Below, in pieces: positions 1 to 50,881 of a stretch of 50,881 nt of DNA. The stretch's first letter is position 1, and every line of letters begins with the position of its first letter. The notes below the pieces were generated by a model. The model did not search any database, was not told where the DNA came from, and saw nothing but the letters and a program-made list of their open reading frames with translations. The translations under genes and the position numbers were made by a program. Source of the stretch: a virus; the IMG/VR virus record IMGVR_UViG_3300020596_000032, positions 1 to 50,881 of that record, one strand, 5' to 3'.

Positions 1-916
1 CAGCCTTGTTCGTGCTGCTTTGAGTGAGGTCATTGCTAAGTTCGCTGAACGTCTTCACAGACCAAGTCGTGCCGTCGTACGACGGATACTGTGCATAGCC
101 AACGCCAGCAGGCGTGTAATAAACCGTGGCTTTGCCCGTCTTATCTGAGGTCGACACCGGCACTCCGCTTTCGAGCGTGAGGCGACCCGTCGGGGCAAAA
201 GACGTGATAGCGCCCGCCGCAGATGCCGATGAAGCGGCCCAAGTGCCATCACCTCGCCAGAACGTCGCGGCCGAAGCACTCGTTCCACTGTTGAGATTAC
301 CTACCGACAAGTTGCCTGTAACGCCAGTGGTGAGCGGCAAGCCGGTCGCGCTCGTGAGTGTGCCAGAGGATGGTGTACCTAGTGTGCCGTTGAACAAAAT
401 CGGAGCGCCAGCCGAGCCGACGTTGACGGCAAGGGCCGTCAACACGCCTGTTCCCGCGCCTGTCAAACCTGTGCTGATCGGCAGGCCGGAGGCGCTGGTC
501 AGCGTGCCCGACGAGGGAGTTCCCAACGCGCCGTTGAACAGGACGGGTGCTCCAGCGGAGCCGACGTTGACGGCAAGGGCCGTCAACACGCCTGTTCCGA
601 AGTCCAACGAGGCCCCGAAGGCGAACCACCCATCCACCCCGTTCGAGTAGAAGTCGATACTTGTACCCTTGGTGATGATTCGATTTCCCGAAACCGCGTG
701 AATCTTATCCGCGCCATCTCGAATCGCCGTCAGCGTATTCGATCCGGTACTATTAGGATCATGCGCGATACTCACCCAAAAGCCCAAGGGCATCGTACTC
801 GCGGCGGGGAGGGTCGCGGACAGACTTCCAGAACTCGTCGTGAACGTCTGGGCCGATCCAATATCAGCCGCCTTAATCGTATAGTTCGCGGTTCTGTACG
901 CCGACCTAGTTGCCAT
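1..916 (-). CDS. Tail fibre-like protein (partial, 3' end beyond window)
   Basis: An open frame runs on the minus strand from the ATG at 916-914 to the window edge without a stop (about 305 codons visible). The product starts MATRSAYRTANYTIKAAD and is rich in Gly, Ser, Thr and Ala. It contains two near-identical 48-residue modules with motifs such as LFNGALGTPSSGTLTSASGL and GTLTSATGLPLTTGVTGNL, followed by NLNSGTSASAATFWRGDG. Modules of this kind are common in phage tail fibre and collagen-like adhesin proteins. The role as a receptor-contacting fibre is inferred. The start overlaps the stop of the upstream gene by 11 bp, which implies translational coupling. The C-terminal chaperone or receptor-binding end is outside the window. 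Confidence 0.75.
   Translation of the reverse strand, partial: MATRSAYRTANYTIKAADIGSAQTFTTSSGSLSATLPAASTMPLGFWVSIAHDPNSTGSNTLTAIRDGADKIHAVSGNRIITKGTSIDFYSNGVDGWFAFGASLDFGTGVLTALAVNVGSAGAPVLFNGALGTPSSGTLTSASGLPISTGLTGAGTGVLTALAVNVGSAGAPILFNGTLGTPSSGTLTSATGLPLTTGVTGNLSVGNLNSGTSASAATFWRGDGTWAASSASAAGAITSFAPTGRLTLESGVPVSTSDKTGKATVYYTPAGVGYAQYPSYDGTTWSVKTFSELSNDLTQSSTNKA
414..598. repeat. Tandem 144-bp repeat inside the tail fibre gene
   Basis: A 41-bp stretch at 414-454 is repeated without change at 558-598, exactly 144 bp (48 codons) apart. The flanking sequence between the copies also aligns at protein level with few changes. The repeat keeps the reading frame, so it duplicates a structural module of the fibre and does not disrupt it. 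Confidence 0.85.
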
Positions 917-1541
917 TTGCGTGTCCCACCGAATCCAGAATTCCCACAACCCGCTCCGCCGCTTGGCTGCGTTCTTCCGGCTTCAATTCCATTTCGAGTG
1001 AATCGATCCACTGATCGATATCGGATTCCCCGGCGTCGTCTCCGACCATGGGTTCTTCGACGATATCCCCATTGGAGACGACAGAGATTTCAGGATCAGG
1101 GTCCAACAGGGTGGGACCAGAACCACCATCCAAGGGATTCTCCACATTTGGAATTCCCACCAGATTGGTCATTCCCATTGGAGCCATCGGGGCAGACCCA
1201 CCCCCAAGGGATTGAATCCCCTCTGGAGTGACCTCCACGGGAATTCCGTTCGATCCCATTCCACCATCCGGATACAGAGAGAGTTTCACCCCGGATTGAG
1301 TCGTCAGTACCAGTACGTTTTCGTCGTGCTTGAGCAACGCACCGGAGGCGATATGACCGTATTTTGCCACCATCGCGGCGGTGTTGACCTGTTTCAACGG
1401 ACGCGTGAACAACCACGCGAGCACATTCGCGGGAAGACCCATCAAATCCAAATATGTTGCATCCGGAGACACCCCGGCTTGTTCAACGTGATTCCCAATG
1501 GGATCGCTCGGACGTTTGCTAAGTGATTGATTCGGCAGCAT
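906..1541 (-). CDS. Hypothetical protein, first gene behind a late promoter
   Basis: A 211-residue protein starting MLPNQSLSKR, with no family I recognise. The middle is rich in Gly, Pro and Met and the C-terminal third is acidic. A predicted helical C-terminus (ELKPEERSQAAERVVGILDS) might mediate partner binding. A late-type promoter motif lies 22 nt upstream of the ATG and the gene overlaps the tail fibre gene downstream by 11 bp, so it is probably expressed late with it. Structural or fibre-attachment protein is a guess from context only. Confidence 0.7.
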   Translation of the reverse strand: MLPNQSLSKRPSDPIGNHVEQAGVSPDATYLDLMGLPANVLAWLFTRPLKQVNTAAMVAKYGHIASGALLKHDENVLVLTTQSGVKLSLYPDGGMGSNGIPVEVTPEGIQSLGGGSAPMAPMGMTNLVGIPNVENPLDGGSGPTLLDPDPEISVVSNGDIVEEPMVGDDAGESDIDQWIDSLEMELKPEERSQAAERVVGILDSVGHANGN

Positions 1542-1560
1542 GGATATTCCCTCTCGCTAA

Positions 1561-1570
1561 GTCTATTTAG
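1561..1570 (-). promoter_or_regulatory. Late promoter motif CTAAATAGAC
   Basis: Minus-strand CTAAATAGAC, with TAAATA at 1569-1564, in the short divergent gap before the gene starting at 1541. By analogy with the T4 late promoter (TATAAATA at -13 to -6), transcription would start near 1558 and give a 17-nt leader. Confidence 0.6.
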
Positions 1571-1605
1571 AGGAAACCCAGCCCCCGCCGAGGCATGGAA
1601 AATTT

Positions 1606-1614
1606 ACTAAATAT
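1606..1614 (+). promoter_or_regulatory. Late promoter motif ACTAAATAT
   Basis: Plus-strand TAAATA at 1608-1613, divergent from the minus-strand motif at 1564-1569. By T4 analogy the start would be near 1619, giving a 9-nt leader GAGGTTTGA that is little more than a Shine-Dalgarno before the ATG at 1628. Confidence 0.55.
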
Positions 1615-1627
1615 CCGTGAGGTTTGA

Positions 1628-2293
1628 ATGTTCCACCCGAATCACGACATCGCATACTCTCCTATCGATCTTCCCCGATATGACCCCCGGGGAGAGATCG
1701 AGGCCGGATTCAGTACGGATTTCGCAAGTCCGGTTTGGACACAGGACCGGTTGACGGAGAATTACGCCACCGATGGGCTTCCCTATTCCACCCCCCGGGA
1801 ATGGTTACCAGAGGCCAAGGCGAGATTTCCCCGCTTGATCGATTTCGTGGACGAGCATTTGCCGTTTCGGGAAAAATGTATCGCCAAGATCATATACTCG
1901 GCGAAAGACAAAAATTTAGGATTCCACGTGGATATTGGTCGTTTCGATCACGTCGATCTGGACTACTATGATCACCAGTACCGTTTCGCCCCATGTGCGT
2001 ATCGTGTGGTTCTGGGGGGTCAGTACCAAAAGGTTCTTTTCTATGCGTCCCGACCGGATGCGCCTCGGGAGAAATGGACATGGAGTGAACTCCCCATGGA
2101 GACGAGCACTTTTGTGCATTCCAGCGTGGATTCCCTCCACGGAGCGGTGTACGACCATTCGGTCAAACGCTTCATCCTTTTGATTCACGGCTGGGTCGAT
2201 CTACAACGCCATTATGAGTTGCTCACCCGGAGTCGTGAAAAATATGAAAAATACGTGATCACCCACACTCGATTGATCGAGAACGACCAATGA
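1628..2293 (+). CDS. 2-oxoglutarate/Fe(II) oxygenase-like protein (Asp/Asn hydroxylase type)
   Basis: A 221-residue protein. It has an HxD pair at H100-V-D102 in GFHVDIGRFDHVD, a second metal-ligand candidate at H171 in VDSLHGAVYDH, and an Arg ten residues later (R181, KRFILLIHGW). This H-x-D, H, +10 R arrangement is the facial triad plus 2-oxoglutarate-binding Arg of cupin-type 2OG oxygenases. The layout recalls aspartyl/asparaginyl beta-hydroxylases. The substrate cannot be read from the sequence. The start has a GAGG Shine-Dalgarno and a late promoter motif directly upstream. It shares an ATGA overlap with the next gene, so the three plus-strand genes form one transcript. Confidence 0.6.
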   Translation: MFHPNHDIAYSPIDLPRYDPRGEIEAGFSTDFASPVWTQDRLTENYATDGLPYSTPREWLPEAKARFPRLIDFVDEHLPFREKCIAKIIYSAKDKNLGFHVDIGRFDHVDLDYYDHQYRFAPCAYRVVLGGQYQKVLFYASRPDAPREKWTWSELPMETSTFVHSSVDSLHGAVYDHSVKRFILLIHGWVDLQRHYELLTRSREKYEKYVITHTRLIENDQ

Positions 2294-2595
2294 TCAGACA
2301 AATCATCACCCAATCCAAAACTCCCGAAACGGAGTGGTTCGATCCCCACGTGTATCGGTATTGGAGAAACCGTATCGGGTTTCTCCAACGAGAGGGGAGA
2401 ATTCTCTCAAGAGAGGTTTTGTCGGAAACTCCCTGTCAGAGGGTCACGCAGATCACATGGCGAGATTGGGAATCATACCTCGATCCCCTGTTCGACGTTG
2501 CGGCGCGACCCATTCTGGATTTGGAAGCTCGTACAAATATTTCGAATGGGATCAACACCGAAATCACCGCGATGGAGGTTCCCGATGTTGTGTAG
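2290..2595 (+). CDS. Hypothetical protein, paralogue of the next gene
   Basis: A 101-residue protein starting MIRQIITQSK, coupled to the oxygenase gene by an ATGA overlap. I see no known family by name. Its pattern of G+IL, a beta-strand ending in W, then Y+xDPL and N-GI near the end is shared with the following gene, so the two look like diverged tandem copies. The size and strand/helix pattern would suit a ferredoxin-like alpha+beta barrel, but this is inference. A regulatory or structural role in this small late operon is unknown. Confidence 0.65.
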   Translation: MIRQIITQSKTPETEWFDPHVYRYWRNRIGFLQREGRILSREVLSETPCQRVTQITWRDWESYLDPLFDVAARPILDLEARTNISNGINTEITAMEVPDVV

Positions 2596-2998
2596 GACGA
2601 TTATACGGCAAAGACCCGCCATCGACGTAATGTGGTGGAGACTGTCCAATAATTACGGGGACCGTAAACTACAAGAGGCGACGTGGCAGGGGAAGCTATT
2701 GATCAACGCGTATAATCATACGGAGAATAATCTCATGTTGATCTCGGTATCGGTGTGGCGTTCCCGGAAGGACCTAGAGGAGTACATACAAGACCCCCTC
2801 CTTAGAGAGATCAACAAACGGCGCAAGGAATACGAGAAAAACACGGGAATTCTAGTGTTCTTGCACGATGATGAATACAATGGATCACTTGTGTCCGATC
2901 AACATGAATCGCTTGAAGGATCGGTCCGGATAGTCGAATCGATGGACCCCCTCATAGAGGATAAGGTTCATCCCATAACGTGCCTTGAAGACCTCTAG
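2585..2998 (+). CDS. Hypothetical protein, possible alpha+beta barrel paralogue
   Basis: I place the start at the ATG at 2585 because GGAGG lies seven bases upstream; the frame is open further upstream but without a ribosome site. The 137-residue product (MLCRTIIRQRPAIDVMWWRL...) has SVWRSRKDLEEYIQDPLL, reminiscent of dimeric alpha+beta barrel proteins, and aligns loosely with the preceding gene. It overlaps that gene by 11 bp. The last 38 codons run antisense to the 3' end of the convergent methyltransferase-like gene (114-bp overlap at 2885-2998), which is unusually long. Confidence 0.6.
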   Translation: MLCRTIIRQRPAIDVMWWRLSNNYGDRKLQEATWQGKLLINAYNHTENNLMLISVSVWRSRKDLEEYIQDPLLREINKRRKEYEKNTGILVFLHDDEYNGSLVSDQHESLEGSVRIVESMDPLIEDKVHPITCLEDL

Positions 2999-3448
2999 AC
3001 TATCACACGGGTTATGGTGATCCGGAGCGATCTGGTTCGTTCCCTGAATCGCAACCACGGTATTACGAGGGATCATGTCCCACCACGGCATTGTCATATG
3101 CTCGGTCGAAGTGTTGATGATCAGGTTCGGAACCGGCTCGGTATCGGGAATAATCCAGTTCACATCTCCCGTGATCGCGCGAAATTTCCACTTCTCCATT
3201 TCCCACCGATTCAACAACAGATTGGCAACCGCCGTCGCTGCGGGATCGATGTCGTAGGACCTGATCCACTCAATCTGGGCTTTCTGTCGGGACAGAAGCA
3301 GTAACGAGGCGATCCCGTACCACCCCCCGTAGACGGCGATTCGAAATGGTTGAAGACCCACGAGGCGTTCCAACCGTTCACATAACCACAACTTGGATTG
3401 GATTTGAGAATCCGCAAACGCATCCGTGTCTATTTGACTTTGTGCCAT
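2885..3448 (-). CDS. SAM-dependent methyltransferase-like protein
   Basis: A 187-residue protein. The start is set at the ATG at 3448 (MAQSQIDTDAF...), since the longer frame begins with TTG without a ribosome site. The motif IAVYGGWYGIASLLLL fits the glycine-rich SAM-binding loop of Rossmann methyltransferases, and YDIDPAATAVANLL fits the acidic motif II that contacts the SAM ribose. A later NLIINTSTEHM resembles the motif IV region. The acceptor is unknown. The gene overlaps the upstream glycosyltransferase by 19 bp and is the last gene of the glycan-modification operon, so modification of a sugar or fibre protein is plausible. Its end overlaps the convergent plus-strand gene. Confidence 0.65.
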   Translation of the reverse strand: MAQSQIDTDAFADSQIQSKLWLCERLERLVGLQPFRIAVYGGWYGIASLLLLSRQKAQIEWIRSYDIDPAATAVANLLLNRWEMEKWKFRAITGDVNWIIPDTEPVPNLIINTSTEHMTMPWWDMIPRNTVVAIQGTNQIAPDHHNPCDSLEVFKARYGMNLILYEGVHRFDYPDRSFKRFMLIGHK

Positions 3449-4746
3449 TCCTGTTCCAACCAATCAAAATCGTTCAACTGCTTCGGCGTAATCACGGTGG
3501 CTTCTCGGGTCGCGTAACGTGCACCCCGAACGGCCCACTTTCCATTTTCCGTGTCGCTTCTCGTGCACCACTGGTCCAATCGGGCCTGTGCGTGTTGATC
3601 TCCGTCTAGGTTGACCTTCCAGTACAACTTGTATCCCTCTCTCAGTCCCGCGCGCCACGCCTCGAAGGGAGTTTCATCAATACACGTGGTTCCTGCGATT
3701 TGATCCACCGTATAGAATTCCACATGTTCTTTTAGTGATTCCGTATAATCCAAAAACTCCCCCGGGGGAATGAGTAGACTCTCCCGATGCATGAGTTTCA
3801 CCCCACCGTTTCCATAGACCAACCCATTCACGTTGTTCCGAGACTTCCACACGAACACCGAGGGATCACAAAACTCGGGAACTTCGAATCTGAAATCGAA
3901 ATCCGGATCAATATGACAGTCCGCGTCGATCACCCACACGTACTCAGTATTGGTGACTCTCGCCGCTTCGTGGTGGGCCCGGTCGATGCCCCTGACGCCT
4001 TGCACGAGTTGTAGGTTTGGTAAGGTGATCCGGTCGTGGTTGGATTTCCATTTCGGTTCCCGATAGACGAGGAACGCTCCGTCGTAGACGGGTTTCTCCG
4101 GTAGTGGAATGTTCGCGGTTCCACGGGGATACGTTTGAGCAAGGATAACCTCGGTCTCCCCCACGGGACACAGGCGGGGACCCACCCGGAGCATTCCCAC
4201 CCCAGTTTGTGCCATCGTCCCAAATGTGTAATCCTTATCCGGATCAATTTCGTCCGGAACGACCATTCCGAGGAAATCGATATCGTTGGTGTCGCAATTT
4301 CTTGGAATTTTCCACGTGTATTCGGATTTCACCCCGGGAGTTCCGGAATGGTGAATTTGGTATCCACGATGCCGAGTGGGAACCGCATCCAGATGAATCG
4401 TCTCGCTCATATCGAAATCCAGATCACGAAACACCCGAAGCGGAGCCAAGAATGGTCCTGCGTTTCGAACGAGTTGACCACTTTGGGCGATACAATGGGT
4501 GTGAATTCTCGGTAGACTGAGGTTCTGGTCGATGTACTCTTTGAATACGGTTCTATCTATGACTTCCTGATTCGGTGGAATGATCCACAAATATCGGGTA
4601 AGAGGATTGAACTCACCGTATGCGATGAGTTTCGCGACCTCTTTGATGTAGTGCTTCCAGTGATTCCCCGTGGTTTGAACCTTTTTCGAAAATGCAAAAT
4701 TAACCGGATCACTCGGATTGGTTTGAAATTCAATTACATCAAACAC
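3430..4746 (-). CDS. GT-A-type glycosyltransferase-like protein (large paralogue)
   Basis: A 438-residue protein beginning with GTG (MFDVIEFQTN); an in-frame TGA two codons upstream rules out an earlier start. The C-terminal half has VQGVRGIDRAHHEAA, then VWVIDADCHIDP with a DAD motif at residues 274-276 that would bind metal and nucleotide sugar, followed by the signature NNVNGLVYGNGGVKLMHR. The same signature occurs in the gene at 6496-7362, which matches only this half, so this protein has an extra N-terminal domain of about 230 residues. Donor and acceptor are unknown. A role in decorating virion or host glycans is inferred from the neighbours. Confidence 0.7.
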   Translation of the reverse strand: MFDVIEFQTNPSDPVNFAFSKKVQTTGNHWKHYIKEVAKLIAYGEFNPLTRYLWIIPPNQEVIDRTVFKEYIDQNLSLPRIHTHCIAQSGQLVRNAGPFLAPLRVFRDLDFDMSETIHLDAVPTRHRGYQIHHSGTPGVKSEYTWKIPRNCDTNDIDFLGMVVPDEIDPDKDYTFGTMAQTGVGMLRVGPRLCPVGETEVILAQTYPRGTANIPLPEKPVYDGAFLVYREPKWKSNHDRITLPNLQLVQGVRGIDRAHHEAARVTNTEYVWVIDADCHIDPDFDFRFEVPEFCDPSVFVWKSRNNVNGLVYGNGGVKLMHRESLLIPPGEFLDYTESLKEHVEFYTVDQIAGTTCIDETPFEAWRAGLREGYKLYWKVNLDGDQHAQARLDQWCTRSDTENGKWAVRGARYATREATVITPKQLNDFDWLEQEWHKVK

Positions 4747-4832
4747 GCATCACCACAATGGATAGATGTTGGGGTCCTCGCGACGAAGTTTTCGTCTTTT
4801 CCACCAGAACCGAATTCGCTTGATCAGTTTAA

Positions 4833-5630
4833 TCATGTAAGTTTCTCCGTCACCCATTCGGTCAAGCGGTACATCGCGGCGTTTCCACAATGAATACCGT
4901 CGCGGGCGGAATGATCATACGCGATGGGATTCGTCACTCCTTGGACCCGTGGGGTCACGAAAGACAACACCCCGGGGTCCAAAAAGGAAAACACCTGAAC
5001 CAATTTCACCCCTCGGGTTTGGGCAAGTTGTTCCAACAGTATCGTATTCAACATGAGACGATGAATCCCGGACTTGGTCGTGTCAATCGAGTAAAAGGCT
5101 TTCCTCGCTTCCTCGGGGGGATTCCCCAAGATGGATTGTTTGGGAATTGCCACATCGGGCCTGAAATCCCAGAACTTTCCCTTGAGGTCCACCCAGAGAT
5201 AACGGCTAGGATCGGTCCACTGCACCACAAGTGTGGTTTCATGCATCTCGATAACCCGGACGGCTTGGGTCATGATCCAGTCATTAGATGCGCCATCCCG
5301 GCCAAAATTGATCGCATTCACGGACTGTTTCTGTGCAACCATGTTGGTCCACATATGATGGTCATCCACACCGACACACTTTGTGTTTTCGTCCCCCACG
5401 AAGGTCACGCTGGGTTTTTCCCAATCCGGTTCATCACCGCGATATCCCAGACTGTTGTGCCAGTATTGAACCCGGTCCACACTGGGGTTGCGTACTTTAT
5501 CAGCATTTTCTTGTGTGTCTGTCATGTCCCATTCGGAAACCAATCCGAACAGGTGGGATTCGGCGGGCATGATCGTCCGCACCGCACCCCAGTGATAGTC
5601 TACGCGATACTTTTCGAAGCCCTGTACCAT
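4833..5630 (-). CDS. SGNH-hydrolase-like protein lacking the nucleophile Ser
   Basis: A 265-residue protein. It shows SGNH block order: SVTFVGDENTKCVG (block I position, residues 79-82 GDEN), then INFGRDGASND (blocks II/III), then RDGIHCG carrying the D-x-x-H pair of block V. Alignment with the neighbouring paralogue (VIGCSNTKGVG) places Glu81 where the catalytic Ser should be. The fold may therefore be kept for binding, or the protein may be a pseudoenzyme. The start at 5630 has AGAGG about eight bases upstream and lies inside the 3' end of the paralogue (31-bp overlap). SGNH proteins act on acyl or carbohydrate esters, so deacetylation of glycans would be the expected ancestral activity. 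Confidence 0.65.
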   Translation of the reverse strand: MVQGFEKYRVDYHWGAVRTIMPAESHLFGLVSEWDMTDTQENADKVRNPSVDRVQYWHNSLGYRGDEPDWEKPSVTFVGDENTKCVGVDDHHMWTNMVAQKQSVNAINFGRDGASNDWIMTQAVRVIEMHETTLVVQWTDPSRYLWVDLKGKFWDFRPDVAIPKQSILGNPPEEARKAFYSIDTTKSGIHRLMLNTILLEQLAQTRGVKLVQVFSFLDPGVLSFVTPRVQGVTNPIAYDHSARDGIHCGNAAMYRLTEWVTEKLT

Positions 5631-6499
5631 TCCATAAACCTCTGGTGGAGAACGTCCGCAACTTCCCGATTTACCTCGCGTCCTCGGTGATTATGATCCC
5701 GCGCCCGCTCCTTGAGTTCGGCAGCGGCCTGCGTAATCGTGTATCGGTGATCGAATATGCGGTCCAACGGAGATGTGCGAGACTCCCTGAACATCATGTG
5801 TTGCAAGTATCCGAAGGGTTGATTTTGTGACAACGCCATTCCTGTGGTTCGAACCATGTTCAAGTATCGATGCCCGTCGTTCCATTCGGTTTGTACATGT
5901 TCAACGTATTTAATTTTCTTCCGGATATGATCATATTTGGGATCGGATATCTCTTTTTCGGAGAGGCTCCACCAATCATACACGAGACCCGAGGGTTCCA
6001 CATGGAACGCCCGACTCGCATACGTCCATTGAACGAACATGAAATCGGGTTTGAGAAAACGTGCTGCTGAGAACGCGCGTAGGGCGATCTTATCGTTACT
6101 CGCGCCCCCTTGACCCAAGTTGAACGCAAGAACGGGTTGTTTGATATCCATCTCGATGCTGCGCGCAAGAATCTCACAATACGTGTCGTAGACGGGAAGA
6201 CCCACCCCCTTTGTGTTGGAACACCCGATTACCGCGATCACATATTTGCCATCCCGGGGGGTATCAAATTCGGGTCCCCGATAACCGTGCGAATTGATCG
6301 CATAGGTGATATCGGTTTTACCATACAGGGGATGACCCCCGTTCGCGTCATACTTGGCCTCGGTGTCGGCCTCGTCCCAATAGGAGACACGACCGGGGGT
6401 CATATAATGTCCCACCATCATCTCAGTGGGGTTCGCCGGATAGAGGTCATCCAGTGTGGGAAAGCGGCATTGTCGGGTTCTAATTTCTGGATCAATCAT
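5600..6499 (-). CDS. SGNH-hydrolase-like esterase
   Basis: A 299-residue protein. The start is set at the ATG at 6499 (MIDPEIRTRQCRF), which forms an ATGA overlap with the upstream glycosyltransferase; the longer frame has no ribosome site. Block I is VIGCSNTKGVG with Ser94 as candidate nucleophile, followed by FNLGQGGASNDKI (Gly and Asn of the oxyanion hole) and RDHNHRG, which supplies the D-x-x-H pair. The N-terminal part has INSHGYRGPEF, also present as YWHNSLGYRGDEP in the downstream paralogue. The two genes are thus a tandem duplication. Likely an esterase acting on modified sugars, given the adjacent glycosyltransferases; the substrate is not known. Confidence 0.65.
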   Translation of the reverse strand: MIDPEIRTRQCRFPTLDDLYPANPTEMMVGHYMTPGRVSYWDEADTEAKYDANGGHPLYGKTDITYAINSHGYRGPEFDTPRDGKYVIAVIGCSNTKGVGLPVYDTYCEILARSIEMDIKQPVLAFNLGQGGASNDKIALRAFSAARFLKPDFMFVQWTYASRAFHVEPSGLVYDWWSLSEKEISDPKYDHIRKKIKYVEHVQTEWNDGHRYLNMVRTTGMALSQNQPFGYLQHMMFRESRTSPLDRIFDHRYTITQAAAELKERARDHNHRGREVNREVADVLHQRFMEWYRASKSIA

Positions 6500-7362
6500 T
6501 CGCGTTCCATTACTCGTGAAGAGCGGGGTAGAGACTGAGCGTGTCGCTTGAAGAACGCGGATTCCTCTGGGGAGAACAAACACACATTTAAGCCAACCTG
6601 TCGCAATATCGACGATGTTTCATGAATTCTCTCTTCCACACGATTTCCGTACCTCGCCCATATGGAAGACCAATACTCGGAAAACCAGTCATAATTGGAA
6701 ATATTCGAAATATCAAATCCTCGCAGGGTTTCCATAACGGCCTCCCGCGCACCAAGCATGGCCCAGTCTCCATTATGTATGTCCAAACCCACGGAACACC
6801 ATATCTCCAGTCGGTTCAAATTACCCCTCCAAAGAGTGTGGAATTTATTCATCGGCACGGGATTCCCCCGGTCCAACAAGAATTTAATCCCCTCTCGGAA
6901 TCCCGCCCGGAATGCCTGATATGGGCTTCCATTCTGATACGTCGTGGAGTAGGCGTGCTTCATCTGGGTATAGCCTTCATCCCAGCAGAAATCGACCTTC
7001 CCAGCCGCGTGGGAGCACATCTTCATCACGGTGGTACGGTGCCAGCACTTGATACCGCCATTCCCGTATACGAGCCCGTTTAGGTGGTTTCTGGCCCCCC
7101 ACGAGAAGGTACTCGGGTCCTCCTCGGAAACCTCCAGTGTCATGTCGAAAAACGATCCGTCTACCCGATTGTCCCCATCTATAGTGAGGAAACGCTCAGT
7201 TTTAGAAGCCTCGGCACAGGCGCGGTGGGCTTGGTCGAATCCTTTCACGCCGTGGGTGCGTTTCGCCCATGGAACGAGTGCACGAAGTTCGGACCAGAAA
7301 CGTTCCGCTTGGGGTTCATCATAGGAGATGTAAAACGCGTCGATCTCGTCGATGCGGATCAT
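6496..7362 (-). CDS. GT-A-type glycosyltransferase-like protein
   Basis: A 288-residue protein. The start is the ATG at 7362 (MIRIDEIDAFYISYDEP), in an ATGA overlap with the upstream gene and behind GGAGAGAG. It contains THGVKGFDQAHRACAEA, then RFLTIDGDNRVDG with a DGD motif at residues 62-64, then NHLNGLVYGNGGIKCWHR. The order and spacing match the C-terminal half of the gene at 3430-4746, so the two are paralogues. The fold is probably a GT2-like nucleotide-diphospho-sugar transferase. The sugar and acceptor are unknown. Four-base overlaps on both sides indicate strict translational coupling in the modification operon. Confidence 0.7.
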   Translation of the reverse strand: MIRIDEIDAFYISYDEPQAERFWSELRALVPWAKRTHGVKGFDQAHRACAEASKTERFLTIDGDNRVDGSFFDMTLEVSEEDPSTFSWGARNHLNGLVYGNGGIKCWHRTTVMKMCSHAAGKVDFCWDEGYTQMKHAYSTTYQNGSPYQAFRAGFREGIKFLLDRGNPVPMNKFHTLWRGNLNRLEIWCSVGLDIHNGDWAMLGAREAVMETLRGFDISNISNYDWFSEYWSSIWARYGNRVEERIHETSSILRQVGLNVCLFSPEESAFFKRHAQSLPRSSRVMERE

Positions 7363-7904
7363 GTCTCTCTCCGCAGTCCATATTGAAATCCACCATTTGT
7401 GAGAATCGTGAACTGGTCCCACAGAGGACGATCCATTAGATCACAAAATATCTCATGGGGATGGGTCAGGTCTACCCCGGCGATTCTTTCCGAACAGTAT
7501 AGCACGTTGGGATCACCCCGCCGGATGAGGTAAAAATCCAACATCACGTTCCGATCCGTGGGTTCCCAACGGGGTCCGGGAGTGACGATGAAATGTCCCT
7601 CGCGGTATGTGATCTGAACCTCAGGATCGGGAAGATCACGAACCTCAACCAACATGTTGTCGGACTCATAACGGACCGCTTCCTCGTTCTTCATCAATCG
7701 GGACACGTGGGTTTTGGGATCGGTCATCACACACCAATGCGCGATGGGAACCAATTCGCGCTGAAACATTTCCAGTTCGGCCCGGGAGATCACAAACTTT
7801 TCCGTATCGTCGGGGATGTTGTCCCCGAACAACTCACCCGGGGCAATCGCCACAATCGTCCCTCGGGTTTTATCATCCTTGCGGAAGTAGACGTGAGGTT
7901 TCAT
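7359..7904 (-). CDS. Hypothetical protein of the glycan-modification operon
   Basis: A 181-residue protein starting MKPHVYFRKDDKTRG, not recognised. It has no signal peptide or membrane segment and looks like a soluble mixed alpha/beta protein. Notable stretches are NVMLDFYLIRRGDPNVLY and FTILTNGGFQYGLRRET at the C-terminus. It is locked between two glycosyltransferase-like genes by ATGA overlaps on both sides, so it is very likely produced with them. Candidates are an accessory to the transferases or a small enzyme on the same substrate; the sequence does not decide. Confidence 0.65.
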   Translation of the reverse strand: MKPHVYFRKDDKTRGTIVAIAPGELFGDNIPDDTEKFVISRAELEMFQRELVPIAHWCVMTDPKTHVSRLMKNEEAVRYESDNMLVEVRDLPDPEVQITYREGHFIVTPGPRWEPTDRNVMLDFYLIRRGDPNVLYCSERIAGVDLTHPHEIFCDLMDRPLWDQFTILTNGGFQYGLRRET

Positions 7905-8719
7905 GGTTGTCCCCCGAGGGTCACGATGATCTCATCAGTGAGGAATTCCCTACGAGCATAATGAAACGGCATACTCTGGATGTAATTTCCAACGAGGATC
8001 GAGCCATCCGGTCTCACGTGGGTGGGAAGGAATGATTGCCAATCCTCCCCTACCGGACCCAATTGTTGATCCCGGGCTTTCATATGAACAAATCTCATCG
8101 TGGTACTAGACTCGACGTGACCGGTAAGCTTTGCGGCCATCGCAAAAGCGAGATCACCGCTGATTCGCGCGGGTAACCCGGGATGAGTCTCGCGTAATAC
8201 ATCCCATCTCTCATAAACGGTTCGAACGGTTTCGAAATAATCCCACGTCTTCTCTTTATCGAAATACATGCAAGTGGTGTACACGGGGGGCAATTCGTTG
8301 AACCGGAACGCCTCCCGGTATTCAGAATTCTCAATTCTACTACCATCGTATCGGTGAGGAATCGCGGTCAGCACCAGACCGTGTCGTCTCAGACTGAACC
8401 ACCATTCCCCTATATCGACGGGAACGAGCATATCCGCATCTAGCAGGATCGTTCTCTCATACGGGGAGACGTGACCGATCTTCCATTTGTTATGAATTTT
8501 CCACGCGGCGATTTCCGAATCATCTCCCCACGGGATATCGATGATCTGATCGAACACCCCTCGGTATACTGGGGGGATTTCCGTACCGGGGGTGATCGCA
8601 ACGGAGATTTTCGGGATTTTTAGTTGTGTCAGGTGTAGACTCAGACCCAACGCGTAGGCCATTCGGAGATAATCCCCCGAGGGTCCGTTCTGAGCGATAA
8701 TCAGATACCCCTCGCTCAT
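7901..8719 (-). CDS. Glycosyltransferase-like protein (GT8-type DxD)
   Basis: A 272-residue protein starting MSEGYLIIAQNGPSGDYLRM. The segment YERTILLDADMLVPVDIGEW carries a DAD motif at residues 94-96, as in GT8/GT-A enzymes where it holds the metal and nucleotide sugar. It is preceded by KIGHVSPYERT and followed by a Trp-rich stretch. A distal ISGDLAFAMAA segment is matched by RNDFAFSIAAHV in the upstream gene, so the two are paralogues. ATGA overlaps link it to genes on both sides. The acceptor is unknown; capsule-like or fibre glycans are possible. Confidence 0.65.
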   Translation of the reverse strand: MSEGYLIIAQNGPSGDYLRMAYALGLSLHLTQLKIPKISVAITPGTEIPPVYRGVFDQIIDIPWGDDSEIAAWKIHNKWKIGHVSPYERTILLDADMLVPVDIGEWWFSLRRHGLVLTAIPHRYDGSRIENSEYREAFRFNELPPVYTTCMYFDKEKTWDYFETVRTVYERWDVLRETHPGLPARISGDLAFAMAAKLTGHVESSTTMRFVHMKARDQQLGPVGEDWQSFLPTHVRPDGSILVGNYIQSMPFHYARREFLTDEIIVTLGGQP

Positions 8720-9561
8720 GCTTGATCCCCATAGTAGGCCAACATACCCGAGACGTGCTCGTTCAAGGATATCTTGTTCATGAAATGCACGTTCTGGTTC
8801 TTTGTCCTCACCGGGAACGGTTTCCCATTCAGATCAGCCGCGATGATCAACCCCCCGGGGTGATAACCCACCAGATGATCATAATCCCACGAGAACAGAA
8901 GTTTTGAATTTGGAAGATCACCGACGAGGAGATTCATGTTGGAATATCCGTTCATCACATGTGCGGCAATACTGAACGCGAAGTCATTCCGATAGAGTTT
9001 AGGCGAGTATCCATATAGCTTGGCGAACCACTCATATTGGGTTTCGACGTGTTTCACGATCTTGAAGTACTTCTCTGCGATTTTTCCCCGCCGCCAGTAC
9101 ACGACGGTCGCCCATTTTTGGGGGATCGATGAAACGTCTAATTTTTTCACAACCGGATTCATGCATCCATACACGGATCGGACATCTTGATTCAGCATCA
9201 CATCAAACGGACGCTCGGATAGATGCATAAGAGTTCTCGGATCGAACACCAAATAATCGAGGTCGATCACGAGGGTTTCCTCGAACGGGGACAAATCATA
9301 GATATTCGTCCGGGTTCGGTTCCGGAACACTCCCGGCTGAGAGGTTTTCTTATCGATGTAGTACCGTGGGGTATTTGTGGGCGCATCCACACGGATGATC
9401 TTGTCGAACCCAATGGGATTGAATTGGGTTTGATCATCCGTGATCAGAGCGACTTTGACCCCGGGAAGGACTCTTTTGCAGAGGACCGCGTTCAACTCTG
9501 CCAGTTTGCCGTATTGGATTACTTCGTTATCATGGGCGACGAGAAGAATTCCAACACTCAC
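8716..9561 (-). CDS. Glycosyltransferase-like protein (GT8-type DxD), paralogue
   Basis: A 281-residue protein starting MSVGILLVAHDNEVIQYGKL. The segment FEETLVIDLDYLVFDPRTL carries a D-L-D motif at residues 100-102 in the position of the DAD motif of the downstream paralogue. YDLSPFEETLVIDLDY and HVSPYERTILLDADM clearly align. It also has YRNDFAFSIAAHVMNG. ATGA overlaps on both sides. Probably a nucleotide-sugar transferase of the same module. Two diverged tandem copies suggest two sugars or two successive linkages, but this is inference. Confidence 0.62.
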   Translation of the reverse strand: MSVGILLVAHDNEVIQYGKLAELNAVLCKRVLPGVKVALITDDQTQFNPIGFDKIIRVDAPTNTPRYYIDKKTSQPGVFRNRTRTNIYDLSPFEETLVIDLDYLVFDPRTLMHLSERPFDVMLNQDVRSVYGCMNPVVKKLDVSSIPQKWATVVYWRRGKIAEKYFKIVKHVETQYEWFAKLYGYSPKLYRNDFAFSIAAHVMNGYSNMNLLVGDLPNSKLLFSWDYDHLVGYHPGGLIIAADLNGKPFPVRTKNQNVHFMNKISLNEHVSGMLAYYGDQA

Positions 9562-9920
9562 AAATCCCCCTCGATCATCTCTCGTTTGGTCGCATTAATG
9601 ATCTCGGTGTACTCCATCAAATACTGACGATGAGCCATGGCATTGGCCTCCGACAGTATGGTCAAAAACTCATTCACCTTATCAAAAGCGATATAAATTG
9701 GAATTCCCGATTTATCGATCACGGCGATTCCCCAACCCTCACTCCGTTGAGACTTTATCGTAATCCCCGCGATGGTCGAATCTGATGCCTCAAACAAGCC
9801 CCCCGCATATCCCACGAGGAGAAGTTCCTCGAACCGGCTCCGCGCCATGGCGATCTGGTTCTCCATCACGGCACGGCGGGCGTTTGCCCCGATCAGATTA
9901 GACATTTCCAACGCGTTCAT
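9558..9920 (-). CDS. Small conserved myovirus-type hypothetical protein
   Basis: A 120-residue protein starting MNALEMSNLIGANARRAV, with TGGGAG seven bases before the ATG. The pattern ENQIAMARSRFEELLLVGYA, then GIAVIDKSGIPIYIAF, then a helical C-terminus with EANAMAHRQYLMEY resembles small proteins that commonly sit beside tail genes in T4-like phages. Function unknown. It is the first gene of the coupled modification operon (ATGA overlap with 8716-9561) and follows the structural gene at 9963 after a 42-bp gap. Confidence 0.65.
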   Translation of the reverse strand: MNALEMSNLIGANARRAVMENQIAMARSRFEELLLVGYAGGLFEASDSTIAGITIKSQRSEGWGIAVIDKSGIPIYIAFDKVNEFLTILSEANAMAHRQYLMEYTEIINATKREMIEGDL

Positions 9921-9962
9921 GATAAACTCCCAGACCCGGATATATCTCTATCCAGTCTAAGA

Positions 9963-10955
9963 TCAAGTCCCCGAGAGTGCGGTGACGTTGGTCCACGCCG
10001 AGGGGGAATCCACAGTCAAGTAGGTGGTAGCCTTATTGATGGAGACATCCGCGAGCATCGTCCCATCCATGGTATCCGGGGCGGTCACATTCAAGTCGTT
10101 GAACTCGATGCGGAAACGGAGAGTCTTGCCCCGGTCTCCCAGAGTGCCCGTCATACCATCTTCGGTCGCACCATAGATGGAAATGTTATTACCCGATCCC
10201 GCAAAGAGCGCGAACGAATAGGTCGATCCATCCCCAATACCCTTCCATAGAAGGTTCGATCCATTCCACGACCCGCCCCACAGGGGGAGTTCATAGTATC
10301 CGCTCGATCCACCAATACCGGTTACCCCAAGTGCGCGATGGAACACCGACCGGGTCTGATGTGCGCCCATCGAAATGGTTCCGTAGAACGAGCACAAATC
10401 GGTCCAAAACGTATTGTGCTGGGTCACCGCGCCACCCGTTCGTGACGGGGTAAAGCGGATGGTTCCTCCCGAATTGAAGAAGTACCGCGCCTTATCCACG
10501 GTGGTGAATACCATCTTGAACTCATGGACAAGCTGCGTCGTCCACACCCCCGTATAGGTATCGTTCGGGGCGGTCTGGTTCGAGTAAATCGTCAGCGCGT
10601 CTGCGGCGGGAACCAAACGGTTCGTGTCCAAATTGGCAACCGCCGCGACATTCCCATAATAGTACTTGATCAACTTATCCACGCCGATATCCACGGCGGT
10701 GGGCAGAGTCACGGTGGTTCCCTGATGATTCCCCATCACGACCATCGCGGACCGGAGAAGGGTCCACTCATTCGAGGCGACCATCTGTTGAAGCTCACCC
10801 GTGGTTGCATCCGGCGGAGTCACGGTGGGAATGGTAATCGCGGTTTGTCCATAACCACGGTCCGAGTATCCCGGTCCATAGAGGAGTTGAATCGGATTAC
10901 GCAGCGTGGTGTTGAAATCGGCTGCCTGAATCAGCGCGTCCAAATTATACGTCAT
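9963..10955 (-). CDS. Virion structural protein (tail/fibre region)
   Basis: A 330-residue protein starting MTYNLDALIQAADFNT, behind an AAGGTGGG ribosome site. The composition (Gly, Thr, Ser, Tyr, Asn) and beta-rich pattern are those of a virion protein. The stretch DKARYFFNSGGTIRFTP recurs in structural proteins of large myoviruses. The N-terminal region has YGPGYSDRGYGQ. The start codon abuts the stop of the upstream peptidase-G2-like fibre gene (TAAATG). Because it lies between fibre-like genes and the modification operon, it is probably a fibre or baseplate-periphery component; its exact place in the virion is not clear. Confidence 0.65.
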   Translation of the reverse strand: MTYNLDALIQAADFNTTLRNPIQLLYGPGYSDRGYGQTAITIPTVTPPDATTGELQQMVASNEWTLLRSAMVVMGNHQGTTVTLPTAVDIGVDKLIKYYYGNVAAVANLDTNRLVPAADALTIYSNQTAPNDTYTGVWTTQLVHEFKMVFTTVDKARYFFNSGGTIRFTPSRTGGAVTQHNTFWTDLCSFYGTISMGAHQTRSVFHRALGVTGIGGSSGYYELPLWGGSWNGSNLLWKGIGDGSTYSFALFAGSGNNISIYGATEDGMTGTLGDRGKTLRFRIEFNDLNVTAPDTMDGTMLADVSINKATTYLTVDSPSAWTNVTALSGT

Positions 10956-11594
10956 TTATCCCACCTTAATTTCTACAAGACGCTCTTCCCAATTCAAATC
11001 CGTTTTGAGAACGCGCCCAATCGCGGGACCCTCAGGAGAACGAGATTTTCCGTGACTATCCAAACACGCGGTTCCCACACCGGGAATCGTCGAAAGTACA
11101 ATATAGTCTCCACAACGAACGGGACCAGTCACCCGACAGGGAATTCTACCAGACAGCGCGATCAAAACCGCGTTTTCCACATCCAATTCGAAATTCTCAT
11201 TCAACACGATGAAGGGATCGGTCGAAACCACTCCGATCCACGATCCGTCCCACTTCGCCATGGTGACTTCCGTATTTCCTTCGGTGTTGTACTGGAGAAT
11301 CGTTCCACACGGGTAGACGGCGTCGGCCTCGTAATACTCCGCGATATCCGCGTAATACGCCCGAAGTTTACCCAATACGACCACCCCGGCGGCGGACAAA
11401 TCGAGGGTTCCTGCTGCATTCACAGTGACCGTAGCCGCATTTACGGTCGTGAATACCCCCGTGTTGGGAACTCGACTTCCGATCTGAACATTATCGATTA
11501 GCTTGGTATTTCCACCCACCACGTTCACGTCAATCGCGGTTACTGGTCTCACGGAAAGGTCAAGCACATCCCGGGTCGCTTTTGAAATTGGCAT
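10956..11594 (-). CDS. Tail fibre-like protein with peptidase G2-like C-terminal domain
   Basis: A 212-residue protein starting MPISKATRDVLDLS. After a short repeat-like N-terminus (NTGVFTTVNAATVTVNAAGT) comes YYADIAEYYEADAVYPCGT, then WIGVVSTDPFIVLN and ALSGRIPCRVTGPVRCGDYI. This order (YADxAE, then GVVSTxP, then SGRxPCxVxG) matches the C-terminal domain often seen at the end of phage fibres and related to the peptidase G2 intramolecular-cleavage domain. Whether it self-cleaves cannot be judged here. It has its own late promoter motif in the 28-bp gap upstream, with a predicted 16-nt leader. Confidence 0.68.
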   Translation of the reverse strand: MPISKATRDVLDLSVRPVTAIDVNVVGGNTKLIDNVQIGSRVPNTGVFTTVNAATVTVNAAGTLDLSAAGVVVLGKLRAYYADIAEYYEADAVYPCGTILQYNTEGNTEVTMAKWDGSWIGVVSTDPFIVLNENFELDVENAVLIALSGRIPCRVTGPVRCGDYIVLSTIPGVGTACLDSHGKSRSPEGPAIGRVLKTDLNWEERLVEIKVG

Positions 11595-11613
11595 CTCACA
11601 TCCTCTTGTATCA

Positions 11614-11622
11614 CCTATTTAG
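11614..11622 (-). promoter_or_regulatory. Late promoter motif CTAAATAGG
   Basis: Minus-strand CTAAATAGG with TAAATA at 11621-11616, filling most of the gap between the genes ending at 11623 and starting at 11594. The predicted start near 11610 gives a leader of about 16 nt containing AGAGGA. Confidence 0.6.
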
Positions 11623-12540
11623 TTAAAATTCGAGAAATACGATGCTTATCCGGTCGGCGTCATATGTGACTCCACTGGTTCCGGCTAGAACCTGAATTGT
11701 ACACGCAGAGGAAGATACGGCTTGGTTGTCCGGACTCACCGTGACACCGATTCCCGAACCCGAGGTAGAATCGTATCTCGCGTTGGGCAAAATCAAGTAA
11801 TTTCCGGTCCCAAACGTGGTTCCGGAGAATGTAATCGTGTACCGACCAGTAGAGAGTTTGGTCACGCTGGCGATGTTTTTTCCAACGAGGGTGGTGATTA
11901 CCCCCACGGATTGGGTCCCATCGAATACGACCGCAGCGAAGCCCTTTAGGGGAAGCTGCTGTGCCCAAAAGGTCCCGTTGTACATTTCTCCATTCCCGAA
12001 CGTGGAGTTATTTCGGGTATCACCCACCACCGGGGCCGAGGGACGCTGGGCGGTGGTGCCCGAGGGGAGTCGTACGGCGTCGGTCCTTCCAAAGATAGTC
12101 GAGGCCGCCACGCCGGGACTCGCATTCGAGAATGAAACCACCGATGTGCCCAACGAGGAAATCCCAAACTGCCCCGCACCGTCCGCGTATATCCCTGTTG
12201 TCAAATCTGCATAAACGGGCAACCCGGGTAACGTTGCGGAGGATACGGGAATCGTCACGGGTCCGAAGAGTAGTGCCCGCCACTCAGTTCCGTCCCAGTA
12301 GGATTCAACTTTGGTCGTGGAATTATACCAGAGCATCCCCGGGACCGGATTACTCGGCGCGGTGGGCTTGGCAAAATTCTCCATCAACCGATAAACGTTC
12401 TGATTCCAAAACTGTCCATACTGGGGGGAACCCGCGCCGGGCATCTCAATCGGAAAAGTAACCCCCGTAGTGGTCGCGGGATTGATCGTGGCTACAATCG
12501 TGGCAGCGGCATTTCTAATCGTATATGCGGGGATTGTCAT
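11623..12540 (-). CDS. Tail fibre or baseplate-periphery structural protein
   Basis: A 305-residue protein starting MTIPAYTIRNAAATIVAT, with AGGAG before the ATG. The N-terminal third has YGQFWNQNVYRLMENFA followed by PGMLWYNSTTKVESYWDGTE, a combination seen near the N-terminus of fibre and structural proteins in T4-like phages. The rest is a Thr/Ser/Gly-rich beta-structured region ending in RISIVFLEF. It starts 9 bp after the upstream tail gene and is probably in the same late transcript. The assignment as fibre rests on composition and position. Confidence 0.6.
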   Translation of the reverse strand: MTIPAYTIRNAAATIVATINPATTTGVTFPIEMPGAGSPQYGQFWNQNVYRLMENFAKPTAPSNPVPGMLWYNSTTKVESYWDGTEWRALLFGPVTIPVSSATLPGLPVYADLTTGIYADGAGQFGISSLGTSVVSFSNASPGVAASTIFGRTDAVRLPSGTTAQRPSAPVVGDTRNNSTFGNGEMYNGTFWAQQLPLKGFAAVVFDGTQSVGVITTLVGKNIASVTKLSTGRYTITFSGTTFGTGNYLILPNARYDSTSGSGIGVTVSPDNQAVSSSACTIQVLAGTSGVTYDADRISIVFLEF

Positions 12541-12549
12541 TGATTGCTC

Positions 12550-13164
12550 CTAGACCACGCGAATACGCAGAGTGTAAATTGCTTCGATGATTCGATCCGA
12601 CGCCTTTAGAATCGGCGTAAACACGAGGTGGGAGATCAACAAACCGTCTTCCATTTTCAGTCCAATTTCATCGAACGAGAACCCACTGGTGTTCAAATTG
12701 AGCGCGCCCGTATTCGACAGGGCGGGCTGACCGAATGGCTCATCCCGGTCCAGCACGCATCGAATTTCCACATCCGAGAACAGGGTTCCGTTAATGTGAC
12801 GGACACTCATCTGATTTCCCACCGGGGCATTCTGAGCATCGTCCACGACCTCATAGTACACCGGGACATGCAAATCCGCAGCGCCGGTAACATTCGGAGA
12901 CGCAAACAGGATCAACCCCGCCGGGTCCACCGTGGCTCCGCCGGTACCGAAATGCATCGTGTAAATCACTCCATTAACACGATCCGCAATCGCCCGAGCC
13001 AAGAGAATGGAGAAATTCTCCTTATGGATATCGTTCATTTGATCAAGGAGAACACGCCCCGAGTCCGTCCCGATCTGAGATCGGTCCGTGTATTCGAAAA
13101 TTTTAACGTGTCCCTGAGGGGAAACGCCACCATTGTCCTTGAATTTTTCGTTTTTCGTTTCCAT
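12550..13164 (-). CDS. Baseplate/tail structural protein
   Basis: A 204-residue protein starting METKNEKFKDNGG. The sequence has TTG-ATG-ATG in a row; the last ATG (13164) sits six bases from AGAGGA and is preferred. The N-terminus has HVKIFEYTDRSQIGT and a helix with ENFSILLARAIADR, then YTMHFGTGGATVDPAGLILF, typical of a virion protein, and a beta-rich remainder. It lies right after the giant wedge-like gene, where T4-like genomes carry smaller baseplate wedge genes, but I cannot match it to one by sequence. A late promoter sits in the 25-bp gap upstream. Confidence 0.62.
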   Translation of the reverse strand: METKNEKFKDNGGVSPQGHVKIFEYTDRSQIGTDSGRVLLDQMNDIHKENFSILLARAIADRVNGVIYTMHFGTGGATVDPAGLILFASPNVTGAADLHVPVYYEVVDDAQNAPVGNQMSVRHINGTLFSDVEIRCVLDRDEPFGQPALSNTGALNLNTSGFSFDEIGLKMEDGLLISHLVFTPILKASDRIIEAIYTLRIRVV

Positions 13165-13180
13165 CATCAATCCTCTGTGC

Positions 13181-13188
13181 CTATTTAG
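13181..13188 (-). promoter_or_regulatory. Late promoter motif CTAAATAG
   Basis: Minus-strand CTAAATAG with TAAATA at 13187-13182, just after the stop of the giant gene. The predicted start near 13176 gives an 11-nt leader that holds AGAGGA, which favours the start at 13164. Confidence 0.6.
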
Positions 13189-13189
13189 A

Positions 13190-16100
13190 TTAATAAATCG
13201 TTGCCGACTGCATTACCGCATAGGCGGCGGGCCAATTAACGGCTGCGTTCACGTCGGTGCCGAAATACTCGGTTCCAAATCCAATACCTTCTCCGTTTAC
13301 GGGATACACGAATATGGGCGATCCGGGGATTGAGTCACCCACCGAGTAGGTGAGCGTGGACACCCCTGCCGCGAAGGTCCATAGTTTTCCCGACCGAAGT
13401 GCGAGGATTTTCTTGGTCCCCGCGAGGGTCACCGTGGACACCCATATGGTTCCGTTCCACGTCCAAATCACATTCGTGGTGGTGTTGAGAATTTTCAATC
13501 CCACGCGTCGGTTCACTTCGAGACCCAACGGAGAGTCGAACTGCAAATGGTTCGTAAGAACATCATCCACGACATAATCGGGCATCGCAGCGAGACTCGT
13601 GGGCGAGACCCCATTGCGGGTGTACAAATAATTCACACTGATCGTATCAGTCACCACCGGAGTGGTCAGATACAAATATCCCTTGTTTATCGTGAACGGC
13701 CCCGGGGTATCCGTCATCTGATAGGTTCCGAGTTTACCCACAGGGAACCCGCTATAGATGATTTTTACCGTATGACCCGCAATGATCGGGATCAAAAATG
13801 TAACAATTGTTCCAGCAGTAATTGTGTAATTCGTATTGAGAACGAGGGTCGCGCCATTATCCGTGACAGACGAGATAATGTGACCGAAGTTTCCACGTAA
13901 GAACGTCTGCCCAGACATCACCGTATCGGTACTGGTTTCTAATATTTCGATTCCCACGGGGAGAACCGGAACCTGTCCAATCGTAATAGCGAAATCTCGT
14001 TCGCCGAGCGAGGTATCGTTCCGAATCAGTACCGAGGCCGAGTCTAAATTCTCGGCAACGATGCGTTCCGGAGCTTGTCCGAGATCATCCGCGACATCCC
14101 CGAATGGGATCGCATTATGATTAACGATCATTCGCGCGGCCTGATGATAATAGCTTCCCGCGTATGGAGAACCCACCACGGCGGGACCTTCGACGAAGCC
14201 GACCGTCTGATAAATTTCTACGCGCAAGAGGGCGCTGATTGCTCCACTGAATTCCAACGTGATCGTACGTGGTCCGAGAATCCATGTATAGGTCAGACCC
14301 AAATCAGTAACATATACCTCGGAACCATCCGAGATTGTGAGTTTGAACTTCTGCTCGTACAACGACGGGGTATAATCCGTGCTAAACACGAAGGCCGTCG
14401 TGACCCCGTTACCATTTTGAGTTCCGATTTGAAACCACTCGTCCCGACCCAAATCGGTGATGTTCCAGAGATTTTTACTGAAACCGTTGTCTTCATCGAA
14501 ATACGGAGTATCCCAACCATATTCGTCCTGCATATTCGAACTCAATCGGTCGAACACGAGGACCGTCTTAGACACTGCATCATCGGTGATAATCGAATCC
14601 GCTGTATCATTTTCTTGATTAGCCACGGTCAGGATAATTTCCTTATCGCGGAGTTTCGAGTGAAAGGGCTTCACATCATTGATGTTGTTCACCAACGCAT
14701 CCACCTCGTTCGGACGAACGAAACGATCCTGTCGAAATTTATCTGATACGTGCAAATCCAAATATGAGGTCTTGAGAAACCACGAGCACTGTTCGTTCTG
14801 ACGAATCATTTCGTAGAGAACCGAGAACAACAAATCGTTTCGCTCGCCCTCATTCAACAGAATTTTTACATCCTCATAGACGCGCCGAAGTAATGTGGGA
14901 TTATTATACAGAGTGGGTAACAAGCGTAGGGTTTGGTTCTCCACCCCCACTTCGGTCCATGCCCCGGACACTAGGGCATAATCCGCGTATACATTACCGG
15001 CCAAGTTCCACAGATCGGAGTTAGTCGTGGTAAGAACACGGACCACATCTCCTTCGAAATAAAACCCGTCATTCATACGGTAGTTTCGTTCAGCAATAGT
15101 AGGGACCGTTTCTAGAATCGTCTTTTTCTCGAATTCCTTCATCCGGTATGGGGTTCTCGTCCAATACCCCAAGGCGTTTCCGGGAAACTCATCTACGAGT
15201 TGGAAATAACGAGTTGCGTTGGGATCATCCCGGAAGCTCTTCCGTGCAAGAATCTTGTTCACCGCAGTTAACCACACCGTAAAACCGGTTTCTACATTTT
15301 TGAAGATAGTTTGCGGTGGATACAACGCGGAGCCATGAATTTCATCCCCAACCAAGTATGGATCGGGAACCGGGTTTCCCAGTTTGTCGATTCTGGAGAA
15401 ACAGTCGATAATCTTATCCTCGACCTGAATCGGAGGATTTTTGAATTTATCGTTTTCGGTGATCAGAATCCATTCATCATGACTATTACGAAGACGCGAA
15501 TCGACGCCAACCGCGTATGAGTAGGTGTCTTTAATCTTTTCACCACCTGAGTAGATGAACATACTGGTCGAATTCACGGGAGCGAACCAAGGCACGCCCT
15601 CACGGGTGGGGTTTTCCAGACGACGTGCGATCTGGGCACATGTGAATTCCTTCTTGTTTTCCGTACCCGTATAAGACACGACCCAGAAATAGTACTTCCG
15701 GGTGACACGGTTGTTTTTATCAATCCCCTCGTACACCGAGTATGAAGCACTACTGGTGGGATTATTCACGAAGAACGGCTTGCCATGGACCTTTTCGCTG
15801 TCGGGAAGCTTGGAGACATACGACATCCACTGATCGGGCGGAACCGGGGATTCGATCCATTCCATTACTTCGATATGCCCAAGCTGAACCACAATATTTC
15901 CCGTCGCCGTACCCACGGTGCTCTTGATCTTCAACTGGAGTTGCGTGGTGGTCGTGGCAATCGCATAGACCTGATGCATATTATACGCGGGCTGATCGGC
16001 TCCTGTGATCGTAATCAAGGTGGCATTATTCAGCGGACGTTGATGAACGAACGGGGCACCCGTGACGGGATCGAGGAGGTTTATCGTTACCGTGTCCCCC

Positions 16101-19100
16101 TGCTGTGTGATTGTCGCATTACAGTACTCCATCCGTCCCCACTCGGGCGCGGCCTGTTCATAGAACGGAAGAAGGCTCTTGTAATCGGAGTATCTCGCAA
16201 GACCCAGACGCCACCACGAACGCCCAACCTTATCCGGTCCCCACGTCAAATTATTCGAACTCGGGGCCTTGGGTCCGACATTATACAGGGCAGGATCATA
16301 AAACGACCGATAGTCGATCAGCGATTCCGACTTTCGGTCATACTTGCCTTCGATGGGATCAAACAGGGTGTGATCCAACACCAATGTATTATCATCGGTA
16401 TCGCTCAATTTCAAAGTGTATGAATTTCGATAATCAATATCTCCATTTACGGTGGGGAAACGGAACGTAGAGACTAGACTATTGGTAGTCCGAGTGGGAA
16501 TGATCCAACGCGTGTCTCCCGGGGTCACTCGGTTCAAATCAGGGATCACCAATGCCCGCGATCCCGCAACCGCCGAACCAAAACGAACAGTTTGAATCTT
16601 GTCGAAGAAATCCGTGTGGAATACACGAAATTGGACCTCGTCGCGGTTTTGATCGCCAAACTCAGTAAGCTTCCACAACCAATCCTCATATACCTGAATG
16701 TTATCAAGCCCAGCGCGGGTTCCCTTCGCGAATGCATTGATCGCGCGAATGGTTCCCTTGGCGTGAATCATACCCCGATAATAATCGAACCGGGAACGCT
16801 CATCAGCGCCAAGCTGATCCATGTAGGAATCCATCGGGTAATACCCATAGAGGTTCCATGCCTGATCCCGCTTCAAGGGATCATCTATGGGATCGATACG
16901 GTCATAGAACCGGGTGAAATCGGTCGCTTGCTTTTCAAAATTAGGCAAGAGCTTCTCTTCGCCGATAAGATGTCCCGGGGCGTCAAACTGTCCAGACCAT
17001 TCCTTGGTCCGGTAGGTATCAACACGGATGGTGGGTTGGTATATTCCCAGAACCGGGTCATAGATAAGCTGTCCAAATCGGGTCCGTTGAGAGAAAAACA
17101 CAACGTGCTGGGCCTCCGAAATATTGACCCGGACCCCGTATATTTCATTCTCTCCCTCAAGAACAGGAAAGTCAGTGGAGGTGATCTTAATCCCGTTGCC
17201 AATCTTTAGTACGTCCAGCTTGGGCGGCGGAATGGGTTCCCCACGCTTATTGATAACCCCATACAGACCGTTCTGAATCGACTCAACCGTGTCCAATTGC
17301 CCAAGGGTGGAATCGAAACGCGCCACAGTGAAAAACGGCGTGAAATAGAACGAATCGAAATCCGCCTGTTGAGTCACGCGCATCAATTGTGGATTGGTAA
17401 TCTCACTCAACCAAACAGCGAATTGTTTCGCCCCGGTCAGGAAGTCACGAATGTCAGAGTCATCATCGTGGTAGGTCTCGAATTTCCATCCACGGGTGTC
17501 GAGATATCGTCCGTATCCGATCATGAAGTTCACGACCTCAGAGGCTCCCGGCAGGAAGGTTCCGTAGGGGACATCGATGTACGTGCCTGATCCTTCGGAG
17601 AAGTAGAAATAATCCACCCCACGGACGGTGAATTTCTTCATCATCGTCGAGGCATTGGAAATGGCGGTGAGAACCACCACGGTGATCGTCTCACCACCAT
17701 TGATTTGAACGACGGGATCGAGTTCAATGGTCCGCTGATCCACCGCCACGACATATTCGGAACGGATTTTCATTCCATTGATCAAAAAGGCCAGCTTGGC
17801 GGTGTCGTTAGCCTTGCCCACGGTGGGTAGGACGAGATTCTGCAAAACATACGTGCGCTGATTGATGTCAGCGGTGAAGGTTTCCTTTCTCTCCACCTGT
17901 CCACCCTGAACTGGGATCGAGGGGGTTTCGATGCGGAAGAATGGATTATTATAGTCGTATCCGAACACTCGGTATCCAGAGTCTTCACGAATCAAATAGA
18001 GGCCCGATCCGAACTCGCTGCTTGTGGGGCGGGACTTGTATGGAATGACCGATGCATCCTCATAGGGGATTTCTGAGCCCCCCAACAAGGTGTAAACGGT
18101 TCGTTCCGGATTGATGTACCCGTAGGTTTTCCACGCCATACTGGGCTGGGTGTTCTGGACGATCTTCGCAAATCCTTCGGCGACGGAAACTCCCAAGGAG
18201 GAAATTCTGTCCGTGATCCACATGTTCAAACCGATCACGGGGCCGTTCAGGAGATGAACTTCGTTATCCGCGATGGGGGAACGGCGAAGACTCGTACGGT
18301 CGATCAGATGGGGGCTGGTGAACAGACCATTAAGATAAAACGTCTGATCCCCCCACTTCGTGGCAATCCACTCCAACGGACGCATCAAGTATCCTGCAAG
18401 AGAACACGCATAAGCGTAATGTGAAGAGTTGTAGAATTTTTCTTCAACCGGGCCACCATCCCCAAATACCCATCCGTCGTTCAAACGGCGAGGATCGAGC
18501 GCACCTTCAAGAACGATTCCAAGCGCGATGGGATCGCGAAGCGCCCCAGCTACGTCCACCGGAATCGGTCCGAGCATCTCGAATTTGGGATCGAATATGT
18601 TCAACGGGGAATGAACTAGTCCGTTTTGGAGATCGACCCACATCGTATGAGCCGATCCATATCGGGGGGTTCCATCACCACTGGTACTTGTGGGGACGTA
18701 CGTGGTTCTCCACCACGTCGGTTCAATACTATACCCGACGACTTCCCACGGATGAGAATGGGGACGCGGCGTCTTATAAAGGCGACGATAGATACCCTTG
18801 TAATTTCCTTCCAGTCCCGAACTGGAAAAATTCCACGTGAATGGATCAGAATTATTGTAGGTGGAGTTCACAACATAGTCCATGTTGTGATTGATCACCC
18901 AGCGTTCGAATTCCCGACGTATGATCCGGCGGAATTCCGTCATCGAGTATCGGTAGGTATTCACTGGGTGATTGAACGTCTTGATCTCATAGATGGTCAA
19001 GCCGTTGAAAAAATAGTATTTGGCGTTGATATCATCGTAGAAAACATCATCGGGAGGAATTGGAGACGTGCTCCACGTTGCCCCATTGTATTTCGCATAT

Positions 19101-21403
19101 ACCAGCCCCGCCAACGAAGCGTACCAATTTCCCGTCACGGGAGTCACGATCAGTGTGTAATCGGCAACGTACTCGTAAACGGAACGCGTCTCGGTCGGGT
19201 AATAATCACCGTAGAAATCCTGAACGAAGGTCTTCCCCCCATGGCGAGTGGTAACCAAACTGGATTCGGTTTTGAACGTCACGTCCACGGCGGTGTACAT
19301 TTTCTGATGCAGCGCGAGCCATACGAGGTCGCGATGATCCCCGAACGACTCGATGATCGTTCCTTCGTGTCCGCGAAGGTAAACGGTGCCATTCTCGGTG
19401 AATGTCCCGGGCACATATGTGGGACCGCACCCGGTTCGCGCGGGACTCGCCGGAACACAGATGGGCTTTAGAGCGGTATCGATGATCGTTGCGACACCCG
19501 CGCTGACTCGGGTTTCCTGATAGGTTCCCATTCCCGAGTAATAATAGGGGAAACTACTATTCCGACTGGCAAACATATCCGTCAGGATCACGTTGATGAT
19601 CTGGGTCGGGGTCAACGATATTAGCTGTCCCTGACCATCAGTGAGAGACGCACGATCCCATATTTCCGTCATCCGCCGGGTGAAACGGGTCCAGAACCGG
19701 GCGTATTCCTTTTCCACGAATCGAATCGCATCAGGAATGTCCAAATTGGGGTCCTGCACCAACGCGAGAGGAAGGAGCATGGAGTGCTCGGGATCACGAA
19801 GATGTGCCCCACGGCTGAGATTCTTGGAAGACCAACGCCACGAGTTGATACCCAGATTGTCCCCATCGGACTGTGTCCCTATCACCGAGATCATATGATT
19901 GATCACATTGGGACGCGTAGCGGTGGTCAGAATTTGATGGTCCGGATTCGACACCATAGCTGGTGGAATTTCATAGTGGATTTGGTTATTATCGTCCAAG
20001 CGGGAACTCAAAAACACGGGATCAGCCGAGCGGCTCCATATCGAATGATAGTTGCTAGTCTGGGAATTCTTGAACAAACGATATCCGAGGGGGCCGGTTC
20101 CCAATTCCAGATTCAACTCGAACTGAAATTCTCCGTTCTCGTCGAAGGACAGGGGAAATCCCAGAACTAGGTCATCCCGTCCGGTGCCACGTTTGTACGT
20201 GAATATCGGAGTGGACAGCGAGGGGTCGGTGATCGCGCTCGTTGAATATTGATACATCTTGAACAATGGAGACTGATTTCGGGTGGTCCTCACGGGACCA
20301 GTTGCCTCAATACCATTCCAGAATTCTATGATGGGTCGGATTGCCTGATCACCCACACGAAGAGCGGCCTGATCCACCGGGGATAGGTCTTTCTGATTCA
20401 TCCACCAATTATTCTGCGACCACGTATCCAGAGCGACATCGCTCCATTTACGAATGTCATATCGAACGGTTCCGTCCGCGACGATGCCAGTGGGAATACC
20501 CGTCGTATAGACGAGATCGGTCCACGCCCCATTAAAATACCGTCGAAATTTACGAACACTGGGGTCTTCCCATACCGTGCCCTCGTGGGGTGCAATGGGT
20601 TCCACCGGGGATACCACCACGGACTGGGATATCCATCGACCGGCTCCACTGGAGTACATCCACAGCAGCGGACGATTAAACAGGGGACCCGTTCGTGCCA
20701 CGTAGACGTAGTCATTCACGCTGTAGTTACTCAGGTTGGTCGGAACGTCCTCCACAACCCGTGCAATCACCGCCACCCACGCGGAACCGTTCCATCGATA
20801 TATTGAACGGGACACGTTGCTGGATAGCTCTACGAGGTCGTTCAGGGCACCCGCACCGGGAAGCGCATTCACCATCGTAGCTTCGACTCGAATGAACGCA
20901 CTTCCATCGAATTTATGGAGAACGGTCATCGATCCCGAGGCTTCCTTGGTCACGTACTCGCCGTTCACCGTAGCGTCACCCGGGGCGACCCAGTAATACC
21001 GGGAGTAGTTGATGATCTTGTCGTAATCAATCGGCGGAGACCAATTGTACATGTGCTGGGAGAACAGACGATTCTGATCCTCGACCAATCCACCGTTCAT
21101 GGCGATTTGGTTCACGAGATCACTAACGAACGCGCCCTTGGACTTTACCCGAGTCTCCGGGTCAACGTAGACGGCCCCAACCTGATACTGCTCGATTTCG
21201 CGGGCGACCCCCAGATCAGAGGCCATTCTGGGAGTGCGGGCGAGATCGTCGGCGGTGAGAATTCCGACATCCCCGATATACCCATTACGATACTCAAACT
21301 GTTCCGGCTCGAACAGCGGATCATCGATCAAATACGTCTCACGATTGTTCAGATCGGTACGAATTGTCCGGGGGTATAAATTAAACGCACGCCGTTCTTT
21401 CAT
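13190..21403 (-). CDS. Giant virion protein, probable gp7-like baseplate wedge component
   Basis: A 2737-residue protein, the largest in the window. The start is set at the ATG at 21403 (MKERRAFNLYPRT), behind GCAGGGCG; the seven-codon longer frame begins with TTG without a ribosome site. The early segment PPIDYDKIINYSRYYWVAPG resembles very large structural proteins of other large myoviruses. The remainder is rich in Tyr, Trp, Asn and beta-strand repeats. It lies between the gp6-like gene and a smaller structural gene, the position of gene 7 in T4 (6-7-8 order), but is more than twice the length of T4 gp7. It has its own late promoter, and a terminator ends the gp6 transcript upstream. Confidence 0.65.
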   Translation of the reverse strand: MKERRAFNLYPRTIRTDLNNRETYLIDDPLFEPEQFEYRNGYIGDVGILTADDLARTPRMASDLGVAREIEQYQVGAVYVDPETRVKSKGAFVSDLVNQIAMNGGLVEDQNRLFSQHMYNWSPPIDYDKIINYSRYYWVAPGDATVNGEYVTKEASGSMTVLHKFDGSAFIRVEATMVNALPGAGALNDLVELSSNVSRSIYRWNGSAWVAVIARVVEDVPTNLSNYSVNDYVYVARTGPLFNRPLLWMYSSGAGRWISQSVVVSPVEPIAPHEGTVWEDPSVRKFRRYFNGAWTDLVYTTGIPTGIVADGTVRYDIRKWSDVALDTWSQNNWWMNQKDLSPVDQAALRVGDQAIRPIIEFWNGIEATGPVRTTRNQSPLFKMYQYSTSAITDPSLSTPIFTYKRGTGRDDLVLGFPLSFDENGEFQFELNLELGTGPLGYRLFKNSQTSNYHSIWSRSADPVFLSSRLDDNNQIHYEIPPAMVSNPDHQILTTATRPNVINHMISVIGTQSDGDNLGINSWRWSSKNLSRGAHLRDPEHSMLLPLALVQDPNLDIPDAIRFVEKEYARFWTRFTRRMTEIWDRASLTDGQGQLISLTPTQIINVILTDMFASRNSSFPYYYSGMGTYQETRVSAGVATIIDTALKPICVPASPARTGCGPTYVPGTFTENGTVYLRGHEGTIIESFGDHRDLVWLALHQKMYTAVDVTFKTESSLVTTRHGGKTFVQDFYGDYYPTETRSVYEYVADYTLIVTPVTGNWYASLAGLVYAKYNGATWSTSPIPPDDVFYDDINAKYYFFNGLTIYEIKTFNHPVNTYRYSMTEFRRIIRREFERWVINHNMDYVVNSTYNNSDPFTWNFSSSGLEGNYKGIYRRLYKTPRPHSHPWEVVGYSIEPTWWRTTYVPTSTSGDGTPRYGSAHTMWVDLQNGLVHSPLNIFDPKFEMLGPIPVDVAGALRDPIALGIVLEGALDPRRLNDGWVFGDGGPVEEKFYNSSHYAYACSLAGYLMRPLEWIATKWGDQTFYLNGLFTSPHLIDRTSLRRSPIADNEVHLLNGPVIGLNMWITDRISSLGVSVAEGFAKIVQNTQPSMAWKTYGYINPERTVYTLLGGSEIPYEDASVIPYKSRPTSSEFGSGLYLIREDSGYRVFGYDYNNPFFRIETPSIPVQGGQVERKETFTADINQRTYVLQNLVLPTVGKANDTAKLAFLINGMKIRSEYVVAVDQRTIELDPVVQINGGETITVVVLTAISNASTMMKKFTVRGVDYFYFSEGSGTYIDVPYGTFLPGASEVVNFMIGYGRYLDTRGWKFETYHDDDSDIRDFLTGAKQFAVWLSEITNPQLMRVTQQADFDSFYFTPFFTVARFDSTLGQLDTVESIQNGLYGVINKRGEPIPPPKLDVLKIGNGIKITSTDFPVLEGENEIYGVRVNISEAQHVVFFSQRTRFGQLIYDPVLGIYQPTIRVDTYRTKEWSGQFDAPGHLIGEEKLLPNFEKQATDFTRFYDRIDPIDDPLKRDQAWNLYGYYPMDSYMDQLGADERSRFDYYRGMIHAKGTIRAINAFAKGTRAGLDNIQVYEDWLWKLTEFGDQNRDEVQFRVFHTDFFDKIQTVRFGSAVAGSRALVIPDLNRVTPGDTRWIIPTRTTNSLVSTFRFPTVNGDIDYRNSYTLKLSDTDDNTLVLDHTLFDPIEGKYDRKSESLIDYRSFYDPALYNVGPKAPSSNNLTWGPDKVGRSWWRLGLARYSDYKSLLPFYEQAAPEWGRMEYCNATITQQGDTVTINLLDPVTGAPFVHQRPLNNATLITITGADQPAYNMHQVYAIATTTTQLQLKIKSTVGTATGNIVVQLGHIEVMEWIESPVPPDQWMSYVSKLPDSEKVHGKPFFVNNPTSSASYSVYEGIDKNNRVTRKYYFWVVSYTGTENKKEFTCAQIARRLENPTREGVPWFAPVNSTSMFIYSGGEKIKDTYSYAVGVDSRLRNSHDEWILITENDKFKNPPIQVEDKIIDCFSRIDKLGNPVPDPYLVGDEIHGSALYPPQTIFKNVETGFTVWLTAVNKILARKSFRDDPNATRYFQLVDEFPGNALGYWTRTPYRMKEFEKKTILETVPTIAERNYRMNDGFYFEGDVVRVLTTTNSDLWNLAGNVYADYALVSGAWTEVGVENQTLRLLPTLYNNPTLLRRVYEDVKILLNEGERNDLLFSVLYEMIRQNEQCSWFLKTSYLDLHVSDKFRQDRFVRPNEVDALVNNINDVKPFHSKLRDKEIILTVANQENDTADSIITDDAVSKTVLVFDRLSSNMQDEYGWDTPYFDEDNGFSKNLWNITDLGRDEWFQIGTQNGNGVTTAFVFSTDYTPSLYEQKFKLTISDGSEVYVTDLGLTYTWILGPRTITLEFSGAISALLRVEIYQTVGFVEGPAVVGSPYAGSYYHQAARMIVNHNAIPFGDVADDLGQAPERIVAENLDSASVLIRNDTSLGERDFAITIGQVPVLPVGIEILETSTDTVMSGQTFLRGNFGHIISSVTDNGATLVLNTNYTITAGTIVTFLIPIIAGHTVKIIYSGFPVGKLGTYQMTDTPGPFTINKGYLYLTTPVVTDTISVNYLYTRNGVSPTSLAAMPDYVVDDVLTNHLQFDSPLGLEVNRRVGLKILNTTTNVIWTWNGTIWVSTVTLAGTKKILALRSGKLWTFAAGVSTLTYSVGDSIPGSPIFVYPVNGEGIGFGTEYFGTDVNAAVNWPAAYAVMQSATIY

Positions 21404-21425
21404 GAATTCGCCCTGCTTGATCAAT

Positions 21426-21432
21426 TATTTAC
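21426..21432 (-). promoter_or_regulatory. Late promoter motif GTAAATA
   Basis: Minus-strand GTAAATA with TAAATA at 21431-21426, directly after a terminator hairpin. The predicted start near 21420 gives a 17-nt leader before the ATG at 21403. Confidence 0.5.
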
Positions 21433-21456
21433 CCAATTCACGGGGGCTTTTATCAC

Positions 21457-21484
21457 AAAGAAAAGGGCGACCGCTTGGCCGCCC
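21457..21484 (-). terminator. Rho-independent terminator after the gp6-like gene
   Basis: On the minus strand GGGCGGCC (21484-21477), loop AAGC, GGTCGCCC (21472-21465), then TTTTCTTT. This is an eight-pair stem with one G-T pair and a U-rich tail, about 100 bp after the gp6 stop and just before the late promoter of the giant gene. Confidence 0.8.
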
Positions 21485-21518
21485 TCGTCTCAATCCCCCG
21501 CTATGGACGCTTATCTTC

Positions 21519-21562
21519 TCCATATATGGACATTTCTCTCGAATCGTCCTCCCTATATGGGA
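21519..21562. promoter_or_regulatory. Two operator-like dyads 31 bp apart
   Basis: TCCATATATGGA at 21519-21530 is a perfect palindrome. TCCCTATATGGGA at 21550-21562 is a near copy. Each is followed by ATTTCTCTC with the same 31-bp offset (about three helical turns). They lie in the 160-bp gap after gp6, upstream of the terminator on the minus strand. A related dyad is at 45530-45543. They may be protein-binding sites or small RNA hairpins; neither is shown. Confidence 0.45.
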
Positions 21563-21585
21563 ATTTCTCTCATATCGACAACAGT

Positions 21586-24500
21586 TTATGTCAAACTTCC
21601 GATCCTAAGTTCGTCGTCGGACAGGCTAGATACTATCTCGATATCCTCAAGTTGGGTCGCACTCACGAATAGCTCGTCCGTCAACGATCTGACTTGGAAC
21701 AGCTTGCCGAACGCCTGTCCGTTCATCCTCGGAACGATAACCACCGACTGAATCAACGAGGCCATCTTGGAATGGATGAAAGCACAGAGTTCGGTGAAGT
21801 AGAACGACTCACCGAAATCCCAACGGGCAATATCGAAGTAATCGTCGATCACCGTCAATACCTGAGTGCGAATCTGATTATCTCCAATCTTTGCCCCGGG
21901 CATCGGAATCACCTTGATGATCGCTTGTAGCTCGGGAATCGCCTGTGGTCCAAACAACGGCTTGAACCGGGTGGAGTGGAAAATAATAGAATCCGAGAGC
22001 ATCTTGAATTGCGTGTGATCGTCAAACTGGATACGCAAAGCCTCTGGTGTGGGAGCCGTGGGCTCGTTATCCACGGTTCCATTATTACGGAGCCAGTTCC
22101 GATATGACTGATTATACGCGGTCGTGAGCAAATACACGTCGTGAATATTACCCGGACTCGGATCGATCCTCTGAGACTGGGGAGAATAATGATACCAGAT
22201 GAAACGAAGATGGTCGCGACCAACCTCCTTCTTGTACTGGGTCTGGGACGCAGCGGCACCCCACAGGTTGGTCAGTCGATTCGCCACGAGCCACGTTGTG
22301 GTGGAGACATCATAATGAATGTCTCCATCGTTGATGGTCACTGCCAAGGCACTTCCCGCGAGGGGTTGACCCGTACTGGAACGTCCATATGTCCCCCGTG
22401 GCGAGGTGAACTGATTGATCGGGGACCAAATATCCTTGCCCAATTCCTGTGTACGCCGCCACAAAACTAGATCGGTGAAACCGTCTTGGATGATAAGATC
22501 GCGATAGATGAAGGGATTATCATCGAATCCGTCTTGATCCAAATCGGACGGACTGATCATAACCCCGTTCGAATTTACATACCCGTCGTCATGAAAGTAT
22601 TCACCACGGACCCAGAAATCGACATCCGTGCCGATCCACTTTATATTACACCCGTTTTGGGTGATGTCACCCGGACCGGGATTGAGAATCAGGGTGCGAT
22701 TACGCGGATTCGTCAACACACCCGCCGCACCCGCGAGGACGAATACGTTCAGGATACCTGTTGGCGGGGCTGTGGCAAATCGCACAATATTTCCGCTGAC
22801 GATGCTCCACACTCCAAAACCCGAGTAGGGACCCACCTGCAAGACACCCTGAACCGCAGCAAGAATATTTTGTTCCAAAATATTTGGAAACGCCGATAGA
22901 GGAAAATCCGTAGTCACTCCGTTGGTGACAAAATCATACCTCTTGGTCTTGGTCAAAATTGGGTTCGTTACCGACCATATACCCACGACGGTTCCCAGTG
23001 GGGGCGCAGTCGCGAATGTGATTTTAGTCCCAAGAACATCAGGTGCCAGCGTATATTTGTCGATTTCCTGAATCACACCATCGATTGTGATGAGAACAGT
23101 ATCATTGGTTTGTGACGTGGTTGGGGCATAGAATATCGTAGTCGCGCCGTTTCCGTCTTTGGCATTAATGGTAAAAATTTGTGAATCGATATTTCCCGCA
23201 TAATGCACAATAACCTGTGAACCAGTCGTGAGAGGCTCACCCATAACCAACGAGGAATTAGGACCAAAAGCGCCGGTTCCAAAGTTCAACGTGGGATTCT
23301 GCAAAATACCATCAACAAACACTAGCATGTTCGGTGCGATCACGTTCGGCTGATACAAGTCGAACTCGGTTTGACTCGGAGTGGTGATCAAATACGAGAA
23401 CACACGGATCGAGGCGGGGATCAAATCTCCAGAAATACGCACGACCGCGTTCAATCCGGTTCCCGGGGGAATACTGAAACAGACGGAATCACCATACACG
23501 GAATGCGTAATGGTGAAATCAATATTGAATACCTGAAACACACCATTGATGCTGACGACGATTTTGTTCGGATCAAGAGTTTCCGAGGTTTGGAAACACG
23601 TTTCCACCCCGTCTCCGGTGAATTCATACGCGTTCAACTCACACGGCTGTTCTCCAGTCGGGGTCAAACCACGACGACGCAATGAAGTCTTTGCCTCATT
23701 CGATCCCAATACCTGCACGGTGTCATGTCTGACCAGACCCGTCTGGGGATCAACCACGGGCTCGGAATTGATGTAGAAGAAATCCAAGTCCTTGGCTGAC
23801 TCAAAAAACATCGCCAGTCCACGATCCACGATCTTCCAGCGATCTCCGTTGATGGAATCCGCAATATACTCGAAGCGGATTATCCACGAGGCATCCTTGA
23901 ACGCATTTGTAGTGTCGCCACGGAAATCCAACGCAAATACAGAATTGATATCAAGGTCATTGAAATTGATCACCTTCCACTCTTGAAGGAGCAAATCCCA
24001 AGCGAAACCAAAATTAACACCACCCGAGAGTCTCCGAATCATCTCTGACTCTTCACTCTGATTGATGCGAATCCTCATAGGAGGAAACACCGAATAGAAC
24101 TTCGCATTATCTGGAACAATACCACCCAGAATGATCCCATTTGAGGCTTGCCCGTCATCGATCACTCGGACCACGTGCGCGACCGGCCCGTTGGGAGAAT
24201 CATATCGGAGTACCGTATCTGCTCCGACGTATTGCATCAGACGGATACCCGTCTCACCGACCGGGACCACCACACCACCACGTCTGATATTACCCAACCC
24301 CTGTGTGCCGACGATTGAGGTTTGGTCCCACCGGTATTCAACCGTGGTGGGAAAAAAGATTTCGTTATACAATCCGTAATATAGCTGCGTTTTGTCAGGT
24401 TTCGCCAACGCGGGCTTCACGTATTGATCCATGATCTGTTTGGTAGAGACCCGGGTGGTGTCAGCACTCACGTGGGTAACCGTCAGAGTCGGTCTCTGGA

Positions 24501-25959
24501 ACAGACGCCCGTCGTTTCCGAGTTCTCGCACGCTTTCATAGAGTCCGGTCGGATCATGAAGCTTCGAGTAACGGGAATGTCCCGAGTAGGTCCGATTAAC
24601 AACATGGACCTTTCGGATCGCATCATCCTTGAGGAACCAATTATTCAAGTCCTGTCCGGTGACCATACGATTCTGCGTATAGAACACCTTGTTCGCCCGG
24701 GTGCGGATATCGTCGTTGGAATCACTCGGAGCACCATTCTCCAAATCCCTAACCAATGAGAACGCCACACGTAGGTAATAAACCTGATCATCCGCTCCCA
24801 CGTAGGGGAACACCGCGACCTTGTTCTGGAGCGTGTTCGTCTTGGTCTTTACCGGATTCGGGTCGGCTGTTCGTGCCCATATACGGAACGTCCCCACTGG
24901 GATTTCACCATACGCGCCATCGCCGAAGCGGATTCTGATCTGATCGTTGATCAGCGTGTCCACCTCGAATACCTTCTTGGAATTCAAGATAGCGGGATCG
25001 AAGCTCACACCCTCGCCGAATACGGTATCGACCTTGGTCCACTCTTCCACGACTTCTTCATCGGTGTTGATCTTCTGGATGAAAATATCATTGTTATTTA
25101 TGTGGTTGGCGGCCAACGTGAGGGTTTGAACGACCTTCGGGGAATCAAACGATACGTCCTGACTGGATAGGCTTCCCTGCTTGATCGGCAGGAAAAATCC
25201 CGTGTCGGGGCTGGCAAATCCATTTCCGTCCTGACGGTAGAATATCCGCAGGGCGCGACGAATTCCGGGCATCAATTCGGTGTACGCCCCGGTGTCGGGA
25301 TCAAGATTGGCGTTGTACATGTCAAACGCGAGCAATCCGGTGGTGCCTTCAACGGCGAACGGATAACACCCGGAATCGGGGCTGATCGAGTTGAACACGT
25401 ATTGATCGGTACGGATCGATTCCGAGGTGAACGAGGCGAGGGGTTTCCCATAGGGGGTTCGGTTAGAAAACGCAGCATTCATGATCATAGTGAATTGCTC
25501 GAACCAATTCTCATTCGAGGAGTCATTCCACACGATCAATCGGTTACGAAGGTCGATACCATCAAGATCGACAATCGGCTGATCGGTCTGGATCGAGGTA
25601 ATCTTGACATCTCCCGAGGCGGACTTCACCCGGTTCACCCGATAGGCGATGTTCTGGGCCAGTTGCAACAGGCTGCCCCGGCGCTCTGCCGTGGCGAGGA
25701 AATTTTCCCTCGCGTTCAAATCTACCCGGTACGAGATATTCTGGGTGAGCCACGTCAGAACCTCGATTTTCATGACGAATTCCGAGGAGGCGATCCAGTC
25801 GTTAAACTTGTCAGGATGATGCTGAGCCAAGTAGCTCATCACCGCCTTGATGTAGTTGTCATGATCGAACGCGCGGAAATCGACGTTCTGGATGGCGTCG
25901 TAAATTTTGATCCATTCTTCGGAGACAAACAATGTGTTCTGGCGGCTGATTGCACTCAA
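21586..25959 (-). CDS. gp6: gp6-like baseplate wedge protein (baseplate J-type)
   Basis: A 1457-residue protein, longer than T4 gp6 (660). The stretch DDIRTRANKVFYTQNRMVTG followed by QDLNNWFLKDDAIRKV matches the gp6/baseplate-J pattern in which arms of the wedge dimer form. Position right after gp25 agrees with T4 order 25-6-7. The central and C-terminal parts contain repeated beta modules of the type FELYQPNVIAPNMLVFVDG and TVLITIDGVIQEIDKYTL. The start codon is TTG, overlapping the stop of the HNH gene (TTGA), with AGAGGA inside the end of that gene; no other in-frame start lies nearby. A terminator follows. Confidence 0.75.
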   Translation of the reverse strand: MSAISRQNTLFVSEEWIKIYDAIQNVDFRAFDHDNYIKAVMSYLAQHHPDKFNDWIASSEFVMKIEVLTWLTQNISYRVDLNARENFLATAERRGSLLQLAQNIAYRVNRVKSASGDVKITSIQTDQPIVDLDGIDLRNRLIVWNDSSNENWFEQFTMIMNAAFSNRTPYGKPLASFTSESIRTDQYVFNSISPDSGCYPFAVEGTTGLLAFDMYNANLDPDTGAYTELMPGIRRALRIFYRQDGNGFASPDTGFFLPIKQGSLSSQDVSFDSPKVVQTLTLAANHINNNDIFIQKINTDEEVVEEWTKVDTVFGEGVSFDPAILNSKKVFEVDTLINDQIRIRFGDGAYGEIPVGTFRIWARTADPNPVKTKTNTLQNKVAVFPYVGADDQVYYLRVAFSLVRDLENGAPSDSNDDIRTRANKVFYTQNRMVTGQDLNNWFLKDDAIRKVHVVNRTYSGHSRYSKLHDPTGLYESVRELGNDGRLFQRPTLTVTHVSADTTRVSTKQIMDQYVKPALAKPDKTQLYYGLYNEIFFPTTVEYRWDQTSIVGTQGLGNIRRGGVVVPVGETGIRLMQYVGADTVLRYDSPNGPVAHVVRVIDDGQASNGIILGGIVPDNAKFYSVFPPMRIRINQSEESEMIRRLSGGVNFGFAWDLLLQEWKVINFNDLDINSVFALDFRGDTTNAFKDASWIIRFEYIADSINGDRWKIVDRGLAMFFESAKDLDFFYINSEPVVDPQTGLVRHDTVQVLGSNEAKTSLRRRGLTPTGEQPCELNAYEFTGDGVETCFQTSETLDPNKIVVSINGVFQVFNIDFTITHSVYGDSVCFSIPPGTGLNAVVRISGDLIPASIRVFSYLITTPSQTEFDLYQPNVIAPNMLVFVDGILQNPTLNFGTGAFGPNSSLVMGEPLTTGSQVIVHYAGNIDSQIFTINAKDGNGATTIFYAPTTSQTNDTVLITIDGVIQEIDKYTLAPDVLGTKITFATAPPLGTVVGIWSVTNPILTKTKRYDFVTNGVTTDFPLSAFPNILEQNILAAVQGVLQVGPYSGFGVWSIVSGNIVRFATAPPTGILNVFVLAGAAGVLTNPRNRTLILNPGPGDITQNGCNIKWIGTDVDFWVRGEYFHDDGYVNSNGVMISPSDLDQDGFDDNPFIYRDLIIQDGFTDLVLWRRTQELGKDIWSPINQFTSPRGTYGRSSTGQPLAGSALAVTINDGDIHYDVSTTTWLVANRLTNLWGAAASQTQYKKEVGRDHLRFIWYHYSPQSQRIDPSPGNIHDVYLLTTAYNQSYRNWLRNNGTVDNEPTAPTPEALRIQFDDHTQFKMLSDSIIFHSTRFKPLFGPQAIPELQAIIKVIPMPGAKIGDNQIRTQVLTVIDDYFDIARWDFGESFYFTELCAFIHSKMASLIQSVVIVPRMNGQAFGKLFQVRSLTDELFVSATQLEDIEIVSSLSDDELRIGSLT

Positions 25960-26687
25960 TGCCCGTTTCCTCTATTCCATGATTTATTACGGCGGATATT
26001 CGAAACAGATTGAACACTGACCTCAAAGTATTTACCTAATATCATATCGAATTTACCCGGTTCGGGAAGAAGCTTAATAGCGTCTCTACAGGATCGGATT
26101 TGATCTACGATATGCCAATTCAATTTCGTCATAGGATGGGTCAATATACTATCCTTAGTGTTATCACTACGTGTCCCAGAGTGAAGATGATGTGGAGCAA
26201 CACAATGCTTGTTATGACAACGATGACGGGCCATGAAATTCACATCATAGGAAATGCCTTCTGTGAGGCATACCACCAGACGGTGAACATAATACATTCT
26301 CTTTCCAAATCTAATAGTGGGATACAAATTCTTATATTTCGTGGTTGGATAAATCCAACAATCATTCTCAACAATAACTATACTCGGGAGCCACCCAAGC
26401 ACCTTATCAACCGTCATACCACGAGGTTTATAGAGAGAACTCTTCCCACGTCGTTTTGGACTATTCGCGTCATTCATATTTTCTTTTTGAGTTCCATGAA
26501 TTAAATGATCCGGATTCACACATAATTTTTTTCCACAGGTATGGCGTATCACACGGCCTTCTGGAATCGGTCCTTTGGTACGCATATAGGCCGCGCGGTG
26601 GGCCGACGTAACTTTTCCTTTATAAGACGAGGTCCCATATCCGGAACTACTCACACATCCTTCCCAGAGAATGCACGGCGCGCTCAT
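25956..26687 (-). CDS. Free-standing HNH homing endonuclease with two HNH domains
   Basis: A 243-residue protein. Two HNH_3-like units follow each other: VTSAHRAAYMRTKG...VIRHTCGKKLCVNPDHLI at about residues 27-62, and YYVHRLVVCLTEG...ARHRCHNKHCVAPHHLH at about 133-168. Each has the His that activates water, a C-x4-C-type metal site and a final N/A-PxHL segment. The C-terminus (VSVQSVSNIRRNKSWNRG) looks like a DNA-binding helix-turn-helix. It separates gp25 from gp6, which are adjacent in T4, and overlaps both neighbours by four bases. So it appears to have entered the operon without breaking it. The expected target is a DNA site in this baseplate locus of related phages. Confidence 0.8.
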   Translation of the reverse strand: MSAPCILWEGCVSSSGYGTSSYKGKVTSAHRAAYMRTKGPIPEGRVIRHTCGKKLCVNPDHLIHGTQKENMNDANSPKRRGKSSLYKPRGMTVDKVLGWLPSIVIVENDCWIYPTTKYKNLYPTIRFGKRMYYVHRLVVCLTEGISYDVNFMARHRCHNKHCVAPHHLHSGTRSDNTKDSILTHPMTKLNWHIVDQIRSCRDAIKLLPEPGKFDMILGKYFEVSVQSVSNIRRNKSWNRGNGH

Positions 26688-27049
26688 CGGTTATCCCCTA
26701 GCGTCACAATGAAGTAGTCATCCATATTGAATTGTTCGAAACGCAGCTTGGCGATCACGAATACGCGGTGATCAGATTGCTGTATATCTAGCTCCAATAA
26801 GGAAACACGCGGATCGGACCTGAAAATCCGTTCCGCGTCTAATTTCGCCAACATCTTGGTCCGGTCATCTTTCTGAAAGAGCAAATTCGGAATAATCGAG
26901 TAATGCAGGGGTCTTCCCACGCACTCGTATTGCTCTGTTTCAAAATGGTTCTGGAGGTCCTGTTTGACAAGATTTATTCCCGAAATCGACGTATCGAATC
27001 CGTTTTTTACCCCTTTTGACGAAAAACCTCGGTAAATGTCTAAAGACAT
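26684..27049 (-). CDS. gp25: gp25-like baseplate wedge protein
   Basis: A 121-residue protein. The start is the ATG at 27049 (MSLDIYRGFSSKG), seven bases after AAGAGG; the six-codon longer frame begins with GTG. The order FSSKGVKNGFDTSISGINLV, then a helix ending in HFETEQYECVGRPLHYSIIP, and a C-terminal KLRFEQFNMDDYFIVTL strand is that of the GPW/gp25 family, a lysozyme-like-fold wedge subunit at the inner baseplate. The length fits (T4 gp25 is 132). The late promoter motif is 70 bp upstream, farther than for other genes. The HNH gene follows with an ATGA overlap. Confidence 0.78.
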   Translation of the reverse strand: MSLDIYRGFSSKGVKNGFDTSISGINLVKQDLQNHFETEQYECVGRPLHYSIIPNLLFQKDDRTKMLAKLDAERIFRSDPRVSLLELDIQQSDHRVFVIAKLRFEQFNMDDYFIVTLGDNR

Positions 27050-27117
27050 TGAAAAAACCTCTTGCACTCCATTTCAGATCGGGCTAAGTCCTGTGGGTTA
27101 GCGCCTCCCATGACTGT

Positions 27118-27125
27118 TTATTTAG
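27118..27125 (-). promoter_or_regulatory. Late promoter motif CTAAATAA before gp25
   Basis: Minus-strand CTAAATAA with TAAATA at 27124-27119 in the divergent 110-bp gap between gp25 and the sigma gene. The predicted leader is about 63 nt, unlike the 9-17 nt leaders elsewhere. I see no clear plus-strand promoter for the sigma gene in this gap. Confidence 0.5.
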
Positions 27126-27159
27126 TGAGTCCGGGCGGCGCTAAATCGAAAGAACCCAA

Positions 27160-28032
27160 ATGGGGATTTCACAATACCGGACGGCCAAGGCCCTGTTCAG
27201 CGAGGAAGAAGAGCAGGCACTTTTCAAAGAACTCAAGGAAACCACACACCTGGCCAAGAGAAATCGAATTCTCAGTAAAATTGTTATGAATTTTACACCC
27301 CTCGTGTACAAGATTCAGCGACAACTCTCAGGATACAATTTAGACGCGGACGACCTCATCGGCGAGGGCAATCTTGGCCTCACCGAGGCGGCTTGCCGTT
27401 TCGATATTGATAACGGAAATCGTTTTTCCGCCTATGCGATTTCGTGGATCAGGGGCGTGATGATGGCATATATCACACGCAATTTCGCTATCGTGAACTA
27501 CTGCACGGACGCGACCAAGAAATCCCTGTTCTTCCATTTGCGTCGGGTGATTTCTGCCGAGCAGAAGAAACAGAACTGTTTCGACATCACCCCCGCCCTG
27601 CTGGATAGCATCGCCTTCAAATTGGATGTTCCTCTATCTGAGATTCAATCCATTCTAGCGATGTTCCAAACCCGGTACGATGGACTGGATCAACCCATTC
27701 GCAACGGTGAGGAAACCGGAACCCGACTGGATTTGGTCCAAGATCAATCCATCGATCAGGAACAATCTCTCATCGAGCGGGACCGCACCGTTCACCAACA
27801 ATCTTTGATCCGGGCAGGAATGGCCTCGGCCAAGCTCAGTCCCCGGGAGATCATGATTCTTGAATCCCAGTACTTGGTGGACAATCGGGATCGGGTGACG
27901 CTTGAGGAACTCGGAGAAGAGTTGAACATCTCCAAGGAACGTGTTCGTCAAATCCGGAACAAGGCGTATATCCGTCTTTCTCGCGGAGTGAAACGATCCG
28001 CCCGGGATATGAGAATCAATGTGTTCGCCTAA
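27160..28032 (+). CDS. RNA polymerase sigma factor, sigma-70 family (RpoH-like)
   Basis: A 290-residue protein starting MGISQYRTAKALFSEEEE. Region 2 is complete: LDADDLIGEGNLGLTEAACR (about residues 61-80) and RFSAYAISWIRGVMMAYITR, the core-binding and -10-recognition helices. Region 4 is VTLEELGEELNISKERVRQI followed by RNKAYIRLSRG, the -35 helix-turn-helix. The short length, lacking region 1.1, is like group 3 RpoH-type factors. Phages rarely carry such a full cellular-type sigma besides gp55. It probably redirects host polymerase to a phage or stress-type promoter class. It lies alone on the plus strand within the baseplate block and its stop overlaps the convergent gp5 stop. Confidence 0.85.
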   Translation: MGISQYRTAKALFSEEEEQALFKELKETTHLAKRNRILSKIVMNFTPLVYKIQRQLSGYNLDADDLIGEGNLGLTEAACRFDIDNGNRFSAYAISWIRGVMMAYITRNFAIVNYCTDATKKSLFFHLRRVISAEQKKQNCFDITPALLDSIAFKLDVPLSEIQSILAMFQTRYDGLDQPIRNGEETGTRLDLVQDQSIDQEQSLIERDRTVHQQSLIRAGMASAKLSPREIMILESQYLVDNRDRVTLEELGEELNISKERVRQIRNKAYIRLSRGVKRSARDMRINVFA

Positions 28033-31000
28033 ACGTACAAGAGAGGCATCCGGGAAGTCAAAATCGTGGTCAACAGCGTGTATACCTGTTGATTCGTGCG
28101 GGATTGACCATCATAGGTCTGGAATATCGTGGGAAGGGCCGCCGGAAGTCCTCTGACCAACTCGTCAACCGCCGTGGTGGCCGATCCGGTTGGGTCGGTT
28201 TCCACGAGTTTGACAAACTTGGCTCCCCCTTCTTGACCCATGAACATCTGCAAATATAGCTGCGGGGAGGTCGGATTCACTTCGGTCTCATTCAGGAACT
28301 TGAATGTGGCCCGGGCGTCCGAGATGTATCGGCCACACGCCTCCGCATTGATTACGGGATCGAATACTCCCGTGACGATGCCATAGTAGAGGGCCACATC
28401 ATAGGAGAACTGAAACAACCCGGATTGTCCCCCGGCGGTATTCCGGGCGTTCGGGTTGAATCCGGATTCCTGCGCGCACATCGCGTACATGAACTTGGGA
28501 TCAATCGTATACTCAGTACATGCGGCATCAATAGCCGCCTTCACGCTTGCGTATACCGTAAAATCGCCCAATTGGACGGTGGTATCATTCACCGGGGGTG
28601 TCCATCGCGTGCCGGTGTAATCCATAGCATCATTCGGAACCGTATTCATCATCGCACGTTCGTCCTGACGACGCCGCACCACCTCGGCATTGATGGCACC
28701 ATCCACATAGACGGACTGGGACATCAACTCCTGTGCAATATCGATTCGACCATTATTCACTGCTGCGAACACGTTCTGAGACGGCCCCCGGGGGTTGCTT
28801 ATGGCTTGATCATGATACGCGAAAGAGACCAGACCATCGAATTGGCCCTGTGTGATGTAGACGGTTATCTTCTCTCTGATATAATTCTCATATACGACGA
28901 GATCGTCATCAAACAACGCATCAGCCTCTTCCGAGGTGAGATACGTCATGGTCATGGTGGCCCCACCATTGACCCATTCCTGATAGAGTTGGTCCGTCAC
29001 CACCGTGCCATCGATGGTTTCTCCAACAACCACTCGATGTCCCCGTCCGATGATCACCGTGGTCAAATCGATAACCTCGGGGAATTGAGAGAGTTTCTCG
29101 TGCGAACGAATATAGTCTTTGGTCTCGTCCGTGCACTTGTACGAAGACGGGGGTGCAATTTCACCCGGCTTTAACCACCGCTCACACACCAACACCGGGG
29201 GTTCTTGGACGTTCTCGGTTTGATACGGCGTTGTGGTTCCACGCCAAATCGCCGCCTTCGCGGGTTCAATCCGGGACGCGGGCCAGAAATTAGCCAGAAT
29301 CACACCCGCATTGAACAGGGAAGTGTTGTTGTAGGATAGATCGGTATCCGTCCACGTATCCATACCGCATCCAACCGTATCATCAGGAATGTTCGCGTAC
29401 GGAAGGGCCGCACCCGAACGACGGTTATCCGAGGCGGTCGTATTCATGACCAAATTGGTCGCGCCATATTCACCGTTCCCGGTGGGACCCGCTTGGGGCG
29501 GAACTCCGGGAATCTCCAACGGACTTGCTCGTCCCGTGGTCCCCGACGTGGTAACTCCTTCACGGCCCGCCCATGGTTGATGCTGGGGAACAATCGGCGC
29601 AAGGAATTTAGCCTTCGGGGGGTTCTTACCCTGTAAAATCTCTTCCTTCACCGGGGCATCGTACTTCTTGGTCAACTCACCAAATTTGGGTTTCGTCGCT
29701 TTCTTCACCTCGATAGGCTCAGCCGTGACATCGGAATTGATCCACAATGTCGGGGATTCGAACGACATCAATCCCGATCCCTTCGCGTAGAATGATCCCG
29801 TGGCGGTGTTAATGATTGCGCCACCCGCCGAGTTGGACTGATCCTCACCCACGGAAATTACGTGGTTCACCCCGATCTTGACGTGGTGATCCTTCTCAAT
29901 ATTCTGATAGAAATGACCCAACCGGGTCTCATCCGAGTCCTTCTGGTAGAGCGCCTTAAAATCCCCATCGAACGCCCAGTGGGTCTCTTTTCCAACGGTC
30001 ATACGGAAATTTTTGCGGGCGAGGAAATTGAAATCCCCCTTTGCTTCCATATTGATATTCTCGTCGGCGGTGAAGTTGAAATCCTTGCCCGTGTGGAACG
30101 ACATACTATGCTCGGAGTAGAACTGAATTTTTCCCTCGTCGGTGAATTCCATCCATACATTTCCCTTGGACGTGCTGATATACACGTAGGGGTGATCCAC
30201 CGAGTCGTTGAGAAGAATCTGCGACCCCCCACTGGATCGGAGTCGGATCATCTGATGGTCGGGATGGTCATCCATAACGAACTGATGTCCGGTGGAATTC
30301 ACATACCGATAACGGGAAACGTCAGTTCCGAACTGTCCCCCATCCATATTGGTGTTGTATCGTTCGGTCTCGTAGTTCCAACCCGCCGTCTTGGTTCCCG
30401 TGACATAGCTTGGGGATTCGCGCTTCATCGAACTCGTTCCGGGGCCGCGATGGATATCGAGGGCTTGTCCGCCGATAATCGCGGTCCTAGCCTGTGCATG
30501 GGCGGGAATCTTGTTCGTCCGGTTCTCACGCTCCACCACTTTACCCGTCTTGGGATCGGTCACCACGGCTGATCCAAACGCATTATCATAGCCCGCGATG
30601 GCAACCGCCGGGGTGGTCTTGTCTTTCTCTTCTACTCCGTCGATGATATTCTTCGCCGCATAACCCGGACTTCCCGGAATCATTCTGCCTTGGTTGGGTT
30701 TCGCCAAACATCCCATATAAAAAGCGACGTTGGAATCCCCACCCAAGAACATGATCGCGACCTGATCACCGATTCTCGGCTGAGACCAATTTCCATAACT
30801 CGATACATCACCCCGGTAGGAGTTTCTCCCATCTACGGTGTAATCCGCACGTCTCTCATCCGAGCCCATGAACGAGGACACGGGCTGACACAGAATCCAA
30901 TTCCGACGTAATTCTTGATCAAATTCAAGTTGTCCGGTGCGTCGGTCGGGAACCGTGCCTCGCCAAGTCGGACTCGTCGCCGGAGAATCCACCCGTCGTG

Positions 31001-31178
31001 AGGTATGTCCCGGAATACTCACCCATACACGACCGGCGCGTTGTTCGTCCTGATCGTCCATGACTGTTCCGATCAGCAACCCCGGGGCAAGGCCCGTTTC
31101 ACTTACCAGACCACCGCCCACATTTCGAGGTCCACCCGCCGCGCGTATATTTTTGGACAGACCGTCTTCGTATGCCAT
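28029..31178 (-). CDS. gp5: gp5-like baseplate spike with lysozyme and transglycosylase domains
   Basis: A 1049-residue protein. Residues 30-165 hold a gp5/VgrG-type OB-fold (GLLIGTVMDDQDEQRAGRVW...QPRIGDQVAIMFLGGDSN). Residues 290-480 look like the repeat-rich spike stem (VWMEFTDEGKIQFYSEHSM). Residues 685-840 form a GH24 lysozyme: candidate catalytic E694 in RSHEKL, VIIGRGHRV at 708-716, and TQGQFDGLVSFAYH near 776-789. Residues 870-1049 form a soluble lytic transglycosylase-like domain with E904 in CAQESGFNP and GGQSGLFQF. T4 gp5 has only one lysozyme domain, so the second is an addition. The protein would pierce and cut peptidoglycan during injection. The start overlaps the upstream stop by one base. 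Confidence 0.8.
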   Translation of the reverse strand: MAYEDGLSKNIRAAGGPRNVGGGLVSETGLAPGLLIGTVMDDQDEQRAGRVWVSIPGHTSRRVDSPATSPTWRGTVPDRRTGQLEFDQELRRNWILCQPVSSFMGSDERRADYTVDGRNSYRGDVSSYGNWSQPRIGDQVAIMFLGGDSNVAFYMGCLAKPNQGRMIPGSPGYAAKNIIDGVEEKDKTTPAVAIAGYDNAFGSAVVTDPKTGKVVERENRTNKIPAHAQARTAIIGGQALDIHRGPGTSSMKRESPSYVTGTKTAGWNYETERYNTNMDGGQFGTDVSRYRYVNSTGHQFVMDDHPDHQMIRLRSSGGSQILLNDSVDHPYVYISTSKGNVWMEFTDEGKIQFYSEHSMSFHTGKDFNFTADENINMEAKGDFNFLARKNFRMTVGKETHWAFDGDFKALYQKDSDETRLGHFYQNIEKDHHVKIGVNHVISVGEDQSNSAGGAIINTATGSFYAKGSGLMSFESPTLWINSDVTAEPIEVKKATKPKFGELTKKYDAPVKEEILQGKNPPKAKFLAPIVPQHQPWAGREGVTTSGTTGRASPLEIPGVPPQAGPTGNGEYGATNLVMNTTASDNRRSGAALPYANIPDDTVGCGMDTWTDTDLSYNNTSLFNAGVILANFWPASRIEPAKAAIWRGTTTPYQTENVQEPPVLVCERWLKPGEIAPPSSYKCTDETKDYIRSHEKLSQFPEVIDLTTVIIGRGHRVVVGETIDGTVVTDQLYQEWVNGGATMTMTYLTSEEADALFDDDLVVYENYIREKITVYITQGQFDGLVSFAYHDQAISNPRGPSQNVFAAVNNGRIDIAQELMSQSVYVDGAINAEVVRRRQDERAMMNTVPNDAMDYTGTRWTPPVNDTTVQLGDFTVYASVKAAIDAACTEYTIDPKFMYAMCAQESGFNPNARNTAGGQSGLFQFSYDVALYYGIVTGVFDPVINAEACGRYISDARATFKFLNETEVNPTSPQLYLQMFMGQEGGAKFVKLVETDPTGSATTAVDELVRGLPAALPTIFQTYDGQSRTNQQVYTLLTTILTSRMPLLYV

Positions 31179-34100
31179 TAGGGTCCACTTGGTAGGTTGT
31201 TATCTGTTCTTATCTTCTTCGCTTGCTTTCCAATTTCCTGTGTTAACTTAGCTGCATCATCTCGATCCGTTGAAAATTCCTTACTTTTAGGACGTTCAAC
31301 TAATTGCATGAACGCCTGCGTTACGGCGGATTGATCCTTGCCCTTCAACGCGCCATCCCATGGACGTTGCTCGGGACCAGTTCTTTCCTGCCACGCATAA
31401 TCCAACTGAGTGTACAAATCATAGGCATTTTTACCCGGATGACTAGACGCGAACGGATACAATCCGGCGTATCCATTTCCACCACGAAGACGATCTTGGT
31501 TCCATTGCATAATACCAACACTGTCTGTGCCATCTCGGGCATCACCCTTATTTCTGGCACTGGTTTTCATTTGACTCTCACCAATCATATTACCGACGAC
31601 ACCATTGGCTTGGGCTTCGGTAAGTCCTTTGTTCATAAAGTACGCACGAGCGACAAGAATCTTCTGTTCTCTCGTTAGGGGCTCGCTCGATAGGGTTGTG
31701 TAATCACCACTATTACGGGAATTAAAATACTCATCGGCCTTCTTCACGTCTTCCGTAGTGAGGGGACGACTAAGCTGTGCTCCTCCCACCCCAGCGGAAT
31801 TCGTTGGTCCATTTGGAATGCCACTCGTCTGCTCCGGGGTGGGACGCCCCTCATCGGGCGAACCCAACATGGAGGGATCACCCGCCTTGAAATAGACCCG
31901 GTTGGGACCGAATTGAAACAGTTCCTCCGCGAAATTCAAATTGGCAATCTTGACCGCATCAACTTTCTGGAGAAACTTACCCCCCGAGAACGTGGAGGTC
32001 ACCTTTAGGACTTCGTAGAATCCCCCGATAATATGCGGATGCTTGTTCAATCCATCGGCGAAGAATTTCGGACCCATATAATCATCCTGATTGGGAACAT
32101 TCATTCTCAGAAATATTACACGGGAGGATTGTGGTTGAATTTTCACGTCGGCGGCACCCGATCCAGACACACCAGCACTATCTGTGAGAGGATTGATACG
32201 GGCACTTGCGTAGGGAGACATCAACCAGATTGGATCGCCCTTGATGTTCATCCCCTCCAGACGGAGCATATCATTCTCGAAATGATCGTTCTCGTAGTAC
32301 AGGTATTTCATCAACCTATTACGCTCCGACGACTGACTCATCATCGGATCAACATCCGGGGCGGTGTTCATCGAGCCCATATTGAAAATCGTGTACGGGT
32401 TGGAACCATCAAATATCGCCGAGGCTTCCTGAATTCTGTTCTTCTCCCCGAACAACTGTTTCATCAGACGGTCCACCCCGGCGTCTCCAATGAGCTTGCT
32501 CGTGTTCGCATAGGGGTTCGAGGCAGGAGCATTCGTGAGTTTACCACGCGTTGCCTGTCCGTTTTCCGCACCTTTCCACAAAGGGACAAGGTAGAAATTC
32601 TTGAACTGCAACGGGAGATCGAGAATCTCCGTATTCAAACCGGTCCAAATATAGTTGTAGATGCGTGTGAGCATCCCATACTTGATCAAATTCCTGACCC
32701 GTTGTAGCTGATTTTCCGGACGGGCGACTTCCTTCACCTTGGAGGGTTCGTCACTCGTGAATGCTTTATACGTGATATAGGGTTCGATCAGATACTCTAG
32801 TGTGATCTTCTTGTAATCGTTCAAATCACGATCACCCGCCCCGACATCGGGGGGCGCAGTGACACCCGAGGCGTTGTAATACTTCGCATTGAAGCGGATG
32901 CTCATATGCGTACGCGGGACCAAGAAATTCTTATTCGCATCATCATCCACCAACCATAGGTCTCGCAGTTCGGCGGAATCCGCAAACGCAGCGTTCAACA
33001 AATCTAGTACCGATGAGCCGCGCGCGGAATTCACCACGGCTGCCGCTGAGGGGTTCGCTCCCTTGAGACTTCCAATTTTTGTAGACAGGCGGGATTCCGC
33101 CCCAGCACCCAAACTTGCATCTCGGACCCACTGGGGGGCGTAGAATTTGTAATCCCTCACGATTAGGTCTTTACTGGAGTCCAATCGCATCTTGGGAAGA
33201 ACCGTTTCAAGGGAATCCAAGAAATCACCAATGGTGCCCCCAGTGTTGAGGTTTCCACTCTGTGTTTTCATCGAGGCCGCATCCAGCACGGTATCCTCGG
33301 GCCGGAACGCAACTCCACCCATGGGGACGAAATCCACATCATACATGGTTCCATTGGCGGTGAGTTCCGCTGAAAGCGACGTTATATACATGTAATAACT
33401 CAACGGGGTTACCGTGGTCGCGGCCTTGTTGTAGTCGTTGTACACGGGAATATTCTCCACCCATGTTCCAATCGCCACCGAGCTATCGTTCTTGTCGTAC
33501 ATCTTGTAACCGGAAAACCACAAATCCACACGGTAGATCGCCCGCGCGTGATTCACGAATCGGTATCCCTGATCAAACGCCAACCGCTTGATATCCTCGA
33601 CCAGTTTGAATCCATGAGGTTCGGCGATTCTCATCTTCATGGTTAGCATCTGAGAGATACTAGAGTTGGTCAACGAGGGGGCCATCGTGTTTTCCATCAC
33701 GATCTCAGAAATATTGTAATAATTACGGGGATCGGCGAGGAAAGTGGATTCCAACAAAACGTTCGCGATGTCACCCGTACCGGTCACGTCGGTTCCCCCG
33801 TCCGAGAACAACGTGGCATTCTGTCGATTTCGAAACACCTCACCGGTGCTCGCTAGGGCGACAGACTTGTCCTTACGGGTGTCAATGGTCATGTCATTGA
33901 GGTTGACTCCCCCGATCTCTCCATCTTTGATCAAGGCGGATTGCGCGATGGCGGCTTCCTTGAAGGGAACCATCGAAAGTGCGACGTGATACTGGACATT
34001 AATATAATCGGAGAGAATGTTCTCCCCGATTTCACGAATCGCATTCGCAGAGTCAATCACCCCGAGTGGCGGGGTCGCCACACTCTTATCTCCGATAAGT

Positions 34101-34306
34101 CTACGGAGGGTATCTGTTTTCTGGGCGATATCGGCTTCCAACAAAGAACGTTCGCCCGGATCAGTGGTCCTATTGAGTAATCCGAGATTTTGTTCCAAGA
34201 ATAGGATGGCCCGGGATAAGGTTGCCTTCGATCCGGGCGGGGTTCTTGCTAATTCCCGATTGGCCCTATGGATCACATCTCTCGCAGGACGGATGACATC
34301 GCTCAC
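31178..34306 (-). CDS. Baseplate/tail structural protein with C-terminal tail lysozyme domain
   Basis: A 1042-residue protein starting MSDVIRPARDVIHRANREL. The first 850 residues are structural in character, with an early coiled-coil-prone helix. From about residue 877 there is a tail-lysozyme domain (Phage_lysozyme2 type): EAQANGVVGNMIGESQMKTS with candidate catalytic E910, then DSVGIMQWNQDRL, the typical hydrophobic-Q-W element. It directly precedes the spike gene (TAATG junction) and follows gp53 with an ATGA overlap, so it is probably a hub component beside the spike. Together with the spike, the baseplate would carry three cell-wall-cutting domains. Confidence 0.72.
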   Translation of the reverse strand: MSDVIRPARDVIHRANRELARTPPGSKATLSRAILFLEQNLGLLNRTTDPGERSLLEADIAQKTDTLRRLIGDKSVATPPLGVIDSANAIREIGENILSDYINVQYHVALSMVPFKEAAIAQSALIKDGEIGGVNLNDMTIDTRKDKSVALASTGEVFRNRQNATLFSDGGTDVTGTGDIANVLLESTFLADPRNYYNISEIVMENTMAPSLTNSSISQMLTMKMRIAEPHGFKLVEDIKRLAFDQGYRFVNHARAIYRVDLWFSGYKMYDKNDSSVAIGTWVENIPVYNDYNKAATTVTPLSYYMYITSLSAELTANGTMYDVDFVPMGGVAFRPEDTVLDAASMKTQSGNLNTGGTIGDFLDSLETVLPKMRLDSSKDLIVRDYKFYAPQWVRDASLGAGAESRLSTKIGSLKGANPSAAAVVNSARGSSVLDLLNAAFADSAELRDLWLVDDDANKNFLVPRTHMSIRFNAKYYNASGVTAPPDVGAGDRDLNDYKKITLEYLIEPYITYKAFTSDEPSKVKEVARPENQLQRVRNLIKYGMLTRIYNYIWTGLNTEILDLPLQFKNFYLVPLWKGAENGQATRGKLTNAPASNPYANTSKLIGDAGVDRLMKQLFGEKNRIQEASAIFDGSNPYTIFNMGSMNTAPDVDPMMSQSSERNRLMKYLYYENDHFENDMLRLEGMNIKGDPIWLMSPYASARINPLTDSAGVSGSGAADVKIQPQSSRVIFLRMNVPNQDDYMGPKFFADGLNKHPHIIGGFYEVLKVTSTFSGGKFLQKVDAVKIANLNFAEELFQFGPNRVYFKAGDPSMLGSPDEGRPTPEQTSGIPNGPTNSAGVGGAQLSRPLTTEDVKKADEYFNSRNSGDYTTLSSEPLTREQKILVARAYFMNKGLTEAQANGVVGNMIGESQMKTSARNKGDARDGTDSVGIMQWNQDRLRGGNGYAGLYPFASSHPGKNAYDLYTQLDYAWQERTGPEQRPWDGALKGKDQSAVTQAFMQLVERPKSKEFSTDRDDAAKLTQEIGKQAKKIRTDNNLPSGP

Positions 34307-34614
34307 TGCAACAACTCCGCAATATACGAGGGTGAGGGGATGAAAATTCTCCGCCCCTTTCGAAACTCGAATATCAGGTCTTGATATCCGTTTCGCACGG
34401 GAACCACCCAGAACAGATCGGCGTCCCCATAATAGTCGAATGCGAAATTATCCGGACGAAGATGATATTTCTGTTCAGTGATCACGGAGACCGTGTCCAA
34501 GGGGTGGGCCTCGATCCGACGATGCACATAAAGGTCCATGAACCGCCCGTTAAACTTGGTGAACCGGTACAAGGAGTGATTATCATAACTGGGGGAATAA
34601 ACAGGAATGGTCAT
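34303..34614 (-). CDS. gp53: gp53-like baseplate wedge protein
   Basis: A 103-residue protein starting MTIPVYSPSYDNHSLYRFTK. The pattern KYHLRPDNFAFDYYGDADLF followed by WVVPVRNGYQDLIFEFRKG, and the end RRIFIPSPSYIAELL, matches the gp53 family (RPDxxxxDYYGxxxLWW...G..I.IPS), which links wedges to the baseplate hub. It is shorter than T4 gp53 (196) but similar to the small versions in other T4-like phages. Its place next to the gp5 block agrees with T4 order 53-5. It sits 3 bp after the upstream gene and overlaps the next by ATGA. Confidence 0.75.
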   Translation of the reverse strand: MTIPVYSPSYDNHSLYRFTKFNGRFMDLYVHRRIEAHPLDTVSVITEQKYHLRPDNFAFDYYGDADLFWVVPVRNGYQDLIFEFRKGRRIFIPSPSYIAELLQ

Positions 34615-34617
34615 GTA

Positions 34618-35505
34618 TTATCCCGTAAGAGGCACGGTGGGAATATCAAGAGGAATGGCTGGAACACTCACGGCGGGTGCGCGCGGTGCAGCCCCAGAAT
34701 TTGCCAGCGATCCCGATCCCGTCAGTGCCTCTCCCGGGGGCATCACATCATGGAAAGAGCGATTCGACGACCTGTCCAACATCGCACCCGAGCGGTAGTC
34801 GTCGAGGGACCAATTGATCCAATACCGGGGAGAATGCTGCACGATCAATGAGATCGAACTCACGACAAATTTAATCGGCAACCATGTGGCCGATCCCAAC
34901 GCCCGTGGCGAGCCCTCGGAAACCAACGAACAGGAATTCCATTCCGGACTTCCCGGGTTGGGCACCCCCACATAATCCTGATCTTCCGGAAAAGTCCAAT
35001 CCGCCCGCTGATACAGCACGGGGACCTGATTATACGCATAATTCCCATACGCGGAAAACCACATCGGACTCGGGGGACGACCCCGGATGGCTCCAGCCGA
35101 GCGGGCCTTACCGAAATCCATAAACGAGTAGCTCCGGAGAAAGTGCAACACCGCGAGCGTGTAGACGGCATTCGCGAACGTGTCGCAGACCCACGTGCAA
35201 TTCGACAAGGTGATCTGCACGTTATCCGTGGCCTGATACACGTTGTACGCCTCATTCGAGTGGACCATCTCCATCGAATTATATTTGACGCTCACCCCTT
35301 CGCCGATGGTCGGCGTGAACGGGAAAACCAACCCCCCGGTCTTGATGATGGGCCACATCGCACTCTTTTCGTTTGCGGTTCTCGCCAACAAGGGGAGATC
35401 GAACGGCACCAACCGCGCCGCATACTGCTCAATCACAGAACCCGCCTGTTGGGGGTTTGCGGCGAATCGCGAGGAAAGGGCGTCTGTAATTCTTGAAACT
35501 GCCAT
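34618..35505 (-). CDS. Baseplate tail-tube junction protein (gp48/gp54-like)
   Basis: A 295-residue protein starting MAVSRITDALSSRFAANPQQ. The stretch GGLVFPFTPTIGEGVSVKYN, then MEMVHSNEAYNVYQATDN, then ANAVYTLAVLHFLRSYSFMD, matches a protein common in the baseplates of T4-like environmental phages and thought to join tail tube and baseplate. The C-terminus is Pro/Ala-rich. Which of T4 gp48 or gp54 it corresponds to is not clear. The late promoter motif ends only seven bases from the ATG and there is no Shine-Dalgarno, so the mRNA would be almost leaderless. Confidence 0.6.
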   Translation of the reverse strand: MAVSRITDALSSRFAANPQQAGSVIEQYAARLVPFDLPLLARTANEKSAMWPIIKTGGLVFPFTPTIGEGVSVKYNSMEMVHSNEAYNVYQATDNVQITLSNCTWVCDTFANAVYTLAVLHFLRSYSFMDFGKARSAGAIRGRPPSPMWFSAYGNYAYNQVPVLYQRADWTFPEDQDYVGVPNPGSPEWNSCSLVSEGSPRALGSATWLPIKFVVSSISLIVQHSPRYWINWSLDDYRSGAMLDRSSNRSFHDVMPPGEALTGSGSLANSGAAPRAPAVSVPAIPLDIPTVPLTG

Positions 35506-35512
35506 GATCGAC

Positions 35513-35519
35513 TATTTAC
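35513..35519 (-). promoter_or_regulatory. Late promoter motif GTAAATA, nearly leaderless gene
   Basis: Minus-strand GTAAATA with TAAATA at 35518-35513. If used like a T4 late promoter, transcription starts near 35507, two bases before the ATG at 35505. Confidence 0.45.
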
Positions 35520-35531
35520 ATATAAAAAGGA

Positions 35532-35560
35532 TTGATTTAGAACATAGATATCTCTACATA
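35532..35560 (+). promoter_or_regulatory. Sigma-70-like promoter before the gp55-like gene
   Basis: TTGATT at 35532-35537 and TACATA at 35555-35560 with a 17-bp spacer, 51 bp before the ATG at 35612. Match to consensus is moderate. Confidence 0.35.
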
Positions 35561-35611
35561 TGGTACGGATTTCCAAACCCTCGGACAACCCCTTGGGTGG
35601 AACGGAATCAC

Positions 35612-37195
35612 ATGGAACCCAAGAATCATTACGCGAAGAAATCAGACCTCATCGAGCAGATCACCAAGTCGAAGGCGATTCGGAAGAAGTACCCCAAACG
35701 GAGTCCTTCTGAGTGCCTGACTCCGAAATTGATCGATATGATCGAGCAAATCGTGTACAAATTTGGCGAGCTTCCAAACTGGAGAAATTACTGCGTTGAT
35801 GAAACGACCGAGTGTTTGACCCGGCGCGGGTGGACCACAATGGATGATCTTTCCACCGACGATATGATTCTATCGTCCAAGGACGGTATTCTTACATGGT
35901 CCAAGGTAAAATCCGTATATCGGGGAAATTTCGACGGCAACATGTTCCATATGACCTCCCGTGGGTTCGACGCCTTGGTGACCCCCGGTCATAAATTTTT
36001 GACCACCGAGGGAATCAAGCCGGTTGAATTACTTCGTGAACGAGACAAACTCGTTATGATGAGTCAACCAGTGGAAAATTCGCAATTACCCGAATACGAT
36101 GACGCGTTCGTTGAATTGGTCGGTTGGACTATAACCGAGGGAAATTATCATCGTCCTACAGATCGTAACTATACCAGAGTGATCGTCCATCAAAACGAAG
36201 GTAAAAAAGCGAATCGGATTCGTGCATGTCTTGAAATTCTCAAATCTAAGCACGGTGAGACGTATCGTTCTCAATTGGGACATACCCTAATCGGGTTCAC
36301 TCTATCAAAAGAAATGGGAAATCGTTTGATCAACGTTGCTCCAAATCGCGTCCCCACATTGGATTTTATTCTGAGTTTGTCCCAAACTCAGAGGGAAATT
36401 CTCATCAACACCATGGTTGATGCCGATGGTTGGCGCGCATACGGAAAATACATGAACTACGGTCAAGTATGTAAGGATCACGTGGATGCATTTATCGTGC
36501 TGTGTACTCTCGCGGGATATCGTACCTCCACTCGTCTCAAAGAACCAAACGGATACGGTAAAAAACCATTTCATGTTGTCCGGATTTTTACATCAAGGAC
36601 TCATCACAACGTGGTTGAAAAAATTGATTTTCATGGTGGGAAAAATTCCAACCGTGTGATTGGAGAAGATAAGTCTCATTACCCAAATTATCCCACAGTT
36701 CCTTATCGGGGCCGGGTGTGGTGTCCGGAAACAGAATTTGGAGTGTTCGTAGCCCGTCGTAATGGTTTCGTGTACCTGACGGGAAACTCATATATTGAAG
36801 ATATGAAAGCCTCCGCGTTTATGGCGGTCTGCCACAATGCGTTGAAATTCGATCCCGAAAAGTCGAACGAGCCCTTCAACTACTACACGATGATTGCGAA
36901 TCGCACTTTCCTGACCTTCATAGAGGCGGAGAAGAAGCAGCGTGACATTCGGGACGATTTGATAGAGGCTCACTCGTTTACCGGTCATATGAAGACCGCC
37001 GGGGACGCCAACGGGATCAAAACCTCATTTGCGCGGCAATCCCTCCATGAGACGACCCAGTTGGGTCCCTCCTTGGATGGCACCCGTCGTATTCCAGTGA
37101 AGCGTGGCCGTTTTCGTCGTCGCAAGTCCACCGTGTTGGATGGAATTCCCCTACACACGATTGATTCCGAGCCGCCTCCGGTGATCGAGGATTAA
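35612..37195 (+). CDS. gp55: gp55-like late sigma factor containing an intein
   Basis: A 527-codon gene. The start is the ATG at 35612 (MEPKNHYAKKSDLIEQ) with GGAACGGA upstream; the frame is open farther upstream only as antisense of the tail-tube gene. Residues 1-60 and 393-527 together make a 195-residue protein, close to T4 gp55 (185). The N-extein ends LPNWRNY and the C-extein begins SYIEDMKASAFMAVCHNALK, then FNYYTMIANRTFLTFIEAEK, matching gp55 (EMIADGIEASIKGLHNF, AYITQACFNAFVQRI). gp55 directs RNA polymerase to TATAAATA-type late promoters. Residues 61-392 are an intein. Late gene expression here depends on splicing unless the unspliced form is active. Confidence 0.78.
   Translation: MEPKNHYAKKSDLIEQITKSKAIRKKYPKRSPSECLTPKLIDMIEQIVYKFGELPNWRNYCVDETTECLTRRGWTTMDDLSTDDMILSSKDGILTWSKVKSVYRGNFDGNMFHMTSRGFDALVTPGHKFLTTEGIKPVELLRERDKLVMMSQPVENSQLPEYDDAFVELVGWTITEGNYHRPTDRNYTRVIVHQNEGKKANRIRACLEILKSKHGETYRSQLGHTLIGFTLSKEMGNRLINVAPNRVPTLDFILSLSQTQREILINTMVDADGWRAYGKYMNYGQVCKDHVDAFIVLCTLAGYRTSTRLKEPNGYGKKPFHVVRIFTSRTHHNVVEKIDFHGGKNSNRVIGEDKSHYPNYPTVPYRGRVWCPETEFGVFVARRNGFVYLTGNSYIEDMKASAFMAVCHNALKFDPEKSNEPFNYYTMIANRTFLTFIEAEKKQRDIRDDLIEAHSFTGHMKTAGDANGIKTSFARQSLHETTQLGPSLDGTRRIPVKRGRFRRRKSTVLDGIPLHTIDSEPPPVIED
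35792..36787 (+). mobile_element. LAGLIDADG intein in the gp55-like gene
   Basis: A 332-residue intein. It begins at Cys61 (CVDETTECLTRRGWTTMDDL, block A) and has block B in DALVTPGHKFLTTEG. The two LAGLIDADG helices are in FVELVGWTITEGN and LINTMVDADGWR. The block F end is VFVARRNGFVYLTGN, followed by Ser. The penultimate residue is Gly, not the usual His, as in some phage inteins. An intact endonuclease core suggests it can still home. It sits in the conserved core region of the sigma factor, just before the SYIEDM helix. Confidence 0.85.
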
Positions 37196-37209
37196 ACAGG
37201 AATGATGAA

Positions 37210-37392
37210 ATGACCCTCATAGAGAAATTACTGGAACGCACGACTCTTCGCTACATGGGCGATTGTAAATGTGGTAATTGTCAACTTGTGCCGCGAGAAT
37301 TGATCGCCGAGGCCGCCAACACCCTTGCGTCTCAGGCGGTGCTGTTGGATAGGAAACCAGAGACAAAGAAATTTCTAGATTCTGTCTCTTAA
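37210..37392 (+). CDS. Small protein with CxCxxC motif
   Basis: A 60-residue protein starting MTLIEKLLERTTLRYMGD, with AGGA eight bases upstream and only 14 bp after the gp55-like stop, so it is probably co-transcribed. It contains DCKCGNCQLVPRELI, a Cys-x-Cys-x2-Cys cluster that could bind zinc, followed by an Ala-rich helix. No named family recognised. Its last codons lie antisense to the end of the gp23-like fragment on the other strand. Confidence 0.6.
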   Translation: MTLIEKLLERTTLRYMGDCKCGNCQLVPRELIAEAANTLASQAVLLDRKPETKKFLDSVS

Positions 37393-37500
37393 AGTCTGTC
37401 TCATATCCTGAATATCATCGGGATCAATAGGTCCCATAAATGGCGAAACCCCAACGATATCATCCGCGATAACATTCGGAATGACCCTTCGTAGTACTTG
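37375..37500 (-). other. Open stretch resembling a T4 gp23 segment (Gol region)
   Basis: In the frame shifted from the nrdB remnant, the minus strand reads QVLRRVIPNVIADDIVGVSP and FMGPIDPDDIQDMRQTLRDR, then I and a stop at 37377-37375. T4 gp23 has MVRRAIPNLIAFDICGVQPM at the segment around its Gol peptide. R-R-x-I-P-N-x-I-A-x-D-I-x-G-V-x-P is shared. No ATG, GTG or TTG precedes it closely in frame, so it may be a fragment or be reached by frameshifting from the nrdB remnant. Confidence 0.5.
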
Positions 37501-37742
37501 ATGGAGACTATGGAGAAATTCTTCCGATCGGATACAGAAATATCTGCTTGCGTGAAGAACCTGAATATCTGAGTGAGTAGATTTCGCTCCTCATTCGTTA
37601 ATGTGCTATTCCAATCTCTTACGTCGTCACCTAGTGCTACCTCTCCCGGTAGCCAGTGTATTTTATGCTGCATTTCGAATGCATCATAAGCCCAAGGGTA
37701 CATAAAAGGTTTAAAGGATATCCGTGATTCTAGCAAACTCAT
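37401..37742 (-). pseudogene. nrdB: nrdB 5' remnant (class Ia ribonucleotide reductase small subunit)
   Basis: The ORF starts MSLLESRISFKPFMYPWAYD and continues with HWLPGEVALGDDVRDWN and RNLLTQIFRFFTQADISV. This is the canonical N-terminus of NrdB (YPWAY...HWLPEEV...LTQIFRFFTQAD). Homology stops at about residue 72 (near 37527); the remaining 41 residues do not resemble NrdB, and the protein ends at 113 instead of the usual 320-390. None of the metal ligands or the radical Tyr is present, so it cannot be an active subunit. The sequence after the breakpoint contains, in another frame, a gp23-like stretch (37375-37500). I see a recombination scar, not an intron: no 3' exon follows. Confidence 0.7.
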
Positions 37743-37757
37743 GCTTTACTCCAAACT

Positions 37758-37997
37758 CTACGCTTTAAATCCGAACGCATCCTCTAATAATACGCTGTCC
37801 TTAGTATGATGAAATACTAGGCTAACTAAATAGTTTAGGATATCAAAGTTGACATACATTGAATAGTTCATTAAATCCGCACAAGTGACAGCCTCTTTTC
37901 GTAGTTCCAACTTTCGTTCGTTGGAACATTTAGTAGTCGTCAATTCGTTAACATAGCGTAGAAAATCCATTATAGTCGCTTTGTGATTTTCATTCAT
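37758..37997 (-). CDS. Small hypothetical protein
   Basis: A 79-residue, mostly helical protein starting MNENHKATIMDFLRYVNEL, ATGA-overlapped with the upstream small gene and 15 bp before the nrdB remnant. AAGGAC lies eight bases before the ATG. No family recognised. The A+T content of this stretch is higher than in the surrounding genes, which together with the nrdB scar suggests recent rearrangement here. Confidence 0.5.
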   Translation of the reverse strand: MNENHKATIMDFLRYVNELTTTKCSNERKLELRKEAVTCADLMNYSMYVNFDILNYLVSLVFHHTKDSVLLEDAFGFKA

Positions 37998-38179
37998 ATC
38001 GGTTTGTCCTTATGAGTGATACACAAAGTGCCTTCTGGAGTATCACCGTGTACATCGAGAACTTCTTGCCGCATATCATTGATCGTATCGGGATCGGGTT
38101 CGGTGTCGATATACGTCCATCGAGCGGAAAGTTTTCTACTCTTCGCGGTAACGACTTGCCTCTCTATTTGTAATTTCAT
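37994..38179 (-). CDS. Small protein resembling a gp23 capsid segment
   Basis: A 61-residue protein starting MKLQIERQVVTAKSRKLSAR, then WTYIDTEPDPDTINDMRQEV. The first half matches the T4 gp23 segment FRIDKQVIEAKSRQLKAAYS (I-x-x-Q-V-x-x-A-K-S-R-x-L-x-A). The second half shares DPDxIxDMRQ with the gp23-like stretch at 37375-37500. It is coupled to thyX by an ATGA overlap and to the next gene by another. It is too short to be a capsid protein; a decoy, regulator or residual fragment are options. Confidence 0.6.
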   Translation of the reverse strand: MKLQIERQVVTAKSRKLSARWTYIDTEPDPDTINDMRQEVLDVHGDTPEGTLCITHKDKPI

Positions 38180-40359
38180 GAGAAATTCTTTTGGAACTCC
38201 ACGATTTCCCGTTCGCTCACGTTGGAACCACGAAGATTTTGAAGAATGGTACTCATCCCGCCGTTCATGTCAATATAGTCGCGAATCGCAGACTTCTCGG
38301 TTTTCGACAACTGAACCGCACCCATCTGATACTCTTCGAAGGCTTCCATCGAGATTGGAAACATCTCGGTGAGAATTTTCCGCATGATGTTCGAGTAGAC
38401 GCGGATTTCCCACTGCGCGTGAGAATCGGAACGGAGTTTCATGAAGTGCATCAAGTTGTGCAGACTCACGCTCCAGTACCACTGTGTATACACGGCGACC
38501 GGAATCACACATCGGGCGAGTTCCCGAGCCAATCCCGGATAATCGTCCCCGGTCATGTACAGGTGATTCGCCGCGTAGTATTCCTTGATCTTCGCATCAA
38601 TCGCCTCGTCGTTGATCTCGATCTCTTCCCCGCGTTCCTTCGCGCGTCGCTGCATCTCATAGCAGGCGTTCACAGCGGCCTCTTTCCACACCACCGCACG
38701 ATTCTCAATCGAATCCGGCGCTCGGGGACGGGTCTGGTACTCCACGCCATCCGCATCTTTCGTGGTCTCGGGACCCAACAGGTACATGTAAGTCTTGAAC
38801 GCATCCTCGAAGGATAGCTGCATCGCCTCCACAACGGCTTCATAGTCGTTCTCGGTGAGTTCATTCTCCATCCGGCCTTGCTTGTTCGTGACCGCCTGTG
38901 GCATCGCGTTCTCCCGCCGAGGCAGGTAGAACTCGGAGTCCAACTTGGAATATCGGGCCGAATATTCGTTAAACGAATTATGAACAACGAAACCGTTCGC
39001 AATGAAATTATGAAACGGGGTTTCGACTTCTAAATCATAGACTTCTTCTTCCCCATCGTATTCAATTTTTACAATCTCATCAAACACTACTCGATTCTTA
39101 GTGGACATACCGTGGAGAACTCGGTCTTCACCATTTTCTTTCGGGGTTCCCCATTTCAAATTGTCCGTGCGGTTATCAGACGGATTACCATTTAGATGAC
39201 GACACTCTTCTAGCCCTACCCGAGGCCGCTGAAATGTCTCCAACACCAACTGATGAATCAAACGGGTCCGCTGACCATCCATTGGATATTGAATATTAAC
39301 ACATCGATATCCAACCTGCATGGTTGATTCTTGCATTTCTTTCCATTCACCAGACTTATTTGATCTTACTCGTCCGTGATCTGATACTTGATATACTCCA
39401 TCAGTATCCAGAATATCTTTCCATGTTTCTTTCGACGAAGATATTGATACGCATTCGTTACTCACTGCCGCTGGACGATTTCTTGCAATTTTAGCGGAAG
39501 CGCATCCGGTATCTGGATCAACGAATTCGCCCAAAGGGAGCCACCCACGATCCGTCAAACACAAATGATCCAGTGTCAAACGTATCGTCGCTTGTTCAGT
39601 ACTGATTCGATAAACGGGCTTGACTCCGTTAGACCATACATCTCGGACGTTCGTGATCTCGATTTGGTCTGTTTTTTCATTATAGAAACGCAATTTCATA
39701 TTTTTCAATCGTTCGCGGTTTATAATAACCGGAACACCCCGAATTTCGAATGTTTTGTCGGCCCACTCCGACCATTCCTTTTTCTTCTCTTGGGAGACTT
39801 CTGTATCCCCTCGATTGATCAACTGTCGAATGTCTTCGGGCCTGCGTTCGACCAATTCTGCCATTTCTGGAACGGTGTATGATTTTCCTTCTTCAAGGCG
39901 TTCCGTATATGAGGGCTTTAATTTACCACGTGCCCGTCGCGTACTCAAACGATGCCAATTATCATGAAATTTCTTAATCGTTACGGGATATCTAGTCGAT
40001 TCGCTATTGACAAAATCCAGTTGCACGTCTCCTGCGAGACAACCCGTGCGGTGGCGTATCCATTGCCTCGCCACGAAGATCGGCAGCTTCACGTGCCACT
40101 TCAACTGAACCATTTCGAATGGACTGGTATGTGAGTGACGCTTCAAGTAACGAATCAACGTTCGGGTGGTACTGGTCTTCTTCGTGCCCCGACCATAGCT
40201 GACCCGGGCGGCGTCTACGATGTCCTGATCCGATCCCATGAAATCCACGAGCGCGATATGGCCGTGATCCAAAACCGGAGTATACTCGGGAGCGAATACC
40301 CGATGCTCTCCAATCATCGTTGCATCGAAATCTTCTGGAACCTCGACCTTAACCCACAT
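38176..40359 (-). CDS. thyX: Flavin-dependent thymidylate synthase ThyX containing an intein
   Basis: A 727-codon gene. The extein is 372 residues. N-terminal residues 1-106 contain SHTSPFEMVQLKWHVKLPIF and RQWIRHRTG; after the intein the sequence continues SFNEYSARYSKLDSEF. Joined, this gives RHRTGSFNEYSARY, the ThyX signature RHRxxSxNEYSxRY that binds FAD and dUMP. The C-terminal part has CVIPVAVYTQWYWSVSLHNL followed by MHFMKLRSDSHAQWEIR, the conserved nucleotide-binding end. ThyX makes dTMP from dUMP with CH2-folate and FAD. The gene overlaps the dNMP kinase by 11 bp, which fits nucleotide supply. Confidence 0.92.
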   Translation of the reverse strand: MWVKVEVPEDFDATMIGEHRVFAPEYTPVLDHGHIALVDFMGSDQDIVDAARVSYGRGTKKTSTTRTLIRYLKRHSHTSPFEMVQLKWHVKLPIFVARQWIRHRTGCLAGDVQLDFVNSESTRYPVTIKKFHDNWHRLSTRRARGKLKPSYTERLEEGKSYTVPEMAELVERRPEDIRQLINRGDTEVSQEKKKEWSEWADKTFEIRGVPVIINRERLKNMKLRFYNEKTDQIEITNVRDVWSNGVKPVYRISTEQATIRLTLDHLCLTDRGWLPLGEFVDPDTGCASAKIARNRPAAVSNECVSISSSKETWKDILDTDGVYQVSDHGRVRSNKSGEWKEMQESTMQVGYRCVNIQYPMDGQRTRLIHQLVLETFQRPRVGLEECRHLNGNPSDNRTDNLKWGTPKENGEDRVLHGMSTKNRVVFDEIVKIEYDGEEEVYDLEVETPFHNFIANGFVVHNSFNEYSARYSKLDSEFYLPRRENAMPQAVTNKQGRMENELTENDYEAVVEAMQLSFEDAFKTYMYLLGPETTKDADGVEYQTRPRAPDSIENRAVVWKEAAVNACYEMQRRAKERGEEIEINDEAIDAKIKEYYAANHLYMTGDDYPGLARELARCVIPVAVYTQWYWSVSLHNLMHFMKLRSDSHAQWEIRVYSNIMRKILTEMFPISMEAFEEYQMGAVQLSKTEKSAIRDYIDMNGGMSTILQNLRGSNVSEREIVEFQKNFS
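38977..40041 (-). mobile_element. HNH-type intein in thyX
   Basis: A 355-residue intein. It starts at Cys107 (CLAGDVQLDFVNSEST) and ends YDLEVETPFHNFIANGFVVHN (only this end given) before Ser, with canonical His-Asn. Block B is RLTLDHLCLTDRGW. The endonuclease part has a NUMOD4-like WKDILDTDGVYQVSDHGRVR and an HNH core with LIHQLVLETFQRP, CRHLNGNPSDNRTDNLKWGT. The insertion lies between Gly and Ser of the RHRTGS catalytic signature. HNH endonucleases in inteins are less common than LAGLIDADG ones. Confidence 0.88.
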
Positions 40360-41044
40360 CGGAAACCTCTAGTGTTGCAATCGTGTATTCAAAAATAGAA
40401 TTCAAATTCGTACTGAACGAATCGTCGCCGGGATTCCTGATGGTATAATCCCAGCCCCCGCCCCATGTGAGCCACTGGAGTTCGGATTCATGTTGAATAT
40501 TCCCGGTCAGTGTTCCCACATTGGGGCGTTCAATCTGCACAAGCAGACCGTCCATGTCACGGATAAACTTCATCTCATTCAAAAAACGACAATCCGTGAC
40601 GAAACCCACGTCCGTGTTCAACTCTCCACGTTGAATGGCAAGTCGGGTGCATATGATCCAAATATCCGAGTGCAAACCCGTTCGCATGGCCTCGGTGCCA
40701 ATCTCCTGCATGACCGTTCGCCGGGTCTTCCCCATCATCACACAGGCAATATCGGTATCGAGTTCGATCCAATCTTCCGTCGTAGTAATTTCACGAGCAG
40801 AAACCGGCTTAGCCCCGGGTTTACCCTTGGGGACCCAACCTCCTAGTCCACCCTCTTTGTAGTAGGGATCGGAATCCAACTTCGCGCGGTCCCATCCAAA
40901 CAACATCGCGCAAATGTCTTTGATCGGCTTTGCGAAACTGATCCGGCTCGTGGTGATACCACTCTGGTTAAACCGGGATTCGAGAATGTTCGCAGCAGTA
41001 TCCTTGCCTGCACCGGCCTTGCCGGATAATCCGATAATCAACAT
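40349..41044 (-). CDS. Deoxynucleoside monophosphate kinase (T4 gp1-like)
   Basis: A 231-residue protein starting MLIIGLSGKAGAGKDTAANI, where GLSGKAGAGKDT is the P-loop. It has KPIKDICAMLFGW and RRTVMQEIGTEAMRTGLHSD, followed by GFVTDCRFLNEMKFI, as in T4 gp1 and related dNMP kinases (QxxGTExxR, xDxRFxNE). The length is close to T4 gp1 (241). It would phosphorylate dTMP and other dNMPs made or recycled during infection, and sits next to thyX with an 11-bp overlap. Ribosome site GAGGTG just before the ATG. Confidence 0.82.
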   Translation of the reverse strand: MLIIGLSGKAGAGKDTAANILESRFNQSGITTSRISFAKPIKDICAMLFGWDRAKLDSDPYYKEGGLGGWVPKGKPGAKPVSAREITTTEDWIELDTDIACVMMGKTRRTVMQEIGTEAMRTGLHSDIWIICTRLAIQRGELNTDVGFVTDCRFLNEMKFIRDMDGLLVQIERPNVGTLTGNIQHESELQWLTWGGGWDYTIRNPGDDSFSTNLNSIFEYTIATLEVSDVG

Positions 41045-41080
41045 ACATCACCTCTATGGGCTATATGTCTCAAGACGGGA

Positions 41081-41626
41081 TTAGATCAACACTTCTGTTG
41101 TGACCATGGCTTTTAACTGATCCAGTGTGATTCCGTGATTCACAATTGCACCCCATGCCGCGATCAACACCGCCTCGGTCACTCCCTCGTCAAGAATTCG
41201 GGCTCGTTTGGTCTTCCACTGCGGGGCCGCGAGGGGGAACATCTCTTGGGCGCGTTCCCGGGAGAGGTTTTTGTCATCGGAGAGATCAAATACCTTTTTC
41301 CACACCTGTGGCGAGACCAGCGTGGCTTCTCGTCCGGTTCTCCCATACACGGCTGATTTTATCAGCCCATATCCTTCTCCGAAGCGCCATACGCTTGTCA
41401 CACCTTGGGAACTCATGGGACCGACCCGTTCCAGATATACCTCATCACAGGGAATGATAGCTTCGAACAATCGGGGAATATCATAGATATTCACAATCTT
41501 GTTTTTACCCTTGATCCGTTTCGAGGTTTCCACCACGGGCATCCGATACACGATGATTTTTTGAGAATCAATATCCAAATGGACTATTCCACCCTTCAAA
41601 CCCGGATCAATACCCATAATTATCAT
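41081..41626 (-). CDS. RuvC-like Holliday junction resolvase
   Basis: A 181-residue protein starting MIIMGIDPGLKGGIVHLD, the RNase H-fold strand with the first catalytic Asp. CDEVYLERVGPMSSQGVTSV gives the second acidic residue (Glu). LDEGVTEAVLIAAWGA gives the last acidic pair near the C-terminus, as in RuvC (HxxDA/DExxA). The length fits RuvC (about 170). It would cleave branched DNA during recombination-dependent replication and packaging, the role of endonuclease VII in T4. It has a late promoter motif with a predicted 11-nt leader GGGAGAAACAAC-like before the ATG. Confidence 0.8.
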   Translation of the reverse strand: MIIMGIDPGLKGGIVHLDIDSQKIIVYRMPVVETSKRIKGKNKIVNIYDIPRLFEAIIPCDEVYLERVGPMSSQGVTSVWRFGEGYGLIKSAVYGRTGREATLVSPQVWKKVFDLSDDKNLSRERAQEMFPLAAPQWKTKRARILDEGVTEAVLIAAWGAIVNHGITLDQLKAMVTTEVLI

Positions 41627-41642
41627 GTTGTTTCTCCCGGGG

Positions 41643-41649
41643 TATTTAC
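41643..41649 (-). promoter_or_regulatory. Late promoter motif GTAAATA before the resolvase
   Basis: Minus-strand GTAAATA with TAAATA at 41648-41643. The predicted start near 41637 gives a leader of about 11 nt containing GGGAGA. Confidence 0.5.
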
Positions 41650-41740
41650 GCGGGAGAGTGAAAAATTTACCAGTACCCGAAGGGCCTCACAGAGCCTATT
41701 AGGAGCCCGCTAAGTAGGGGTGGGTTCTTGGAGTACTCGG

Positions 41741-42409
41741 ATGGGTAAAACTTTGTACATTCACCGGGAGGGCACTGTAAGCGTCGCTCAGATGCCCCAT
41801 GAGGATGGAGGGTACACCCATCTCCTCGCCAGTCCCTCCCCGAGATCGATCCTCTACTACGTGGGACACCGACCGAACCGCCGAACCAAGAAAATGACCA
41901 TACTCCACGGGGGGTTTCGTTCCGTAACCAAGGCGTTCGAGGTATTCTACCGGTCCCTGAAAATTGCCAAACTGGGGCCTCGCGCGTGGGACCCCATGGG
42001 TGGGAAGGTTCAGAAGTGGGAGGCGGAGTTCGTCGATCCCCACTTCAAGAACGAACGTCTTAGTCGGGATCAGATGCTCAGCCTACTATATCGGGTATGT
42101 GGATCACGGAAAGCCAACGCGCCCACCGTGATATGGGTGAAAAAAGCTAATTTTTGTTATTTCAAGCGGTGTGAGGAATCCACCCCTTATGTGGTTATGT
42201 CCGATGGGGCAGAACTCTCCAACACTGGATTCGTCTTGCACGAGATGGCTCATTTCTTGGCCGATCTGATCAGTCCCGATATAGACAACCACGGCCCCCT
42301 GTTTATGCGTGAATACTTGGGCCTGCTCCGGGACTTCACCCCACTGGACGTGGAACTCCTCCAAGAGGGTGCGCGGAAACATAAAATTCGCTATTGGAAA
42401 CCCACTTGA
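41741..42409 (+). CDS. Zinc metallopeptidase-like protein (HExxH)
   Basis: A 222-residue protein. The start is the ATG at 41741 (MGKTLYIHREG), seven bases after GGAG; the longer frame begins with GTG at 41720. FVLHEMAHFLADLI has the HExxH zinc motif, and DNHGPLFMREYLGLL gives the third His. The HExxH...HGPxFxxxYLxLL arrangement is found in a family of small phage and actinobacterial putative metallopeptidases. No signal peptide. The substrate is unknown; processing of a host or phage protein is possible. The stop codon overlaps the -35 box of the next promoter. Confidence 0.68.
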   Translation: MGKTLYIHREGTVSVAQMPHEDGGYTHLLASPSPRSILYYVGHRPNRRTKKMTILHGGFRSVTKAFEVFYRSLKIAKLGPRAWDPMGGKVQKWEAEFVDPHFKNERLSRDQMLSLLYRVCGSRKANAPTVIWVKKANFCYFKRCEESTPYVVMSDGAELSNTGFVLHEMAHFLADLISPDIDNHGPLFMREYLGLLRDFTPLDVELLQEGARKHKIRYWKPT

Positions 42410-42434
42410 CAATATAGTTACCACCGTGTAAACA
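42406..42434 (+). promoter_or_regulatory. Sigma-70 promoter, -35 overlapping upstream stop
   Basis: TTGACA at 42406-42411 (perfect -35) and TAAACA at 42429-42434 with a 17-bp spacer. The TGA stop of the metallopeptidase gene (42407-42409) lies within the -35 box. Probably an early promoter for the small gene at 42457. Confidence 0.6.
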
Positions 42435-42442
42435 TATCGTAC

Positions 42443-42493
42443 ACACGGAGGACAACATGTCGGATTCAAACACGGAGGACAACATGTCGGATT
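42443..42493 (+). repeat. Duplicated ribosome-binding site and start codon
   Basis: ACACGGAGGACAACATGTCG plus GATT at 42443-42466 is repeated exactly at 42470-42493, offset 27 bp (nine codons, in frame). Each copy contains GGAGG and an ATG (42457 and 42484), so the gene has two equally good starts. Confidence 0.8.
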
Positions 42494-42795
42494 ACAATTC
42501 AATGTTCGGGGTTCAGGACGAAGCCGCTCTGGAAGCGATGTTTCAGATGAACCGGGGTCCTCGTAATCCCCAAATGCTCGCCATGTCGATCCTCTCCGAC
42601 GCACAGGAAATGATGGCCGCCGGGGATGCCGAATCCGCCCGCCAGTACATCAATCGGGCCAAGTGGGTCATTTCGGAGAAGCTGTGGGGCTGGCGCTGGT
42701 CTAGTTCGGCAACCAGGGCCGAGCAAAACCCGGCCGCTCGACAGGTAATGGCGAAGCCGTGGAGAAGGATCGATCGAAAGCGTCCCCTGAGTTGA
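42457..42795 (+). CDS. Small helical protein
   Basis: A 112-residue protein (103 if the second ATG at 42484 is used). The segment MLAMSILSDAQEMMAAGDAE followed by SARQYINRAKWVISEKL is a helix pair that recurs in small proteins of T4-like phages of unknown function. The C-terminal 35 residues are basic and rich in Arg, Trp and Pro and look different in character. Driven by the promoter at 42406. The high-quality promoter and duplicated ribosome site suggest strong early expression. Confidence 0.65.
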   Translation: MSDSNTEDNMSDYNSMFGVQDEAALEAMFQMNRGPRNPQMLAMSILSDAQEMMAAGDAESARQYINRAKWVISEKLWGWRWSSSATRAEQNPAARQVMAKPWRRIDRKRPLS

Positions 42796-42823
42796 TGCGC
42801 GCCCTGCAACTCTTACTCAAATC

Positions 42824-42970
42824 ATGACGGCGTTTGAGGATGAACTCCAAAAGCAACTGGGAAGAATTTCACTCGAAATGGACTTCACAGATTGTGCAGC
42901 GGAGCCTATCGTATTGGCTTTTCTGATCTCGCAACGTACATGGGTAAGCATCCATCGTTTGATGGGATAG
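42824..42970 (+). CDS. Possible 48-residue small protein
   Basis: An open frame starting MTAFEDELQKQLGRISLEMD and ending RTWVSIHRLMG, too short for routine gene calling. It would be amphipathic with a short hydrophobic stretch (AAEPIVLAFLI). No ribosome site is visible before the ATG, so it may not be expressed. The other sequence in this 230-bp gap has no better candidate. Confidence 0.25.
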   Translation: MTAFEDELQKQLGRISLEMDFTDCAAEPIVLAFLISQRTWVSIHRLMG

Positions 42971-42989
42971 ACAAGGCACTTACAGGCCT

Positions 42990-43037
42990 TGAGATTTTAA
43001 ACGCGGGTCGTCGGCGCGCAGCGCCCGTTAAGACGCC
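42990..43037. terminator. GC-rich hairpin between convergent genes
   Basis: GGCGC-GCA-GCGCC at 43013-43025 is a perfect five-pair stem with a triloop, inside weaker outer pairing. It lies where plus- and minus-strand transcripts converge. No clear U-tract follows, so it may only be a transcript-end stabiliser. Confidence 0.3.
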
Positions 43038-43366
43038 CGTCTAACCGTATCCATGATCTGATCCACGGTCTCGCCGATTCTCCGGGCGAGATCGCTCACG
43101 TCTTGATAGAGTTCGGCGAAATCCTCGGCGTCTCCCGCCTCCATCGCGCTTTGCATCATACGGGAATATTCCTCAAATACTAGTTTCGACCGTATGAGTT
43201 TTTCCTTCGTCTCCCAGAACGCACTGTTATGGGGCTGCACACGGTCTTCGGCTAGTGTCATGATCTCCGTCAGGGTCGGAAAAATCTCATTCAACATGGC
43301 ATGACGGGACAATATCAGCCCCTCTTCCATCTTGGCTTGGCTCAGGTCCAACGCGGTCATGTCCAT
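43028..43366 (-). CDS. Small helical protein of the gp46/gp47 operon
   Basis: A 112-residue, almost wholly alpha-helical protein starting MDMTALDLSQAKMEEGLIL, with many acidic residues and a possible coiled coil at AEDFAELYQDVSDLARRIGE. GGAG lies five bases before the ATG and the start overlaps the gp46 stop by 10 bp, so it is translated with the nuclease subunit. No family recognised; an accessory to recombination is possible from position only. Confidence 0.62.
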   Translation of the reverse strand: MDMTALDLSQAKMEEGLILSRHAMLNEIFPTLTEIMTLAEDRVQPHNSAFWETKEKLIRSKLVFEEYSRMMQSAMEAGDAEDFAELYQDVSDLARRIGETVDQIMDTVRRAS

Positions 43367-45528
43367 ACGATCTCCGATACGTCGTTCTGTTTACGAACCA
43401 GCATCACATCACCAATCTGGTCCAACAAGTCCATCCGATGGGTGATCAGGAATACGTGTTTGTATTTACGAGTGCGTTTCTTGATCACTTCCATCAACTG
43501 CGACGCGCCCTTGGGATCAAGACCATTATCCAATAGTTCGTCCAAGAACAACACATTAATCCGGAAATACATCGATTCGAAGCAGTCTTGGAACGCGAAA
43601 TTGATCGCGAAGGCCAATCGGGTCTGTTCCCCCCGGGAAAGATTCCCCAACGCGTATTCCTTGTCCCTCTTGGAGATGAACATTTCCATCTCGGCATCGA
43701 ACCTCACGTCCTGCGAGAGTCCGAATTCCTTCGCATACATGTGGAGTTTATGGTTCACCTTGAGCAACCACTTCTCAACGATCTTCTTCCTCAAGAATGA
43801 GTCGGGTTTGGTCAGGGCTTCGATGAGGAAGTTGTAATGCTCCACGTCGAGGTCCATCTCACCCACCTCTCGGCGAAGGTCTCCGAGATCGACCAGAGCG
43901 GAGGTCTTCAACGATTCGATCTGCTCCGGATAGGGGTCGGTCAGGGTTTTCCGCTGTTCCAACTCCGAACGCACCACGGCAGCTTCCCGATCCAATTTAT
44001 CAATAGTCGATTGAGCTTCGTTGATCTGGACCGTCAGTTGGGTGATCACATCGAGAACTTCGATCACCGGCTCGGCGGCGATCTTCGCGGCCTCTTCGAA
44101 ATCGATTTTCTTCGTCAACGCAAGAATCTGGGACTGGGCCAAACTCGTATCCGTGGTGACTTCCCCCGGAAGGGGTTCGGTCATCTCCGACAGGTCTTTC
44201 TCGTATTGGGCCAGTCTGACCCGGGAATCCGCAATAGCAGACTCTAACCCATCAAGGGTACGTTGAGTCGTGGCGATTTCTGCGTCTCTCTTCGCGGTAT
44301 CGGTCCAGTCCTGATTACACGTGGGGCACTTCCCGACTTCGGTGTGATCCGCGTAGTGGGCCAATCTGTTCTGGAGTTCCGGAACCCGTTTTTCTCGTTC
44401 GGCGGAATCCCGTTTCAAATCCGCAATGTTCGTTTCCAACCGGGTTTTGGCTTTTCGATACCCCTCTAGGGCTTGGACATGACTATCCTTGGCGGCCTGT
44501 TCTGCCCGCGTGGCGTTCTGGATAACCCGCTCGTGCTTCCCGCGCTCGAAACGGTATTCCGTCACTCGTCCCTCGATGCCCTCGAACAGGGTCATCGCCC
44601 GGGTTTGAGAATCCGGCTGATCCAGTTGAAACTGCCCATCTTGATTGCATAATTGAAAAAACGAGTTATCCTCGAATAATTCAATGGAACCATCAACGAG
44701 TTCACGATATTCCGCGTGCATCGTGGTCAGGTCCGGACGCTGCTCCAGAATTCTCTGTAACCGTTGCTCGTTCTGCTTCTTCAACGAAGCTTCGTACTGA
44801 ATCCACTCGGAGGATTTTTTTTCCAATCCTTCGATCTGATCGTGAATGCGTCGATTCGCGGATTCGTTCGCGGCAAGCTCGGCTTGTTTTTCGACAAGAA
44901 CCCGGTTCAACTCCTTCCTCTGTGTCTTGAGCGTCTCCGACCGCTCCTTGAGCACGGTGAATCCGAATAATTTCTCGATGATGTCGCGTTTTTCGGCGGC
45001 TTCGAGTTCGAGGAACGCCTTGGAAGCGGTACTGTTTCCCCAGAGGTACTTCGACATGAGGAAATCCAACCCCAACGTCTCTACGATCTGTTTGGTCGTG
45101 TCCTGCTTGGATTTGGTCAAATCGAACTTGAATGCTTTACCATCGCGGGTCCGGATATCGTCCGGATCATTCACGGACTTCCCGAGGAAGAACAAACGGG
45201 AGGGATTCTCTCCGCGTTCGATGAGGTATTCCATATCCCCCTTACGGAATACGAACTCCACCATCGTGGATTGGTTCGCCCGGGCGAACTTATGGATGAT
45301 CTTCTTTCCGGTCACCCCTCGGAGGGTCTTCCCGTAAATCGCATAAAATATTGCATCGATGATTGAGGACTTACCGCAGCCGTTGCGGGCTCCCTCCTCA
45401 CCACCACCATCATCGAGATTCTCACCCAAAATAGCGGTGAATCGTCCGACATTGAATTTAATCTTCGTCCCGGTATTACCGAATCCGAGGAAATTCCAAA
45501 TCGCGACCGAGATAAATTCAGTATTCAT
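43357..45528 (-). CDS. gp46: gp46-like recombination endonuclease subunit (SbcC/Rad50 type)
   Basis: A 723-residue SMC-like ATPase. The Walker A is the expanded GARNGCGKSSIIDAIFYAIY after GENLDDGGGEE, as in T4 gp46. The middle is a long coiled coil with a zinc hook at CPTCNQDW. LGNLSRGEQTRLAFAINFAF is the ABC signature and NVLFLDELLDNGLDPKG is the Walker B. With gp47 it forms the nuclease that resects DNA ends for recombination-dependent replication and degrades host DNA. Operon order here is unknown gene, gp47, small acidic gene, gp46, small helical gene. A dyad overlaps its ribosome site. Confidence 0.88.
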   Translation of the reverse strand: MNTEFISVAIWNFLGFGNTGTKIKFNVGRFTAILGENLDDGGGEEGARNGCGKSSIIDAIFYAIYGKTLRGVTGKKIIHKFARANQSTMVEFVFRKGDMEYLIERGENPSRLFFLGKSVNDPDDIRTRDGKAFKFDLTKSKQDTTKQIVETLGLDFLMSKYLWGNSTASKAFLELEAAEKRDIIEKLFGFTVLKERSETLKTQRKELNRVLVEKQAELAANESANRRIHDQIEGLEKKSSEWIQYEASLKKQNEQRLQRILEQRPDLTTMHAEYRELVDGSIELFEDNSFFQLCNQDGQFQLDQPDSQTRAMTLFEGIEGRVTEYRFERGKHERVIQNATRAEQAAKDSHVQALEGYRKAKTRLETNIADLKRDSAEREKRVPELQNRLAHYADHTEVGKCPTCNQDWTDTAKRDAEIATTQRTLDGLESAIADSRVRLAQYEKDLSEMTEPLPGEVTTDTSLAQSQILALTKKIDFEEAAKIAAEPVIEVLDVITQLTVQINEAQSTIDKLDREAAVVRSELEQRKTLTDPYPEQIESLKTSALVDLGDLRREVGEMDLDVEHYNFLIEALTKPDSFLRKKIVEKWLLKVNHKLHMYAKEFGLSQDVRFDAEMEMFISKRDKEYALGNLSRGEQTRLAFAINFAFQDCFESMYFRINVLFLDELLDNGLDPKGASQLMEVIKKRTRKYKHVFLITHRMDLLDQIGDVMLVRKQNDVSEIVWT

Positions 45529-45529
45529 C

Positions 45530-45543
45530 TCCCGTATATGGGA
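45530..45543. promoter_or_regulatory. Dyad overlapping the gp46 ribosome-binding site
   Basis: Plus-strand TCCCGTATATGGGA (TCCC/GGGA arms). On the minus strand it ends two bases from the gp46 ATG at 45528 and includes the GGGA of the ribosome site. It resembles the dyads at 21519 and 21550. The 115-bp gap up to 45643 otherwise shows no gene. Confidence 0.4.
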
Positions 45544-45643
45544 AATGAATCACATCGGGGGAACAGAAATCAACACCGGACAAGGAACGTAAGTCGGATA
45601 AGCCAAATCATAGAGCCAACGTCGAATCATGAATTCGTCCAGT

Positions 45644-45835
45644 CTATTCGTATTCGTCTTCCGACTCTTCGTCACTGGCTTCGATCTCTAGCACCGCGTG
45701 GGTGGGAGTCAAGGTATAGGTTCGCATATGAGCATCGGTCGCGACAAACGCTTTGGCGTCCTCGTCCCACTTCCATTCCAAACGGTCACCCGAGGATTCG
45801 TCGTCGTAGATGTCTACGAACTGTGAAGGCTTCAT
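45644..45835 (-). CDS. Small acidic protein between gp47 and gp46
   Basis: A 63-residue protein starting MKPSQFVDIYDDESSGDRLE and ending EIEASDEESEDEYE, so strongly acidic at the C-terminus. GGAG lies just before the ATG and it begins 6 bp after the gp47 stop. A small ORF in this position is common in T4 (47.1). The acidic tail could mimic DNA or bind a basic partner; no direct evidence. Confidence 0.6.
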   Translation of the reverse strand: MKPSQFVDIYDDESSGDRLEWKWDEDAKAFVATDAHMRTYTLTPTHAVLEIEASDEESEDEYE

Positions 45836-45841
45836 GATCTC

Positions 45842-46879
45842 CTACCGTGCTCCCATGTAGAGAGTCTCTAGTTTGACCGGATCGATCCTCGTCCCAGTCA
45901 CATCAAGGGCACGGATGGAATTGACCACGAATTCATCGAGGTTCTGGCCCAACTCCTGATCGGAAGTATTCTCGGCGACCTCTTTTTGAACAGGCTTGAC
46001 CGTGAACTCCCTGACCATGCCCTGAATGTACTCATTAAGAACGAACAGGTCTTCATCGGGGATATTTACATCGTCAGTACATTCAATGACACTTTTCGAG
46101 TTGAACTTTTTTTCAAACCCTTCGATGTCCATTTCCAACACTTCCGACATTTTTATCCGATTGTAGTTGGGACCCGCCGTCCAGTCTAAAAATTCCGGAA
46201 CCCCACCGTGTTCAAAAAACATCGCCCCACGTTTGCGGTCGTTGGTGTCGTTGTAGTCCATCCCAAACGTGTTACCGATGTAACAGATGTTCACTCCATG
46301 GGAATTTTTCTTGATCTGTCTCTTGTGGAAATGCCCCGAGAACACCCACTCCGGATGGGTGAACATGTCGGCGGTGATTCCGTGACCCTTGTCCTCGAAC
46401 TCGTACCACTCATTCGTGAGGAACATCGGAAATTCGAAGTGCCCGAACACGTACTTGCACTCGTAACTGGGAACGACGGCGAATTCCTCACCCACCAGAT
46501 ACGGACACAGAAGGATATCCCCGATGAGTGTGGGTTCGTTGATCACGCGAACTCCCGGGAACAAATCCAGATACGGATGGGAATGGACCGACCGGTTGTT
46601 TCTGAAATACATATCGTGGTTTCCGATGAGAAACCAAATGGGCAAGTTCAGACCATTGAGCATGTCGAAGGCTTCACGAGACCTCCACTGCGTATCCAAC
46701 CGGAGCCGGGACCGATTATCGAACCAGTCCCCCATGACGATGATCTGGTCGGGTTTCCGCTCACGTACGTTCGAGCAGAACCAACTCACGTAATCGAGGC
46801 AATCCTGATTATGTTGTTCGGAATCGCTCTTGCGTCCAAAATGGATGTCCGTCATTGCCGCGATCTTCTTGAACGTCAT
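45842..46879 (-). CDS. gp47: gp47-like recombination endonuclease subunit (SbcD/Mre11 type)
   Basis: A 345-residue metallophosphoesterase. The motifs are in order: TDIHFGRKSDSEQHN (D-x-H), VMGDWFDNRSRL (GDxxD), WFLIGNHDMYFRN (GNHD), KYVFGHFEFP and WVFSGHFHKRQ (GHxH). These give the two-metal active site of Mre11/gp47. The length matches T4 gp47 (339). It works with gp46 in end resection. It has an ATGA overlap with the upstream unknown gene. Confidence 0.9.
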   Translation of the reverse strand: MTFKKIAAMTDIHFGRKSDSEQHNQDCLDYVSWFCSNVRERKPDQIIVMGDWFDNRSRLRLDTQWRSREAFDMLNGLNLPIWFLIGNHDMYFRNNRSVHSHPYLDLFPGVRVINEPTLIGDILLCPYLVGEEFAVVPSYECKYVFGHFEFPMFLTNEWYEFEDKGHGITADMFTHPEWVFSGHFHKRQIKKNSHGVNICYIGNTFGMDYNDTNDRKRGAMFFEHGGVPEFLDWTAGPNYNRIKMSEVLEMDIEGFEKKFNSKSVIECTDDVNIPDEDLFVLNEYIQGMVREFTVKPVQKEVAENTSDQELGQNLDEFVVNSIRALDVTGTRIDPVKLETLYMGAR

Positions 46880-47514
46880 AGATTCAAACTTTCAATAATC
46901 GTGGGTTCAACTTCATTCCAAATCGACAACACATTCGCCGCGACCACGTCTTCACCTCGCTTGCACTGGTCCTTCGTCATTTCGAACGCGGCGTCATCAC
47001 TCACCCCAGCGATGATGTTTTTCGCGTATGCCTCCCAGAAACGAGTCTCATACCGCGTGGCACGATCCAGTTCTCGTTGGAGGTACACCTCTAGGTCTTT
47101 CTCGAAAAGAACGTCATTTCCCGGAAATTCTCCGAGATTATCCCGGGTCCATTTTTCCCACACGTCTTTCCAAATCCATATTCTCTGGATCGCAATCTTC
47201 TCGTCGAGTTCCGATCCCTCCTCGCACTCGTCGTTCCACTCGATGTCGGGCAACCCCGCACTAGTCTCCGACAGAACCTCTAGGAAGGCCACGAGGGTAT
47301 CCGCAACTAGCACCGAACCCGTCACTCGCGTTTCGAGTACCGAGTTGGCGAATCCGACATTGACACGAAGAGAATTCCGCACAGATTCGTCGTCAGCGAT
47401 ATCGAACCCGCCTACCGAACTCAAATAACGAAGAGTCGCTTCTGCTAGTACGTTTTCCTCGACGTACGTCAAACCGATCCACGATTGGGCACCCACAGGC
47501 TCGAATATCTTCAT
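46876..47514 (-). CDS. Hypothetical protein heading the gp47/gp46 operon
   Basis: A 212-residue protein starting MKIFEPVGAQSWIGLTYVEE. It is acidic and mixed alpha/beta, with IWIWKDVWEKWTRDNLGE and CKRGEDVVAANVLSIWNEVE near the C-terminus. No family recognised. It is the first gene of the operon, coupled to gp47 by an ATGA overlap, so a role in replication or recombination is suspected. Its promoter would lie in the structured region 47515-48057. Confidence 0.62.
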   Translation of the reverse strand: MKIFEPVGAQSWIGLTYVEENVLAEATLRYLSSVGGFDIADDESVRNSLRVNVGFANSVLETRVTGSVLVADTLVAFLEVLSETSAGLPDIEWNDECEEGSELDEKIAIQRIWIWKDVWEKWTRDNLGEFPGNDVLFEKDLEVYLQRELDRATRYETRFWEAYAKNIIAGVSDDAAFEMTKDQCKRGEDVVAANVLSIWNEVEPTIIESLNL

Positions 47515-47580
47515 ACCCTCGTATCTAGCCTTTTCCGATTCAACGTCAATATCGAATCCACGGCTCTGTCGGTCGGAGCG

Positions 47581-47684
47581 GGACCGAAGGTCCGGGGAAT
47601 ACAGACTAGGCGAGGCAGAGCCTCGCCATTGACCTTCGAGGTCAGGAGGTCCAAGGAGGTAATTCCTCCCAGTCTGTATTCCCC
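47581..47684 (+). ncRNA. Candidate structured RNA with a four-way junction
   Basis: Arms GGGGAATACAGACT (47594-47607) and AGTCTGTATTCCCC (47671-47684) form a perfect 14-bp stem. Inside are three hairpins: GGCGAGGC-AGA-GCCTCGCC (47609-47627), GACCT-TCG-AGGTC (47631-47643) and GGAGG-TAATT-CCTCC (47655-47669). A further hairpin GGACC-GAA-GGTCC (47581-47593) abuts the 5' side. This is far more pairing than expected in a random 104-bp gap. The strand is not certain since inverted repeats read on both; plus is given because the next plus gene follows. It is not a tRNA. Confidence 0.55.
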
Positions 47685-47735
47685 AGATAAGATTTAAGAA
47701 TAAGAGGAGAAGTAACTAGTTATATTATTCTAGAC

Positions 47736-47763
47736 TACAGACTGGGAGAAACCGTCTCCTTTT
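47736..47763 (+). terminator. Terminator-like hairpin with competing antiterminator pairing
   Basis: GGAGA (47745-47749), loop AACCG, TCTCC (47755-47759), TTTT. The left side TACAGACTGGGAG (47736-47748) is a perfect 13-bp complement of CTCCCAGTCTGTA (47666-47678), which also forms the 3' arm of the four-way-junction stem. The two pairings exclude each other, as in attenuators and riboswitches. Confidence 0.4.
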
Positions 47764-47776
47764 GGTCTACTATTAC

Positions 47777-47931
47777 CCAAATGGGGATCGATATTGATAT
47801 ATAATTTCAAGAAAAGGAGACTTGATCTACTTATTACTAAACGCCAAAAACGTCAAAAGGAGACGATTTTCTACTTTTTTTTAGAATCCAAATCGGTATC
47901 GATATTGAAACATTATTTCTCAAAAAGGAGA
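47777..47931. repeat. Direct repeat pair of 44 bp, 111 bp apart
   Basis: 47777-47820 and 47888-47931 match at about 36 of 44 positions without gaps. Shared core: ATCGATATTGA and AAAAGGAGA. The first copy contains TATAAT (47800-47805). A third AAAAGGAGA is at 47855-47863. CGTCTCCTTTTG (47753-47764) and CAAAAGGAGACG (47854-47865) form a 12-bp inverted repeat. Confidence 0.6.
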
Positions 47932-47990
47932 ATCTAGGAGATCGAACCTCCTCGGTGTAGAGGGCAAAATAGAGGTCATTTCTCCTTTTT
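47922..47990. other. Imperfect hairpin in the leader region
   Basis: AAAAAGGAGAA (47922-47932) pairs with TTCTCCTTTTT (47980-47990), 11 bp, with an inner AGGAG (47936-47940)/CTCCT (47948-47952) stem. The downstream arm ends in a T-run, so it could act as a terminator on the plus strand. The rest of 47515-48057 contains no gene that I can support. Confidence 0.4.
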
Positions 47991-48057
47991 TCTAAAAAAT
48001 GAAAATCTCTCTGTCCGGAAGGATTTCAAAATCTATATCATGACGGGTGGAGGATTT

Positions 48058-48627
48058 ATGGCGCGACTGATTGGAAAAAAACTGGCGATATCGGCGAAGG
48101 AGGAAATCGAACTCGTTGAGGTTCTGGTCGGGTTGCACTTGAAAAACTCGTGGGATGAGAATTGTCGCCATGTTCAGAGGTCATTTTTGGAATGGGTGTT
48201 GATCTATCGGGATTCGGTGGATCAATTATTTGATTACGCAACACGGCACAAAATCAAGTTCGTTCGGTTCGCCACGGATAATCCGAGTGGGTATCCCGGG
48301 GACACGGTGAAGCTCAAGGGACTATCCCCGGAATGGGTAGAACAGGCGAAGATCAAGCATAACCGGTCGATCATCTACCGTCGATCCCGATTGATCATGG
48401 AAAAGGCCACACAGGCTAGGATGACCACCGCCGAGATTAATTCGTGTTTCCCGACGATCCAACACGGAGCGATGATCGACTCGGAGAGAATCGATCAACA
48501 GATAACGTTCCTCGGAGAAACCATACTGGAGATGCACAAGGATATCGTGGTTATGAGGAATACTATCACGGAATTCCGCGAGGAGTTGGAACGACTACGG
48601 GGACGAAATGCGACTGGCCCTGAATAA
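48058..48627 (+). CDS. Hypothetical protein with C-terminal coiled coil
   Basis: A 189-residue protein. The start is the ATG at 48058 (MARLIGKKLAISAKEEI), four bases after GGAGG; an in-frame ATG at 48040 lacks a ribosome site. The middle is basic (KIKHNRSIIYRRSRLIME), and the end IVVMRNTITEFREELERLRG is a likely coiled coil. No family recognised. It is the first gene after the structured leader and overlaps the next gene by 20 bp. Confidence 0.62.
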   Translation: MARLIGKKLAISAKEEIELVEVLVGLHLKNSWDENCRHVQRSFLEWVLIYRDSVDQLFDYATRHKIKFVRFATDNPSGYPGDTVKLKGLSPEWVEQAKIKHNRSIIYRRSRLIMEKATQARMTTAEINSCFPTIQHGAMIDSERIDQQITFLGETILEMHKDIVVMRNTITEFREELERLRGRNATGPE

Positions 48628-49402
48628 CAAGTACCCGTTTGTTTCATTCACCGACGAGGAAGAAGCGGAACTCGCCCGGGCTACGTTTGACATGCTCGAA
48701 CATCCACGATTCATCAGACACGACCAGTACGAATTTTTGAAGAACAAACTATGGATCGGTCGGGGGTGCTTTGCGAGACCGCTCAACGAACTTCGGTTTG
48801 CCCATTGGTTGGATTGTATAGTCAGATTTGACCAATATGGGCCATGGGAAATTCAAATCGACGAAATCCGAAAGGGTTTGCAGGAGACCACGGAGGGAAT
48901 ATTCAAGGACTCCTACTACTCGACCCCGAGCAACATGAGGGCTGAGCATATCATTAAAATATGGCACCGGGTGTGGGAATCTCATCCCGTACGAACGAGT
49001 GCTGTGTTGTTTAAGGAATGGCCCTACCCTGAGGTGTTCGACGGACCCGTGCTGTTGAAATCCCAACCCTCGCGGATCGCCAAGGCCATCGATATGGAAT
49101 TGGGTTTCTGGGAAGAAGTCCAAAAACAACAGGGTGGTTTCTCTTCGGAGGAGAATTGCATCGAGTACGTTTCCGAGTATCACAAAACCGCCACCCATGT
49201 GTTGGAGGAGATTGATCGGGATGAGTGGTTGAGACGGATACCTGAGATTGTTGAGCGAATTCCGATTGACCCCGAGGTACTCGCGAGTCGGGTAGAGCAT
49301 TACGATCCCACCCCGCACCATCTCTATCTGATTAACATCGATCAGTACAAACGGGCACTCCGTGAGTATTCCAGAACCCATCCCAAAGACGTGAAAAATT
49401 GA
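48608..49402 (+). CDS. Hypothetical protein
   Basis: A 264-residue protein starting MRLALNNKYPFVSFTDEEEA, with GGGGA four bases before the ATG. Largely helical and acidic, many Trp, Tyr and His; segments include IIKIWHRVWESHPVRTSA and DMELGFWEEVQKQQGG. No family, signal or membrane segment seen. It overlaps the preceding coiled-coil gene, so the two are co-expressed and may interact. The next gene has its own late promoter. Confidence 0.62.
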   Translation: MRLALNNKYPFVSFTDEEEAELARATFDMLEHPRFIRHDQYEFLKNKLWIGRGCFARPLNELRFAHWLDCIVRFDQYGPWEIQIDEIRKGLQETTEGIFKDSYYSTPSNMRAEHIIKIWHRVWESHPVRTSAVLFKEWPYPEVFDGPVLLKSQPSRIAKAIDMELGFWEEVQKQQGGFSSEENCIEYVSEYHKTATHVLEEIDRDEWLRRIPEIVERIPIDPEVLASRVEHYDPTPHHLYLINIDQYKRALREYSRTHPKDVKN

Positions 49403-49414
49403 ACAACTGGTCGT

Positions 49415-49422
49415 CTAAATAG
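49415..49422 (+). promoter_or_regulatory. Late promoter motif CTAAATAG before gp26
   Basis: CTAAATAG with TAAATA at 49416-49421. The predicted start is near 49427, just inside the first ATG (49426), so the in-frame ATG at 49438 with GGAG seven bases upstream must be the start. Confidence 0.6.
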
Positions 49423-49437
49423 GCCATGGAGAATCGT

Positions 49438-50547
49438 ATGGAAAACCGCCTACTCACCGATCTACAGGGAATCAGCGTATTCCCGGGAATTGAACTCGCC
49501 CTCCCTACGATGGGTAATTTCTACTACCCCGAGGATGAAATCTTCGCCGAGGGCTTCGATCCGGGCAAGGTCAAGGTCAACGCCTTGGGTATTGCCAGCG
49601 AGCTATCCGTGAAGGACCCGTTGATGGTTCTATCCCGCCAGTCTACGCCAATGCTGGTTCAGTCAGTCTGTCCGATGGTGAAACGTCCAGAGATGCTATC
49701 CGAGATCGACATCGTGGCGATTATTCTCGCCGGAAGAATCGCCAGCTATGGCCCGAAATATCGCGTGGAACATGTTTGTCAGAATCCCGCATCCAGTACG
49801 GTCAAGGGTAAGGGTAAGGATGAGTTGACGTGTAAGAATGCCCGCGAGAGTAAGGCATCTGTGATCGAGGTCGATCTCTACGAGCACATTCTCCGATATG
49901 CCCCTTATACGGATTGGGATCAGTTCAGTGTGGATTTGCCCGAGGTGGGTCAACGTGTCGTGGTGCGTCCCTCCTCGTACCAGTCCTTCCTGCATCGTCT
50001 CAAGGTCGATCTCGAACAGAACAAAATTATGAACCAATACCGGGATACGGATGTCTCGGAATTCCTCACCGACGATGTCATGGTGGACGCGTACAAGGGG
50101 GTGTTGAAGAACTCGACCCAGATGGGCATCGATCAGATCGTGGATTCAATCTTCTTTGTCGAATCCATCAAGGGGAACTACAAGGAGGGAGACCGCACCC
50201 TGATTACGCAGTGGATCAAGGCGTTGCCGGTCCCCATAGTGGAACGCGTGATCAAACAGGTGAATAAGATTCGGGAGGATATCATTGAGAAATCTTTGAT
50301 CGACTACCGATGTGAAGAGTGCGGACACGTCAACAAGGTGATGATCGAACTCGATGCAGAAAGACTTTTTTCATCCGGCTCGCAAGGGACTCCCGAGCCG
50401 CTAACGATCAAGATGGAGTCGCCAGTGGAAATTCCGGTGGAGACGAGCGAGCCGTCACCCCCGCCGCCTACTACAGAGCCCTCCGGGCGCTCATCAAGGC
50501 GGACGAGAAGGACCGAGACTCCCAACTCGCGAATCTTTTCTCGTTGA
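49438..50547 (+). CDS. gp26: gp26-like baseplate hub protein
   Basis: A 369-residue protein (MENRLLTDLQGISVF). LALPTMGNFYYPEDEIF, SRQSTPMLVQSVCPM, then EIDIVAIILAGRIASYGPKY and a late Cys pair CEECGHVNKVMIEL fit the T4 gp26-type baseplate hub family (strand-rich N-terminus, DIxxIILAxR, C-terminal CxxC). After residue about 325 the frame is a Pro/Thr/Arg-rich tail without family similarity, while the -1 frame there encodes a gp51-like helical domain. The ORF may therefore end early or be joined to that domain by frameshifting. Late promoter upstream. Confidence 0.68.
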   Translation: MENRLLTDLQGISVFPGIELALPTMGNFYYPEDEIFAEGFDPGKVKVNALGIASELSVKDPLMVLSRQSTPMLVQSVCPMVKRPEMLSEIDIVAIILAGRIASYGPKYRVEHVCQNPASSTVKGKGKDELTCKNARESKASVIEVDLYEHILRYAPYTDWDQFSVDLPEVGQRVVVRPSSYQSFLHRLKVDLEQNKIMNQYRDTDVSEFLTDDVMVDAYKGVLKNSTQMGIDQIVDSIFFVESIKGNYKEGDRTLITQWIKALPVPIVERVIKQVNKIREDIIEKSLIDYRCEECGHVNKVMIELDAERLFSSGSQGTPEPLTIKMESPVEIPVETSEPSPPPPTTEPSGRSSRRTRRTETPNSRIFSR

Positions 50548-50696
50548 GCTACCGCAGCAAGGGTGCGGTCAGTTATCAGGAATTGCTCAAGATGACTCCT
50601 CGGGAGATCAACGTCATGACCGAGCGCATGACGGATATCCACATAGAAGAGGAACGCGCCATGAATCCGGATAAGAACATCGAAACGAATCGTTGA
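50319..50696 (+). CDS. gp51-like domain in the -1 frame of gp26
   Basis: In the -1 frame (open from 50316 to the stop at 50694-50696) lies AAYYRALRALIKADEKDRDS, then LANLFSLSYRSKGAVSYQEL and LKMTPREINVMTERMTDIH. Phages of this group have gp51 of the form NFxLMxxHxxSLxELExMxPWERxIYV, the baseplate hub assembly catalyst. The only start codon in frame is GTG at 50319, which gives a low-complexity, unlikely N-terminus. A frameshift in gp26 is a better explanation. Candidate slip sites are T6 at 50366-50371 and C5G at 50458-50463. The latter would keep the Pro-rich linker. Confidence 0.5.
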   Translation: MRTRQQGDDRTRCRKTFFIRLARDSRAANDQDGVASGNSGGDERAVTPAAYYRALRALIKADEKDRDSQLANLFSLSYRSKGAVSYQELLKMTPREINVMTERMTDIHIEEERAMNPDKNIETNR

Positions 50697-50721
50697 CTGG
50701 ACGATCCAGAGGGTATATAAG
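50693..50721 (+). promoter_or_regulatory. Sigma-70 promoter, -35 overlapping upstream stop
   Basis: TTGACT at 50693-50698 and TATAAG at 50716-50721 with a 17-bp spacer. The -35 box contains the TGA stop of the gp51-like frame (50694-50696). Probably drives the gene at 50755. Confidence 0.65.
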
Positions 50722-50754
50722 AACCATACCTAATGTACCTAATGGGAGGAACCG

Positions 50755-50881
50755 ATGGAAACTAAAACTCTCGTCGAATTGCGCGATCTGTTGGCGAAGG
50801 CCACCCGGGGCATCTGGGGTGAGCCGCCCTCACGGGGGACACCCCCGGGTGAGTCTGGTCCGTATCTAGCCAGCAAGGATG
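50755..50881 (+). CDS. Hypothetical early protein (partial, cut by window edge)
   Basis: An open frame starting METKTLVELRDLLAKATRGI and running to the window end (42 codons visible), with GGGAGGA four bases before the ATG and a good sigma-70 promoter. LRDLLAKATxGxWG is the start of a family of small phage proteins found across many tailed phages; its function is unknown to me. Confidence 0.6.
   Translation, partial: METKTLVELRDLLAKATRGIWGEPPSRGTPPGESGPYLASKD

Follow-up and report, generated by a model that had tools for sequence, protein, structure and literature searches.

The gene-free stretch at positions 47515-48057 of the virus record analyzed here raises the question whether it carries an RNA switch and, if so, on which strand and for which operon. 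The whole record, 50,881 bases, is referred to below as the window. In agreement with the ~540 bp given in the original prediction, the stretch separates two diverging operons; the other divergent gaps in this compact genome are only ~90 bp long. The minus operon comprises orf212, gp47 and gp46, and the plus operon comprises orf195, orf264 and a gp26-like gene (Table 1). Jumbo T4-like phages with a gp47 of approximately the identity listed include RaK2, GAP32, XbC2, and PA5oct. Translation of orf195 probably starts at 48058, where the ATG is preceded by GGAGG; an ATG at 48040 has no such motif. The products of orf212, orf195, and orf264 had no match in the family libraries searched or in the related loci fetched. 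For orf212, this comprised PHROGs, Pfam, NCBIfam, and PDB, and structure prediction for orf212 and orf195 yielded no usable model (mean pLDDT 42). As gp55 precedes gp47 in relatives, orf212 was also considered as gp55, a candidate we rejected because the conserved NPFAYYT region of the gp55 alignment was not seen by eye.

Table 1. Coordinates of the element, of neighboring signals and genes, and of RNAs in related loci (window positions unless a locus is named)
Feature	Position	Strand	Description
Hairpin ahead of closing stem	47581-47593		GGACC-GAA-GGTCC
A	47594-47607		5' arm of the 14-bp closing stem (plus reading); GGGGAATACAGACT
Inner hairpin 1	47609-47627		8 perfect pairs, triloop
Inner hairpin 2	~47630-47651		Two local alternatives
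Inner hairpin 3	47655-47669		GGAGG/CCTCC
A'	47671-47684		3' arm of the closing stem, common to both rival pairings; AGTCTGTATTCCCC
A''	47736-47748		Rival partner of A'
Small U-tailed hairpin	47744-47760, tail to 47763	+	GGGAGA-AACCG-TCTCC + TTTT; TTTTGGTC directly after 47760; weak terminator-like
Further inverted pair	47753-47764 with 47854-47865		12 bp
Box TCGATATTGA	47546-47555	-	Upstream of orf212; third copy, inverted relative to the 44-bp repeats
Promoter-like repeat, copy 1	47777-47820	+	Box 47788-47797; AAAAGGAGAC 47812-47821
Promoter-like repeat, copy 2	47888-47931	+	82% identical; box 47899-47908; TTGAAA-17-GAGAAT
Inverted pair AAAAAGGAGAA/TTCTCCTTTTT	47922-47932 with 47980-47990	+	11 bp, then T-rich tail, to 47993; 47922-47993 possibly a long-loop terminator directly after repeat copy 2
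orf212	46876-47514	-	Orphan; first gene of the minus operon
gp47	45842-46879	-	SbcD-like nuclease subunit; ~37% identical to jumbo T4-like phages
gp46	43357-45528	-	SbcC-like nuclease subunit; ~27% identity
orf195	48058-48627	+	Orphan; first gene of the plus operon
T4 gp26-like gene	49426-50547	+	Baseplate hub protein; ~23% identical to the XacN1 counterpart
gp46-side RNA, examples	L036:6495-7005, L019:8468-8914, L029:8455-8940, L035:8475-9000		Also in ~30 further related loci

The original prediction described a 14-bp closing stem around three hairpins, the 3' arm of which can instead pair perfectly over 13 bp. Both pairings were recovered, with coordinates within a base or two. All 14 pairs form between A and A', and all 13 between CTCCCAGTCTGTA (47666-47678) and TACAGACTGGGAG (47736-47748). 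The chain of rival pairings runs on to ~48000, past the part first noted. When the 543-nt stretch was shuffled 100 times with dinucleotide content preserved, the longest perfect inverted repeats measured 7-12. By this comparison, the two competing pairings are genuine and greatly exceed chance. The minimum free energy of 47581-47764 was -81.2 on the plus strand (z -7.0) and -76.4 on the minus strand (z -6.4), values that no shuffle equaled; folding strength is much the same on the two strands, a further point beyond the original prediction. When 120-nt windows were scanned across the 50.9 kb, 47581-47700 was the top folding outlier on both strands (z -6.7 and -6.2; runner-up -3.5), and in a similar scan of six named related phages and 80 contigs of relatives, z never fell under -4.5. 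We conclude that the element is a real structure that stands out within its genome. As the 39 pairs of the plus fold include just one G-U, the stems alone show neither the strand nor an RNA nature.

To compare the strands, the two rival states were each forced. On the plus strand, the closing stem was ahead of the rival state by 9-12 kcal/mol in all eight transcripts tried, and in a growing transcript it was finished and locked in before the rival arm existed. On the minus strand, the states lay 0.1-2.0 kcal/mol apart for ten choices of start and end, and 0.8-2.9 kcal/mol apart in ten further transcripts extending into orf212. This balance arises because the extended arms (47653-47681/47733-47761) pair via three G-U bridges into 18+6 bp, that is, 24 pairs. 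In a growing minus transcript, the A'':A' helix formed first, A:A' was preferred once A was complete, and the fold reverted after the last hairpin. Energy models err by several kcal/mol on folds of this kind; thus, "balanced" holds within the error for the minus strand, whereas the plus gap exceeds it. With one instance of the element, strand balance alone constitutes evidence of moderate strength. An RNA switch, if there is one, would sit better in the leader of orf212-gp47-gp46.

The signals in the gap were then considered. Two copies of a 44-bp promoter-like repeat lie right of the element and read away from it. Their box recurs inverted upstream of orf212, so that three of the four exact TCGATATTGA copies in the window fall in this region. 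Because this separate box is located between the element and orf212, the minus operon may start downstream of the element. No plus-strand promoter-like site of note was found from 47400 to the element; the candidates lie inside it or to its right. The promoter-like sites able to send transcripts across the element read leftward, which supports a minus-strand leader. These candidates, with starts at ~47959-47992, rank ~155-270 in the window and are thus ordinary. Terminator-like matches in the region numbered 3 against 2.1 expected from shuffles, none of them on the minus strand. Accessibility of the start site hardly differed between the two minus folds, which, like the lack of a terminator-like match on that strand and the ordinary rank of the promoter candidates, weighs against the minus-strand leader.

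We assign a probability of roughly one in three to the reading that the element is a structured cis-acting RNA that can adopt two folds of almost the same stability within the long 5' leader of the minus operon (orf212-gp47-gp46). It shares the front with a DNA control or origin element. We infer both transcription of the minus strand through the element and the entire action of the switch. In the first fold, A'' would pair with A' in the long 24-bp helix, which is predicted to form first; in the second, A' would pair with A, giving the closed three-hairpin domain. The balance would be shifted by some third factor, be it a protein, a ligand, or RNase III cleaving the long helix, and this shift would set how much recombination nuclease is made. 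At 24 bp, the helix reaches the length that RNase III requires of a substrate, and for this reason RNase III processing is the output we would favor. The more specific proposal is that this jumbo T4-like phage adjusts its gp46/47 recombination nuclease through a two-state RNA leader belonging to a new family, the long-helix state being the RNase III target; we consider it unlikely. In contrast to attenuator and riboswitch leaders, no terminator was found on the strand on which the element balances. A genuine minus-strand switch would mean that the recombination nuclease operon of a jumbo phage is controlled by a structured leader, one whose nearly equal folds could easily be tested by mutation. 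For a switch and an origin alike, the strand matters, as tests built on the plus reading would miss the element.

The main rival is a DNA element, either a replication origin or an operator region, in which the repeats would be protein-binding sites, the 33%-GC stretch would melt, and hairpins or a cruciform would form on both strands. We regard this as a tentative but serious possibility. Nearly all stems are Watson-Crick paired, and folded as DNA, both strands scored equally well (z -9.2/-9.4). Three repeat families (TCGATATTGA, AAAAGGAGAC, and TACAGACT) occur in both orientations, and the right flank is AT-rich, with 33-34% GC; repeated sites and an AT-rich stretch, as a replication origin would have, are both present. 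The cumulative GC skew of the whole window has its minimum at 47561, and the third-position GC skew of plus genes is negative to the left and positive to the right (Fisher p 0.011; leading versus lagging, p 0.03). Gene orientation, however, flips at the same place, the right side holds three genes only, and the AT skew shows no matching turn. Since T4-like phages initiate replication from several origins and by recombination, there is no prior reason to expect a single origin marked by skew. Iteron-type origins of phages and plasmids, of which T4 oriE is an example, likewise combine repeats in both orientations, an AT-rich flank, hairpins, and a turn in GC skew; the element differs in that no initiator gene was recognized and in that its skew is confounded by gene orientation. 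An origin at this position would mark the replication start site of such a phage.

Less probable, and in our view unlikely, is a free-standing structured non-coding phage RNA on either strand that would act through the static three-hairpin fold. In size and stability, the compact, perfect domain resembles a small RNA, and a large structured RNA does exist near gp46 in related jumbo phages, but the element is without a framing promoter/terminator pair and matches neither Rfam nor the RNA of the related phages. No tRNA was found. A retron RNA was not supported, as orf212, orf195, orf264, and the gp26-like gene had no reverse transcriptase match in Pfam, PHROGs, or NCBIfam.

The RNA of the relatives was followed up in its own right. 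Rfam family RF01718 (Polynucleobacter-1 RNA) was located directly 3' of gp46 in 9/12 and 12/14 of the related loci searched. In 2010, this motif was placed under Burkholderiales and fresh water/estuary (PMC2864571). Conservation extends ~300 nt past the Rfam model, and the gp46-side RNA of jumbo T4-like phages is structured and ~450 nt long, RF01718 covering its first ~141 nt. At an E-value of 0.01, a model of the extension, R1, comprising 115 positions outside RF01718, matched 33 of the 80 IMG/VR loci; the six named phages had no match. Its covariation was strong: 21 of 29 pairs had changed on both sides, and the covariation score was 0.50 compared with 0.19 for shuffled and at most 0.10 for slid alignments, the alignment having been fitted to the model, which favors covariation. 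Thus, the part outside RF01718 is conserved and covarying, and it is absent from the Rfam model. In the window, neither RF01718 nor R1 had a match. Both the Polynucleobacter-1 RNA and the element are structured, gene-free features found close to gp46 within one phage group, but the two share no sequence or structure match, and RF01718 lies 3' of gp46 whereas the element lies 5' of gp47. The idea that the element arose as a copy of the gp46-side RNA and then diverged was rejected.

Homologues of the element itself were sought with the flanking proteins and with DNA patterns in IMG/VR, in two GTDB scans, and by BLAST against phages and plasmids (INPHARED and PLSDB), and none was found. The 80 related loci used throughout derived from an alignment-based gp47 search. 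A covariance model of the element matched only itself across the window and 86 loci, a result that further speaks against a copy of the gp46-side RNA. Pattern matches in L007, L015, and L016 look like chance, since they fall within coding sequence. Nothing in Rfam 15 scored above the gathering threshold, which bears out the earlier statement that no known RNA family was recognized.

The orphan status of the element would also suit a functionless relic of a recent local duplication or inversion by template switching, in which A, A', and A'' are three GAATACAGACTRGG-like copies, one of them inverted. A and A'' are 82% alike over 17 nt, and A' is 90% complementary to A over 20 nt. The inner hairpins and the hairpin at 47581-47593, however, are unrelated to the repeat and equally perfect, and the shortness of the genome's other divergent gaps likewise argues against a relic, which we judge quite unlikely. 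The plus-strand attenuator or riboswitch leader of the orf195-orf264-gp26 operon, as first proposed, is disfavored and very improbable: the exclusive pairing holds, and the order of closed multi-hairpin domain, shared arm with its rival partner, and neighboring U-tailed hairpin resembles known leaders of this type, but the 14-bp closing stem is made first and exceeds its rival by the margin given above, the U-tailed hairpin exists yet is weak (U-tract UUUUGG), no promoter-like site of note lies to the left, the promoter-like repeats lie to the right, and no family match was obtained.

Further observations concern motifs in the gap and elsewhere in the window. On the plus strand of 47515-48057, AGGAG occurred 7 times against 1.4 expected, by eye with no usefully spaced start codon; a CsrA-type or ribosome-binding decoy was rejected on the ground that start codons at the proper distance were not seen. 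AAAAGGAGA occurred three times on the plus strand of the same stretch and twice on the minus strand. Exact CTAAATA was found 7 times in the whole window (2.5 expected), at 1564-, 1607+, 11616-, 13182-, 27119-, 37826+, and 49415+, with no copy in 47515-48057. All seven are intergenic, the non-coding share of the window being ~10% by the gene calls of this analysis, and CTAAATA probably serves this phage as its T4-like late promoter. At 314-598, there is a 141-nt tandem repeat of two copies with 80% identity. At 21425-21585, a strong intrinsic-terminator-like hairpin (GGGCGGCC..GGTCGCCC followed by TTTTCTTT on the minus strand) was noted, together with two similar near-palindromic repeats. Finally, a ThyX-type thymidylate synthase gene (38176-40359, minus strand) is split by an intein that carries homing endonuclease domains of the HNH/NUMOD4 kind.
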